Source of the DNA: Bolinopsis microptera | Taxonomy: Eukaryota; Ctenophora; Tentaculata; Lobata; Bolinopsidae | Assembly: GCF_026151205.1 (NCBI RefSeq) | Contig: NC_087074.1 | Coordinates: 14,407,167-14,471,166 of the forward strand | Direction: 5' to 3' | Length of the DNA stretch: 64,000 bases | Part shown: positions 1 to 64,000 of the stretch, piece after piece | How positions within the stretch are numbered: the stretch's first letter is position 1 | Layout: every line of letters begins with the position of its first letter | Position numbers and translations under genes: made by a program | Notes under the pieces: model-generated | Database searches by the model: none | What the model saw: the letters and a program-made list of their open reading frames with translations, nothing else | What the model was told of the DNA's origin: nothing

Positions 1-1830
1 TTGTCTCTGGTTTTGATAAATTTGTTACCAAAAGTTGCTTTAACTGTGAGTAATGAAAATTCACTGTGTAGCACGATAACGTCAAAATGTATGTGGGCCT
101 CCTGTGCCACTCCTGCGCGCAGTGTTGTGACCTCCCTTCGTCGTAATAATTAGCTCGTATTCAGATTGAACAATTTTGAAGTCAAATAAATGTGGTTTCT
201 TTTAGACTTAAATAAACAATATGGATGTAGTCCGAAAGTAATTTGTCTACTAAATAACATTTTGAAATTATGAACAAAATTGGCGAAAATTTGCCGAGTA
301 GATGTGACCAAAAAAACTACGCGCAGAACTAAATATTTTTTCATAAACGCGTGAAAATTTTTGAGTTAAACATTGAATATTTTAGCTTGGTTATTATAAT
401 ACTTAATTTTCAAGTCTCTATCAGATAACTAAATATTTTATCTTTACGACAGTATAAAATTTGTTTGTATATTTGCTAAATTAAAAAAACAGTAGCAATA
501 GAAACGTCGAAGGTCTTGCGCTTATTTCAGTCCCAAAATATACCCTAATCATAAACTTTATAAAACCCACTGAAAATGATGTCTACAGGCATATTTATCC
601 CGTACACCTTCCTAAATCATTTAGCAAGGGTTCAGAGCCAGTGTTTAAAATTAGCTTTCGAATATCATTGTCAAGACATAAAACTATAAATAAATGAGTG
701 CATTTTTCTCTTTCGTCTCAACAAGTTCTCTTTCATTTTAACACTAGTTATACATTGGTAAAAGCAATCAGCGATCTTTATTAATCATTGAAGGAGTAGA
801 GTAATTGGTCCTCGTCAATGTTTAGTGTCTGATTACAGTCTCGGTCCGACCTCCACAACTGAAAAGATATTGGGGGTATTATCAGTTATGTAAATGGACA
901 AATTATATTTGCATCATAAAACTATGAAAAGATTGAAACTAATGTTTTTGAAGGCTCGCCTTTTCGTTTAACTTTAAGCAATCAAATAGTCAGTGCATGC
1001 ACAGTAAAGAACAGTTGAAGGCACCGGGAATGTTTTAAATATAACCTCTGTCTACTATCAAGTATCAGACCACACACCCCATTATGCAGAGCTACAATGT
1101 ACAGTGGCAATTAAAATGTGTTCCCGCCATTTTAAAATGCGCGCATCTTGCGCCGTGACCATGATGGTCACAGCGCATGCTGGTGAACGAACTATTGGGA
1201 CAAAATTGGAACATTTTGGAACATTGGTTACATCGGTTGTGGACATGCAGTGATCCCCAAACTTGGTTTGAGTGGTCCTAGGACCAATCTAAACGCTTTC
1301 CGGCCAGTTTTCAACCGTTCTGAGCACTTTTAGTTTTAGGAGATTCTTAATTTTTGTTCATTTTCGTGCATTCCATGAACCTGGGTAAATTTCATGCTCA
1401 TTGGAAATTAGAAGGTAAAATAACTCACATGACAGTGCTCCCGACAAGTTTCACGGATATAGTGATTGAGTTTCTAGTCACCTAACCTCTTGGCCTGAAA
1501 GATTTCTTGTTCGCCAGGGTGACTGCTTGAACGTCAACTTCAACCTCTCCCACTGCATCGAATCGAGGTAGAGTTGTTAACTGAAATATTAAATTCAGTC
1601 TAGCGGCCAAATTTCATTGATTTCAGAGGGTGTGGCACGTCACCCTCTCCTTTTAGTTTTGATTATTGTCGCCATAAAGCGAGAACACTTTATACTAGGA
1701 ACTCCAAAGTTGACAGACACATTTGGTATAACAATTCAAGTGATTCCCAAAATTTCAAGTTGATTACACAATTTAGCCAAGTTATGAACCATTTAAGGGC
1801 TGCACGACAAAGGGGAACCCCAATTATTTA
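1..1830. other. Gene-free AT-rich stretch
   Basis: I see no convincing coding region, RNA gene or transposon boundary here. The short ORFs have no family-like motifs. Around 1,345-1,400 there is weak similarity to the repeat at 40,620-41,100 (the 'ttcatttcatgaacc' type of phrase), which suggests an old dispersed repeat. Confidence 0.4.
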
Positions 1831-1835
1831 TATTA

Positions 1836-1890
1836 GGGGGTCAAATTATATCACCAATTAGTGCCGTATAATTAATGATGTGATCATCCA
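1836..1890 (+). repeat. Dispersed repeat, partner of the 19.4-kb inverted repeat
   Basis: This stretch (GGGGGTCA..., CACCAATTAGTG, CGTATAATTA, GATGTGATC) matches with a few mismatches the reverse complement of about 19,455-19,505. It is therefore a dispersed copy of one arm of the element annotated at 19,254-19,510. No terminal duplication is visible here, so the element type is undefined. Confidence 0.5.
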
Positions 1891-3476
1891 TCCAGTTGTT
1901 TGACATGTGCCCGGATGAAGGATATGAAAAGTAGAATGGTATGAAGAGAACAGTGGAAGTGGAGGCGTCGAAGAAAGTCTGTGTCTAGGGGGAGCGGTGA
2001 TTCCAAACGTAGCGGAAAAGCCAATCAAGTTCCTGGGTCGGTGGATTAGAGCAGAGGCAGCACACCAACAGTTTTCTGAGGAAGTGGCAGGGTGTAGGCC
2101 ATACACTGAGTAAAATCTGCTTATTTAGTCAACCATCTAGTGTGGCCTTGCCCATCAGCAGCCTGTCCGATACTCCATCAGTCCTACCAGCAGTTTTTTG
2201 ATGGCATGATAAGGGCGATTTAACCGCAAGTCAGGTCAGGGAGAGTTTGGAGACCAGACAAGGAACTAGATTGTGCTGAGAGGGACTTAGTCTGTGAAGA
2301 GGTGAGAGGAATGGTCCAGCCGTACAGCAGGGCAGGGATTGGTTTTGGAGAATGGAAGAAACCGTGGAAGAAGATGAAGACGGACATGAGCTGGCACACA
2401 CTCTTTAAGTATGGTGATTCGCTCACAGGTTTTATGCTCAGTGCGACTTATGGTACTGTGGTCACACCAAATTGATTTTTTCAAATAATCCAAATACAGG
2501 CAGCGATTTAGTCAACTTACGTTTTTCATTTATGTAATTGAACATTAAAAAAAGGAATCCTTCATAGAATTTTGCATTTTTCATTATCTCGAGGGTACAA
2601 AATTGTCAATTGAGAAACACGTCATAAATCTAAACAAATAAGTTCATTAAAATAGCTATCAATCAGTAAATGAACGAACCTGTACATCTAGATTCTAGGT
2701 GATGTAGGTTCACCACTTGTAACTTGTCAGACCGGTTGTTGTACAGCTTCCTGCTCAGCCTGAAAACACATTTCTGTTACCATGACAACGTTACCATTAC
2801 AAGTTACCCGTGATGGGGAGTGTCCCGAGGTTACGTGACTGATAAAGTTAATAGACTTGGACTTAGTGACTCTAGGGACGGAATTGTATGATAATTGCCA
2901 GAATTATGTTAAATATGAAATAAGTCCCAAGACAAACATTTTGACATATGTTTTGACATGCGTTTTGACACACGTTTTCTCTGCATAATTTCCACACTAG
3001 AGGGGGGGGGGAGGGTATAAAGCATGTCATCAAACCCTAATTATACATTTCACATTCAATATTCACTCATGTACACAGACAATTAATTGGCACGTGTTTG
3101 ATGTTTATCGTTAATCTACTCATGTACATACAACAACAAGATACGAGGCTAGGTCACTCCCGGCGTTGGGATGGCCTGAGGTGCTAATCTCCTTTTCATT
3201 AACCCTAAGCCACACTGTGCCAAGGCACTATACTTGCTCATGCTGTAGGGGGGTTAGTCCTGTGCCAGAGAAAGTGTATCACCAGCCGAAGCTGTACCAA
3301 ATCACATCTTGGTAACCAAATGACTATTCCAGAAGTTCATAAAATTCGGAACTTACGTAGATGAGGGCAATCTTCGATACTGGAAGCTTCCTAATTCTTT
3401 TCGTCCACCTAGGACCCCAGGTCAAGATTAGTTTGAAATGGTCGCCTATGGCGTTTTTGATGGTCGTTTTTACACA
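1891..3476. other. Gene-free stretch
   Basis: No gene is recognisable. It contains a short G-run near 3,001-3,012 and simple AT-rich sequence. Several short ORFs on the minus strand between 1,860 and 2,500 have no recognisable domain. Confidence 0.35.
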
Positions 3477-3580
3477 CTCGGCCTCGCCAGCCTTCGGCTG
3501 GCTCGGCCTCGTTAGAGTGAAGTCATTCTCAATCTCGGCCTCGCCAGCCTTCGGCTGGCTCAGCCTCGTGAGAGTGATAT
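3477..3580. repeat. Duplicated GC-rich hairpin (GCCAGCC-TTC-GGCTGGC)
   Basis: The 17-bp perfect hairpin GCCAGCCTTCGGCTGGC occurs at 3,486-3,502 and again at 3,543-3,559. Both copies are flanked by 'ctcggcctc' and 'cggcctcg/cagcctcg'. The stems are 7 bp with a TTC loop. The pair is a tandem duplication of about 57 bp. Similar short GC hairpins occur near 48,956, so this may be a family of mobile palindromes. Confidence 0.7.
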
Positions 3581-3801
3581 CAGTCTCGGTGTGTCTATCA
3601 TAAACAATTAAACTTCAAGTTAATTGAGTAGTCGTGAAATGAGACGACATGTCTTCAGTTTCACGACTAATGGTACATTATTACATTCAGAAACTTATTA
3701 CTAGGCAGTGAGTGCGTTTGATAAACTGGCATAGTAAGTGATATATGTCATATGATACCGATGGTTAAGTGTCAGTATTATTAGTTTCTCCAGAGGGATC
3801 C

Positions 3802-4178
3802 GGGAGGGAGGTGAGTCTAGCCACGTGCAGGGGAGCAAGCTTCGTATCCTAGAATCATCTAGAGTATAACAGTGCTTAGTGTATCCATTGAAATAATTAC
3901 CAGATGAGTATGAAATTGTAAATTTTGAAATTAGATAAAAAATTTCTGATAATTCTTTGATTTATTTGAAACGCAAGGATATATTTTTCAAGCAGTTTAT
4001 ATAGTCCACCACCATGTTTTTAACATGCGCCCCTCAACTCGTTATACCGATTGAGGGCCTTATGAAGTACTGTTGGTGTTTACACTAGCACTGTGGTCTT
4101 AGATGATTCTAGGATGCAAAGCTTACTTCACCTAGAACATATGAGTTCCCTGTATGTGGCTGGACTCACCTCCCTCCC
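3802..4178. mobile_element. MITE-like element with long imperfect terminal inverted repeats
   Basis: The left arm (3,802-3,873, starting GGGAGGGAGGTGAGTC) is matched by the reverse complement of the right arm (about 4,094-4,178, ending GACTCACCTCCCTCCC). The match continues inward with interruptions through the 'atcctagaatcatcta' block to 'cagtgct'. Arms of 70-85 bp around a roughly 220-bp core give a 377-bp foldback unit. I see no clean target-site duplication, so the superfamily is unknown. Confidence 0.6.
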
Positions 4179-4429
4179 ACTTGCACTGTTCAAGATGATT
4201 TCATGAGCACATCCTGGGAATTAAAAGGTAATTATGGTAAAGGATAATGACAGCTGTAGCTACAATATTAAATTGATTTGTGAAAATCGGTCGATGTGAA
4301 GCTTCCTTAAGCCAAACCCTAATAATACTGTACCACTCAAACTTCGAGAATTTTCTAAATGAATCTAGACTAAAGGAACCAACTTGAATCCATACAATTT
4401 TGAATGCTAAAGTTTAAAATACCGCTTTA

Positions 4430-4860
4430 TATTATCACCATTCACCAGACACTATAGCTGGAGAGGGATTGTTTGTCCCAGTTTTGGTCGTCACCATGAC
4501 AACTGAACTTGTTTTTACAGAATTGCGGATTTATATAGTAATTTTGGTCAAATCGGGCGACCAATTTTAACTAGCTAGATTTGGCGCCAAATTTAAAATA
4601 TGGTCGTTCAGTCGCCATACGACCAAAAAAAACAAGCGCGGCACTTGCTAGATAGTTAAAATATGGTCGTTCAGTCGCCATACGACCATAAAAAACTAGC
4701 GCGGCAGAAAAACTATTTATTTGCTAATTGGAAATTATTTGCGTGTGAACGACCAATTATTGGTCGTATGGAACTAATAAAAACAAAAGTTTGATACATC
4801 AAACTGGGCAATCTTGTGTGATTGGTCGGCTTGGAGATGGCTAGATAGTTAAGGATCTTG
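4430..4860. repeat. GGTCG-rich region with 63-bp tandem duplication
   Basis: The block 'aaaatatggtcgttcagtcg' followed by 'ccatacgacca' occurs at about 4,596 and again at about 4,659. Both copies are followed by related 'aacaagcgcggc / aactagcgcggc' sequence. GGTCG/CGACC words recur through the flanks on both strands, suggesting a palindromic repeat element whose ends I cannot fix. Confidence 0.5.
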
Positions 4861-5257
4861 ACCTGGGCCTAGGACTAGCTACTTCAGAAAGATTTCTTAT
4901 TTTGTAGAATTCTAAACTGAAAAAGTTGAAAGTATCATTATAAGAAATGCATAAATTCCACAATAAGACTTTTCGTTATTCTTTAATCGTGAGACATTAA
5001 TTGTTAATGCTTAAAAGTAATTCATCCGGACGAATCCAAGAGTACAATATGTGGTACAGTGAAAGCAGGATTAATGAACGAATAGTGTGACATTGGGTTC
5101 TCAACCATGAAAATTTAGAAGTCCCTACATGCTGTTCTTTCTGGCTCCATGTGCTAGTTAGGGGTCTGAGGTATCCGAAAAATCATGTTTTGGGTACCCA
5201 AAGTGTTCTGGGTGCCAGGAATGAGGTTATTAAAGCGGCGAAAATGACCGATTTTGG

Positions 5258-5894
5258 GGGGGGGCCAACCATATTAAAGTATATTAAAATGTAGGATTTT
5301 TTCCAATTTTGACCCGGGGATATACTTTAATATACTTTAATATACTTTAATATACTTTAATATACTTTAATGTACTTTAATATACTTTAATGTACTTTAA
5401 TATACTTTAATATTCCTACATTTTCTCTATTAAAATTTTGAATCCATATTACTTACCATATACTCGACCAATTTATGAGCCAAAATATATGAATTATGAG
5501 TTCAGGGGACTAGCAACTGGCTTATCTTCTAATCTACTAATTGTAGGTATATTAAAGTATATTAAAATGTAGGTTTTTTTTCCAATTTTGACCCGGGATA
5601 TACTTTAATATACTTTAATATACTTTAATATACCTACATTATAAAAAATTATGTGAAAAATTTTGTTGTATTTAATGTATAGATTAGATTTACCTTTCAT
5701 GTAAAGTTAGTCTTGTTCAAAGATATTGATACTTGACCAATTTATGAGCCAAAATATATGAAGTATGAGTTCAGGGGACCAGTAATTTGCTTATCTTCTA
5801 ATCTACTAATTGTAGGTATATTAAAGTATATTAAAATGTAGGATTTTTTCCGATTTTGACCCGGGGATATACTTTAATATACTTTAATATGGTT

Positions 5895-5930
<36 letters not shown>
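5258..5930. mobile_element. Poly-G-ended element with 10-bp minisatellite core
   Basis: The left end reads G7 then CCAACCATATTAAAG. The right end is its inverse, CTTTAATATGGTTGG followed by a C-run to 5,930. The flanks carry the direct repeat GATTTTGG (5,250-5,257 and 5,931-5,938), which looks like an 8-bp target-site duplication. Inside are arrays of a 10-mer (TATACTTTAA; 5,321-5,413, 5,600-5,630, 5,868-5,890) and two copies of a roughly 265-bp unit. No coding capacity is present. A second, smaller element with the same design lies at 20,480-20,563. Confidence 0.65.
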
Positions 5931-5931
<1 letters not shown>

Positions 5932-6299
5932 ATTTTGGACTATTTATGAGCTTTTTTGCCCATTTTCATGAGATAAAGAATCAGGAAAGCTGCTCTAGAT
6001 GATTGAAATGGTTGATACCAATGAGGATACACCCAACACACATAAATATTCGTGATATATGTGATTTTAATGAGAAAAATATGATCTCAGGGCCCATTTT
6101 ATACCAAAATTTGCCAGAACCACTCGCACTTGTCAAAGCTTCCTCATTTTAGACACATTTAATGATTATTATGGTATCTAACTTATGGTGGATCTGATAG
6201 GAGTATGTCTTACCCTGTCTTAGTTTCATTTTAAGGCATCAATGAGCATGCTGGTGTGTATGAAAGTACTTTAATCCTCCCGTCCATTGATATAGTCTG

Positions 6300-6520
6300 G
6301 GCAGTGGGCCATGCGCGCTCGCGCGTTTACAAACATGAATTTTCTCCCTCAGTATCTATCTAAAGCTTTTAAAGACATGATTTGAATGCTATCCTACTCA
6401 GCACATGAGTGCTACAGGATGGTGAAAGAATTTCTATAAAAAATCATTAAATGTGGAAGATATGAGGTCATTATATGTGTGTGCGCGCGCGCGCGTTTAC
6501 AAACTTGATATCCTCAGTCC
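6300..6520. repeat. Duplicated segment with alternating CG tract
   Basis: The sequences around 6,305-6,350 and 6,475-6,520 share a CG-alternating tract followed by 'cgtttacaaac(a/t)tga' and related flanks, implying a diverged duplication with a period of about 166 bp. The tract at 6,480-6,496 is (GC)n. No gene is seen here or in the flanks 5,939-6,880. Confidence 0.5.
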
Positions 6521-6890
6521 TTCCACATATACTGAGATTTTGTTTCAAACTTAATTGACTCTGAACCGAAATTGCCAGAGGAAACAGATAGTGTAACTCA
6601 GAAAGACCACAAATGGATAGTTTGTGAGATATTGAGGTTATACTCCAAAAAATTTACAATGATGTCACACCAGAAAACCCCTATTTTTGGTATATTTAAC
6701 CTCATATCTCAAACGCGCAGTACTGGATTGAGCTAAACTTGGTCAGGTTTTGTAGCCCTGACTAGCCTCGATCATATGGAACAGGAATAAAACTGTTTAG
6801 ATGTTATATCTTAATTGTATTAGGCACTTAGTTCTGAAAAGTGAGAATGTCATTAATACTGCTTTCACTGGGTAGGTGTGCTGAGTATTT

Positions 6891-7142
6891 AGTAGGGTAT
6901 TTATAAAACACATTATTTGGCCGTTTAGGATCCTGAAATGAGTGCCAAGAGTCAGTTTTGTGGATTATATTGCTGGCTTTAAAGTGGTTTTAAAAAGTTT
7001 AAATAGTAGGGTATTTATAAAACACATTATTTGGCCGTTTTAAATCCTGAAATGAGTGCCAAGAGTCAGTTTTGTGGATTATATTGTTGGCTTTAAAGGG
7101 ATTTAAAAAGTGTAAACAGTAGGGTATTTATAAAACACATAA
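6891..7142. repeat. 114-bp tandem repeat, 2.2 copies
   Basis: Units start with AGTAGGGTATTTATAAAACA at 6,891, 7,005 and 7,118. The first two are nearly identical (the 'tggccgttt' and 'gagtgccaagagtcagtttt' phrases recur) and the third breaks off after about 25 bp. It looks like an ordinary satellite-type tandem duplication with no coding role. Confidence 0.8.
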
Positions 7143-8116
7143 TTACTGAACACGTGTCGAGATTTACACCCCTCGGGAAACGTGAGCACACACTTAAAAC
7201 GTGAAAAATCAATAATCAAGTAATCACACGTTTCCTTGCCCCTTCCCTTGTCTAACAAATGAAAACTATCCCCTCCCCTTTCACCAAACGTGTGTCTAAT
7301 CACGAGCAATTTAAATCTAACACGTAAAAACAAGTAACACATAAATGCGAGTACAGTGGCAGTCAACTACATGAGTGGTAGTCAACTGATAGTGCGGAGA
7401 AACACGGCACACACGTTAGGCCAGGAATGTTCCGCGCCGTATAAGGAATAATTCACTGGGTGTACAAATAAACAATGTAGTTGGGCCGTGAACTGGTGGT
7501 ATTTTTTACACAACTTGTTTTAGTGGGCCTGTCAAGTCCTGTGCTCGATTATAGGAGTATAGAAGTGAGGCGGAACACCATAGTATTAAGAAACAGGCAC
7601 TTTTAGAGTCCATATTATCACTTTTCACGCTCAGTGCTTCAAATAATAATAATAATAATTCTATACAGTTACATAATTGAAACAATTATGGCCCCTTATT
7701 GTGGGCAGAGTATGTGTCTTTATTGAATTGTCCTGATATAAACTTATCTGAGTGACTGCATTAAAATAATTTAAGGTGAGTTAAAACTTTAAGACAATAG
7801 GAATAAATACTAGGACCTAATAAAATGAAAACAAAATGCAGCCATCTAATTTGTTGTTGAGCTTTCTCTTTTCCTACGGTTGACTAGAGGAACCATCTTT
7901 GGCGAGTATTAGGAACTTAGACCATTACAAATACCGTGCTGTAAGTTTGCAAGGCATGTGGACTAAGTGGGTCAAGAGTACTCAACTTGAAAGTGGGTGT
8001 TGAGAATCCTCAACTATACTAAAGATAATGATGTTCAGAAGATGAGGCAGTAGAGTGAGAAGTAGAGGCTGAAGAAGAATAAATGTCACAAGAGATGAGC
8101 ACTATAATAATCATTT
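7143..8116. other. Gene-free stretch; CACGT cluster and AAT microsatellite
   Basis: No gene is recognisable. Between 7,150 and 7,410 there is a noticeable clustering of ACGT-core words (CACGTG, AACGTG, CACGTT). An (AAT)n microsatellite lies near 7,645-7,662. Confidence 0.35.
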
Positions 8117-8686
8117 TTATGATAGTTCACCAATGGCAATTTGTGCTAGAGAGCGGAAGGCAGTGATGCTGTTATCACTATCATCTCTTAAGATAGACCA
8201 TGATGGTTGGTCATTAAAGGAATGGTCCTGCAGGGTTTCCCTGTAAGAGCAGCTGCACAGTGGACAGTAGAAGAGTCTGTGATAATTGGTGTCCAATACC
8301 TTACAATTTGGACACTGAGGGTCGCAGTTGTTGGCTACCCTTGCCTGGAAGGCTGCAAAGGTGATGTCATGGCCATGTAGGAGAGACATAACCTTAGTAT
8401 CCGTGTTTCTGCTTGAGTAGCGAGGAAATAATCGTTTGCTCCTTTCATCAATGTTATCCAGTATCTGACCCTCACTCTGATTTATTCTTGGGTTCAGCAG
8501 GAGATGTTTATTCCAAGTAAACTCCATGAAGCGGATTATTTCTTCTTTTGAGTAGCTGACAACATCGTTCTGGACACTAGTCAGAAGGTCTATTTTGCTT
8601 CTGTTTAGTTCTTTTTTCAGTGCTTCAGACTTTAAAGTAAAATTGGCACTTTCCATTTTAACTTCGGCTAATTGATCCCTTACCAA
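8117..8686 (-). pseudogene. LINE ORF2 C-terminal fragment with Cys/His knuckle
   Basis: A 189-codon open stretch without endonuclease or RT motifs. Its C-terminal half carries a C-x2-C ... H ... C-x2-C type knuckle (CPNCKVLDTNYHRLFYCPLC), the short zinc-binding motif that follows the RT domain in several LINE clades. The N-terminal part is charged and probably helical. The fragment lacks everything upstream of this tail, so it is a 5'-truncated or degraded LINE copy. The clade cannot be assigned from this piece. An unrelated zinc-knuckle gene is possible but less likely in this LINE-rich setting. Confidence 0.5.
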
Positions 8687-8769
8687 TATAAGATAAGTTG
8701 TAAATGTAAGTATGAATTGTGGGTCAAATAAGACAGTAGATTTTATGTTCTTAGGTGACTTTTTAATCT

Positions 8770-8850
8770 ATAATTCCCGGCCAAAAACTCAAAATTGGCC
8801 GGGGCCGGGAATAAACACCTCCCCCGGCGCCGGGAATCCCGGTCGTTCAC
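8770..8850. repeat. CCGG-rich palindromic fragment related to the 14.0-kb element
   Basis: CCGG-rich inverted words surround 'ctcaaaattggccgg'. The reverse complement resembles the 'ttggcaattttgagc...cccgg' core of the hAT-type element at 14,003-14,576. No ends or target duplication are visible, so it is a fragment or distant relative. Confidence 0.4.
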
Positions 8851-9429
8851 TGCATTACAGCACAGTAAACAGAGCCAAAGTTGTTACTTGTCAAATGCTA
8901 AAATAGAATCTCTAGAATACAAATAAATTCATTCGATCAACATCGACAATGACGTCACAACGACGGTAACGTCACAAAGCTCACTTGAAGTGTTTGCTGC
9001 TGTCTGAGTTTATCGGCGCCCAGCTTGTTCGCCAGTCTCTGTACTTCTTCAGCGTGCTGATTCAACAGCTCTTTAGAAGATGCTTCTTGGTCTTTCAGCG
9101 CTTTTATGTTTTAGCTTCACCTGAAATAATCGAGAGGTAATATTGTCTTCTTTCTCTGATAACAAACAAAATAATAAACAAACAAATAAGCAAAGTTTTG
9201 TCTGTTTTCAAGCTCAAAAGTAATAGTTTAATATAACAAGACTGACTGGCTAAGCATGTTGATCTAGTAACACTAACACGACTCACGAGCCCCCAGCTTG
9301 TATTGCTGGGGCTCCACTAATCGAAGCTTCCTAGTCGCATTCTTAATTCCGAATAAAACCGAAACCAAATATGAAATAACAGATATTTATAATAAATACC
9401 AATTAATTACTTACCGGTTTGTAAAAGTT
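8851..9429. other. Gene-free stretch
   Basis: No family-like coding sequence. A TGACGTCA (CRE-type) palindrome lies near 8,949, but no adjacent gene gives it meaning. Confidence 0.3.
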
Positions 9430-9449
9430 TAGTAGAGGCTCTTACGGGC
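9430..9449. repeat. 20-bp inverted repeat, left copy
   Basis: TAGTAGAGGCTCTTACGGGC here is the exact reverse complement of 16,357-16,376. Both are flanked outward by the direct triplet GTT (9,427-9,429 and 16,377-16,379). This may be the terminal repeat of a roughly 6.9-kb element with a 3-bp duplication, or simply two dispersed repeat copies. Confidence 0.5.
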
Positions 9450-10320
9450 TTTGTCTGCTAGATACACTAAAATCACCAGACCCATCTTAAAAGACGTATT
9501 TTTGACCGTAGAATCGATTAAAAGTGGTTAGAAGTGTTTAAAATGGGGGTTACCTGGTTTTATTTTGAAAAAACCGATTTTTGGCCCCAAAAATGGCCAT
9601 TTTTTGAGGTTTTTTAGAAATTTCGACAGGTTAATTCAATCGAAAAGCTTAGATATTTTGGGTTCTTGTACATTTTTATTTGCCGCACTAGTTAATACCA
9701 ATATAATAGGCATACACAAGAGTTTACCTGGTCAAAATTTTAAAAAACCTCCCAAAAAAAATGTTTTTTCGCGGGCTAAATTTTTTCGGCTCTTTACACA
9801 CCCACAATGAAATATTTTTGCTCACAAAGTGTTTTAATACTGTCCAATAATACTATTTGATAGTTTTTCAGCGTAAAAACAAGTTTTGAAAGCGGAAGAA
9901 AAAATTATATTTTTCGTGGTGCTGAGCACTTTGAAATTTTTTGAATAAAATCGAGCGCTACCGTAAAATTTTAGTAACCCTTCCCTGAAACTCATTTAAG
10001 TTTTTGTACCGGTAGTGTTTTGTCCTTTTCTGAAGTTCATGCCTTAATTTCATATAATATTGTTTAAAACAGCACAGTAAAGTGTTTTATAATAGTAGAG
10101 TGCCATTTCTAATACTTCAATGTTATATTGTTGAGATACCTTAACTAAACTTGGCTGATTACCTTTTGTCAATACAATTTCACCAATTTAGTATTGCATT
10201 GCTTATATGACTATTTGGATTTATAATTTATCGATTGTGGGTATGAATTAACTTTTGGTTCACAATCAACAATAAAATGTCTACTGTATGGTACCCTTAC
10301 AAGATTAATTATAGATCTTT
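9450..10320. other. Gene-free stretch
   Basis: Low-complexity, homopolymer-rich sequence (9,560-9,960). The short plus-strand ORF at 9,565-9,810 is Lys/Phe-rich and shows no domain. I see nothing else. Confidence 0.35.
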
Positions 10321-10613
10321 TGACAGGAATGCCTGACTTAAACCCCCTCATCCATCACTCATTCCGTGTTACCTGTTGGATGTGGAGGAACCCTACCACA
10401 AACTGAAGTATTGTAAAGGTACCCTTCAGTACATAAATAGAGCACTGTAAATAATATAGATTAGTTACTGTTATCTTCTCAATGCAATTTTGAATACATG
10501 TCAGGAACACCTGACTTAAACCCCCTCATCCATCACTCAATCAGTGTTGCCTGTTGGATATGGAGAAAATCTACACCACAAAGTGGAATATTGTAAAGGC
10601 ACTCTTCAGTACA
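10321..10613. repeat. 178-bp tandem repeat, copies 1 and 2
   Basis: Units begin with TGACAGGAATGCCTGACTTA at 10,321 and a close variant at 10,499. They share the 'aaaccccctcatccatcac' and 'gagcactgtaaataatatag' phrases. Copy 2 is interrupted after 'cttcagtac' by the LINE ending at 10,614. The array resumes at about 11,827 with the interrupted unit and a third copy from 11,911. Confidence 0.8.
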
Positions 10614-11826
10614 AAGTAAAGTAAAGTAAAGTAAAATTTATGACATCACATCATCACACATGTCTACAAACTATCATCGCACTGTGTGAAAAAATATATA
10701 ATAAATATTTCCTCACCAACATTAATTAATTATCAAATACAATATTTAAAAACAATTTCATCAAAAACATTATCCTATTTTAAAAACTTCCCAGTGGAAT
10801 AAAGATTTATAAAACGCTTCTTTGCCACATAAGGATGGAACCAAAGATAATTGTTATGTTTCTCTTTATTACTGACATAACTGGCTCCCTCAATTCTTAC
10901 TAAAACTTCATTAGAAACATTCCAAAAAAAGCAATCATTTGTAATACTTTTAGAAATCATATCTATCTTATATCCTTCTAATTTAATTTTAAAACCTAAA
11001 ACTGTCACAGAGTTCTTGACGTCCGGAGGGAGTTTGTTCCAATATGGAATAACTCGCTCCGGGAGAAAAGACTTCTGGATATTCTTGACCTTTGTCACAC
11101 TTTTACTACATCTATTGGATGAAACCAGATTAAGACCTGATCTGCTTGGTCTGAACAAGTCTGAACCATAATCAGTCATACCATTAATAACCTTAAAAGC
11201 TTCAATAAGGTCCCCACGTATTCGCCGCTCTGCCAGCGTTGTCAAATTGAGGATTTCCAGTCTACGGCTGTAAGGAAGAGTACCCACCTCATCAATCAGA
11301 CGGGTAAACCGCCTCTGGACGCTCTCCAGCTCCAAAACAGTCCCCCAACTTCCATGAGCCGCAGGTGGATTCCACAATTGGACACAATACTCAAGATGAG
11401 GTCTTATTAAAGCTTTATATATAGCAATCATAACAACCTTTTCTCTAATGACTAAATTCCTTACAATCCAACAAATCATACGATTTGCCTTAGCGATACA
11501 TGCTTTGATCTGTTCGTTCCAAAGCAGGGAGCTATGGGTAATAACCCCCAAATCTTTTTCCTGTGCAGATACTTCAAGTTCTATACCATTTACCTTATAA
11601 TTTAAATTAGGATTGTTGTTAAAATTAATGTGCACTACTTTGCACTTGGCAGGATTAAATTGTAAAAGCCAAACACTTTCCCAAACTTCTAATTCTTCGA
11701 TATCTTCAGCAACACTACCGTGGTTAGCTGCATTACCAATTAATTTAAGATCATCAGCAAATAACTTTATCTTATTCTTTACAAGGTCAGGCAAATCATT
11801 AATATACAGAATGAATAGGTACACAT
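10614..11826 (-). mobile_element. 5'-truncated CR1/L2-type LINE insertion
   Basis: The insertion splits a 178-bp tandem repeat. The left side reads 'cttcagtac' then (AAAGT)n, and the right side resumes 'gtac...ataaaatagagcactg', so the original unit is recovered if about 1.2 kb is removed. A short duplication (GTAC) flanks it. On the minus strand the element ends in a TTTAC microsatellite (10,614-10,634), the usual type of 3' end for CR1-like LINEs. Its 5' end is cut within the RT domain. Confidence 0.75.
10775..11824 (-). pseudogene. LINE reverse transcriptase C-terminal part
   Basis: About 350 open codons entering at the 'FILYINDLP' block just before the catalytic box, which reads FADD (residues about 22-25). 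The thumb/connection region follows, then the 'RRIRGDLIEAFKVINGM' segment and a 'VIPYWNKLPPDV' tail, all typical of CR1/L2 superfamily LINEs. Endonuclease and the palm N-terminus are missing, so this is a dead-on-arrival copy. There is no real start codon: the frame simply enters at the 5' truncation. The frame has no stop, so the insertion is fairly young. Confidence 0.8.
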
Positions 11827-11960
11827 AAAATAGAGCACTGTAAATAATATAGATTAGTTGCTGCTATCTTCTTAACATGATTTTTAATTTACAAATAGTA
11901 GTAGAGTAAATGTCAGGAATGCCTGACTTAAACCCCCTCATCCATCACTAATTTCGAATA
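11827..11960. repeat. 178-bp tandem repeat, resumed copy
   Basis: This continues the unit interrupted at 10,613 ('agagcactgtaaataatata') and enters a third copy at 11,911 (TGTCAGGAATGCCTGACTTA), which fades after about 11,950. Confidence 0.7.
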
Positions 11961-12659
11961 AATGTATAGATGCTGCATTGAATTCATGAAGATATCATTC
12001 GTTTTGAGCAATCATTCCCTTAGCTCCCCCATTCTTTGATTGTTTCAAAGAAGTAGTCAAACTACAACTTGTTTAGTTACATCTATTGCTTGTTATTTAA
12101 GCCATTTCATCTCTAGTAGATTCAAATAATTTCTGCAATTCTGAATTATGTTGCTGAACAAACTTGACAATCACCATTAGAAAGAAGGTGACATGTTTAT
12201 GGACCCAGAACTAGCTAAGACAGCTAAGACTCTGTGTACATGCGAATCACTTCAAGAATCTTCTTGATGAAAGAAGCTTGTGTGGTTTGTTAAAAGACTT
12301 CGATCCGCTCACAGCCATGCAGATTAAGACTAATTTAGATCGACATTATTTTGATAACAATGAAAACTCAAATGGTTTGATTTTTAGCTAAGTTACCATA
12401 ATTATTATAATTAATTAAATACAGGCTGACAATGTTTCATTTCACAAAATGTATCTGAATAATGTAATTTTAACTGAATCTTAAGCTGTTCAAAAAGCTT
12501 TGTTAGATGATGTTATCGATGCTGTATAAGTTGAAACCTTTTGATGATGAGAGGTACATGAACAAACCTACACTAAACAATACTACATTCCAGCTTGAAA
12601 CGAAATGAGTGGAGTTGAACGACGCCTGTTTATCGAAACTACATCAATCAACTTTTCAA
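11961..12659. other. Gene-free stretch
   Basis: AT-rich sequence without recognisable coding regions, boundaries or repeats. Confidence 0.35.
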
Positions 12660-13051
12660 CTATGCAGGTTATTAATGAAATGAAATGAAATACTACTACT
12701 TTGTCGGAACTAAGTCCGATCTACGCCAGATAACCCCCTCCATATATCCCTGTCCCGCATCAGAGTTCACAGTTCCTCTTTTGAGTTTGTCCCAATTTCC
12801 TTCAGTAACATAGACAAGTAGCTTTGTCTTGGTCGGCCTTGCTGTGCTCTACAATGCATAGGTTTCCATAAGACTAAATCACTGGCAAGTAGCTCAGGAT
12901 GTCTGATGCAGTGTCCCGCCATTTTTAGTCTCCTGCTTCGTAACTTGTTTGACAGCCTTGGTAGACTACCATACAAAGTTATATTGCTGACCTTGTCCTT
13001 CCATGAGATACCCAGCACCATACGTAGCATCTTTGTGTATGTCCCGTCCAA
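12660..13051 (-). pseudogene. LINE ORF2 3' fragment (RTE-like tail)
   Basis: The frame at 12,767-13,051 reads MDGTYTKMLRMVLGISWKDK, then an 'LRSRRLKMAGHCIRHPELLA' block and 'GRPRQSYLSML'. This is the conserved C-terminal signature of a family of endonuclease-reverse transcriptases common in invertebrates. After a stop, related sequence ('RDRDIWRGL') continues in frame down to about 12,725. On the minus strand the copy ends in (ATTTC)n, seen as 'gaaatgaaatgaaata' at 12,674-12,690. Only the last ~110 residues of ORF2 survive. RTE-type is my best guess for the clade. Confidence 0.65.
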
Positions 13052-13130
13052 TACAAATGAAATAAATTATTTTTATCACGCTTATATCAACAATCAAAAT
13101 TAAAAACTTATGGACGTATATCACTCATTA

Positions 13131-13971
13131 TTATGTATCACTCTCTAACATCTTGTCCTCACTACAAATATTACCACTTCTGATATAATAAAGTTTTTTT
13201 GTGTCTTCTTTGGCTCTGGCATGGCTCCAGCTCAAAATCTTTGGGTGGGTGCAGCTTGGCGCACGGTGGGGGGGGGGGGGGGGTGAAGCCCCCTGGAAAA
13301 TTTTGGAATTTTACTCTCCTAAACATATTTTAATATCTCCAAAACAGTCTCAATTGATTACAGAAGTCAATTGACCCTTAGTTTTAAATACAAAATTTGA
13401 CAATTTTTGTGTGAACATTTTCAAATCGTTTGGGTGGGTGCAACACCCTTTGGGTGGGTGCGCACCCACCCGAACCTACACGGTGGAGCCATGCCTGCTT
13501 TGGCTATCTGTTTTATTTCCAAGACCAACTGCTGATGGATAACTCGATCTTCAGGTGATCGATCTGGAGAGATGAAAACAGTCTTATGATCTTCACACAG
13601 TCTCAGCTTTTTGGCATTTACTAATATCTGATGAACGGTAAGTTAGAATTATCTAGCGAAACTTTGACTGGTCTAGTCTTGTTGGCTGATTTTCTCCCAA
13701 CCCAGATAGCTTCAAAACGTGGTTTTTCTTCAATCTGCTGAAAAATCACGGTAACTTTATTGCACAGTTCCTCTTCATCAGTCTCCTTCAAACCAAAGAT
13801 GAGCACATTCCTACTGCGATCCTCTTCCGATACACCATCCTGTACAACCTTTTTTAAATTCTCTTCTGCAAGCACAGGTGCATTTTTAGTCACAGCTTGA
13901 CTGTATGACTTCATCTCAGCTTGGACAGTGTCTTGAACGGCGGTCTTGACGGTGGAGTGCATGGATTCCAA
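13131..13971 (-). pseudogene. LINE ORF1-like gene, frameshifted and interrupted by a hAT MITE
   Basis: The N-terminal part (13,971 to about 13,640) has a coiled-coil-like stretch, then 'RSRNVLIFGLKE' and a basic 'RKSANKTRPVKVSL' block, as in RRM-type ORF1 proteins of LINEs. A 1-nt frameshift near 13,635 is followed in another frame by 'AKKLRLCEDHKTVFISPDR' and 'SPEDRVIHQQLVLEIKQ', the conserved ORF1 C-terminal domain. The 282-bp element at 13,216-13,497 then interrupts it. Skipping that element and one CTTTGGCT copy leads straight into 'EDTKKLYYIRSGNI' and a stop at 13,131. The protein would bind LINE RNA; this copy is dead. Confidence 0.7.
13216..13497. mobile_element. hAT-type MITE, 282 bp, 8-bp TSD
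   Basis: The ends are CTGGCATGGCTCCA (left) and the inverse of CAGGCATGGCTCCA (right). The flanks carry a perfect 8-bp duplication, CTTTGGCT (13,208-13,215 and 13,498-13,505). CAGG-type termini with an 8-bp duplication are diagnostic of hAT transposons. There is no coding capacity. Inside are a G-run (13,268-13,283) and an internal palindrome, GGTGGGTGCGCACCCACC (about 13,453-13,471). It sits inside the LINE ORF1 pseudogene and removing it restores the alignment. Confidence 0.85.
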
Positions 13972-14002
13972 CTGCTTCGATTTAGTTTACATTTAAAAAC
14001 AT

Positions 14003-14576
14003 CAGGAGGTGACCGGGATTCCCGGTACCGGGATTGGCAATTTTGAGCTATCCCGGTCCCGGTCCCGGTCAAATGCTGATTTATTTATTTATGATCCCGG
14101 TCCCAGTCCCGGTCCCGGTTAATTCGGGATTCTTGGTCCCGGTCCCGGTCCTGGTCTCGGTCAATCACTCAAATTTGCCGGGATTTTGACCGGGATCTTT
14201 TACATAATTTCATTCACTGTGATTTTAAGTTTTTCCTTTCATTCATTGTGAATTTCATCTTTAAACATCCTCTGAGCCAAATACAACAATGTTTAAAATT
14301 GCTTAACAAGTTTGAGTAATAAATTATGATCATGAATTAACCAGTAATCGACCGGAATTCCCGGTACCGGGAATCCCGGTACCGGGATTGGCAATTTTGA
14401 GCTATCCCGGTCCCGGTCCCGGTCAAGTCACATTTTTCATCCCGGTCCCGGTCCCGGTAAATTGATAATCTCAATTTTGAGCTATCCCAGTCCCGGTCCC
14501 GGTCCCGGTCCCGGTCAAGTCACATTTTGTATCCCGGTCCCGGTCAGGCCTGAAATCATGTCCCGGTCACCTCCTG
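14003..14576. mobile_element. hAT-type MITE with CCCGGT hexamer arrays, 574 bp
   Basis: Terminal inverted repeats are CAGGAGGTGACCGGGA (14,003-14,018) and its exact inverse at 14,561-14,576. The flanking 8-bp duplication AAAAACAT lies at 13,995-14,002 and 14,577-14,584. The interior is built from CCCGGT/ACCGGG hexamers in short tandem runs around a repeated 'attggcaattttgagctatc' core (about 14,032, 14,387 and, in variant form, 14,470). It also holds palindromic CCCGGTACCGGG units. No coding sequence. Repeats this rich in CCGG could form strong secondary structure and carry many CpG sites. Confidence 0.85.
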
Positions 14577-14584
14577 AAAAACAT

Positions 14585-15804
14585 TATTATTCAAAGGTAA
14601 ATAGACAGCGATCAGTAGTAATTTTTAATCCATTTCTATCGGATTTGCAAACTTTTAAAATGATATAACACTTGTACAATCTCAAACTTATGTGATATGA
14701 TACTGTTGATATAAATGTGGGAAGTAATAATATATTTGCAGGTGTACAGTGCTGTTTCTGAAATTGACGAATCCTCTTGTGATGAAGATTGAAGAAGCTA
14801 TTGCCATCCAAGTGGAAAAAGTCCCGCCTCTGTCACCCTCCTCGAATAGAACTAAGAAAATGTGGAGACTTTCTTCATTTAGTTCCAAATCAAGTGGACC
14901 AGATGTTGATTTGTTTGAAATGGACTGAGACTTGTGTTTCATATGCCAGGTTGAACAGGTTTGTGTGAAACTTTTGCTCGCAAATATAATTATTATACAT
15001 ATTATCTCGATTTAATTTTAAGAGTATGAGAGGTTATTCTTCTTTAACAATACGAATTTCCCTAGACGTTAGAAACGAAAAAGGATAGTCTGATTCAAGG
15101 AAAAGATAATAGTTTCTTCGTCGATTTCGCAACATACTATCTGTGGACATCTACATAAATCGTCAGGATCTGTGCAACATCGATGTTAATCCTGATTCGC
15201 ACATGAACAAGTGCCCTGTTCTTAACCCTGAGAGTCTCGGAAAATATCTCTATAGCAAGCTAGGTAGATATCACAAAACATGTCGTTTGAGGTACAGCAA
15301 CTCGAGGGTGAAACAATTGAAGGGTAAATTATCTGAAGCTGTAAGTTTAAAACCTGTCTCTAAGGCAGGTTTTAAAATGGAAAGACACGTGTCCACGCAC
15401 GACAACACCAATGCTGCATTAATGAGTGCAGGTATTGACACGAACCTTTTAACTGGAGCAGGAGAATGTTTTACCAGAACTGTACCTCGTGTCTGACCTG
15501 AAGCTTAAGTACAATGACTATGTGACGTCTAATTTATCTGAGAACGCTGCAAACTCCAGCAATGTTTAATCTGATCACATCAGTTTTCAGAAAGACAATG
15601 TCGGTAAGACGAGTTTGTTTCGACAGCAGGATCGTATCTAATTTAGCCGCAACAATAGATGCGGATAGAGATGATAACACTTTGACAAAGACAGCACTCT
15701 TAAAGGAGATTAGAAAAGAAATCTTTCAATGTAGAAACGAATTCTATCAGAAGATTTATCTTCAAAAACATGTTCGATTTACTGATCGGACTGTAGAAAT
15801 ATAG
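14585..15804 (+). pseudogene. Possible remnant of a Cys/His protein (CxxC ... YHxxC)
   Basis: Weak. Near 14,886-14,950 one plus-strand frame reads 'DLCFICQVEQ', broken by a stop just before. At 15,143-15,496 an open frame contains 'GRYHKTCRLRYSNSRVKQLK'. A CxxC motif followed further on by YHxxC is the layout of a multicopy invertebrate family often linked to transposons. A further open frame (15,562-15,804) shows no motif. Splice sites are unclear. I cannot name the family, and the whole may be noise around one real motif. Confidence 0.3.
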
Positions 15805-16727
15805 TGTTTATGTGGATTGATCTGTTAAAGCAGGGCTATTGTATCATTTTAACATTAACTTTGCATAGTGATGATACGTTTATTGTGTCTCTTGTGATTA
15901 TCTATTTCTACAGTGTTACGGTACCAACTACCACGAGGTTTCTGGCGCAGTGACGCGCTTTCGAGCAAATATCGTGCTAGATACGTCACGCGCCGCAACC
16001 GAATCAGATTTAAGTACACTTTTTCCATTGTAAACACTACATACGACGCGCAACACGTTCTACGAGGTCGAAATTTTCGAGGTCCCTAACACCGGAATGG
16101 AGCAATATTTAGACGATCTGACACTTTCTAGGGCTTAAGCAACCTAAAAGAAATTAGGGGAACTACTCAGAAAAAATTTTTAGTCGATATTCCGGTGTCT
16201 GTAGATGTCCGAAGTTTTGGCAGTAAAGTGCTCACAACACAGCTTCTGAAGGCTCTAGAAGGTTCCCGATACCGTCAGAGTGTTCAGTACACTCCATTCT
16301 ATCATATAAGAACCCTAAAAGAATTCCCAGGGCTCGAGCAAAGAAGCGTGATATTTGCCCGTAAGAGCCTCTACTAGTTATCCGACTGGCATTAATTAAA
16401 AACTATTATCTGTTATTGTGTAACGTTAATTGCAATATATAATACAGCAAGGCTGATTACTGCTGACACATTATAAGGCAACTAAGAGCAGAAATATGGA
16501 TGATAGACTAACGCGAGTGGCAAGGCAACATTAAACAGGGCGCAATTAATGCGTGAACAGTGAACGCACGAGGTGTTAAGCTTTAAGTGCTCCTTCATCA
16601 ATTATGTTCACTCTTAGACGGATTTGACACGCGAAATTGCGCGGCAAATATGCGCGGCGTGTAAAACTTTTGTAAACCTTTCGGACAAGGGTTAAATTAT
16701 TTTTCTACTGTCAACACAGCCCAAGTT
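15805..16727. other. Gene-free stretch ending at the right 20-bp inverted repeat
   Basis: No recognisable gene. The short ORF at 16,195-16,377 has no domain and runs into the inverted repeat at 16,357-16,376 (GCCCGTAAGAGCCTCTACTA), the exact inverse of 9,430-9,449. Confidence 0.35.
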
Positions 16728-16771
16728 TTACCTGAGGACCCCAGGCTATTATGTTCATTAACATAGCCTGG
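16728..16771. repeat. TTACTGGG palindrome family, partial copy
   Basis: Begins TTACCTGAGGACCCCAGGCT and folds back with 'agcctggtgag' after a short AT loop. It matches the right end of the complete copy at 17,569-17,645 in inverse orientation. Confidence 0.6.
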
Positions 16772-17380
16772 TGAGACTGAACCCTCTAATACGCGCAAGT
16801 CTCTCTAAACGGGCGCGTTTTTGCGCGTGGAATGCTGAGCGCGCAAAATATATGTTTTGTAATGTAATAATCTCATATCTGAAGACCGTTCATACGTTTT
16901 TGAAGAAGTACGTGACAGTGGCAACAAGAGAAATGTAAGTTCTAGGTGCAGTAGCGTGATACTTCATGAAGGTTCTCCTCATGTCCTTTGGTCAATTGCA
17001 ATTCCGAACTTTGACGGATCAAAGGTTTCATGATTATATAACTATTATTAATTAATGAATATGATCACATAACAACTCGCCTAGCATTCCACACAAAAAC
17101 GCGACCGATGTAATTCCACCATATATTATATATGGTATATCAATTGTGTTAAAAGCCAGAGGTCTACAGGTTGAGGTAAATATAATAAAGTGATTGACAT
17201 TTCACAAAATGTTAACTTTAATAATCTAATAATTTGATTACATACATCAAAGAGAACAGTACATGATGGACTCATTCGTAAACAGTAAACTATTGACATG
17301 ACAAATAGATTGACGGGAGTGCTATGGCCAGTACCAAATACACAATTCACTTATAAATATAATGATTCCTAGCTTTAAAT

Positions 17381-17511
17381 TTACCCGGGGACCCCGGGCT
17401 TTGTGTTCTTAAACACAGTTGTCATATTAATACTTTAATATGAGACTTGAGTTTTAGTAAATATATTCAATTGATACGTTTATGAGAATTTAAAACGGGG
17501 TCCCCAGGTAA
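17381..17511. repeat. TTACTGGG palindrome family, 131-bp copy
   Basis: The left end is TTACCCGGGGACCCCGG. The right end is the inverse of TTACCTGGGGACCCCG. Arms of about 16 bp surround an AT-rich core that differs from the other copies. This suggests a TIR-bounded MITE-like unit. Confidence 0.65.
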
Positions 17512-17568
17512 TAAGACTCAATCGAATAGATATTTAAAAGATTTCGAAACCCAGTATTATCATACCTC

Positions 17569-17645
17569 TTACTGGGCGGCGCTTAGTCTGTCATTCCGCC
17601 GAATCTCTATTCGGCGGAACATTATAGCCTGGGGTCCCCAGGTAA
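17569..17645. repeat. TTACTGGG palindrome family, complete 77-bp copy
   Basis: Starts TTACTGGGCGGCGCTTAG and ends CCTGGGGTCCCCAGGTAA. The centre is an 11-bp stem hairpin, TTCCGCCGAAT / ATTCGGCGGAA (17,593-17,618). The same modules (a C-G-C-rich left end, 'cattccgcc', 'tagcctggggtcc', CCAGGTAA) recur at 41,259, 45,888 and 47,933. Confidence 0.7.
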
Positions 17646-18039
17646 CATACCTCATGCAGGTCATGCATTTTCGTATAATAAAGAATGAAATTTACCGCGG
17701 ACCACCGTACTGAGTTTCTACTGAACAAGGTCTACACTAAACAGTAAACAATAAACATGCGATCAAGATGTTTAATCACTCAACACTCGACCAACACGTA
17801 GGATACTTTAACACGTACTTCAAGTGACTATTTAAAATCCAACCCCAAACTAGAGTGTAGGACTAAAGCGTATGTTGAAAACCCGTACGAGAAACTAGAC
17901 CAACATCCTTATTATATATTTGTCATAACCCCTGGTCATAAAACCAAAACATATCAGAATAATTTTTCATCAATTAGGCTTATTTGACGTTCATAAAGCT
18001 CAATAACATTAACAACCGAACACAAGTTTTCAAGTTCCA

Positions 18040-19020
18040 ACTTGAATTGCTTCAAGAGTTTGTTGGCCTATTCTTGCTGCAAGGAGAGTTCTTCGCTCTA
18101 AAGGTATGTCTTGAGGACTGTCGTGATGATGGCTAATACTCTGTCCACACTCTTGTACTTCTGAAGACTCTGTAAGTGTAACAAACGGGTGTCGGCGGAG
18201 GCTGCAGATTCAAGGAAAGGAGCGTTGAACCAAGCTCTTAAGTAAACGAAGACAACAACGTGAGCCATCTTCTGCACGTCTCTCTTCTTCGTCCAGTGAA
18301 GTGGTATCTAGTGAAGTAGAATCATTTTCATAATGTATATGGACTTAGCCATCCATCTGACATGGTGGTCAGCTCCAGGTCTTTGTATCTGGAAGACGCA
18401 TCCTTTCTTCATCTCTATGCTTTCTCCATGGATAAGTTTAGCTCTAGTAATTCCTTTTATTCTCCTGGGCTGGTTGTTGAGTTGACGGATTTGAGTAATG
18501 AAGGATAGAAGATCTTCCGTTCCTGTTGCAAGTAGGGATATCAGGAAGGACAATGTTCTGCAGATTGAGATCTTCCCAGGAGGTCTTCATGATCTTAAAA
18601 AGGGTTACTTCAAGTGATGTTGTGTCACCGAACAGTTGCTTAGAGGCAGATCCTCTTACAAGATCCGCCTCAAGGACGTGATGTCTGCAAGCCATCAAGA
18701 GGATCTGTCGATTGAGGAGCGGCTGAAAAGTAGGACATGCTCCTTTGTGGACTCCAGTATTTTATGATGTCGTATCAAATTCATCGGCTATTATTTTATC
18801 TGCTAGGCTTCGGTCGTCGAATCTTCTTCACTTTCTCTGCCTCTTGCTAGTTCCTGTAGAGTCACTTGTCTTACAGATTGCAAGTATGTTTACTTTCCTA
18901 AATCATCCGAGGTCTGCTAGAAGTTTTCTGTCGAAATTTATCTGTTTGACATTGGAGGAAAAGTCTCCTTTGATCTTTGCTGCTTGCTCTGATCGGACTG
19001 AGGCTCTGTGACAACGTGCA
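18040..19020 (-). pseudogene. Decayed transposase-like gene (DTT-NTG / CRHH family)
   Basis: On the minus strand, scattered frames give in order: 'FDRKLLADL', 'DEFDTTS*NTGVHKGAC' (in-frame stop after the S), 'LMACRHHVLEADLV', 'SLEVTLFKIMKTSWEDL', 'FLISLLATGTEDLLSFI', 'GADHHVRWMAKSIYIMKMIL', then after a stop 'VVVFVYLRAWFNAP' and a 'YL*SEEL' tail. I recognise this order (DTT.SNTG, CRHH, RWMAK.IY, AWF) from a multicopy family of transposase-like proteins in invertebrate genomes. I cannot assign its superfamily. At least two stops and one frameshift (near 18,550) make it non-functional. Confidence 0.6.
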
Positions 19021-19253
19021 GTGGACTTTAAGAGGGATTAACAGCTTCATATCCCCGTGTCTCCACCGAGCAGTGAGATGCAGTGTCTCCTCAAACCGTC
19101 ACTGAGGGAAAGAAAATAAGATTCTACGTGTGAAAATGAGAGAAAATGTCCAACTTCTATCATGAAATACCGGCTGCCAGACTTTGGGGCCGGAGTGATA
19201 TGATCCACCATATACGTCATCAAGTAATTAACATGCAAGCTTGAAGCTTGTGG

Positions 19254-19510
19254 CGTATAATTAGTGATGTGATCCATGGATTGAACCCCCCCCCCCCCCC
19301 CCCTTTAGCAAGAGCTCCCGTCCTTTATGTGATCTACGAGTCGAGAAGTCAGATCATGTTGACTTCTTAATGTACAGCTATGATTTATAGAATTGACATG
19401 TGAACTCTACCCCAGATCTAGCCCATTTCTATGTCAATTAAATTCAATCCATGGATCACATCACTAATTATACGTCACTAATTGGTGACGTGATCTGACC
19501 CCTCTTTGGG
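19254..19510. repeat. Foldback element with 32-bp perfect inverted repeat
   Basis: The 32 bp at 19,254-19,285 (starting CGTATAATTAGTGATGTGAT) are the exact inverse of 19,443-19,474, with 157 bp between them. The left arm is followed directly by a C17-C18 run. On the right the homology to the dispersed copy at 1,836-1,890 continues to about 19,510 ('caccaattagtg...gggg' inverse). No target duplication was found. Confidence 0.7.
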
Positions 19511-20472
19511 GGCCGGATCAGTTTCCGGTCCCAAAGTCTCCCGTGGAAATACCAAGGAGACGACAGTAAATTATTAACAAAGCTGATTTATTTTTAATTA
19601 AAGATGACCATGCAAAAAGGCTTTTAATTTTAACAACCAGGATTTAAGCCAGGCAGGATAGCTTTTAATAGTGAATACCTGATTTCGAGAGATACAACTG
19701 CAGCCAAGACCGATATCAAGACGAAGGAACTCCGCAAATTTCTGGCCAAAAATATATCGTCTTTGTTTATTGCAGATCCCCTCCTGAAAGAATAAGTGTT
19801 CGTTTAGAATCTATATAAAAACCCATTCATTTGGGCTAATAGCATCGATCGGAACTTTAATAACTGTAATGATATCCCAGTTATTTTTTACTGATCTTCT
19901 TTGTAGACTTATCAGAACTTGGGGATAGGGCAAATGAGATTAATAATTCATTGTTTGTGACAGAATAAGCCTATATAATATTTATACTCAGAACTTCTCT
20001 GACATACGCTGCGACAATCTGGCTCAATGGTGTGTCCAAAATAAAAAGCATAATTGAACAATCCTAACAGCGGAGAAATGATAATCTTAACAGGAGATAA
20101 AAAAGTGGAGACATTAGTCAGTCTGAGAGCAGAATGAGGAAACCGTTACAAGTACCGTGCTATCAACTCAGGTCTGCCTTTTCTGATTTGATGACCATCC
20201 TACTACTCACTAAATCGGTATCTCAGCAACGCACCGAAGATACTACCTGCCATGATTATTGAGTCTAGAAAACTCTATTCACAGGTTAGTCAGGTAGTGG
20301 CTTACATTCTGATGACATCTCTTTTTGGAGGTTTTCCGACTCTCAGACCACCTAGTTGAGTGTGTACCACAACCTGCACCATGCCCAAAAGTCCGGAAGC
20401 CCTGGACCTATGTGACAAGCCTGCCCCTGAACAAAAACAAATCCTAAGCAGCGTACAGCAGCTAGAGAATAT
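19511..20472. other. Gene-free stretch
   Basis: No recognisable gene, RNA or repeat boundaries. Confidence 0.35.
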
Positions 20473-20479
20473 TCTCATA

Positions 20480-20563
20480 GGGGGGGGGGGGGGGGGGAAC
20501 GTAGAATAAAGTAGAATAAAGTAGAATAAAGTAGAGTAGAATTCTACGTTGCCCCCCCCCCCC
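20480..20563. mobile_element. Small poly-G-ended element with 10-bp core repeat
   Basis: The left end is a G-run (20,480-20,497) followed by AACGTAGAAT. The right end is ATTCTACGTTG followed by a C-run, so the two ends are inverse. The core is a 10-mer (GTAGAATAAA) repeated about four times. The flanks carry the direct repeat TCTCATA (just left of the G-run and just right of the C-run). The design repeats that of the element at 5,258-5,930 although the core sequences differ. Confidence 0.6.
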
Positions 20564-20570
20564 TCTCATA

Positions 20571-22414
20571 ACAGGAGGGTTACCATCGACTTCTGAGTTC
20601 TGGAATCTGGACCAGCTCTGGTCAGTGGGCATAAGTTGGGTCTTATACCAACGTCGTGTCTTATTTTAGAGGGTTGTTGCTTTGCAGATGGCATACTGTG
20701 GCGAAGATATTATAGTATTATATCTCGGTCATATGAGAAACCAGAATTCTCATTTTTTTCAGGACAAATGTAATGCGATTGAATTATTTCGATTGGGCAC
20801 TCAGTGACTGAGCTATTAGGACTTTTGCCCCCCTCCCCCCTGTATATTTATCCTTGCTTGGCGACACAAAATTACACCGAGACTGAAATATCAGACTGAC
20901 TTATAAGTTGTTACCAGCAACTTTCGATTGAGGCGATATTAATTTGGGCCGGGGTTCAAAGCTTTACTGTACATACATCTTCAAGGGGAACAACTAGTCT
21001 TTCAGTTTTCGAATAGTTATTTAATTGCGTAACTGAAGGAAAGATCACTTTACCGTATGCACTTGAAAATTCACGTAACTTATAACTTAGGAACATATCG
21101 AAGTTCCGGTGTCGTGTAGAGTGATTTATATCTATTGTGTCAGAATAAAGCTGGCAGACGTGCCAGTACATTATACAAATTCTAAACACTATAATTACAG
21201 TTGAATAGAATGTATGATGTTCAGAGCTGCGTATAAGTGTCATCTTAGAATATATGCTATAATTCTGGTTTATTACAGTAGCTGGCATTTGCCGAAAAGA
21301 TTACAGATTTCAGTAACACACTAACATGTAAATATGCCTGTTTAGAGAGATTTTCTCAAAACCCGTCTCAAATACCAAAGGCAAAACTATTAGTAGCACC
21401 ATTAGCTTTAAACCCATCTGGGGATAGCACTAATTTATATAATATTATAATATCGAGCAGGAAGGCTCAAGGCGGGAGGGGTTATGTTGTTTTTGCTCAC
21501 AACATCAGTTATCAGTATGATACGATTCTACGCCTATCGAGAACTGAGATATGGACAGTATGGCGGAGATTCTTGAAAAACCGCCAACTTTAACAAACTA
21601 AGGTTTAACTTATAATAGCTTTGCTCGGACATCAAAGCCGCACTAAGTCAAGTATCATTATGGAACCGGATTTAAAGCGAATAGAATCCCACATTTCGCC
21701 TTTTAAACAAACAAATAGCATTAATAAGAGCTATTGGTCGATGTTTGCTTCTTCTTAGTAAAATCCCTCACTTTCAAATAGTCCTTAAACCTTGGTGAGC
21801 TAAACAAAACACTAGGGACATTATGATGTACGCCTAATCTTCAACTCAAAAGTCACAGTAAACTATTGGGACCAGAATACAGTAGTTTATTTATCTGACC
21901 GTAAGGCGTAACACCAAAAGCGGTTCATCCCAGTTTATTGACTAAACCAATTTGTCCGTTTCGCAGTATAGTATAGTACTTTTACTTTCACACTCTCTCA
22001 CACTCTTTGTTCACTAAATAAGTAAGATTATACGTCACGTACAGTACGTGATCACGTTATGATTGTTAAACCGAGACGATACGTCATAATCATATTAAAA
22101 GGAACTGCGGTGCGCGCGCTTAACGTACCTCGAAAAATGTTTGAGCGTGGGTCCTTTTTTTATCTAAAGGTGACATATTTGCTAGTTTTTTAGAAAATTA
22201 ACCATAATTTGTCCCGTTAATCGTCACTACTTATTACTAAGAGGTGTCACGTCACTAAAAAATTTATTACAAATACACCAAAGGGCCCTGTATAGCTAGA
22301 CACATTCCCTGACTCGTAATTACACTGACTGTTAACTATATCACGTGACATGCATTCAAACTCTCTTATTTAGACATGCCGTAAACATATTAAGCACCCA
22401 CTGTATTAACCCAA
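20571..22414. other. Gene-free stretch
   Basis: No recognisable gene. A short palindrome, CACGTAC-A-GTACGTG, lies near 22,037-22,051. Upstream exons of the RecQ-like gene could lie here or further left, but I could not identify any. Confidence 0.35.
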
Positions 22415-22525
22415 CATTCTCGGGCAGTATCGAGATAGCCCGACCACTGTCCGCGGACAACTGTCCGCGGTCAGTTGTCCGCAGACACCTGTCTACCAGA
22501 TCATATTACTGTATAATAACAGTAT

Positions 22526-22646
22526 CCCCTGAATCAAGCAGGGTTCACATCATCCCCTGAATCATTGAATCGAGCAGGGTTCACATCATCCCCTGAATCA
22601 AGCAGGGTTCACATCATCCCCTGAGTCAAGCAGGGTTCACATCATC
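22526..22646. repeat. 28-bp minisatellite inside the Merlin element
   Basis: Four copies of a unit reading CCCCTGAATCAAGCAGGGTT plus 'cacatcat', the second carrying a short internal insertion. The inverse of the unit start ('ttgattcaggggatactgtt') recurs near the other end at about 23,300, so the unit was part of the terminal region before it was amplified. Confidence 0.8.
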
Positions 22647-22835
22647 GCACGCGAATTTCAATCAGCGGTGGTGTCAAGGCTTATTAAACGATTAAGCAAC
22701 CTTACGAGATCAGTTCACATCATGCAATATATAAAGAATAACTATTATCAGACTGCATCAATCATTTCTATATCAACTCCTTCTTGAACAACTACAACTA
22801 TGGTCTCAGAGAAAACGAAACGGATGAACTCAGCC

Positions 22836-23080
22836 CTACTCTGCGAACAGCAGTTGTATGAAGGTCTTGAGAGCGAGCTTCTGTCCAGAGAGGATGCTGT
22901 CTGTTCTGATATTCTTGTACTTCTTGCAGGGGGAGCAGCGCCATATCAGGCCATCTGGAGACTTCGAGGACGAGGAGGGAACCAGGGACATAGATGCATT
23001 ACACCCAGAACAGGACATGGAGCTCTTGAGGAGGTTTTTCTGGAATAGGAAGTCTCGAGGGAGGCGGTGGGTCCATTAAT
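22836..23080 (-). pseudogene. Merlin/IS1595-like transposase N-terminal zinc ribbon
   Basis: The minus-strand frame 23,018-22,836 reads MSCSGCNASMSL ... DGLIWRCSPC ... 'NIRTDSILSGQKLALKTFI'. This is the C-x2-C ... DGxxWRCxxC ... SIRxxS arrangement of the zinc ribbon at the N-terminus of ISXO2/IS1016-like (Merlin) transposases. Immediately upstream another frame gives about 25 plausible residues ('APCPVLGVMHLCPW' overlaps it), implying a frameshift. Nothing of the DDE catalytic domain follows. The zinc ribbon would bind the transposon ends; here it is a relic. Confidence 0.65.
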
Positions 23081-23899
23081 TTCGTCCATTAGACAGAAGA
23101 GTACCATGTCAGGAATTGGAATAGTTGTTGTTGTTGTTGATGATGGCAACTGATAATACTTCACCAAAAACGAACGACTTATATACCACATTTTAATCGT
23201 AATCATTTATTTCATTGAGCAATCAATATTATTAGTAACTAATTATATCCGAGAGACCACATTTGAATCTATTTTGAACTATTCACAAACACCTGTTTGC
23301 TTGATTCAGGGGATACTGTTATTATACAGTCTGCAGACAACTGTCCGCGGACAGTGGTCGGGCTATCTCGATACTGCCCATTCTCGGAAGTTTTAAACAT
23401 TTGTGGTTAGGTACTATAATGTTCAAAACGCCCCAGTTTGAAAACTTAATTACTTAGCTGCCCTATCGGTATTCCTTGGTCTACATTATTGTACTAGATT
23501 GGATAAATATTACAATTAAAATGACCTTCGGGACGTTATAATATCTCGTAATACCCCTGGTTTCTCACCATGATAACGCCAACCAACAAAATATCAATTT
23601 TTCTATTGTTCACCAACCTTCGTTTTGGAGAGTTAAGAACACGCTCCTTGCATCTTCTGAAGTTGTGGTGTTGTGCCCTGCGGAATGGGATTATGATAAC
23701 AACACAAAATTAGGAATATTTTGGAGTGTATCGTATCAGCACATTAATGTAAACTTAAATTTTTTAGAATTGCAGTAATTGTATACATCTGTTGTTATTA
23801 CACATTTATTTGATAAATATATTATATAGCCAGATTTCTCTGCTTTAACATTTAGAAAGAACTAGAGCATATGTGACACTTTCTGTAATGTTGCATCAG

Positions 23900-24079
23900 T
23901 TGATGAGAATCTCGCAAAATCCTGTTAATAGCAGGATTTCTTTAATTAATATCCCGGGAAAGCTAGACATAGTACCACTGGTGTCCTTACTTGAGAATGA
24001 AGCAGAAGAGTGTCCCAGGGTGATAATCTTCGAAAACTCGTTGGTTGACTGCGGATATAGATATTTAGAATTCATGCAG
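23900..24079 (+). CDS. RecQ-like helicase, exon A (start of helicase-C domain)
   Basis: Sixty codons between an acceptor (TTGCATCAG|TTG) and a donor (CAG|GTAAAA), phase 0 at both ends. The text 'LDIVPLVSLLENEAEECPR' then 'VIIFENSLVDCG' matches the entry into the second helicase lobe of RecQ-family proteins, where the usual form is 'PRtIIFcrs..dc'. The next residues are encoded 14 kb downstream, from 38,095. The DEAD-box lobe must lie further left and I did not find it. A unit like this occurs in many copies in invertebrate genomes, so it may be transposon-associated rather than a housekeeping RecQ. Confidence 0.6.
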
Positions 24080-26485
24080 GTAAAAATGGTTATTTGCCAG
24101 CATATATACAATTAATATGATTGATTGTGCACATACTTAAATAATTCATTTTATGGCCACATGTTTAGCTTATATGGGATATAAAATATTGAAGACTGAC
24201 ATAACCATTTAACTTGTTCATACTTAAACTTGTTAAACTGTTGTTTAACAAGAATTGCGCCCGTTTGTTCGACTGTTGGCGGACGCTAGATTTCCATCCA
24301 CTTGTACCAAATGTCAAAATTTTATCATACCTTGGCCTTCAATTAATTGTTTTGTTTCTGGTGTCACGTGAATTGGCTTAAAGTTAATTGACTAACTGTA
24401 TGGTTACAGAAACCCAAATAAAAGACAATCACAATGAAAGTATGATGTATGAAGTAGAGTTGACCGGACCAGCTTGATATAATTGTTAATTAGCTCAAGT
24501 TAGGAGTTGCCGCTAGTTTACTGATGTCTGTCGATGTTAGGGGATCAAAATATCTGTGCATCGAAGAAAATATGAATAAATAAAGTGAATGTTGTCCAGT
24601 CACAGCGCGCGTGGAGGTAACTTAATTAATTTTACGGATAAGCCGCGCGGCTGTATTCTCAAATATCGCGTGTAGATTTGAATGTTGTCCCTCCGCAAAC
24701 GTTAAGATCAAAGTTGCCATAACAACGCGCAACTCTGTGCCAGAGAAAATTAATACACGATATAATCTAGGTTGCGGTGAAATAGAAATGGATAAATAAG
24801 GAAGAGAACATATTATTATCATGTTGTGCTTAGAACTGGTCCCTCTCTTCCACTTTCAAATTAGCGGTTATACAAGGTTGAATAATGTTTTATAGTCATA
24901 CTTCAATGATACCAATTATTGGAATTCAAATCTCACTGTTCAGTATGTTAATTAGTTCAGTATGAATTATGATGGAGTGTTAATAACATTGTCTTGCTAG
25001 GTTAGAGTAAAGTAGAAGATTTGTAGATCTGTGAAGAAGGAAGTAATATCACTCAATCAGCAGCCGATGGTGTGCGTTATATTTCCAATTGGTGCTGACA
25101 AAATTGTGTTCACAGCTGCTCTGAAATCAGTTGATTATTCAATTAGTTGGTCATGTGATCGACAGATTATGTCACTAATGTAGGTTCAAAAAGGTATATT
25201 ATATTACTTCGGATCATAGGGTGACAGTCTTGTCGAGTAATGTTGAATTTACGAACCATTTCATGAATTGTGATGTGATAAAGTTAACTGTCAAGGAGGG
25301 CTGATTCGAGGACGGCATTTGTTTCTATAAGTGAGCCTTTGGCATGCAAGGAACTGTCGACAGTTGTGAATGTGAAAACTGGAAAAGAGCAAGTAACTGA
25401 TCTGAAAAGGAAATAAGTTGTGATTGTGTCGTGCGTAATATTACAGATACATTAAATCAGAAGTGTTGAAGCAATCCGGAATGAAAACTGGAGAAAACTT
25501 AGCATAATGCACATAATAATTGTATTATTATATGAAAAAGTATAAAAACACCTTCCCTTTTATGTAGATGTGGAGAATGAGGTGAGGTAATTAGCCTGAG
25601 AACAGTTGATGATGAGGTACAATAACCACACGCAGTTAACCACTCTTCTCAGTTTCCGTTAGCACGTGACAATCCCACGGGTAAATTGCTCGGACGAACC
25701 TCTTTGCTAACATATGATAATGCATCCAATCTTATCTGATAACTGAGGTATTACAGGGGTTTAAAGATATATAATGAGATAATAACGTGACATTTATGAC
25801 ATATTGAAAAGTATAAGGTAACAAAAGTATATCGATTAAATAGTTGCAGAAAAACAAATGTAAAGTTAGAGTGCAAGTTAAATGGAAAATGTAGTATGTG
25901 CATGTCATTTATTGCTTATGTGATAATAGAAATTGGTTAATTGTGGAGAGCATAAATTAAAGTAGATATAATTATATAAGATAATGTTGGTTAAATTGTA
26001 GAATAGTAGTAATATGTAATGTTATAATTGTTGTTATAGCTTGTGTCTTAAACTTCAGTGTCCTGTTGTACGTCTAACTTCCTGAAAAACGAATAATGTT
26101 AGGAGGAACTATGGTGCAATGAAATATTACTACTGATTTTTTTTGGCAATTTTAACCATAACGGTGAATAAGTAATTGAAACTAATTAGTATTATCAATG
26201 TGAAGCATTATTATAGGCGACAAAAAAGATGATTGCTTTAAAAACGCGACTGTATTACCTGTGTAATCAGAACCTCGAGTGTAAGAATGTAAGGCTGACT
26301 ACACTGTTCACACCGCAAGAAGTCACGTTACAACAGCACTGGTATGGTGTTGTGAAAGTTCTAGGATAGGAATGGGGTGAGTGGTGTTCGTGATTGTTAG
26401 AAATTATTGGTGACAGTAAATAAGAATTAGAGTGTAAGATTATTTATAAGTGCAAGGGCTAACATTCACAATGCCGAGGGTGAAA
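24080..26485. other. Left part of the RecQ intron and 3' flank of the Helitron
   Basis: No gene seen. It must contain the Helitron 3' terminus (minus-strand orientation), but I could not identify a CTRR end with a preceding hairpin. A 12-bp palindrome, AGCCGCGCGGCT, lies near 24,641-24,652. The sequence from about 25,800 to 26,485 is AT-rich, as expected for 3' UTR. Confidence 0.4.
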
Positions 26486-29400
26486 TTACAGTTCATGAGA
26501 TGGGGAATGCGCAGAGCCAATTTCTAAAATAACAGTATACCAATGAACGCCATGACCATCGTCTGTATTAACTATAAATAAGGTTGGGGGAAGGACCTGT
26601 GCGTTAGACTTAAACTTATCCCAAAGGTGTATGATGCGGGCTTTAAACGTAGACTTACTATGGGGAGGTTCTACATTGGAAAGATAATCATTTCTATGTA
26701 TAAATAATAAATTATGAAAATGGAGCGAGTAAATAGGAATAAGATCAAGGCAATTAGTTTCTGATAGGAATACGGGACTTGTGCCGGAAATGTTAAGAGC
26801 ATGATTACCTAGTGCACATATGTCTGTTTCAAAATCCGAGGCTCCCCAATAGTTACAGTCGAATAGTGATGCGTTAAACCATGACTGGCCTGTCGAAAGG
26901 AAGGACTTCAGTTTAGAAATGACTCTAGAGGCGATGTAACCACAACTGGAATTAACCTGGATATTAGCAAAGGAGGCATTGACTGAGAATCCCAAAGATT
27001 GTAATAATGTTGCAGTTTCTGCCGATTGAGGATGACCCAAAAAATCAATGACATGAGCCCTGCCAACAGTTTCAGAGATAACTTGTGGATAACTGGTAGG
27101 AATTTGCATAACCGGATTGTTGACCACATCTGCATTGCATAAAGGAGAAAGAGACTTTGTCGTTTTGAGATGTTTACTTAGAAGTGGACTTGCTGGAACT
27201 TGAGGAGAGTTTGGTAAAGGACGTTTGAGACCAGTAGAAGGCTGTGGAGACATCATAGAGAGCGGAGAATATAATGAGGTAGACTTGAAATGTTTCTTCG
27301 TAAGATCCGCTAATGGAGAAAAAGGAATGTGGCGTTTTAATACAGCAGGCGAGGTGATGATGGTCTTGTGCGGAGAAGATGAAACATTAAATGGTTTACT
27401 GCAGGGAAGAGTGATGGGATCAGATGGTATGGGACTCATTATTAAAACTTCTTCACAAGTAGCTGCAGGAACATTATGACCTTGGAGGACAACACAAAAT
27501 TTAGGAACATCACGTAGTCGAGCATACTCATCTACAACTTTCTTAGATGTGCGAATTTGCCTGGGGTCAAAAGATATGAAGTGCAGACCAAGGAGAGATG
27601 TTAACCTAGAGATAGCAGTGTATGCCATGCCTGACTGCCATGAGTGACCTTTTGATGCTCCAGCGAGGAATACATATGCTTTGTTCAAAGTCAAACCCTG
27701 AACTTTGTGAACAGTGCAGGCCCAAGAGAGAACCAATGGAATTTGATAGCGTTTGAGCCACGTTTTACTATTCTTTTTGGAGATAAATTCCTTTTCCACG
27801 GGCTTTATTGGAACAGTGCCAACCTTGGTGCAATTGTTAGCGCAGAAATTGTCACAATGATGTTTTATGGTTCTGCCGACGTTAACATCATCGAACATAA
27901 CATTAACGTGCCGAATGTCTCTAGCACTGCATGAACCGTCCTTGACAGTTTTGCCATTTTGGAGTTGGAAACTGTGGACAGTCCCAGTCACACCGTTTAC
28001 AATTTTGTCAGGGGTGTCGATATTAACACGCACCATGACCCTAGCTCCTGGACCAATATTTAATGAAGTTGGTAACCCAGCAGTTTTGTTCACATCGTCA
28101 GTCGTGTAATCTTGGGGTTTCTTGTTCATTTTGTCATAAACTTTGTCGCCAAAATTGGAAGATTTGTTGAAAACTTCATTGGAGAATCTGTCTTGAGCAA
28201 CAACGTTAACTATTGAAGAGGTTTTGCTCAATTCTTGAATGCACTCCTGATTGTGACTGTTGCACTGCCTATTGGTTGGATAAATGACCATTGAGTCCAT
28301 GATTTCAGCAGGTTTAGGCTGCTTTTCCACAACCCTTGAACTCAGTAACTCAATATCCTCTGGGGTGTGCTCTCCTACCCTAAGCCTGTGACAGAGTTCC
28401 GTGAACTGACTGTCACCCTTTGCTCTAACTATGTCCGTTAGCTCAGAAAATGTAATTGAATCCTTCCAAATGTTAGGCCCAAGAGCAGCGATACCTTTAG
28501 TCTCAAACACCATAGTTTGTTGAACCGCAGGAATCTGATGAAGGTCACCACTGAAGATAACGTTGATTCCCCCAAAGATTGTGGTTTCAGGAGGAACCCC
28601 AAATATTTCATTCAACCGTGAATTGATCTGGTTGAGGTTTGTGTTACCCACCATGGACACTTCATCTATAATGATATACCTTACATGCTGAAAGAACCTC
28701 CTCATCTGCATCTTCTTTTTTGGATTAAGTGGTTTAGGTTGGATTCTTCCGCCCTCTTGACAATCTAACTGAAGGAGTTGGTGAACAGTTTGACCGTCAA
28801 TGAGAGCTGCAGCAACACCAGTGCTAGCTGCAACAGCAACTTTTGGTTTAATAATACTGTCTGGGAACTTGCGTGAGATGCAGGAGCGCATACATTTTAT
28901 GAGGAAACTTTTACCTACTCCGCCAGCACCACTAACAAAATGAAGAAGCTGATTGACCTTGTGACCCTGTGCAACCCGGGAAGAGTGATGATCTACAATG
29001 TTGAAGAGTTCGCGCTGTTTATCATTGAGGCTGGTGACCATTTGCTGGTACTGTTCATCAGAGACAATGGGCTCCTTATAAGTGACGTTGAACACAGACT
29101 TCTCTTCCTCCTTCGATATATCAATACCTTCAAAGGGATGATTGAAGAGATGCCTACCATCAAGAACTTCCCTTTTATTTTCATCAAGAAGTGAATCTTT
29201 GATCTCTTGTCTTATTTCAGCTTCCATTTTTTGCAGAGTGTCGTCGTCAAATTGTTCAAACTTTTTGATGTTGGGTTTCATGGCATCAACATTCTCAGCA
29301 AATGACTCTTGATAAGTGGCAAAGGAGCCAATAAGATCAGCTTCCTTTCTCCACGGAAAGTACAAACACAGTTTCGAATAGTAATACTTTTCAGGCTCCT

Positions 29401-32400
29401 TTGTGCGAGACTTTTTATTACTTCTGATAACTTGAGGCGAGTCTCGCCTTATCATCTGGCCAAGATTAGATTTAAGAGTAATTACTTTGTGTCTGTTTTT
29501 AGAAGTTACGTTTCTGTCTAACCGAACGTATAAGGAAGCAAATTCAGCCCAGCAGATCGACTCTAAATCATCAGGACGATTGAGGTATTTGTCAAGAAGC
29601 GAGTTATGGAACACATCTTCTGAATCATCTGGCAGCTGTTGTAGGGTAGAACGAGGTTTGACAATGCCATGTCTATCCCCTGGCATGTCAGAAGGAATGA
29701 AAAGAACCGAAGGTTTGAAATGGGAGAGACTCAACTGGGGCAGACATCGAAAAATAGCTTCTTGGACGGAGACGGACCTAGAATTTAAAAAAGTATTACC
29801 AAGCTGTCTAAGGGCTTCTTTAGAGTTCTTATTGCTCGGCTGATCAATATTTTTAATAACATCTTTCAAAGCGTCACAAACCTCTTTTTCATTTTTGGTG
29901 GCATACGAAATAACGTAATTAACAACATCCCACGGACTCATACAAATTTGAACATCCATGTTCCCTTGTATAGCAAGGAGTAGAAGACGATTGTATGTAT
30001 TTACATTTTCGCTGCCAGGTTTACGTTTGTAGATGACATCTCTAGATCGCAGTTTAGGAGCCTCAACTTTGGGTTCACTGTCAGCAGACTTTTGGTTGTT
30101 TTTTGACTTTTTTGTCATCATTTTCTTGATTTCCTTAAAGACAATTTGTGTAACCTCAGAAAGTGTTTTGGGAAATCCGAAACGGCATATGTCTTTACCA
30201 CCTTTCTGACATGTTTTTGTATGGGAGTGCAGCTGAAGCTTGATAAGTTTGTGAACCTCGGGATCTTCTTCAAGGGTTGGATAATGAGTTGTAACATACT
30301 TATCAATAAATTCTATTACTTCCTCGATGGGACTCTCACCTGGTATAGGAGCACCTACTACTTTGAGAAGCATGTGAAGGTGAGGGGATCCACGGCCCCC
30401 AAACTCATTTCTACCAAAATGAGCCAAAGCCTCCCCCATGACACCCTGATCCTCAATCAGATAAGATAGAATTTTGCGGACGTAGCGGTCGAACATGCGC
30501 ACAGCAATGACAGGGTCCATTTTAATTAGCTCGTGCTTCCTAAACCAGCTTATGTCACTTAATAATTCATCCGTAGGTTCCTGACCCATTAATTTCAGAA
30601 TAGCCGGAACTGAGTAGACCAAGTCGTTAAAGGAGAATGTTAAGAACCAAGTAAAATTACCTAGCTGATTCACCATAGCTATACCATCGTTCTTGATCTT
30701 CTGTAAGTAAGCTGGAGTACCCTTCATATTTTTCATAAATTTATAAGCATCAATGTTACTTTGAAGCTGATCCATGTTGCACTGGTAAGATCTGAGGAGC
30801 CCTGCGGTAATGATTTGACCGTCCATAGTTCTAGAACCTTTGCGCATGTGAGTAGCAATGCAACTAAGTAGCTGATCACGTTCAATCCAGTTCTGCATGT
30901 AAAATATATACTCGGGGTTTTGAGCGTACTTTCTATGCTTAGAGTATAATTTGCTTTCAGCGTAATCTTTTAAGGAGAGTTTAGGGAGAAGTTTTTTCTT
31001 AATGAGATCATTTCTTTTGCTGCAGTTGAAGTGACCCTTACCCAGAGGAAATAGATCAGGAAATGACAAGGCTTCGTAGTCGGCATTACCAAGGAAAGGA
31101 ACAGGTTTACTACCCTGGCCAGGTGCAAAGTCCATGAAAGGTATTTTACCGTCATCAATGTTCTCAGCTGGATCAGATTTTTGGATGCAAGACTCAAAAG
31201 GCATATCACAGTACGTACCCTCGTTAGTGACATTTGATAAAATAAGATCTAATATTGACATAGAAACAACAACAGGGTCATCATTCATGTACGAGTCAAA
31301 GAACTGCTTATCACCATCGTAATTTTGTTTAATGAAATCATGGGAAAGTACAACATTCTTATAAAAAGGATTGTTTTTCTTAAGCCATACTAATAATGTT
31401 ATACATTTATCAGGATTAACAACATCAGACATTACAACAGACTTGTACTCAACCTTACGTTTTATACGGACAGCTAAAATACCAGACTCAGAAAGTTTAC
31501 GAGGGAGCTGCATGCAATTTCTGTCAGGTTGGATGGGGACATTTACAACAGGGCCTTTAATACAACTTTGACCACCAGCAGGAAGGGATAAAATTTTCAT
31601 AAATGGAATGATTTGGGATACTAAGCGGCATTCGGTGGGGTTTGGCTGAAGGGAGGATGGGAGATCACCTGATGCCAGGAACATTTCATTTACATCTATA
31701 GGGGAGAACTTGCCACGCTTTAAATAACTATTGCAACGTTTACAAATCCATTCATTATCTGCTTTAGTAACCGAAGGAATATTGAGCTTAAACTTAAGAG
31801 TATCCTTTGCCTTAACAACACCTTCACGGAAGAAAAGCTTGTGACATTTAAAACACGCATATTCTGGGTACTCTCGCATTTTAGCACGGAAAGTCTTCAC
31901 AATTTTGTCAGTCTTTGGATCAAATGAGGGTTTTGTAGGTGATTTAGAGTGATGCTCAAGGGGTACTGGAGAAGCCTTTGAAGCATTGGGTGGCACCACG
32001 GGCTGGTCCTCAACAGAAAAGTTATGCAGGCTAGAAGATTCTATGCGGGGTGACTGGCAAGCAGATGGTTCCGATGAAGCAGTAAAATGTTTATTTGGAG
32101 AGACAGTTTGGAGATGAGAAAATGGGCAGTTCTCCATAAAACCTGGGCAGAAGGTGCATTTATTAACGCAGTTAAGTTCAATTTCAGCTAATAATTTGGA
32201 GCCATGAGGAAAAGAAACAAAATCCCAATCCAAAGTAGAAATAGGCCTCTGTGGTACCTCGGGCTGGTCCTCAACAAAAAAGTTATGCAGGCTAGAATAT
32301 TCCATGGGGGGTGATTGGCAGGCTGATGATTCCGATGAAGTAGTAAAATGTTGATTTAGGGAGACACTTTGGAGATGAGAAAATGGGCAGTTCTCCATAA

Positions 32401-35400
32401 AACCTGGGCAGAAGGTGCATTTATCAACGCATGTAAGTTCAATTTCAGCTAATAATTTGGAGCCATGAGGAAAACAAACAAAGTCCCAATCCAAAGTAGG
32501 AATAAGCCTCGTTGGTACTGGAGAATTATGCGAATCAGTTTTTGATTTAAGAGCTGTGTAGTTTGGAGGTGTTTGGCATGAAAAGGTATTAGAAGATGAA
32601 GGTGAACCTAAACAGGATTTAGCAGCACAGGTTATATTAATATTAGTCTCAGTAGATACCTGTGCCCGATAAGATGACGGTGAGTCATGCGGTGGAGTAG
32701 AGTGTAGTTTTGGTAGAGATTGAGAAGAAGTTCTGTATTCATTTAAAGGAGATGCAAGTTTATTATTTCTATTAACACTAACTGTATGAAATGATATGTC
32801 GTGGGGTGAATAAGCAGTTTTAAGTGATGTAGCTGGAGACCGTGAATGATTGTGATTAAAAAGTGCAGAGTAGGTTGGTGGAGTTTTGTAACCGCTCATA
32901 TTGGATGGGCTATGTTGACGAAGGAGAACAGGAGAGCAAATTTTCTGAGATTTACTGTTCCTAGCTTTATTGAGAGAAATACGAGTGCGTCGCTTTTCTT
33001 TGGCCATTTTCTTTTGTTCATCTGTCATTGCTGCGCGCCTGGCCTTTTCCTTTAAACGCTTTTGCTCTTTTTTTGCATTGCGTTCAGGGGTTGTCATAGA
33101 TGCCATAGTTGACGACTTTCGAGATCGTTCTTTTTGTTGAAGTTTTGTGAGCTCTGTGGTGGTCATAGAGTTCCGAGCTTGAGACATTTGAGATCGTTGT
33201 TTTTGTTGGAGTTGTGTGAGCTCTGTGGTGGTCATAGTTGCTCGCTTTTGAGACTTTCGATGACAATCATACTGAAGATGTTGTGAACGCTGTGGGCTTG
33301 TCATAAAAGCACGATGCTGCTGCATTCGAATACGAGCAGAATATCGATCTTTATCTTTTTGAAGCTCTTTATCAGCCATATTAGAAAGAGTGTCACATTT
33401 CATAGAGGAATCCGTTTCCTTCTTCTTTTTAACAGTTGAAGCATAAGAGTCATTTTCGGTATATGGGGTCAAAAGAGTGGGACTTTCTACAGAGCTACCA
33501 TTGTGACAGTCATAATATGGTCTATACTCCTGTGATTCGTGCAATTCAGTGTCATCAATGAAATTGTCCATATCATCTGGCGAAGCTGTACAATTATGGG
33601 AGTTGTCAGACTCTTGGGATACATGACCTTCTTCATCTTGAGCTTCATTGTCGATGAAAGGATTGTTATGTCGACCGCCACCATACATTAGTGAACGAGA
33701 TTGTATAGTGGTGTTACTAACGTTGTAGGAAATAGATGGTGCATATACAGAAGATGATGAGGACACCCCGGTCCCCTCAGTCATATCAGTGATAAGGGGT
33801 TCCGTAGGATGAGTGGCAGATAATGACACCCCGGTCCCGTCAGTCATATCGGGGGTGCAGGGTTCCATAGGATGAGGAAGAGATGATGACACCCCGGTCC
33901 CTTCAGTCTTATCGGGGATGCAGGGAAGCAGTGGCAGACGGTGACAGCCGGTAAGTGTTATAAAAGGTGCAGGGATCCGAAGAAAAAGTGGCAGATGACA
34001 AAGCTCAGTAGAAATAGGGTTGTGGCTCACAATAGGTGTTTGAAGAACGGAGGATGATGATGACAAATGTATCCGGTTATTCTCATCAGATGGTGACACC
34101 CCTTCAGTCTTATCGAGGGTGGTGGGCTTTAATGAAGCAGGGCCGGATGACGACACCCCTTCAGTCTTATCGAGGGTGGTGGGCTTTAATGAAGCAGGGC
34201 CGGATGACGACACCCCTTCAGTCTTATCGAGGGTGGTGGGCTGTAATGAAACAGGGCCGGATGAGGACACCCCTTCAGTCTTATCGAGGGTGGTGGGCTT
34301 TAATGAAACAGGGCCGGATGAGGACACCCCTTCAGTCTTATCGAGGGTGGTTGGCTTCGATGAAACAGGGCCGGATGACGACACCCCTTCAGTCTTATCG
34401 AGGGTGGTGGGCATTAAAGAAACAGAGCCGGATGAGGACACCCCTTCAGTCTGATGGAGGGTTTTGGGCTTTAATGAAACAGGGTCGGATGACGACATCC
34501 CTTCAATAGATCTCGGCTTAAGCGTTCTGAAAGTAAGACTGAAACGGTAGCCTTGGCATACACCAGAGGTACTTCCGTTTGCTATACGATGGAAGTACGC
34601 TAACTGTGACTCAGGATCCATAACAAACAAAGAATTAGACAGAAGCTGCTGACTGAAGGAAGGGCGGTTCCTTTTACACGTGGCAAAGTCCATGTACCGT
34701 GTAGCACCAATTGATAGAGTCGCTATTTTGGCAGATTTGTCCAAGTGCCGTTCATCGTCCTTATGATATGGTAAGATGGTAGAGGAGTCTTTATAAAAGT
34801 TGACCAATATGCTGTTAAAGTTAGCTGACAATGTAACATTAACAATGGACAAAATATTTTGTAGTATAGGCTCTGAGTGAATGGGGATAGGATTTAGATG
34901 TTTAGTAGCCCTGTTGTAAACATATCTATCTTTGCCAAAAAGAAGAACCTGCGATGAGTTCATACCCTGTCTAATAAAAAGACCTTGTTTCACTTTAGAC
35001 AGTAAAAGTTCCTCAATATGTTTTGCGATATGCACAGGGAGTAGATCTTTGTAATAAGCCAGCCTTGTATAAAGCCATTTCGGACACTTCGACGAAATAT
35101 ATGAGGCAGGTGCAGGTGTTGGTGCAGCAGGAGCAGGTGCAGCTGGAACATGAACTGGTGTGGGTGAAGCAGGAGTAGATGCAGGCGTATCAGGCGCAGG
35201 TGCAGCATGAGCTGGTTTTGGTGCAGCAGGTGTAGCAGGAGCAGATGGAACAGGTGCAGGAGAAGCATGTGCAGCAGATGAAAAAGGTGCAGCAGATGGA
35301 ACAGGTGCAGCAGATAGTGAAGGTGCAGCAGATAGAACAGGTGCTGGAAGAGCAGGTGCAGCAGATGGAACAGGTGCAGCAGATGGTGAAGGTGCAGCAG

Positions 35401-36433
35401 ATGGAACAGATGGAACAGGTGCAGCAGATGGTGGAGGTGCAGCAGATGAAACAGGTGCAGGAGAAGCAGGTGCAGCAGATGGAACAGGTGCAGCAGATGG
35501 TGGAGGTGCAGCAGATGGAACAGATGGAACATGTGCAGGAAGAGCAGATGCAGCAGATGGAACAGATGGAACAGGAGCAGCAGATGGTGGAGGTGCAGCA
35601 GATGGAACATGTGCAGGAAGATCAGATGCAGCAGATGGAACAGGTGCAGCAGATGGTGGAGGTGCAGCAGATGAAACAGATGGAACAGGTGCAGGAAGAG
35701 TAGGTGCAGCAGATAGAACAGGTGCAGGAGAAGTAGTAGATGGAAAATCATCCGGAGTTAAGTCCCACAAGCTATCAGACCGATCAGAAAATTGTGAGGG
35801 TAAAGGGGACACAGGGATCAGTGAACTGTCTACTAGATAACGGAGATGAGTGGGGATACTAGCAAAACCATTAAAATAGCAGTGAATGTTAGCCTTAACA
35901 ATCTTTTTAAACAAAATGTTACCTGTGTAGCTGAAATGTAAATTATCCGTACGCTGTATGTAATTGAAAGCATCATTAGGAGTAATGTGAAAAGGGTTAG
36001 AAACTAATACAAAATTAAATTTATTACGTAAAGAAACCAATTCAGCGTTAAAAGCATTAATTTTAGAAAGAAAATGTGACCTTTGACAATTAGGATAATC
36101 AAAACGAGGCAAAACAATATTCACAAAAACAATAGCCTTCGGAAACTTATGATGCACACAGTTTATAAGGTCAGTAAACATTTCTGCAAACGTTACACTA
36201 TCACACGAACACCTACCTTTTATATTGTTAGTTCCCACCATGACGTAGACAGCATCTATCTGCGGCAGTTTCCGAGGATTGATGTTGGTAACCTCGTCTG
36301 CCACGTGCTGGGTGTCCATACCACGGCAAGAAAAAACATGTAGCCCACGGTATGATTTCGGATATAAACGTGTAGGTTCTTCGGGACGTTCGGAATCAAT
36401 GTATTTAACCATTGAATCTCCTAGAACCACAAC
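26486..36433 (-). CDS. Helitron polyprotein, exon 3: SGNH, AlkB, Rep, Pif1 helicase, Cys/His module
   Basis: Enters after TTTTGTTCAG in phase 0 and encodes residues 300-3,614 of the spliced protein. Domains: SGNH hydrolase, 300-490 (GDS with S306, GTNN with N368, D462/H465); Pro/Ala/Ser linker, about 524-744; AlkB-type 2OG-Fe(II) oxygenase, 748-940 (H856-x-D858, H914, R929/R935); 19-residue repeats, 944-1,080; two 88-residue Cys-rich repeats, 1,603-1,778; DUF6570-like CxxC/CxxC region, 1,818-1,978; HUH Rep, 2,111-2,484 (H2317-L-H2319; Y2472 and Y2476); Pif1 helicase, 2,757-3,257 (GAGGVGKS with K2807, DEVSM at D2889); C-terminal module with C3463 and H3596-W. Rep would nick and join single strands and the helicase would unwind. 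The oxygenase, esterase and C-terminal roles are inferred. Confidence 0.85.
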   Translation of the reverse strand, partial: VVVLGDSMVKYIDSERPEEPTRLYPKSYRGLHVFSCRGMDTQHVADEVTNINPRKLPQIDAVYVMVGTNNIKGRCSCDSVTFAEMFTDLINCVHHKFPKAIVFVNIVLPRFDYPNCQRSHFLSKINAFNAELVSLRNKFNFVLVSNPFHITPNDAFNYIQRTDNLHFSYTGNILFKKIVKANIHCYFNGFASIPTHLRYLVDSSLIPVSPLPSQFSDRSDSLWDLTPDDFPSTTSPAPVLSAAPTLPAPVPSVSSAAPPPSAAPVPSAASDLPAHVPSAAPPPSAAPVPSVPSAASALPAHVPSVPSAAPPPSAAPVPSAAPASPAPVSSAAPPPSAAPVPSVPSAAPSPSAAPVPSAAPALPAPVLSAAPSLSAAPVPSAAPFSSAAHASPAPVPSAPATPAAPKPAHAAPAPDTPASTPASPTPVHVPAAPAPAAPTPAPASYISSKCPKWLYTRLAYYKDLLPVHIAKHIEELLLSKVKQGLFIRQGMNSSQVLLFGKDRYVYNRATKHLNPIPIHSEPILQNILSIVNVTLSANFNSILVNFYKDSSTILPYHKDDERHLDKSAKIATLSIGATRYMDFATCKRNRPSFSQQLLSNSLFVMDPESQLAYFHRIANGSTSGVCQGYRFSLTFRTLKPRSIEGMSSSDPVSLKPKTLHQTEGVSSSGSVSLMPTTLDKTEGVSSSGPVSSKPTTLDKTEGVSSSGPVSLKPTTLDKTEGVSSSGPVSLQPTTLDKTEGVSSSGPASLKPTTLDKTEGVSSSGPASLKPTTLDKTEGVSPSDENNRIHLSSSSSVLQTPIVSHNPISTELCHLPLFLRIPAPFITLTGCHRLPLLPCIPDKTEGTGVSSSLPHPMEPCTPDMTDGTGVSLSATHPTEPLITDMTEGTGVSSSSSVYAPSISYNVSNTTIQSRSLMYGGGRHNNPFIDNEAQDEEGHVSQESDNSHNCTASPDDMDNFIDDTELHESQEYRPYYDCHNGSSVESPTLLTPYTENDSYASTVKKKKETDSSMKCDTLSNMADKELQKDKDRYSARIRMQQHRAFMTSPQRSQHLQYDCHRKSQKRATMTTTELTQLQQKQRSQMSQARNSMTTTELTKLQQKERSRKSSTMASMTTPERNAKKEQKRLKEKARRAAMTDEQKKMAKEKRRTRISLNKARNSKSQKICSPVLLRQHSPSNMSGYKTPPTYSALFNHNHSRSPATSLKTAYSPHDISFHTVSVNRNNKLASPLNEYRTSSQSLPKLHSTPPHDSPSSYRAQVSTETNINITCAAKSCLGSPSSSNTFSCQTPPNYTALKSKTDSHNSPVPTRLIPTLDWDFVCFPHGSKLLAEIELTCVDKCTFCPGFMENCPFSHLQSVSLNQHFTTSSESSACQSPPMEYSSLHNFFVEDQPEVPQRPISTLDWDFVSFPHGSKLLAEIELNCVNKCTFCPGFMENCPFSHLQTVSPNKHFTASSEPSACQSPRIESSSLHNFSVEDQPVVPPNASKASPVPLEHHSKSPTKPSFDPKTDKIVKTFRAKMREYPEYACFKCHKLFFREGVVKAKDTLKFKLNIPSVTKADNEWICKRCNSYLKRGKFSPIDVNEMFLASGDLPSSLQPNPTECRLVSQIIPFMKILSLPAGGQSCIKGPVVNVPIQPDRNCMQLPRKLSESGILAVRIKRKVEYKSVVMSDVVNPDKCITLLVWLKKNNPFYKNVVLSHDFIKQNYDGDKQFFDSYMNDDPVVVSMSILDLILSNVTNEGTYCDMPFESCIQKSDPAENIDDGKIPFMDFAPGQGSKPVPFLGNADYEALSFPDLFPLGKGHFNCSKRNDLIKKKLLPKLSLKDYAESKLYSKHRKYAQNPEYIFYMQNWIERDQLLSCIATHMRKGSRTMDGQIITAGLLRSYQCNMDQLQSNIDAYKFMKNMKGTPAYLQKIKNDGIAMVNQLGNFTWFLTFSFNDLVYSVPAILKLMGQEPTDELLSDISWFRKHELIKMDPVIAVRMFDRYVRKILSYLIEDQGVMGEALAHFGRNEFGGRGSPHLHMLLKVVGAPIPGESPIEEVIEFIDKYVTTHYPTLEEDPEVHKLIKLQLHSHTKTCQKGGKDICRFGFPKTLSEVTQIVFKEIKKMMTKKSKNNQKSADSEPKVEAPKLRSRDVIYKRKPGSENVNTYNRLLLLAIQGNMDVQICMSPWDVVNYVISYATKNEKEVCDALKDVIKNIDQPSNKNSKEALRQLGNTFLNSRSVSVQEAIFRCLPQLSLSHFKPSVLFIPSDMPGDRHGIVKPRSTLQQLPDDSEDVFHNSLLDKYLNRPDDLESICWAEFASLYVRLDRNVTSKNRHKVITLKSNLGQMIRRDSPQVIRSNKKSRTKEPEKYYYSKLCLYFPWRKEADLIGSFATYQESFAENVDAMKPNIKKFEQFDDDTLQKMEAEIRQEIKDSLLDENKREVLDGRHLFNHPFEGIDISKEEEKSVFNVTYKEPIVSDEQYQQMVTSLNDKQRELFNIVDHHSSRVAQGHKVNQLLHFVSGAGGVGKSFLIKCMRSCISRKFPDSIIKPKVAVAASTGVAAALIDGQTVHQLLQLDCQEGGRIQPKPLNPKKKMQMRRFFQHVRYIIIDEVSMVGNTNLNQINSRLNEIFGVPPETTIFGGINVIFSGDLHQIPAVQQTMVFETKGIAALGPNIWKDSITFSELTDIVRAKGDSQFTELCHRLRVGEHTPEDIELLSSRVVEKQPKPAEIMDSMVIYPTNRQCNSHNQECIQELSKTSSIVNVVAQDRFSNEVFNKSSNFGDKVYDKMNKKPQDYTTDDVNKTAGLPTSLNIGPGARVMVRVNIDTPDKIVNGVTGTVHSFQLQNGKTVKDGSCSARDIRHVNVMFDDVNVGRTIKHHCDNFCANNCTKVGTVPIKPVEKEFISKKNSKTWLKRYQIPLVLSWACTVHKVQGLTLNKAYVFLAGASKGHSWQSGMAYTAISRLTSLLGLHFISFDPRQIRTSKKVVDEYARLRDVPKFCVVLQGHNVPAATCEEVLIMSPIPSDPITLPCSKPFNVSSSPHKTIITSPAVLKRHIPFSPLADLTKKHFKSTSLYSPLSMMSPQPSTGLKRPLPNSPQVPASPLLSKHLKTTKSLSPLCNADVVNNPVMQIPTSYPQVISETVGRAHVIDFLGHPQSAETATLLQSLGFSVNASFANIQVNSSCGYIASRVISKLKSFLSTGQSWFNASLFDCNYWGASDFETDICALGNHALNISGTSPVFLSETNCLDLIPIYSLHFHNLLFIHRNDYLSNVEPPHSKSTFKARIIHLWDKFKSNAQVLPPTLFIVNTDDGHGVHWYTVILEIGSAHSPSHEL
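31998..32525 (-). repeat. 264-bp (88-codon) coding tandem duplication
   Basis: Two nearly identical units, 32,262-32,525 and 31,998-32,261, each encode 'STLDWDFV.FPHGSKLLAEIEL' and then a C-x3-C-x2-C-x6-C-x3-H cluster ('KCTFCPGFMENCPFSH'). The spacing looks like a small zinc-binding unit. High identity between the copies indicates a recent in-frame duplication. Confidence 0.8.
34094..34500 (-). repeat. 57-bp coding minisatellite in the Helitron ORF, 7 copies
   Basis: Seven in-frame copies of a 57-bp unit encode a 19-residue repeat of the form LDKTEGVSSSGPVSLKPTT, located just after the AlkB domain. The copies differ by a few substitutions. It probably acts as a flexible spacer. Long open frames on the opposite strand here are shadows of the repeat. 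Confidence 0.9.
35101..35760 (-). repeat. Pro/Ala/Ser-rich coding low-complexity linker
   Basis: Imperfect short repeats of the type 'AAPPPSAAPVPS' encode about 220 residues between the SGNH and AlkB domains. The opposite strand gives a shadow ORF of Gln/Val repeats. The likely role is an unstructured linker. Confidence 0.9.
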
Positions 36434-36607
36434 CTGAACAAAATTGATTTGTCAATAATCGTGTAATGTAAAAACATAAGTAGAAGTAAGAGTGTAAGTT
36501 GTAATAACTAATACTTCTACATCTGTTGGGGTTTACTGTAAAAAAATTTAGAAAATGTGGCTAGACATGTACATATTATAGTAAAATCATAACTTTTATT
36601 TACTCAC
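36434..36607 (-). other. Intron 2 of the Helitron gene (174 bp)
   Basis: The donor AAAAAC|GTGAGT (starting 36,607) and acceptor TTTTGTTCAG|GTTGTG (ending 36,434) are both strong and keep phase 0. The unspliced reading frame stops at TAA (36,596-36,598), four codons after the donor, so splicing is required to reach the polyprotein. The intron starts about 60 bp after the 2A codon pair. Confidence 0.7.
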
Positions 36608-37080
36608 GTTTTTATCCGTAAAGACGAACTCCTCAGGAGAGAAGCTGGCGGTGTTGCACTTAAACTGTACGGGTCCCGGGTTAGTTTCCACATCGCCTGA
36701 TAGTATAAGGCACATCCTGGACCAAACAACAGAAGAAGACAAATCACCAGCCATAGCGTTGACGAGCAGTTCAAGAACCAGGATGGCAGGACTAGATGGC
36801 AATAGGCCAGCATCCTCGAGGTACTGCAACTGAGCGCTAGCAGCTTTAACTGTTGATGTCAAATAAATTAATTGAGCCGAAACCAGATTATAAATTAAAT
36901 TTAATGTTGACATGATGTTAAGGTTGCAACAACTTTGAAAAATGAACTCCAAATAAAATTCAACACTCAACACAGCTCCTGAAGCCAAAACCAAGGTGTT
37001 CTGTGGTTGAAGAGCGACCACGAACAGCTGTTGAGGTTTCATTATAACCGTCCACAGATTGGGTGAAGAGAGCAGACGAC
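36608..37080 (-). CDS. Helitron gene exon 2: hydrophobic leader ending in a 2A motif
   Basis: Bounded by the acceptor TATTTATAG|GTCGTC and the donor AAC|GTGAGT. It enters with 2 nt that complete the split glycine codon of exon 1 and leaves in phase 0. It encodes residues 142-299. The first part is hydrophobic with segments that could span a membrane. It ends in CLILSGDVETNPGP, a perfect match to the 2A consensus DxExNPG|P, with skipping predicted between G277 and P278. About 22 residues separate the 2A proline from the SGNH domain. 2A sequences are known from picorna-like viruses and from some LINEs; I know of none in Helitrons. Confidence 0.75.
36671..36697 (-). promoter_or_regulatory. 2A ribosome-skipping motif (GDVETNPG|P)
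   Basis: Nine codons read G-D-V-E-T-N-P-G-P. All residues required for co-translational skipping (D, E, N, P, G, P) are present, preceded by the usual hydrophobic/Ser run (CLILS). Predicted outcome: release of the upstream leader and continued translation of the polyprotein from the final proline, without a peptide bond. Confidence 0.85.
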
Positions 37081-37202
37081 CTATAAATAGGATTGCTATT
37101 TATTATACAATGATATCTTCAACAAACAATCTAATCGAGCTCATAAAAGCTTAAGGAAACGAAACGTAGCAGATGTGCAATTTCAACCTTCAACAAACTC
37201 AC
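37081..37202 (-). other. Intron 1 of the Helitron gene (122 bp)
   Basis: Donor TATG|GTGAGT (starting 37,202), acceptor TATTTATAG|GTC (ending 37,081). Joining gives phase 1 continuity and opens the frame into exon 2 without a stop. The unspliced frame stops at 37,183-37,185. Confidence 0.65.
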
Positions 37203-37626
37203 CATAACCAACAAGAACTCCAGTGTTCATCGACGACGCAAACATCAGCACAACCAGGACAGAAGTAGCCGCTAAAGCTCCCCGCACGAAGAATGTTCTC
37301 GTGAAGGTGTAGAATGAGCTGACACCGTAATCAGAGTGCTTGTAAACGAACGTCAGTCGATTGAATAATAACCAGATATGTACATTATGACAAAAGTAAT
37401 ATTGCACATTAACCAAACTCCTAGAGGTAAAATCTATTGCAGGCAATAGTACTTGGTTTCCAAAGTAACACAATGCCATACAAAACATATCAAAACAATC
37501 CAAGAAAAACCCTGTAACAGCCACATTTACCTCGTCAAAACAAATGTCATATTTAATTAATTTATCTGGTGCTAAGTCGGTGGAACATCCCATAACAAAT
37601 AAAATGATTAACAACTTGTACTTCAT
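37203..37626 (-). CDS. Helitron gene exon 1: signal-peptide-like, multi-hydrophobic leader
   Basis: Starts at the ATG at 37,624-37,626 with MKYKLLIILFVMGCS, a good signal peptide or signal anchor. Further hydrophobic segments follow near residues 37-62 ('VAVTGFFLDCFDMFCMALCY') and 117-140 ('ALAATSVLVVLMFASS'). It ends in phase 1 at TAT G|GTGAGT. It encodes the first 141 residues of a predicted 277-residue leader released by the 2A motif in exon 2. No family is recognised. The leader would be expected in the ER/secretory membrane system, which is unusual for a transposon product. Confidence 0.6.
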
Positions 37627-37737
37627 TAAATTACGGTGAAAAGTTTGATAATTTAAATTAAAAAGAATGTAAACGTAACGTGGCGTGTAATTTGCGGAAA
37701 GATTAAACTATGTTGCGTGGTGATTAAATGGCATTAA

Positions 37738-37749
37738 CGTGACGTCACG
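37738..37749. promoter_or_regulatory. CRE-type palindrome upstream of the Helitron gene
   Basis: CGTGACGTCACG, a 12-bp perfect palindrome containing the full CREB/ATF site TGACGTCA (37,740-37,747), lies about 115 bp upstream of the exon 1 ATG. No clear TATA box was seen. It is a plausible promoter element but unproven. Confidence 0.4.
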
Positions 37750-38094
37750 AGAGTCCAAGTAGACCCATAGAGCCATAGTACGTCTGTAGGAAGTACAATT
37801 CATAAGTGATTAAATTTCTGCGCGCGCGCGCGGTTTTTTCGTTGCATAGTAACGAACGGAAGCAAGGAACACGACATATATTTGACCCACCTACCGCAAT
37901 CCCCAAAATCCACGTTTTTCTGCAAAAACGTCCATTCGTAACCTTCCACTTTATATTTTTTCAAAATGGTGGATGGAAAAAATTTCTTTTTGTGCCGGGT
38001 TATCAGCATTTAAACCATCTACCGACTTAACTAAAGTTAACTGTGTACGGAACTCATTATTTACCAATTACCAGTGACATTTTCTTAATTTCAG
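37750..38094. other. Right part of the RecQ intron
   Basis: Contains an alternating (GC)n tract (37,820-37,832) and ends in the polypyrimidine tract and acceptor TTCTTAATTTCAG|GCA of RecQ exon B. The Helitron 5' end should lie here or shortly before, but no boundary is obvious. Confidence 0.4.
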
Positions 38095-38246
38095 GCACTC
38101 AAAAAGGATCCGAGGAAAATTAGTCTTGTTGAAGTATTTCACTCCCAGATACCAGACAGTAAACAGGAAGAAATAGCGGCTGATCTAATGAATATCAATG
38201 GGCGTATCAAATTCAAGTGCCTTATCTATGGGATTTGATGCAGCAG
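38095..38246 (+). pseudogene. RecQ-like helicase, exon B, with 1-nt frameshift
   Basis: Acceptor ATTTCAG|GCA, donor GCAG|GTATGT. It enters in phase 0, continuing from exon A, with 'LVEVFHSQIPDSKQEEIAA', the RecQ motif-IV region ('fHs.t....k..i'). Near 38,205-38,215 the frame breaks: the original frame runs into TGA, whereas the next frame reads 'SALSMGFDAAG', which is helicase motif V. The exon is 152 nt where 151 nt would keep phase with exon C. Either the gene copy is dead or the assembly has a 1-nt error. Confidence 0.65.
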
Positions 38247-38378
38247 GTATGTACTATGTTTGGCACCAAGTATATCGAAGACTATTTTAAACACCTTTAA
38301 ACAGTCTATTTCAAACAAATGGATTCTCTGTGTTAAACACGGTTAATAGTAAATTTGATAAAAATGTATATTCTTTAG

Positions 38379-38441
38379 GGATCCAATACGTCATCCATTC
38401 GAAAATGGCTCGTACGGCAGAGGATTTCATCCAGATGATTG
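38379..38441 (+). CDS. RecQ-like helicase, exon C (motif VI)
   Basis: A 63-nt exon between TTCTTTAG|GG and ATTG|GTGGGT, phase 1 in and phase 1 out. It encodes 'GIQYVIHSKMARTAEDFIQM' then IG, leading into motif VI (IGRAGR), whose arginines are completed by exon D. Confidence 0.7.
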
Positions 38442-38558
38442 GTGGGTAATGTGAAACAATTAAGTTATTTGTAATAATTTTATAGAGCGCTCTGCACATA
38501 TACCTCTATTAAAGGTTTAACGAGCTTAATTGTCTTAAACGTTGCTTTTAAATCTCAG

Positions 38559-38702
38559 GTCGGGCTGGGAGAAGTGCAAATCTAAAGGCGATATGTATTG
38601 TATTTACGCACAACAAGACCAGGGATATGGACGGAGAGTGTCTTATGTACCGCGACCAGAATGGAACTTGCCGTAGGATAATACTTTCTGGTACCTTTAA
38701 AG
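38559..38702 (+). CDS. RecQ-like helicase, exon D (GRAGRS and Zn-binding start)
   Basis: Acceptor TCTCAG|GT, donor AAAG|GTAAAA, phase 1 to phase 1. It encodes RAGRSANLKAICIVFTHNKT, completing the motif-VI arginine finger, and 'CRRIILSGTF', the first part of the RecQ zinc-binding subdomain (Cys, then Arg-Arg, then L...F). Motif VI couples ATP hydrolysis to strand movement. Confidence 0.75.
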
Positions 38703-38841
38703 GTAAAACAGCTCCACGTAGTCCTACAATTGAAAAAGTAATTCAATATCCTTTATTAGTTGGCAAATACTTTAAGTTCTCCAACGGCATTTGAAATCAC
38801 AAATTTTAGCCATTTCAATGCGATGACATAAATGTCATCAG

Positions 38842-38970
38842 GGGTACTCAAGCTGCATGACAACGTTTATAACGATACTTGCTGCGATGTTTGCAGACCT
38901 TCCCAAGACCCACTCATTCAAAGACTCCGGGAACGGAATAACAAGCAGAGGAGGTCGGATGTAGACATGC
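38842..38970 (+). CDS. RecQ-like helicase, exon E (CCDVC zinc site)
   Basis: Acceptor GTCATCAG|GG, donor ATGC|GTGAGT, phase 1 to phase 1. It encodes 'GVLKLHDNVYNDTCCDVC', which supplies the remaining cysteines of the RecQ zinc-binding subdomain (CCDxC), and a basic helix 'LIQRLRERNNKQRRS'. Confidence 0.7.
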
Positions 38971-39146
38971 GTGAGTACTGAGTACTTAGTACCGAATGTT
39001 TTAAATCACATGTAATATTTGTAACGTTCATGCCTAAACTGTGCTTTTTTGCTTTTATCGAAAAGTAATGATAACAACAACAACAATTTAACTTTGTGCT
39101 CCTGCGAGTGGTGAAGAATCAGCAATATCAGTCATAATATTTCCAG

Positions 39147-39388
39147 AACCTAGACGCACAGTGACGAAAGAAGATAGGGAGTTCTTTGCAAAAGCGTTAG
39201 CATGCCAGCTGACGTCCTATAGTGACAACAGACCCTTTCTGGACTGTGAACTCACGGAAGGAGTCATTAAACTTCTCACAAATGAATGCGGACATATTTT
39301 TAATTTGGAAGATATTGAAGGAATCGTGCCAGGACTGAGTGACAGGGTGAAGAGGGACATACTAGTTATAACTAACGATATATTTTAA
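39147..39388 (+). CDS. RecQ-like helicase, terminal exon F
   Basis: Acceptor ATTTCCAG|AA completes the codon begun in exon E. The exon encodes 80 codons including the stop TAA at 39,386-39,388. The text (RRTVTKEDREFFAKALACQL ... 'IVPGLSDRVKRDILVIT') resembles the C-terminal tail found after the zinc subdomain in the multicopy invertebrate RecQ-like proteins. No poly(A) signal was identified nearby. Confidence 0.6.
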
Positions 39389-39984
39389 GTAACCTCGTCT
39401 CAATTTTCGTTTATCGCAAAATAGCGGAGACCTAATCATGAGTCAACCGGTGAATTACACATTTGTTTGGATATATTATAAATCATATGTTCAAATTGAA
39501 TGTATACTTACTTAATGGTAATTAATTAAACAAGACATTTTGGAGAAACTATTTAGATTGAGGATTTCAGATTAAGTTCAAATAATATATTAAATCTTGT
39601 ATGCTCAAATACGTTGAGCCCAAATTCTGCACAGTACGTTTTTTACAGTGTTATTAAAGTCTATTTCTGGCAACAGGGGTATGGATCCTTTGTTTACCTT
39701 TGATACATTTTCAGTTCGGTCCATAAATTAAAACTTGATTACTACCTTGAGTTAACATATTTGTGTAATGTATAGTGTATACTGCACTGTATATTATATA
39801 AATATAATACAATTGATTAATATAGAAGATTTCAATAGAAAAAGGTTCAGGTATTTAAATAAGAAAGAAATGCGTTATAATTCTTAAATTCGTAAAATTA
39901 TGAACTTACATAGTGTTGTGACAGTAAGCGGAGTAGTCTAGAAGCTTTCTTGAGGTTGTCTTGTGTCTACTGTACTCGTTGAAC
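39389..39984. other. Gene-free stretch
   Basis: 3' flank of the RecQ-like gene. AT-rich with no features recognised. Confidence 0.35.
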
Positions 39985-40610
39985 AGAATTCAGCTGAAAT
40001 AGAAAGAGGGTTAAACTGAGTAGAATAATAATGCGTTGATAAAGACGTTGATAGTTGATAAACCTGATTGTTCCACTGTACAAATATGCAAAAACATACA
40101 TTTTGACGACGGAATCTCGTCGAACCATAGTAAATACAGTTATATGCCATCTGCAAAGCTACAGTAAAATGTAAAACACGGCGGAGCTATTGAGGCCAAC
40201 GTATACCAACTGATGTTTGGCCCGCCCTTATTATATACATTCATCAAGTACCAACTCACGATAAACAACGCGACTAAATGATCACAATATTTAACTATGA
40301 AGTGGACACCTTATTCGCCCGGAATATAGTTGTTGAATGTACGGGGCAGATTTAAGCGCCAAATATTGCGTGTAAATAATTGTATGTACATTATATGACA
40401 CACCTTGGTAAAGCGGATTAGTTAGTATGCTTGCTTATAGCCTTTTATGAACGATATTCCACTCATGTCCTGTTTACGTCTGTAACTATGGCGACGGGGA
40501 CGGGTTACTAAGGAGAATTATGCAATTATATCATATATGAAGGAGAAGGTTGGACAGTGTTGCCAAGTTGGGCTGGGTTTAGATGTTAGAGTGATTACAA
40601 CGATTTTAGG
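39985..40610. repeat. Diverged direct repeat R1, copy 1
   Basis: Shares ordered blocks with 42,195-42,680 and 43,145-43,510: 'gcgttgataaagacg', 'ttgacgacggaatctcgtcg', 'aaaacacggcggagc', 'ggtggacaccttattcg'-like text, and 'gaaggagaaggttggacagt' followed by 'gattttac/ag'. Copies 2 and 3 have internal deletions. No coding capacity. Confidence 0.65.
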
Positions 40611-40616
40611 ATCAAG

Positions 40617-41108
40617 TTCATTTTTATTCATTTCGTTCATTTCATGAACCAAGGGATTATTTGGCACTTCTGAGAGACTGAACATGTTAGTTCACATGCC
40701 CATTGCCCCTCTACCATAACAGATCAATTTTAAGTCAGTCCAGGCATAACTACTGCCCAAAAGCCTGTTCCAAATTTGTCTCAATCCAGTTCCAAAATCT
40801 CAACTACTCTGAAACCAAAATGGGACATTGCCCTTAGAGCCCTTTCTGAGCATGCTAGAGCCTCCAAGCTTTTCAGGAATACTCCTAGTATCAATACCAA
40901 TCGATTCTGATTGATTTCAACTCATTTCAGGCGATTTTATGGAAAGTTCATTTTTGTTCATTTCGTTCATTTCATGAACCAGGGGATCATTTGGCACTTC
41001 TGATCAGTGACTGAACATGTTAGTTCCCATGCCCCTTATACCAGATCAATTTTAAGTCAGTCCAGGCATAACTACTGCCCCAAAAGCCTGTTCCAAATTT
41101 GTCTCAAT
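40617..41108. repeat. Tandem duplication, ~325-bp period
   Basis: The block 'aagttcatttttattcattt' to 'ttccaaatttgtctcaat' occurs at 40,617-40,800 and again, with about 10% differences, at 40,942-41,108. It is noncoding. A (GT)n run follows at 41,163-41,180. Confidence 0.75.
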
Positions 41109-41258
41109 TCTGTCTTACTGTTCCAAAATATCGGATTCATGAACTCTTAGGTTTACTATTCTGTGTGTGTGTGTGTGTGACTGTGAGTGTAACCACTATA
41201 ATTAGCATTGCTTCGATTGAAGCACGGTTAGAGCCGCGCGCACGTGTAGACGGTGGAG

Positions 41259-41355
41259 TTACTGGGCACAGTAACCCTCAGACTGGGTGGCGCCCAGCCT
41301 TTCATTTCACCGAATGTCTGTGTTAATGATAATTATAGCCTGGGGTCGCCAGTAA
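41259..41355. repeat. TTACTGGG palindrome family, diverged copy
   Basis: Starts TTACTGGGCACAGTAAC and contains 'ctgggtggcgcccagcc', then 'tagcctggggtcgccagtaa' at the end. It has the same module order as 17,569-17,645. Confidence 0.6.
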
Positions 41356-42194
41356 CAGGAAAGTGTGGAGTATTGGTTATATGTGTGAGTAAGGGCCAAT
41401 TGTAAACATGTAGGTGGACAAATATTTGTTATGACTAACGATATAATCTGCCGTACACATTAAGAGATTGTAACAATTACCCTCAATTTAACATGTTACC
41501 TGATTAAGAGATAATCTATGCTATGTATAGGTCACGTTCCCTGATTTCTAAAGCCGCTCTCAATTACTATCTGTAATTTGACCCTGGAAATGTAACTAAT
41601 TGAACAAATGGCAGATAATATTAATGATAAAATATAATATCGAGCTTGGAGGGGTTAATCAAAAGAAGCTATCAAATAAAGTGAATTGTTAAATGAATGT
41701 ACTTAATTTAAAAAATAAAATAACAACCTTTATCCTATAAGTATAATATAATATGAAGATCGTCGAGCTTTGAGAACTGAGAAGTGAGGAAGTCTACCAT
41801 CTTGCAGATGAAACTATATGAAACACAATCGAGTTTATGAATTAATTCTTCGATTTATCGATCCGCTCGTCTTAATATTATCTCTCTATCTAAAATTATC
41901 GAGTTAAGGTTTAAAAAGCAACTGTCGAAATTGTAAGTATTTCATGATAAATCATAGCTCAAGATGGCTAATCTAGTTATTCTAGCCGCCACATTAACAA
42001 ATACTTAATACTTATTCATGGCAAACTCTAAACAAATAAATTGAATATTCGCATAAAATCGGAACTTTTGTCTTAGTATTATATTATATCGCTAAAACGA
42101 TTAATCTGAACTTATAAAAATACGTGAGAGTAAATTTCTTACCTTGAGCGAGTCCTTCGCAATTGACGGAAGCAATCATCTCGAAGAGGGAGGG
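41356..42194. other. Gene-free stretch
   Basis: AT-rich, no features recognised. Confidence 0.3.
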
Positions 42195-42680
42195 AATGGA
42201 ATTCAGCTAAAATAGAAAGAGAGTTAAACTAAGTAGAATAATTATGCGCAGCTGCGTTGATAAAGACGTTGATACTTAATAAACCTGATAGTGTCACTGT
42301 GCAAATATGCAAAACCATAAATTTCGACGACGGAATCTCGTCGAACCATTTACCATGGTAAAAACAGTTATATGGCATTACATCTGCAAAGCTACAGTTC
42401 TCAAATGTAAAACACGGCGGAGCAATTGAGGCCAACATATACCCACTGACTTTTGGACCACTACACCCTATACATGTATAAAGTACCAACTCACGATAAA
42501 TTATATCATATAGCAAGGAAGGCTATGTAATTTACCTAGAAAAATTTCTCAGTGAGACAGAGGAAACTATATCATGTTGTTGAGGACAGCTTCGCAGTTA
42601 TATATTAATATGAAGGAGAAGGTTAGACAGTATAGCCAAGTTGGGCTGGGTTTAGAGTGATTATAACGATTTTACCGTCG
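42195..42680. repeat. Diverged direct repeat R1, copy 2
   Basis: Homologous in order to 39,985-40,610 (the 'gaattcagctaaaatagaaag' start, the 'tttcgacgacggaatctcgt' block, the 'gaaggagaaggttagacagt' end), with internal rearrangement and a deletion after the 'cacgataaa' block. Confidence 0.65.
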
Positions 42681-43144
42681 AAGCTTAAGTTACATCTTTA
42701 TACTCTCACCAGCATGGCAGCATGTGCAGTTACATCTAAAATGACTGCGTATATCGTTAAATTTATAGTTAAAGACAAGTTAAGGCCGGTACGCGTACGG
42801 TACCTTTGAAATAAATGAGACAACTGAAAACAATAAAGCTAGCAGTAAAAACATCGCTGCTGATATAAGCTACGTCATAAACCGCTAATGATAATGGTAC
42901 TGAATTATTATGGTTAATTTGACACGGCAACTCGTGTATGTTCTACTTGAGACTGTCTCCGTGGTAACCAGAGTTTGAAATATTCAGATTCATCTTATAT
43001 TATGCGGAAGGAGCTATCACACTCACCAGTCACCATTCTATAAGTATTAACCATGTACACGCTATTACATTTTAATTGAGCTCAAATAGTTTACACAGGG
43101 CGGTTGCCTTTTTTCCATTCAATCCTTATATAGCGAATCCGGAA

Positions 43145-43510
43145 TCAGGGTAGAATAATAATGAACAGTGCGTTGATAAAGACGCTGATAAACCTGATTG
43201 GCCCACTACTATACATTCATCAAGTGCCAACTCACGATAAACAACGCGATCATTGATCACAACATAATATTATGTAACTATATAGTGGACACCTTATTCG
43301 GGATATATTTGTTGAATGTACAGGGGAAGATTTAAGGGCCAAACATTGAGAATGAGTGTAAACAAATGTGTACCTGAGAAAAATGTTCTGAGTGAGACTG
43401 ACGAAAACTATATTATGTTATTGAGGACAGCTTTGTAGTAATATGAAGAAGAAGGTTGGACAGTGTTACCAAGTAAGGCTTGGAGTGATAATAACGATTT
43501 TACCGTAGAA
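43145..43510. repeat. Diverged direct repeat R1, copy 3
   Basis: Lacks the 'gacgacggaatctcg' block but keeps 'gcgttgataaagacgctgat', 'caactcacgataaacaacgc', 'gtggacaccttattcgggat' and the 'gaagaaggttggacagtgtt' end. It is aligned in order with copy 1. Confidence 0.6.
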
Positions 43511-43739
43511 GATTGTCATAAATAGCATACGTAAGGGTAACAAAGTAACAAGATTTACAACAGTTTCAAGAATTAAAATAGCAAATTATATAAAAGTGTC
43601 AAACAGTATAATTATATAAAATAAATTTAGTCAAGTGTTGCAATTGGCAGAGTACATTACAGACTACAGAGCTGAGGTAACGGAAATCGTCCACTGCTAC
43701 TTATATTATATCTAACATGAAATGGCAAATAAGAATGTG

Positions 43740-44560
43740 AAATTAAAATTTCGATTTCGATTGAACAGTAGTTTGAATTAAACAGTTGTTCGCCTAGAAT
43801 TTGAGAAAAAGAACAGATGTGAGGATTAACGAGAATTTTTAAGTGTGTACGCAATTGCATGTTAAACTCCATGATTTTATATTTGGCAGTTTAAGATGGA
43901 TAGATGAAGCCAAAATGAGGACGACAATGCGAGACTTTCAATAAAGAAATTACCAATATCCTATGACACCATGACATGACACCATATAAATTGTGTCAAA
44001 GAGCATTGAGCACGACTAAGGTCCCGGGTGAATGTCAACCTAATCAGGTATGAGGTAATGAGAAATAATGCTAGCTCTATGCCTTATTCTTTCTCAGAAT
44101 CAGTAACACTATCTATATATATAGTGCAACGTAATGATCAGGCTTTCCGATAAAAGATATTTACCGGCAACTTTCTTAAACAATAATCACACATTGATTT
44201 ATTAAGTCTATCGGTCAGAGAACAGAAAACAGGGATGTGCTACTTAAAACACACGAAATAACTGGGACCAGTGCAAATACGTAAAGTCATATTTTACCTG
44301 ATTGTTAGTAGAGTCAGTTTAGTTTACTCCATGTCTAATGTCTATGATAACTAGGATGAAGGATGCTTCGTCATAAAGTAAATCGTAGACGTGATTGCAT
44401 TGACACTGACAGATGTACCAATAACCAAAGGTTCAAATAATCAAAAGTGAGCTAATATGTTCTTCGCAGATGGATGAATAGAGAACTAAGTGCTGCAGAT
44501 TGATCATTAAATATCACAAAAGAGCGACACTAATGACTAAAAGCATTGTAAACTAACATG
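43740..44560. repeat. Diverged direct repeat R2, copy 1
   Basis: Shares ordered blocks with 45,130-45,860 ('aaacagttgtt.gcct', 'tataaattgtgtca', 'gagaaataatgc.agctc', 'aaacacac.a.ata', 'ggcttcgtcataaa'-like text). An old segmental duplication without coding content. Confidence 0.5.
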
Positions 44561-45129
44561 GTACGATAGCATGATACGATAGCACACTAGTTAGACCAAG
44601 ACAAAATAGATGAAATTGCAAAAGTGAAACGGAAAATAAAAGCCAACACCACGTATAGCAAGATAATAATGTTAATTATAACGAGGATCGAGAGGTACTG
44701 AGGTAGTCATGACAATCGCAGTTTGCTAAAAACGTCGGTGAATAGTATTCATAAACAGCCAATGATCAGCTATAATAGTACGGTTTATTTTACACGGTGA
44801 CTCGTTCTACTTGAAACTGTCTCAATGGTAACAGAGTTTAAAATGTTCTTACTCTTAGTCTTAGTCTTACAGGAGATCTACACGGTGAATGTAAGTGGGT
44901 CTGGGAATCTATGGCGTAAGACTCTACGGTGGAAAACTTTACGGTGGCGCCGTACAAAAACAACAGGTGTAAAAAACAGGACTATTAGGTGGCAAAGTCT
45001 ATAATCAGGCATGAGATAGTAAGATAAAGAACTTAAGAAATAATGCGAGCAAACAAATGTTATATTTTTTTATCGATATTGATAAATTGGCAGGTGTCCC
45101 TCATTAAATTTATGAGTTACAGGAGTTGC

Positions 45130-45860
45130 AAGAGTGGCAAATTCGAATTCGAAACAATAAATTTGGATTAAACAGTTGTTTGCCTAAAATTTGTGACAAA
45201 GAACAGGCAAGGGGATATACAAGGATTTCTAAAGTTATGATATTACACGATATAAATTGTGTCAGTGGTCACATAAGCCTGTCCTATCCCAGGTAAATAT
45301 CAATATATAATCAGGTACTAGATAGTAAGAAATAATGCGAGCTCTCAGCATATATCTCAGAGTCTGTATCACTATCGAAATATATTGTGGATTGTACGAC
45401 TGAAAGATGAAGTTTATTAAATTCCGAGACAAAATATTTAACGGCAGCTTCCTGAGAACAGAACACGGGGATTTGAAACTTAAAACACACGAGATAGCCG
45501 GAACCAGTAAAGTGAAGCTATATTTTAAATAATTATTCTTAGAAGACTGTTTATGGTTTAGTTGACTCTGAGATCAAACCTTCACTACAAGAGGCTTCGT
45601 CATAAAAGTAAAAGTTGAAAGTATACGTGATCCGGATGCAATAACAGATATATTAAACGTTCAAATCATTTTACACCTACGCTAAAAACTTGTCCACCAA
45701 CACTGTACAAACTACAAAAACATTTGATTGGCAGACGGATAGATAAAGAACGAATTATGAACTATAGACCACAGAATGATCGTTGAATATCATAAAAGAA
45801 CGGCACATGTGCACAACACACAAAGGCGATATGAACTGATATGGAAGTTAGACCTAGGCA
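45130..45860. repeat. Diverged direct repeat R2, copy 2
   Basis: Counterpart of 43,740-44,560 in the same orientation. Similarity is patchy, so the duplication is old. Confidence 0.5.
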
Positions 45861-45887
45861 AAATTGAAAGAATCGCACTAACTGGGC

Positions 45888-45953
45888 CGCGCTCAGCCTG
45901 TCATTCCGCCTAATCTCTATTAATGAACATAATAGCCTGGGGTCCTCAGGTAA
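45888..45953. repeat. TTACTGGG palindrome family, copy
   Basis: Reads TAACTGGGCCGCGCTCAGCC, 'tgtcattccgccta', then 'tagcctggggtcctcaggtaa'. Same module order as 17,569-17,645 but without the perfect central hairpin. Confidence 0.65.
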
Positions 45954-46141
45954 AAGCAAGCACTGATAACAGAAACAAAGAATCATATTTCACTTGTGTT
46001 GTTCCGTTCACCAAAACAAGTGCTAACAGACTAGATGGTTGATGAAATAAGCCTCTTGACTCCCATTGTGTGAAATTACTAACACTAGCAGTAACCGGTG
46101 TTTCTTTAAGGTGGGGTCAAGAGAGACAGACAATAACACAC

Positions 46142-46249
46142 GGAATTAAAGAGGAATTAAAGAGGAATTAAAGAGGAATTAAAGAGGAATTAAAGAGGAA
46201 TTAAAGAGGAATTAAAGAGGAATTAAAGAGGAATTAAAGAGGAATTAAA
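46142..46249. repeat. 11-bp minisatellite (GGAATTAAAGA)n
   Basis: About ten almost perfect copies of GGAATTAAAGA. The near identity suggests recent expansion. Confidence 0.95.
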
Positions 46250-49200
46250 CATGAAATTACCAAGGAGAACACTAACGAACTCGTCTTGGCTATACATCAA
46301 TTAGAAAATGTTATTTATTAAATTTGAGATTTTTACACAACTTGGCCCATTTAGATGAGCTATACAATACTCTGTAAAAGATAACATAATATAGAATATA
46401 ATTGTCTGGGAGGATGACTGTAAAATTTGGGGAAAAAAGTATCCTGTGGTTAAACAAAGCACAGATACTAACAGAAACAAATCAAACGTTTGGTTCGATC
46501 CACACTACTGATATGTAAGATCAGACACAGCAAATTATGACGCTCTCAAAGCATTTCACAATAAAGGATAATTTATTATATAGATAAATTATTAACAGGA
46601 AAATTGTTTTAATTTTGGTTCATCGAATGTTTTATATCAGATGTTGATTTCTTAAAGATAGGTGTATATTTTTGCTATTATTTCTATGAAAGGGGAGGTA
46701 CGGATAAAGTACCAAACCTTATTGTGTATATTTGGTTGCAACTCCGGTAAATGATGAAACATGTCTCTTATGAGAGTGATACCGTGAGTTGCTTCCTTTT
46801 TTTTTTAATTAATTTATATAGATTAACTCCCGATTTCAATTCAGGGAGACTAATCTATTCTTGCAAAAATGTTAAAACAAACTAAATATTTTACAACATC
46901 TAGGATTAAGGACAAAGTGACTAATATAGAGTACGAGAACACATGATTTCCATCACAATGCGATCTATTAAATAAGTAATAACTAGGATTAAATATCTTA
47001 ATCCATCATCAAAGATTGTACAGTATGAATATCAGACCATTAAAGCGTTTTTCTACGATCCAATTCAGAATTTTGACACTAACTGTAAAGGAAAAAGGTG
47101 CAGGGCAGAACTAATCTATAGATCACATCTAAGAGATTTCTTTCGATCACAGGCCTTCTTTGAAAACGACAAAAAGTAGCCGGGCCCGAACAGGCAGTCC
47201 GAAAGAAAAAAAACTACAAACAGACAGTATAATGGTCAACATCAATCTGACATATTTTGTTCCTTCTGAACCCTGAACCTCTTGATTTGGATTTAAGTAA
47301 CACGATCTTAGTTCGGAAATTTAATTCAAATGCATAGCATGAGTATATAAAAGAAAATCTTCAGATAACTGCAAACTGATTGACAAACTAAACCATCCCT
47401 CATCAGAGTGGTAGTCATGACAGGACCATGTTACTTTGATATTAAGTATAGCTAACATCTTTCGCTAGGGTCTTTAAACGAAGTAAATGTCGGGCAGCTA
47501 AATATAAACAAGTGTAGACAACTGGACGATTTTTTAAAAATGTCGTTCGAGCAATCGAAAAGGTCATCAAAATATATCTTAACTACAGGAACAACATAAA
47601 CATGAAGGAGGTACCGAAGTTACTGTGCAGTGTGATAACAGTAATATTATAACACGAGGTGCAGTGAGCAGCACATCACTGATGACACTCATATCGCTCG
47701 ATTTTACAATCCAATAATCAAATTTTACAATCTAACTCAGCGCGCGGCTCCTCTAGCTAATACGTTACTTTTCTCCAATTGGCAGTTTGCGTGCACGTGT
47801 CTTTTCTGAGGCCCCAATTGGTTCTAAATGATCACGTGAATGCTGGTCACGCGCACATCAACTTCCAATGAGCGTACTGCCATTTTTTCTGAGGCGATGG
47901 AGGTCGTAAATCACTCAGCCCGAATAAAGATTTGGCGGAATGACAGGCTGAGCGCGGCCCAGTAACCCAAGTTATACGTGTTTTAATATCAAAAAATGTC
48001 CAATTTTTTTGTATCATTTTTAACTAATATCTTTTTCAAATCGCTGCCACATCAAAATTATTTTACGAAAATACATTAAATTTTTACAGAAAGCAAGCTT
48101 AATCGTTTTAGAACTAAATTAAAAAAGAATTTAATGTAAAAATGTTAAAACTTTAAAATTATCAATGGAATAAATTGCCAACGTCCAAATATGTGTGAAA
48201 TACGACGGAGAGCGGTCACGACACTGCGCGCAGCGGTGTGTGCATTGCAAAAGTGTACAAAGGACGAAAAATGGTTAATTTATTGCTTAAAATGCATATT
48301 ACTCCTAAAATATTGAATATTTTGAAATAATTCTTACAGGATCGTAATGAACTTAGTCAGACGCAACTTTTGGTACCAAAATTATAATATTTAAAGCAAC
48401 AAATTTTTCAATTTTGTTCAATTTTACACAGATGTTCAGATTAAAAACTTTTGAAAAAAATTCCTTTAAATCTTAAAATATTAGTACTACAAGCTTCGTC
48501 TCGATGCGCTGATTACGATACCATAATAACTTGTGATAATAATTGAAAATGTGAAAGTTATAGGCCAAAAACTAAAAATTTCCGCGAAAAAAGCACGCGC
48601 GGCGAACAAGCGCCGTGTAGCTTTTTTTCCAAAAATTGCTACACGGTGGATTTATTTTATTCACATTTTTAGACAACTTTTGGTACCAAATTTATTGAAA
48701 TCGGAGAAAAAAAGCATCAAATAATGCTTCTCGCAACCACGATAGATCGTCGAAATGCACCACTGTGCCTCACCGAGCTGCGAAGGATTGACATCGTGAA
48801 TCAATTTTGCTTCGCATCGTTGATCGTTGCTCTGCTTCGATCGTTGCTCTGCAACGATCTCGATGGGTTGACATCGTCAACCAAACGTTGGGGCCGTCTA
48901 CCAAATTTGAATGACATACAATAACAAGAAATCATTGTCATACGTTGTATGACCCGCCGCGCACGAAGTGCGCGGCTCCCCCTGTATCGTCAGAACGATA
49001 AAGGGGTGACATAGTGAAACGACCGTGGGGGTCGCAACATGATACAAAGAAATCAAACATATAGGAAAGAAAAATTTTTTTTAGGAAAGAAAAATTTTTA
49101 TTTACCACAAAACAATCAATACATAATGTTATATTCATAAATAAATTCAAATTTCAATTTCAAACACATATACAGTACGCCGCGCACACAGCCACAATTT

Positions 49201-50942
49201 AAAATTGTTCAGAAATTCGTAGGTCAGCTGTAGGCGCCGCGCACATGATCTATTTAATTGTTATCTTATAATACATGTCAATACGTATCTTACAATTACA
49301 TGTCACATTTCTTAATTTCTAGAGCCAAAATTTCAGAAGCAAATAATTTAAAAGATATTTCTGTCGTTCACGCAGTACAGGCCGTGAACACTGCGACCTA
49401 ATTAATATAATAATGGAGAGATTCCAAAAAACCGCGCGCTCGTTATTTGTGATTAAATTGAGTGCGCGCCACTGTCAACCGCAGTACCGCTCAAGCATGA
49501 AGTACTAAGCGGTACGCAGTTTGCGTGAGGCGTAGACATTTGTAGCACACGTTTCATTCAACTAATCCATTATGTGACATGTAATTATATTAAAGCAAAA
49601 AGAATATTAATTTTAGTAATAATTGACGTAAACATATGTGTTTAAATAACATCTATAATCTAGCGAGTTACTAATACCATTTGTTTGTATTATTGATTAT
49701 ATATGTTTACACTAGCCTATATTATGATGGAGATATACAATGCATTATATAATTGCTCCAATATTCAACACTGCTAAACAACAAATACCTACTCGCCCAT
49801 CGATGAAGCAGTCGCCAAAACAAAGCTCAAAGTTAATATATCCTCGTACTTCGTTTTGGAAACTGTAGAATTCCAATAAATAATTAGTGTTTCAATTGTG
49901 TATTCGATGGGCAAGCACTCGCCACTCGAGGCCGAGACAAACGGCACCAGCTCCGCCCTGCAACATGAAGTAATGTAAGCAGTAAGGCGGGGCGGTGGTG
50001 TGCGCCGTTTATACGGCCCACAGCACGAGACATTTTGAGCTCCAAGACTTAAGACTATAAAAGTCCCGAATTAAACATAGCGACTTACTATCGTCAGCCG
50101 TCAAAAATTTAGAAGTTGTATGTTATAAACTCTACACCTGCTATCAGTATAACATGTAATTTAGTTTGTTATTGGCTAAATTTTCAACTCGATTAAGCGA
50201 TGCAGACGGATGAACTAGGCTTCTCCTCCGTCAAAAACACAATGAGAGGGGGTTGTGGAAGGACACGAACACTATTCGTTAACTCGTACCCCGGGTACCC
50301 CCTAGAACCGTGTCCCATCAGAGAGAGCCCATCACCCGTCAGATCGAAAACAGTGTTTTAGTTTTGATATATGCTGTACCAATTACAATAAATGGTAAGT
50401 CAAGGCTGACGTTGGTAGCAAAATATAAAGTGACACGTCACAACAAAATAACCAATACACACTACACACTATATATACGCTATAACTATTGTACACAGTA
50501 CACAGTATAACTTAAATATAAAATATAAACAAGTTACAAGAGACAAAAGAGTTTACAGAAGAGTTTTACATCGGCTCAGCACCGCCAGGACATTGGCTAT
50601 ACACGTGGGTCAATTAGTTTGATTTGGTATGGCTCGACCGGGAAAGTGGTCGAAATTAGTGCTCTTAATGAGTCATCACTGTCGTCTGAATATTAGAGCG
50701 GGAACTTCCCAAGGTTCGGCCGACGCGACAACGCGCACAGCATCGGCGCGCAATGCTATGCGAGTGCCCATATTACTGTGTCATTCGGCGGTTGCGCTCA
50801 GCGTAACTGGGAATGAGTTGTATGTTGTTTACCTAAATTCAAGCATGGTATTCATAGATAAGCTTGTCAGTCAGTAAGTGCTTAAGTGGGAATAACGGGC
50901 AAATGAATATCACTTCATAATCAGAATTCAGTGAAATTTCTG
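46250..50942. other. Long gene-free stretch with scattered repeats
   Basis: No convincing gene. Notable items are a partial TTACTGGG-family copy at 47,933-47,966 (inverse orientation), the hairpin GATCGTTGCTCTGCAACGATC at 48,838-48,858 inside short repeats, the GC hairpin CCGCGCACGAAGTGCGCGG at 48,956-48,974, and a TATAAAAG box at about 50,051 with no supported downstream gene. The short ORFs at 50,310 and 50,629 show no domain. Confidence 0.4.
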
Positions 50943-53900
50943 TCACACACCATCAGTTCCATACCGGTTTTGAGCTCTTAGAAGTGACTGTTTAAGTAAA
51001 TTCTTGACAGATCCGCATGTAGAGGTGAAATTTAACGGGCCAACTTTACGGAATTCGTTCCAAAGCCATGCAGATTTATAAATAAATTGATTAGTTGGAG
51101 AGGGTGTAATGAACAGATTATCTTTCCTATTTGATATGTTGAATAAGTAGTATAACGAAATTGGTACTCGTGACTTAATGATCTTGAAAAGTTCCATTAA
51201 ACAACGGTATCGGTACAGGTTCTCTGTAACAAGTAATTCATGTTTTGTGAATAGAGGCTTAGTGGACTCTTTAACATAGAATTCAGATCCTAGACGTTGA
51301 GAATTAATTGGTCTTGCTCTAGCACATGTCTTGAATTTGTCTACATAAGCTTCATAGTCTCCAAATAGAATCCTGATACACTTCTTTTGAGTAATAAATA
51401 GCGGTTTTAACTGATTATTGGGAATACCTCCCCAGACAGAAATAGCATAACCTAGGTGTGATTCAAAGAGGGAATGATATATTTGCTTATATAGTGATTC
51501 TGGTAAGCATTTCTTAATACGGTAGATACGTCCACAAGCACTTCTTAGTTTCTTGTTGAGGGATGAAATATGTGGTTTCCAGCTCAATTTATCGTCCATG
51601 ATTACTCCGAGAAATTTTGTCTGACTTACACGTTTAATTATTTTGTTATTATTGGACAAGTTTTGGCTATTTATATCGGCATCTAATTCGTTATTATTAC
51701 GTTTAGAGGGAGAAAAATACATGTAACAACACTTCTTTACATTAATGTGCAGTAGGTTAACTCCCATATACTTGTTTACGGCCTGTAGTACTTCATTAGC
51801 CAATTCGTATACTTTATTTCTCGAATCGGCAGCGACAAATATATTAGTATCGTCTGCAAATAAGACAAATTTACCCTTTTTAGTTATATTGCATATGTCA
51901 TTGATGTACAGTAGGAAAAGTAGAGGTCCTAATACACTACCCTGAGGGACCCCGAATTCAACCGGTAATTCATCAGATTTGGTATCCAAAACGTTTACAA
52001 ATTGTTTCCTATTAGACAAATAACTAGAGATAAGATTCAGAGCATTTCCTCTTATGCCATAGTTGTTTAACTTTGTAGTTAGTTTACAGTGGTCTAGAGT
52101 GTCAAAGGCTTTTGAGAGATCGATAAAGACCCCTAGGACATGTTGCTTTTTACTAATTAACGATTCTATATGTTCTACAGAGTAGTTCAGTGCATGGCTG
52201 GTGGAGTGTCCTTTTCTAAGCCGAACTGGTTTTCATGTATTATACCCCTTGGAAGTAAGGAAACTATAGAGCCGCTTATATATTAACTTTTCTAGAATTT
52301 TCCCGAATACAGGTAGAGTTGATACTGGTCTATAGTTTTCTAAAAGCTGTTCATCTTCTTTTTTGTAAATGGGGCTGATTCTCCCCAGTTTTTAATTCAT
52401 CGGGAAAGTGGCCTTCTTGCATGCATTTATTAAAGTATCTAGCTAAGTACGGTGCAGTAATTTGACACGACTTCTTGATCACATGAATAGGTATGTCACT
52501 AGATTTTCCCGTTTTTTAGTTCGTTTATGATCTCTTTAATCTCAATACAGTCACAATCACAAAGAAAAATACTGGACGTAACTGATGTGGGCAGGTAATC
52601 AGTAAATGACGGCAGGGAATTTATTCTTAAGAAGTCACCAGAGTAAGCTTCGTTCAAGTTAGCTGCAATAGAGGCAAAGTATTTATTGAACTCATTTGCA
52701 ATTACACGCCGATTAATCACACGCTCGTTATTTATCACAAAGTTAGGTTTAATCTCACGTCTCTTCTTACCACGCAGTTCATTAATTATCTGCCAAGTTT
52801 TCTTACTATCTCCAGCGCATTCTGTAATCTTAACACCATGATACTTACGTTTGCAGAATTAATAAGGTGGTTTAATAACTTCCGGTGTGCCTTAAATTCT
52901 TCATGACGTGTTACTTTATTTGTACAATTAAAACAAAGGGTAAGACAGTCTGCATGGTTGGTTGAAGAGGCGTTGAGGCATTTCTTCTTAACTGCCTTTT
53001 TCCACAGGTCATAAAGCTCATGTTTTCTATTTATAGAGGCAATCAGGCCTGATGTAATCCATGGATTATTCTTAGCAGTACGTTTAGAACACTTAGGCTG
53101 GTTTAGTTTACATGCACTGTCTAGTTGATGATTAAATACAGTGAAAAAAATTACTGAAGTCTTCTGGTGGATCACTAGTTAATTCACTGTCTAGTACTTC
53201 CACAAATCTGTCCACATTTTTTGCACAGTAGTCATAGTACTGGAAATAGTTTTGTTCATGAACCTCAGTACTGACTAGGGGTGAGTTGAATATGTTAAAT
53301 ACAGCATGGTGGTGACTGATGCAGGTACTAATTGTTCCAGAGCAGATAGAGTTCTCTATGTTGTTGGTGAGTATGTTGTCAATGCATGATTCGTTACATC
53401 CTGGTTTATGATGCGTGGAAGTAGAAATAAGTGGTGATAAACCTAGACCTAGAATAAGGTTTTCAAAGTCTTGAACAAGTTTACTGTTTTCATCATGGAG
53501 ATTAATGTTAAAGTCACCTAGTATGTAAACATTCTTTTTTGGGCATGATTCAATAATTTTTCTAAGTTCATTTAGTGCCTCTGAGGAGTCCCCACTAGGA
53601 GGACGGTACAGTACTCCTACATGTACAGGTTCATCATGTTGAATAGTAATAAATAGGGTTTCAAGATTTTTGGTTACCCATGATAATTCTTCGTTTACAA
53701 CTCCGTTTAAGTTCGTCCTTTAAGTACAATGCTACTCCACTTCCCTTTGCTTTATTGATATGTTTGTCCTGATAGAAACAATTGTACCCCTCTAGATGGT
53801 AGACAGTGCTTTCCTCTATTCCAATATTGGTTTCAGCAAGTCCAATAATTTTAAATTTTTCGGCTAATCGGTTTAGTTCCATGCTAAAGGCATCAAAATT

Positions 53901-54269
53901 TGTTTTATTACCATCTATGTTCTGGAAAATCGTGGAGCAGTTGCTTGCAAAACACGGTTTGATATGTGTGTTAAAGTCCTTAATTGTATAGGATCTACAG
54001 TTTTCCAAAGCATCGGACATCTTTTGGATACATGGGTCACAGTCATTAACTTCAGGATTGGTCATTACTTTAAAAGGATTATATTTTTTAGATATGGAAT
54101 GTTTACACTCGTTGCAGTAAAAGTTGTCATTGATAACTTGCGCTTTGGAAGGATTAAAACATTTGGCATGGAGAATACTATTGCAGTTAAAACATTCAAA
54201 GAGGGGAAGCCCTAATCCAATATTCTTCAGACAGTGACTACAAATTTCCTTTTGAACACGATTAACCAT
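50943..54269 (-). pseudogene. Near full-length CR1/L2-type LINE ORF2 with PHD finger, frameshifted
   Basis: Starting at the ATG at 54,269: a Cys4-His-Cys3 (PHD-type) finger (ICSHC ... FECFNC ... LHAKCF ... YCNEC) near residues 9-56, then an apurinic-type endonuclease ('IIGLAETNIG', and after a frameshift 'ILGDFNIN'), then a reverse transcriptase with 'DLSKAFDTLDH', 'VPQGSVLGPLLFLLYIND' and the catalytic FADD box ('VLFADDTNIF'), then an L2-like tail ending at 50,943. The domains run in order over 3.3 kb but the frame breaks near 53,705, 53,155, 52,855, 52,505, 52,395 and about 52,230. The protein would nick target DNA and copy its RNA into it; this copy is inactive. The PHD finger could contact histone tails (inference). 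Confidence 0.8.
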
Positions 54270-54455
54270 ACCTGTTAACCGTTCCGTCCCCTCCGCTGCA
54301 GTGCAGGCGGGCCACTAGCCACGTTGCTGTATAGCCGTCCATTGACTTTGCCGATGTGTTTTCTTCTGTCTTCTCCGCCATTTAACCTAATAAATACAGA
54401 TTGTTTAATGAGTCCAGCAAGGACTCTTGCCCCTAACTTGTTAGTGGCAGTATGG

Positions 54456-55056
54456 TGGCAGTTACGAAACTCGAGAGACTGTGGGATACTGAAGGGAAAG
54501 GAAGCAGTTCTAACGAGCTCTTCTCAAACACAAGGATATATCTTGTGAACTCGGCTAGTATATATGAAACATTTGTCACGGAGTTGTAGAGGGAGTTATG
54601 TGCCTCGCCGGGCTAAAGTAGTGGATGACTTTGCTGTACGGCAAGTTAAACAAGGATCTGAAACTACTAGGTTCCGTACAGACTCAACTCTGCACCCGTG
54701 TCAATATGTTCATTATATGCAAGCCTCTTGATTTATAATCACCGAGTCTAGTAATTGTTTAAGAGAGTTCTCTGGCAGTTACGAAACTCGAGAGACTGTG
54801 GGATACTGAAGGGAAAAGAAGCAGTTCTAACGAGCTCTTCTCAAACACAAGGATATATCTTGTGAACTCGGCTAGTATATATGAAACATTTGTCATGGAG
54901 TTGTAGAGGGAGTTATGTGCCTCGCCGGGCTAAAGTAGTGGATGACCTTGCTGCGGCAAGTTAAACAAGGATCTGAAACTACTAGGTTCCGTACAGACTC
55001 AACTCTGCACCCGTGTCAATATGTTCATTATATGCAAGCCTCTTGATTTATATCAT
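54456..55056. repeat. Tandem 285-bp direct repeat at the 5' side of the PHD-LINE
   Basis: Unit 1 (54,456-54,740) and unit 2 (54,773-55,056) start TGGCAGTTACGAAACTCGAG and end 'gcaagcctcttgatttata', with very few differences, separated by 32 bp. They lie directly upstream (minus strand) of the LINE ORF start at 54,269. They may be 5'-UTR monomers of that LINE or an independent repeat. Confidence 0.8.
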
Positions 55057-55179
55057 CAATAATTATATATGGATTTTGTTTATTACAATTCCGTCACAAC
55101 TGCTGATAGAAGAAAAATAAGGACAAGCAATTGGACGGACAGAATTGTAACCAACAAAAACACATTTCTGAGACTCATA

Positions 55180-55440
55180 AGACTGATGAGCTAGTCTGGC
55201 CAGACTGTATCAGCAGCCCAGAGGTACTTGATCAGATTGGCCTTAAAAGTAGAAATCTGCTCTGACTGCCGGATACATACTGGTAGACTATTCCATTTCA
55301 GCATAGATCTATGAAAGAAGCTATTTCGAAAGGCATCCGAACAGGGCCGGGCACAGTGGTACTCATGTAAGTTGAAGTATCCGACCTATCAATTATTTGA
55401 GCATTGTGCCTAGTGTATCGGGTGCCCTCTGGACGAGAAG
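55180..55440 (-). pseudogene. LINE ORF2 C-terminal tail fragment
   Basis: One minus-strand frame reads 'YHCARPCSDAFRNSFFHRSM', then 'LKWNSLPVCIRQSEQISTFK' and 'ANLIKYLWAAD' before a stop. This is the familiar 'SFF.R....WN.LP...., S.FK..L' end of CR1/L2-type ORF2 proteins. Only about 60 residues survive. It is a relic of a LINE different from its neighbours. Confidence 0.6.
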
Positions 55441-56560
55441 CCTCGAAAAATCATCAAAAAACGAGGTCCAAGATTTTCAAAATCGAATAAAAATTTTTTA
55501 AAGGCCTATCTCAAAATTCCATCCGGCTTATATCTTCTAAATGGTCCCTAGAACATATCCTGAAAGTTTCAGAGTGATTGCTCAAAACATGTAGGAGAAG
55601 ATAGATTTTTAGAGTCGATTTTCAGGACGCGATCAAAAGTCCCTTGTGCAATACAATTACACACAAGCGCTGACCTTTGACCGGCAATAATTTCGGCTAG
55701 GAACAATATTTTTCTATGGGATTAAAAGCATCTGATAGACATCACTCCCCTCTATTAGAAACAACTAAAAAATCAATTTTGAGACAATTTCCATGAGGAC
55801 CCCCCCTGCCCTCTTAAACTATCCTTTGACCTTATGGTATACATTACACGAGAATACTTTAGGTCGATGGTAGACTCTACCTACCCTTTCCGTCTTTTAA
55901 GGTAGGGTAAAATAAGGCTAACTAGCTATCAAGGTTTTGTTCATTACTTGTTCTACTGCCTCTTCGGACTAGCCCTTTAAATTGTTTCTGTCTAACCTGT
56001 ATTCAATCAATTTTATAAATAAAATGAATAATAAACTTGAAACTGCGCCTTAAGATACTGATTGTTAAAAATGATATAATTGTCGTTTTAATACAGTTCA
56101 CATGTTGACCCTGTTCATAAGAAACACCCCTAACATTTTTATCACAGTTGCAGTTGGTGAAAGGACCCAGGCGCCGTTAAGCTTTTATAAGCCTTGGTTG
56201 ACTGCTGAGAGTGGTGACGGGTTCGTCATTATTGATTATAGTATATTCAAAATCGGATAATATTGATACACTTAAGTTAAATTCAATTTTTAAGCTATAT
56301 TGTCATACAGCAGTTAAGTTACAACTGCTTGCTATACACAATATAATTATAAAATATGCTCGCTACATACTTTTATATATCACATGTACATATTAGCTCA
56401 TAATACCAACACAATTTAAAAAAACAATAGGCAAGAGATCCAAAACCAATTATACAAGCATAATACCAGGCCGAGACCAACATTTAACACATTTTCATCA
56501 AAAGCTGCAAGCTCATTATCGTGTGATTCCACTTTGACCCATTATTATGCAGTCACCTTC
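55441..56560. other. Gene-free stretch
   Basis: No gene recognised. Around 55,990-56,040 an AT-rich 'aataaa'-bearing tail resembles the 3' end of a retroposon on the plus strand, but no associated body was identified. Confidence 0.35.
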
Positions 56561-56658
56561 AGGCTGTGTCAATGGATCATGTGAAAAGTGTTATTGACAG
56601 GTTGTCCACAGGCTGTGTCAATGGATCATGTGAAAAGTGTTATTGACAGGTTGTCCAC
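56561..56658. repeat. 49-bp tandem duplication before the LINE ORF
   Basis: Two identical copies of a 49-bp unit starting AGGCTGTGTCAATGGATCAT at 56,561 and 56,610, ending 36 bp before the LINE ORF. It may be part of the LINE's truncated 5' region or of the target DNA. Confidence 0.85.
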
Positions 56659-56693
56659 AAAAGCTATATTCATAATTTTTGTGAAACATAATT

Positions 56694-59303
56694 ATGAATA
56701 GTGTAGTTTATCGCAGCACTCAGGCCAAAGCGAAATATGATGAAACAAAAATATCTAAGTTTATGGATGACTTTGATGGATACCTGGACAATCTTCTGCT
56801 TAAAACTGGATCTCCAATTATTTGTGGTGACTTTAATTTCCATGTTGAAGACATATACAATAATGTTGCCCAGAACTTTATTGCTCTTTGTGAGAGCAAA
56901 GGCTTCCTTCAGCATGTCGACTCTCCTACTCACATCTCCGGCGGGACACTGGACTTGTTATTTACTCTAGGCTGTGTAAGTGACTCATTGTCTGTAACAG
57001 ATATGATGGTAGAGACAAGCACTGGAACCAGCTCTGATCACTATCTAGTAAGTTTTCAGGTCCCAGTCACATTCGATTTTCATAAAGCTCGTACATATGA
57101 AGAAAAAGATGTCAGAGAGCTAAGCAAAATTGACATCGATAAGTTCAGGGAAGATCTGTTTTGTTCAGAGCTTAACCTTTCTGAATATCAATCCTTAGAC
57201 GAGGCTGTGAACCTTTATCAAAATGTCCTTGAACAGGTGCTAGACAAACATGCCCCACTTATTACGAAACGATTTACTGCTGAAAAGTCTGATTTTTGGG
57301 ATAATAAATGTCAAATTGCTGTCAGAGAGAGGAGAAGGGCAAAACGAAAAGCCAAAAAGTATCCAGAGAATGATGAGTTTAAAACTACTCATTTTGAAAA
57401 ATGTGTTGACGCAGAAATCACTATCAATCGAGCTAGGGATGGCTACTATGATAAACAGCTCAGTTCTTGCAAAGGAGACTCGAAAGGGACCTATAAAGTC
57501 ATAAATAAACTTTTAGATAAGGAATATGGCTCCAACAAATTGCCAAATGGTGAAGATATCGAAGTGGCTGCCAAACTCAAGACTTTCTTCGATCAAAAAG
57601 TAAAGACCATTTACTCTAATATTGAGAAGGAAATTCAAAACACTTCCCTAAACGGTCAAGGTACCAAGGACTCTACTTCGATAGATAATGCAAAGTGTAG
57701 ACTTAATCAGTTTAAGGAAGTCTCATTATCAGACCTTGAAACCTTAATTAGGAGTCTTCCCAATAAATCAAGCGTACTCGATGTCATACCAATGTGGTTC
57801 TTCAAGAACTGCTTACCCGAGCTTCTCCCAATCATCCATTACATCGTGAATGAATCACTAAGAGTCGGAAAGTTTCCCTCTGCCCTAAAAGAAGCATCTA
57901 TTAGGCCTGGACTCAAGAAACCTACCTTAGATGTTGATGAGCTGAAAAACTATCGACCGATTAGCAATCTAACTTATCTGTCCAAAATACTAGAAAAAGT
58001 AGTTCATTGCCAATTAAATGAATATGCTGATGTCAACAACCTGTTTTCCCCATATCAATCAGGCTATAGAAAATTCCATAGTTGTGAAACTGCAGTTACC
58101 AAAATACATAATGATATTCTAATGATGATTGACAGCAAATCGAATGTTGTGCTTCTACTCTTAGATCTATCAGCTGCTTTCGACACCATAAACCATAACC
58201 TCCTTCTTACGAAACTCAAGAATGCGTATGGTATTACAGAACTAGCACTCAGCTGGTTACAATGTTACCTTAATAATCGCACATTCAAGGTTAAAGTAAA
58301 AAAAGCCACATCTTCTGAAGGCTATCTGGATATTGGTGTACCTCAAGGATCCATTTTAGGACCGCTACTGTTCATATTGTATACCAGAGATCTTGAAGAA
58401 ATTGTCACAAAATATGGTTTCTCGATACATTTGTATGCAGATGACACACAGGTGTACTTTACTTTTGATGTTCACAGTTCTAATCCTGATTTAACAGCTG
58501 TGAAAAATTGCTTTCTGGAGATAAAGCAATGGATGACAGTTAACTTCCTAAAACTGAATGACGAAAAAACAGAGTTCATTGATATAGGACCATATGTCAG
58601 CCCAATCCAGACAATGGATTTAGGAGACCTCTCAATCTGCCCTGTTAGCAAAGCCAAGAACCTGGGATTCCTTTTCGATCACCAAATGAATCTGGACTCT
58701 CAAATAAATGCTGTCTCCAAAGTATGTTATTTGAATCAAAGGGACTTAGCAAGAATCGGTTCGAAGCTTTCCCATGACCTAAAAGTTCAGTTAGTTCACT
58801 CCAATATCCTCTGTTTCATAGACTACTGCAACTCAGTCTATTATGGAATAACAGAAAAGAATCTTCATAAGCTACAAAAGATACAGAACAATGCTGCTAG
58901 ATTTATCTTTGGTCTTTACGGAAAAAAGATACGTGAACCTATCATGCCTTACCTCAAAAAGCTCCACTTTCTGCCTGTTCGGTTCAGAATTAAGTTCAAA
59001 ATATCACTTCTGGTCTTCAAGTGTCTTAATAACATAGCCCCTCAGTACTTACAAGGACACGTCAATCTAAGGGAAGTACGAAGACAAAGTTCCAGACTAG
59101 ATGATGACTTTTATTTGTTGAAAGTTCCTCCTGCTCCTCATTTCAGACGAACAGATGCTGCATTTATGTTTTGTGGACCAAAAATTTGGAATGAATTACC
59201 CTACTCAGTGAGATCATTATCATCTGTAGAATGTTTTAAAAATGCCCTAAAGACGTTTTATTTCCAACAAGCTTTTGATAATATTTCTAATATTTGTCCA
59301 TAA
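56694..59303 (+). CDS. CR1/L2-type LINE ORF2, intact RT, endonuclease 5'-truncated
   Basis: An uninterrupted 869-codon frame. The endonuclease C-terminal half is present (ICGDFNFH near residue 46, 'GTLDLLFT', and SDH near 114), but the N-terminal catalytic part is missing, so the ATG is probably internal to the original protein. The reverse transcriptase follows: 'LKNYRPISNLTYLSKILEK', 'LLDLSAAFDTINH' (catalytic Asp near 496), 'GVPQGSILGPLLFILY', and YADD near 581. The C-terminal region 'KLQKIQNNAARFIFGL', 'LKKLHFLPVRFRIKFK' and 'PKIWNELPYSVR' is typical of L2/CR1. AT-rich 3' UTR with ATTT runs follows (59,487-59,503; 59,719-59,740). RT could be functional, but the truncation argues against autonomous movement. 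Confidence 0.85.
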   Translation: MNSVVYRSTQAKAKYDETKISKFMDDFDGYLDNLLLKTGSPIICGDFNFHVEDIYNNVAQNFIALCESKGFLQHVDSPTHISGGTLDLLFTLGCVSDSLSVTDMMVETSTGTSSDHYLVSFQVPVTFDFHKARTYEEKDVRELSKIDIDKFREDLFCSELNLSEYQSLDEAVNLYQNVLEQVLDKHAPLITKRFTAEKSDFWDNKCQIAVRERRRAKRKAKKYPENDEFKTTHFEKCVDAEITINRARDGYYDKQLSSCKGDSKGTYKVINKLLDKEYGSNKLPNGEDIEVAAKLKTFFDQKVKTIYSNIEKEIQNTSLNGQGTKDSTSIDNAKCRLNQFKEVSLSDLETLIRSLPNKSSVLDVIPMWFFKNCLPELLPIIHYIVNESLRVGKFPSALKEASIRPGLKKPTLDVDELKNYRPISNLTYLSKILEKVVHCQLNEYADVNNLFSPYQSGYRKFHSCETAVTKIHNDILMMIDSKSNVVLLLLDLSAAFDTINHNLLLTKLKNAYGITELALSWLQCYLNNRTFKVKVKKATSSEGYLDIGVPQGSILGPLLFILYTRDLEEIVTKYGFSIHLYADDTQVYFTFDVHSSNPDLTAVKNCFLEIKQWMTVNFLKLNDEKTEFIDIGPYVSPIQTMDLGDLSICPVSKAKNLGFLFDHQMNLDSQINAVSKVCYLNQRDLARIGSKLSHDLKVQLVHSNILCFIDYCNSVYYGITEKNLHKLQKIQNNAARFIFGLYGKKIREPIMPYLKKLHFLPVRFRIKFKISLLVFKCLNNIAPQYLQGHVNLREVRRQSSRLDDDFYLLKVPPAPHFRRTDAAFMFCGPKIWNELPYSVRSLSSVECFKNALKTFYFQQAFDNISNICP

Positions 59304-61150
59304 TGTCTGAACTGATATGAAAGTGCATAATTTTGGTAACTTCATACAAATATTTGTTCATAAAATCTGAACTGTTTAAAAAGTCCATAATCTTGCTATT
59401 TCAACACTAAGTCTCGCTTGAATGACTTTAATGTACATCTTTGTTGGGTAAATTTTAATGTCGAAGCGTGTAATAAATGTTAGAATTTATTTATTTATTT
59501 AATATAGCTTTTGTGGACATTTTGCCTTACACTTTGGGTGTAAATGTAGTTTTATGCAAATTTCAGTGCCTGGAATTAGTATCTCAAAAAGGTAACTGTT
59601 TTAGGGGGCAAGTGCCTGAACTGCATGTTTTGTTATGTGAATTTTATTTTTAGTCGACCATTTTATAAGTTACAAAGGGTTTTATTTTATATCCTGGTTT
59701 TAAAAAATGTATACCGTTTTTATTTATTTATTTATTGACAGAAGTTTTCTTTTAGGTGTCTAACCTTATATAGTTAGACAGTTACCAATTGCTGGATAAT
59801 TTTTCTGTGTTTTAGGGTATATGTTTCCGCACAACTTATAAATAAATATGCAAAATCGCGATCGGTTAGTCTGCATCTTACATGGGGTGGCAAGTCCCCA
59901 TTCATCGTAGTCCGATAGTTTCATTGAACAACATTATATTTCTATGATAAGTTTGCATAATCGGTTTCAAAATCAGTTGTGGGCCAATTACTCTAAAAGG
60001 AAGCATTTTCGGGCATGTGTTGCTTCACAAGTTGTATATCAGTGGTCTTTAAAAACAGTTTGCAGTAAAGAAAAATTGTGAGACTCTGAAAAGGGCGTAG
60101 CCGATTATGAGCCATTTTTGATCACCCAAAATTGTTGAAAAATCTAGTTTCGTCGAAAAAGGTTTAAAGTATCATATTCATTGCGTTGTAAAATCTTTTT
60201 GAACACTCAGTGTCAGTTAGAATTGCCCTTAAATAAATCATATCTAATGCTCTACTTTAATATCATGTATATCGTTCCATTGAGAATATGTTTTTACTAT
60301 GAGCTTTAACTGTATTTTAGTTAAATACTAATGGCAGTACATATTGCAGATCCTTAACCCATTTCATTGTAGCATGCCCCTAGCTCAATTAGCAGATCCG
60401 TTTCAGAAGATACATGAAGAAAAGATAATCGAGGTAAGCCTTATTGGTAATGTGTTTTCTGGGACTCAAACCTGAATTTTCACAATGTTTGCATTTATAA
60501 TTAGAGTTGAATTAATGTAAAACTTCGAACTATTTTACTTTAACTTTTAATCGTTACTCAGATTTGTGCTCATCAGTATGAACCGATTGGTGGAAAGTTT
60601 GAAACTGGTTTGGCTTTAAATCTCCATATATAAGCAATCGTGTCTGTGAACTTTTTGTTTAAATCATAATCATGAAACACACATAAAATTCATGTCTCAT
60701 GATTCATGAAGCTTCAAAAGTTGTCAAGTTTAAATTAAACATTTAACCAGGCGTTTTATATTGATGAGCACACATCCGGACTCTATTTGTAGTTCTACCA
60801 TGTTAGGGCTCTAGTTTGCTGGTAGAATTAAGAACTTGCCAACCTGTAAAATGAACATAATATTATGACGGCCCCAACGTTAATGTGGCTCTTGCTATGT
60901 GTTGGTTCAGCCGAATTAATTATTATGTAATCAAGTTTATTTTTCTCTTTTAGTTAGTTGTCATCCGGCCAAACATTAAGCAACTTATATTGCAGTATCA
61001 TTTATCAATTAGTATATCAAAATTATATGTCATTGTAATTTTGCATGGCTGAAATGTAACGCTTGATTTATATATATGATAATTAATTGAATTTTCAAAA
61101 CAAACAAAAAATAATGGATAGATATTTGAAAACAGACATTACTCAACGCT
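59304..61150. other. LINE 3' flank and gene-free stretch
   Basis: Probable 3' UTR to about 59,740, ending in (ATTT)n. Beyond it, AT-rich sequence without recognised genes or repeats. Confidence 0.4.
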
Positions 61151-61156
61151 TATCGT

Positions 61157-62128
61157 AGGATACAAGGATACAGGATACAAGGATACAAGGATACAAAAGT
61201 GATAATTATTTTATTGAATTCACAATAGTTATAATTCTGAAATAATTTAAGGTTACACAATTCTAGTTATTTACAGATGTGTAGGGATAAAATAGAAATG
61301 TTTTATAATACTATTTTTGAGGTCCTATAGCATTATGCATTGGCCAGTATTTGAGTGGAAATCTGGGCTCTTATAGTAGGCTGTAAAATTTTCGTTCACA
61401 GAGAGAATTGAATGGATTGCTCTTGCTGTGGCAGTAAATTTTGTAGGGTCTAGTGTTTTATCGGATAGCAAACCGGCTAGGTCAGTAATATTTTTGGGAT
61501 GGAAGTTAAATTTTTCTCTAACTGAGGAGTAGAGTAAACAGTCAGTTAGAACATGAATTTCGTCCTCAATAGGCTTAAGCCCCTTGCTGAAAAAGCAAAA
61601 AGTGCACCATCGATGTTCTCTTGGTACTAGGGGGGTTTCGTAACGGCCCCTCTCAATGTAAAGATTGTGGCAACTAATACGAAACCTTGTTAAGCTTTTC
61701 CGAGCATCGGGGATCTTAACCACTCCTAAGTATGTTTCTGGTTCAAAATCATGTTTAATTTGATTGTAGAATTCTAATTTAGGTGAGGATGCCTTGGCAG
61801 ATTTCCAGGTATCTACAAATTCTTCCCTCATGTTGTGACTGATTTGGGTAGAGAGCTTGGATTTTGAAGAGGATGAGTGGGGGAAGTTATATTTGGTGAG
61901 AAGATTAGAGATGTTGGTGTACCAAGGAAGGCCCAGCATAATCTGCTCGTGAAATGCAGCGGAGAGAAGTTCATTTTCAGTGCTTTCAAGGCGAGTATAG
62001 AAATCTATTGCAAGTTTGCAGGCTTCAAAGAAGAGGGGGTGGCGCCCACTTTCACCCCAGCAGCCTATATTCGATGCTTTTGAATGGACAGACAAAGACC
62101 ACTTGATAAACTTATCGTATGTTTTCAC
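61157..62128 (-). pseudogene. 5'-truncated LINE with (GGATACAA)n tail, ORF2 C-terminus
   Basis: A 267-codon frame (62,128-61,325) carries 'LTRFRISCHNLYIERGRYE', 'PREHRWCTFC' and 'IEDEIHVLTDCLLYSSVREK'. This is the C-terminal Cys/His domain (C-x2-C ... H ... C) that follows the RT in a LINE group common in marine invertebrates. No endonuclease or RT remains. On the minus strand the 3' end is a TTGTATCC microsatellite (61,157-61,197 on the plus strand as GGATACAA repeats), the hallmark of a LINE 3' terminus. The 5' truncation lies near 62,130. Confidence 0.7.
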
Positions 62129-63414
62129 TGTTCAGTGTTCACCGGTATTAAACCTTTTAAACCACACTTACAATTGCTAACTTACAGGAGTACATTAGGT
62201 GGGTCCCACAACTTTCTACTCATATTAACCTTCTTCTTCCTTCTAGTATGATACAACTTATCTGGACATAGCAAAACGTAACATAAATATGCACTCCTTT
62301 TACGTACTATTCCTCTATATAATATATAATGAGCTATTGTTGATAGTCCTTATCGTATTTGTACTTACTATATACTTATTCATGACGTTTGTATTTCATT
62401 TCACCATACTATTGCATTGCTTTGTTCGATACTTCGATGCACTATTTGGGGTGATTTTGTCTCCACAAACTCTATTATTAGAAGCAAGGGCTTTTAAATT
62501 AAGTTATTTATAGTACCTAGCACAACTTTTAATGATACTATCGTTGATATATTTTCATGATAGAGTATAATCACTAAAATTGCATCTAGATATATATAAA
62601 TACCGGATGTTATCCGTTATTCGTATCAATTGAAGATAGTTATAAATTTGTGAGTAAATTTACTCACAGTATTTATAAATACTATTGAACTTGATGTGTA
62701 ATAGTAAATCAAATCTATAATTAAACTTCAAGAGAAAGTGTTTGAAACTCTACACTTATATTATTTAAAAACCAGTCCTGGCGTCCTGCTTACCTTCTCA
62801 AACCAAATATTCATTACCAACGTGCCACTCGACCCCAAAAGCATCTGTTCAAATGGGAGTGCCGCCCTGACAGTGACTCACTAAATATCATATAAAATAC
62901 GAGTGTGTACATATCCTCTCTACAAGACACACTACTCAACCCACAATTTGACCAGTGTCCCGTACACACATGCATCTCTTTCTCCTGGTCTGTTATTTGT
63001 GTGTGTGTGTAACTGCAAGGCACATGAAGTTGTTTAGAGTGTTGTTTTTTGTGGCAAGTGGTAGTTATCCCATTGATGTTGTCACTAAGCTTCTTGTTAA
63101 GCTCTTCTCCAAGTCTTCAAGCGTTCAGACTCCAAGCGTACAGGTTTGGGAGTGCTTTTATTTTTCAAAATTTTGTTGTTGTTTTGTAAATGTTAAAGAA
63201 TAGCACCTTTCTTACTGTGCCAATATACCAGGAAATATAACAATCACATAGCAGGTCTGCAGCAAAACACCTTTTCAAGTTATAACGTTAATTTATACGT
63301 ATTTTAGGGAATGTAAGAATATCTTATCACGATATGCAATGAAGAACTTGTTTGTCGTATAAAGATTATTTAGGCTAACTTTATCGCATGTAAATAGTTC
63401 ATTTCATTGATATA
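62129..63414. other. Gene-free stretch
   Basis: No convincing gene. Short hydrophobic ORFs (62,289-62,513; 62,955-63,203) lack family features. A TATA-like 'atatataaatac' lies near 62,592. Confidence 0.3.
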
Positions 63415-63561
63415 TCACCGTTCATAAACTTCTAATACAATACATCTGCAAATATCGTGGAAATCCTCTGAATTATTCATCTTCCCAGAGCCAAGATATT
63501 TCGTCAGATTGAAGCTTTCTCGGAGCGCTAGCCCATTCTTCATCACTAGTTCATGTCTCAC
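63415..63561 (-). CDS. Candidate terminal exon of an unidentified gene
   Basis: Forty-eight codons plus stop (TGA at 63,415-63,417) open directly after a good acceptor (TCATTTCAG|GTG) in phase 0, matching the phase at which the upstream candidate exon ends. The product begins 'VRHELVMKNGLALRESFNLT'. No domain recognised. The exon could instead end earlier at a donor. Support is splice-phase agreement only. Confidence 0.35.
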   Translation of the reverse strand: MRHELVMKNGLALRESFNLTKYLGSGKMNNSEDFHDICRCIVLEVYER

Positions 63562-63791
63562 CTGAAATGAAAGCGTGCTAAAAATTGACGTTTTTAGTTA
63601 AATCATGACACTTGTTAATATATTCAGATTAAATAATATCACTCCAACACGATGACCTAATAATTTATTAAATTAGTACCCAGATATTAATGTAGTAAGA
63701 TCTTGCTCGAAATCTTTATTAAAGGCTGTCAAATCACTTGACAGTCAAGTGTCAATCATTATTACAAAAGTTACATTAGTGACACACATAC

Positions 63792-63928
63792 TTCCTTTTT
63801 CAGTACAGGGTAAGCTAGTCCACACATCAACTGATCTTTAACACGATACTTGAAACAATACTGTAGTTCTGCATCCTCCTCAATGCTTATTTCAAACAGT
63901 TCCTTACTTTTTACATTCGTCTTGTTAC
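63792..63928 (-). CDS. Candidate internal exon of an unidentified gene
   Basis: A 137-nt open stretch between an acceptor (CAGTTTTAG|GT) and a donor (GGAA|GTATGT) on the minus strand. It enters with 2 nt of a split codon and leaves in phase 0. It encodes 45 residues ('NKTNVKSKELFEISIEEDAE' then 'LQYCFKYRVKDQLMCGLAYP'), well balanced in composition. No family is recognised. Upstream exons would lie beyond the window edge. Confidence 0.4.
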
Positions 63929-64000
63929 CTAAAACTGAAAACAAAGGCCCTTGTTAGTGCACAAAACTCAGGTTATTGATGAAAAGGCATAAAATAATTT

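Follow-up and report, generated by a model that had tools for sequence, protein, structure and literature searches.

A Helitron2-type transposon of Bolinopsis microptera with an intact 2A core between a predicted membrane-type leader and an esterase–AlkB–Rep–helicase frame

The window, that is, the whole 64,000-nucleotide stretch of Bolinopsis microptera DNA that was analysed, contains a Helitron2-type rolling-circle transposon of approximately 13.7 kb, which carries one three-exon gene. The first two exons encode a leader and a 2A core, and the third encodes an enzyme with esterase, AlkB-like, Rep and helicase domains. In the direction of the gene, the features are as follows.

24247..37983, minus strand: whole element, ~13.7 kb, with the 5' end A/TTTTTTCCATCCACC at 37983-37982 and the 3' end ...TTCTTGTT at 24247
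37969..37979, minus strand: 5' arm of the asymmetric inverted repeat, 11 bases, TTTCCATCCAC, complement of the 3' arm
37203..37626, minus strand: exon 1 (leader), ATG start, phase 1 end, 28 database relatives
37081..37202, minus strand: intron 1, 122 nt, GTGAGT...ATAG, with an in-frame stop, sites kept in 9/9 copies
36608..37080, minus strand: exon 2, with the remainder of the leader, the 2A core and 21 further codons, phase 0 end
36671..36697, minus strand: 2A core GDVETNPGP, residues 270-278, intact in 9/9 longer family A copies
36434..36607, minus strand: intron 2, 174 nt, GTGAGT...TCAG, sites kept in 9/9 copies
26486..36433, minus strand: exon 3, enzyme frame of 3,315 aa plus stop
35921..36427, minus strand: SGNH/GDSL esterase (Pfam PF13472, E 5.2e-8)
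34526..34924, minus strand: AlkB-like 2OG-Fe(II) oxygenase (Pfam PF13532, E 8.2e-21)
30365..30964, minus strand: Helitron Rep (HUH) (Pfam PF14214, E 5.3e-22)
28409..29029, minus strand: PIF1-type helicase (Pfam PF05970, E 9.3e-22; Walker A GAGGVGKS)
26489..27256, minus strand: C-terminal domain, with an invariant Cys and a His-Trp in the alignment of families A and B
24291..24301, minus strand: 3' arm of the inverted repeat, GTGGATGGAAA, ~44 bases inward of the 3' end, with a hairpin after it

The 5' boundary was located by comparison of 12 loci (the window, the eight other longer copies and three shorter ones; one locus has two T fewer), in which similarity ends at one identical base and the flanks are unrelated. 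The base 5' of the insertion is A in all 12 loci. The 3' end, ...TTCTTGTT, is common to the three copies inspected, where the 3' neighbours are A, A and G. The terminal inverted repeats are asymmetric (TTTCCATCCAC and GTGGATGGAAA), and a fold with RNA parameters, which covered the 3' end, gives the hairpin. The HUH Rep and the PIF1-type helicase, the two coding hallmarks of Helitrons, share one frame. In the available portions of PMC5148889 and PMC4067079, the Helitron2/Helentron group is described with the same combination of Rep and helicase in one frame, and the Helitron2 pattern includes such ends: asymmetric terminal inverted repeats, a 3' arm set back from the terminus by tens of bases, and a hairpin on the 3' side.

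Three other assignments were rejected. The 5' TC and 3' CTRR ends of the canonical Helitron1 class are absent, the ends here being A/TTTTTTCC and TTCTTGTT. No Pfam match to an AP endonuclease was found up to an E of 1 across the 3,315 aa of exon 3, so that by coding content, which in Helentrons includes a C-terminal AP endonuclease, the element is not a Helentron. A non-LTR retrotransposon with a 2A was set aside because the Pfam scan of the three exons gave no match to a reverse transcriptase up to an E of 1. The leader is situated inside the element, with its start codon approximately 360 bases inward of the 5' end.

When joined, exons 1 to 3 form one open frame of 3,614 codons (141 + 158 + 3,315). 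Both introns of the window copy contain in-frame stops, and a single frame therefore requires splicing, which the splice-site sequences predict to occur in cells. The original prediction had proposed GTGAGT donors, AG acceptors and a joined frame of this length, and recomputation of the coordinates, frame and length agrees with it throughout. Absent from that prediction were the SGNH esterase and the AlkB-like dioxygenase that open exon 3, and the Helitron2-type ends.

The GDS, GTN and DxxH blocks of the esterase begin at exon 3 residues 5, 67 and 163. Comparison with the structures of PAF acetylhydrolases gave a weak match (best E 0.0042). Long repeats rich in Pro, Ala and Ser lie between the SGNH and AlkB domains and again after AlkB, as judged by eye, and their lengths vary among copies (window 34990-35757 and exon 3 of L052 and L053). 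Exon 3 also matches DUF6570 in Pfam. The Rep domain contains the HLH and YVISY motifs, in the forms SPHLHM and YVISYATK, which we take to be the HUH motif and the tyrosine motif of Rep, respectively. In the C-terminal domain, a Q...SCGYIA segment and an HW pair are conserved between families A and B, and by visual comparison of sequence the domain appears to resemble a papain-type cysteine protease; it has no Pfam match, its best sequence match in the PDB has an E of 0.47, and a model computed from two sequences (mean pLDDT 34) is too poor for use. Helitrons with deubiquitinase domains like those of herpesvirus tegument proteins have been published (PMC9741609, available in part), a possible parallel to the C-terminal domain here.

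The leader begins with MKYKLLIILFVMGCST, a signal-peptide-like sequence by Kyte-Doolittle hydropathy, and contains four separate regions with a 19-residue hydropathy above 1.6, including a hydrophobic segment in exon 1 at approximately residues 112-130. Both features that had been claimed for the upstream part, a signal-peptide-like start and several hydrophobic segments, are thus present on this scale, and the hydropathy points to a membrane location for the leader, the topology of which would follow these segments. A Pfam scan of the two leader exons gave no match up to an E of 1, and the exon 1 profile found no homologue among solved structures up to an E of 10. An AlphaFold model of the leader relative P0025 (22 alignment rows) has a mean pLDDT of 58 and is poor. 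The leader may have a part in transposition.

2A-like sequences are present in non-LTR retrotransposons. Here, the complete core GDVETNPGP claimed for exon 2 was found at residues 270-278, in frame and with the form D(V/I)ExNPGP that defines 2A (StopGo) sequences; the expected skip lies between G277 and P278. The genome was scanned for the codons of GD-x-E-x-NPGP, with the third residue restricted to NTN codons and the reversed pattern as a control. There are 13 sites in 264.65 Mb and none for the control, and 11 of the 13 are inside these Helitrons, so the motif occurs more than by chance. The skip site is flanked by the methionines M264, six residues before the 2A, and M307, and the serine of the esterase GDS block is residue 306. 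The segment from the skip site to the catalytic serine thus contains no methionine, and production of the complete esterase–AlkB–Rep–Hel enzyme requires translation through the 2A; a leaderless start is disfavoured on the same ground. The two remaining motif sites, L075 (C5:12669507) and L080 (C10:9263260), read GDIETNPGP and share an upstream sequence unlike the Helitron leader. Downstream of the 2A in L075 is a frame that by eye resembles a reverse transcriptase.

The pattern search for the motif recovered nine longer copies of family A, to which the window copy belongs. A search with the esterase alone, which is blind to the motif, returned 17 rows, 12 of them near full length; it recovered the same nine copies and two more on contig C9, and 11 of the 12 near-full-length rows have an upstream 2A. 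The twelfth (C13:1151337) is decayed, with six internal stops, and the five remaining rows comprise a second row on C13, three fragments and one non-LTR ORF. The exon 2 search gave 13 rows (the nine longer copies, two second pieces of them and two fragments on C5). Among the 37 rows of the exon 1 search, which extended to an E of 10, those of family A, family B and a third family were followed, and L041, L042, L044, L047 and L049 were inspected by eye.

In all nine longer copies, the nine codons of the 2A core show synonymous third-base changes only, and all four splice-site words are retained. Divergence from the window copy over the eight comparisons is 3-8% in the exons, 6-13% in intron 1 and 2-19% in intron 2. 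A 5-nt indel distinguishes intron 1 in seven of these comparisons, and in six of them intron 2 shows several indels and 15-19% divergence, the other two values being 2% and 6%. Averaged over related pairs and given without a significance test, dN/dS among the nine copies is 0.18 in exon 1, 0.37 in the part of exon 2 that precedes the skip, 0.33 in the remaining part of that exon, of just 21 codons, and 0.31 over codons 1-206 of exon 3. Five copies show no indel in the leader, and the other four have frameshifts or a deletion there: two extra bases in exon 1 (L012), loss of 188 bases including the start (L015), one extra base in exon 2 (L016), and the gain of one base and loss of another in exon 2 (L017). 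Such damage is as would be expected of ageing transposon copies. Three of the nine have an open exon 3 of more than 3,300 codons. Short pieces of exon 1 without a 2A occur at C6:10583535, C10:4983623, C10:902235 and C3:20141133, and short pieces of exon 2 that end before the motif at two places on C5. None of these leader fragments has the motif in the genome scan, and they look like truncated derivatives.

The layout is conserved in a second, diverged family. Family B consists of two loci on contig C9, which share 97% identity with one another across 2,172 bases. Its identity to the window copy is 29% in exon 1 (one locus compared), 40-41% in the esterase, 71-72% in the AlkB domain and 57% in Rep. 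The same three exons are present, with phase 1 and phase 0 introns at corresponding places, and the 5' end likewise begins ATTTTTTCC. Exon 3 is open in one locus (3,226 aa), and in the second a stop interrupts the esterase. At the equivalent site, the 2A of both copies reads SGDIELNPGP, and the differences from family A (V to I and T to L) fall where the D(V/I)ExNPGP consensus, as used in the available text of PMC4981915, allows variation. The check on other genomic copies that the original prediction had called for therefore turned out favourably for the NPGP residues, which are kept in all nine longer copies of family A and in the two of family B, and for the introns, with splice sites retained in 9/9 copies and positions and phases shared across families; it turned out less so for the leader, which is interrupted by frameshifts or a deletion in 4/9.

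A third family, represented by L040 (C4:14140047) and L039 (C7:5775875), has the leader exons and lacks NPGP by eye, and its leader appears by the same inspection to run on toward the stretch that precedes Rep, with neither SGNH nor AlkB in between. A decayed 2A in these two loci was considered and rejected, since the stretch does not align and L040 has a stop in it. The Rep match at C4:14140047 consists of two pieces approximately 1.3 kb apart, which are 78% and 82% identical to the window, and no match is listed for C7:5775875 in the Rep search. The identity of the C4 Rep makes the third family look like a derivative of a family A-like element that may later have lost the 2A, SGNH and AlkB together. 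More distant Rep families, at 52% identity (C6:8448565, C10:5713211 and C10:9081213), have no leader or SGNH match nearby in the exon 1 and esterase searches.

Relatives of the leader were also found in protein databases. The exon 1 profile search returned 28 proteins, 26 of them from ENA, none of which has a precomputed Pfam domain. In P0021, P0024, P0025 and P0027, inspected by eye, exon 1 continues into exon 2 in one frame across the place of intron 1, which tentatively supports the exon 1–exon 2 join, the source contigs being either genomic or transcript; these frames end ahead of any 2A. The exon 2 profile search gave 11 relatives, of which eight (P0035-P0039 and P0042-P0044) have an intact 2A in the leader context. 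In P0040 and P0041, GDLEINPY, adjoining a deletion, replaces the NPGP-type 2A. P0045 is of a different kind, a short protein from an NCBI source with two tandem 2A cores near its start. The search with the esterase–AlkB part returned five database proteins.

These observations are best explained, with a probability of about 0.78, by one spliced mRNA that would give rise to a membrane-type leader and, by 2A skipping, to a separate enzyme. The three-exon gene would be spliced and its mRNA read as a single frame, and at GDVETNPGP the ribosome would most likely omit the Gly-Pro bond. The 277-residue leader would then be released, with its signal-peptide-like start and several hydrophobic segments, and translation would continue to yield a separate SGNH esterase–AlkB–Rep–Hel protein with an N-terminal proline, free to enter the nucleus. 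A signal peptide before a DNA-processing enzyme would route it to the endoplasmic reticulum, and it is the 2A that would make such a layout workable. Both the skipping and the nuclear entry of the enzyme are predictions from the sequence.

Skipping may nevertheless be incomplete, because 2A reactions can be inhibited during translocation of the upstream protein into the endoplasmic reticulum (PMC2978324, available in part). We hold as a tentative variant that the element uses both outcomes, with part of the product skipping to give a cytosolic or nuclear enzyme and part remaining fused to the leader and anchored in the endoplasmic reticulum; since this reading belongs within the best explanation, the odds of the two overlap. 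Besides the inhibition of 2A by upstream signal sequences, it is favoured by the hydrophobic residues directly before the 2A in family B, by the binding of a non-LTR retrotransposon esterase to membranes (phospholipids and liposomes, in the available text of PMC3905857) and by the sea urchin NOD-like-receptor 2A signal sequences, which behave in this way in cells (PMC4981915, likewise available in part). In the published cases, however, the 2A is itself the N-terminal signal, whereas here it lies at residue 270. A further step along the same line is doubtful: skipping would yield a membrane-anchored companion and a replicase-helicase, and incomplete skipping would tether a fraction of the enzyme, with the esterase acting on lipids. 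If true, rolling-circle transposition would have a membrane-bound stage, like positive-strand RNA viruses.

The remaining alternatives dispense with skipping or with the leader. That GDVETNPGP is retained for some other reason at the protein level is unlikely. Upstream context does matter for 2A activity, and chimeras are often inactive, as reported in the available part of PMC12846837, but variation between the families is confined to the positions free in the known 2A consensus, and without skipping the layout would leave a signal peptide on a DNA enzyme. It is quite unlikely that the enzyme initiates at an internal methionine, with the upstream exons forming a separate gene or an untranslated leader and NPGP surviving as an old retrotransposon relic. 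The called starts of P0002 to P0004 do lie at methionines inside exon 3, and in P0005, a related esterase–AlkB–Rep–Hel protein, the called methionine precedes the esterase serine, so that some relatives may start there; L075, a non-LTR element of the same genome, also has a 2A. In the window copy, however, the first methionine of exon 3, M307, directly follows the catalytic Ser 306. The synonymous changes of the motif in the nine longer copies, its presence in family B and dN/dS values well below 1 in the leader exons also speak against this reading. Helitrons are known to capture genes (PMC4021074, available in part), but it is very unlikely that the leader is a captured host gene without a working part in the transposon. 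It stands behind an identical 5' end in all nine longer family A copies (the 3' end was seen in three), which excludes capture by a single copy, and behind a similar 5' end, ATTTTTTCC, in family B; moreover, the absence of a precomputed Pfam domain from all 28 profile-search relatives argues against a host origin.

RNA viruses commonly use 2A skipping and cellular genes rarely do, according to the available text of PMC12846837, and the cellular cases given in that of PMC4981915 are non-LTR retrotransposons and sea urchin receptors. The 2As of non-LTR retrotransposons have the same D(V/I)ExNPGP core (PMC4981915), and L075 is one such in this genome; here, by contrast, there is no reverse transcriptase in exon 3 by Pfam, and the 2A closes a 277-residue leader. 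In the sea urchin receptors, a signal-type sequence combined with a 2A sets the destination of the downstream protein, and 2A signal sequences can divide a protein between the cytosol and the secretory path (PMC4981915). There, the 26-residue 2A is the signal, whereas here a separate signal-like start lies approximately 260 residues upstream. An SGNH hydrolase is likewise associated with the fish Helitrons that carry texim, in the portion of PMC4021074 available, but texim is a neighbouring gene, whereas the SGNH domain here is fused in frame to AlkB–Rep–Hel behind the 2A. Relative to the Helitron2/Helentron group, the element is distinguished by its spliced 2A leader and by SGNH and AlkB before Rep, and from Helentrons by the lack of an AP endonuclease in Pfam. 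Although 2A in non-LTR elements and sea urchin receptors and SGNH near fish Helitrons are already known, a search of titles and abstracts, of partial coverage, found no 2A in a Helitron among the matches listed, and the Helitron 2A layout is apparently new.

If the preferred reading is true, a single frame of a DNA transposon would yield two proteins with separate destinations, the idea of a membrane component in rolling-circle transposition would have a rationale open to testing, and the element would supply a natural example of a 2A active behind a signal peptide, a position in which engineered 2As can fail (PMC2978324, in the part available). It would also hint at parts common to Helitrons and non-LTR elements, namely the 2A, SGNH and AlkB. 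In a non-LTR ORF1 of this genome (L070, C7:1130210-1130632), AlkB is followed by SGNH upstream of a frame that by eye resembles an AP endonuclease. With L070 (AlkB and SGNH) and L075 (2A), all three parts are represented among the non-LTR elements of this genome, and an exchange of parts between these and the Helitrons is plausible. AlkB-like domains are very common in the repeats of this genome, with 138 of the 150 rows scored (of 731 candidates) outside the 11 Helitron copies. Elsewhere in the window, at 50943-52232 on the minus strand, an open frame of 429 aa resembles a non-LTR reverse transcriptase by eye.
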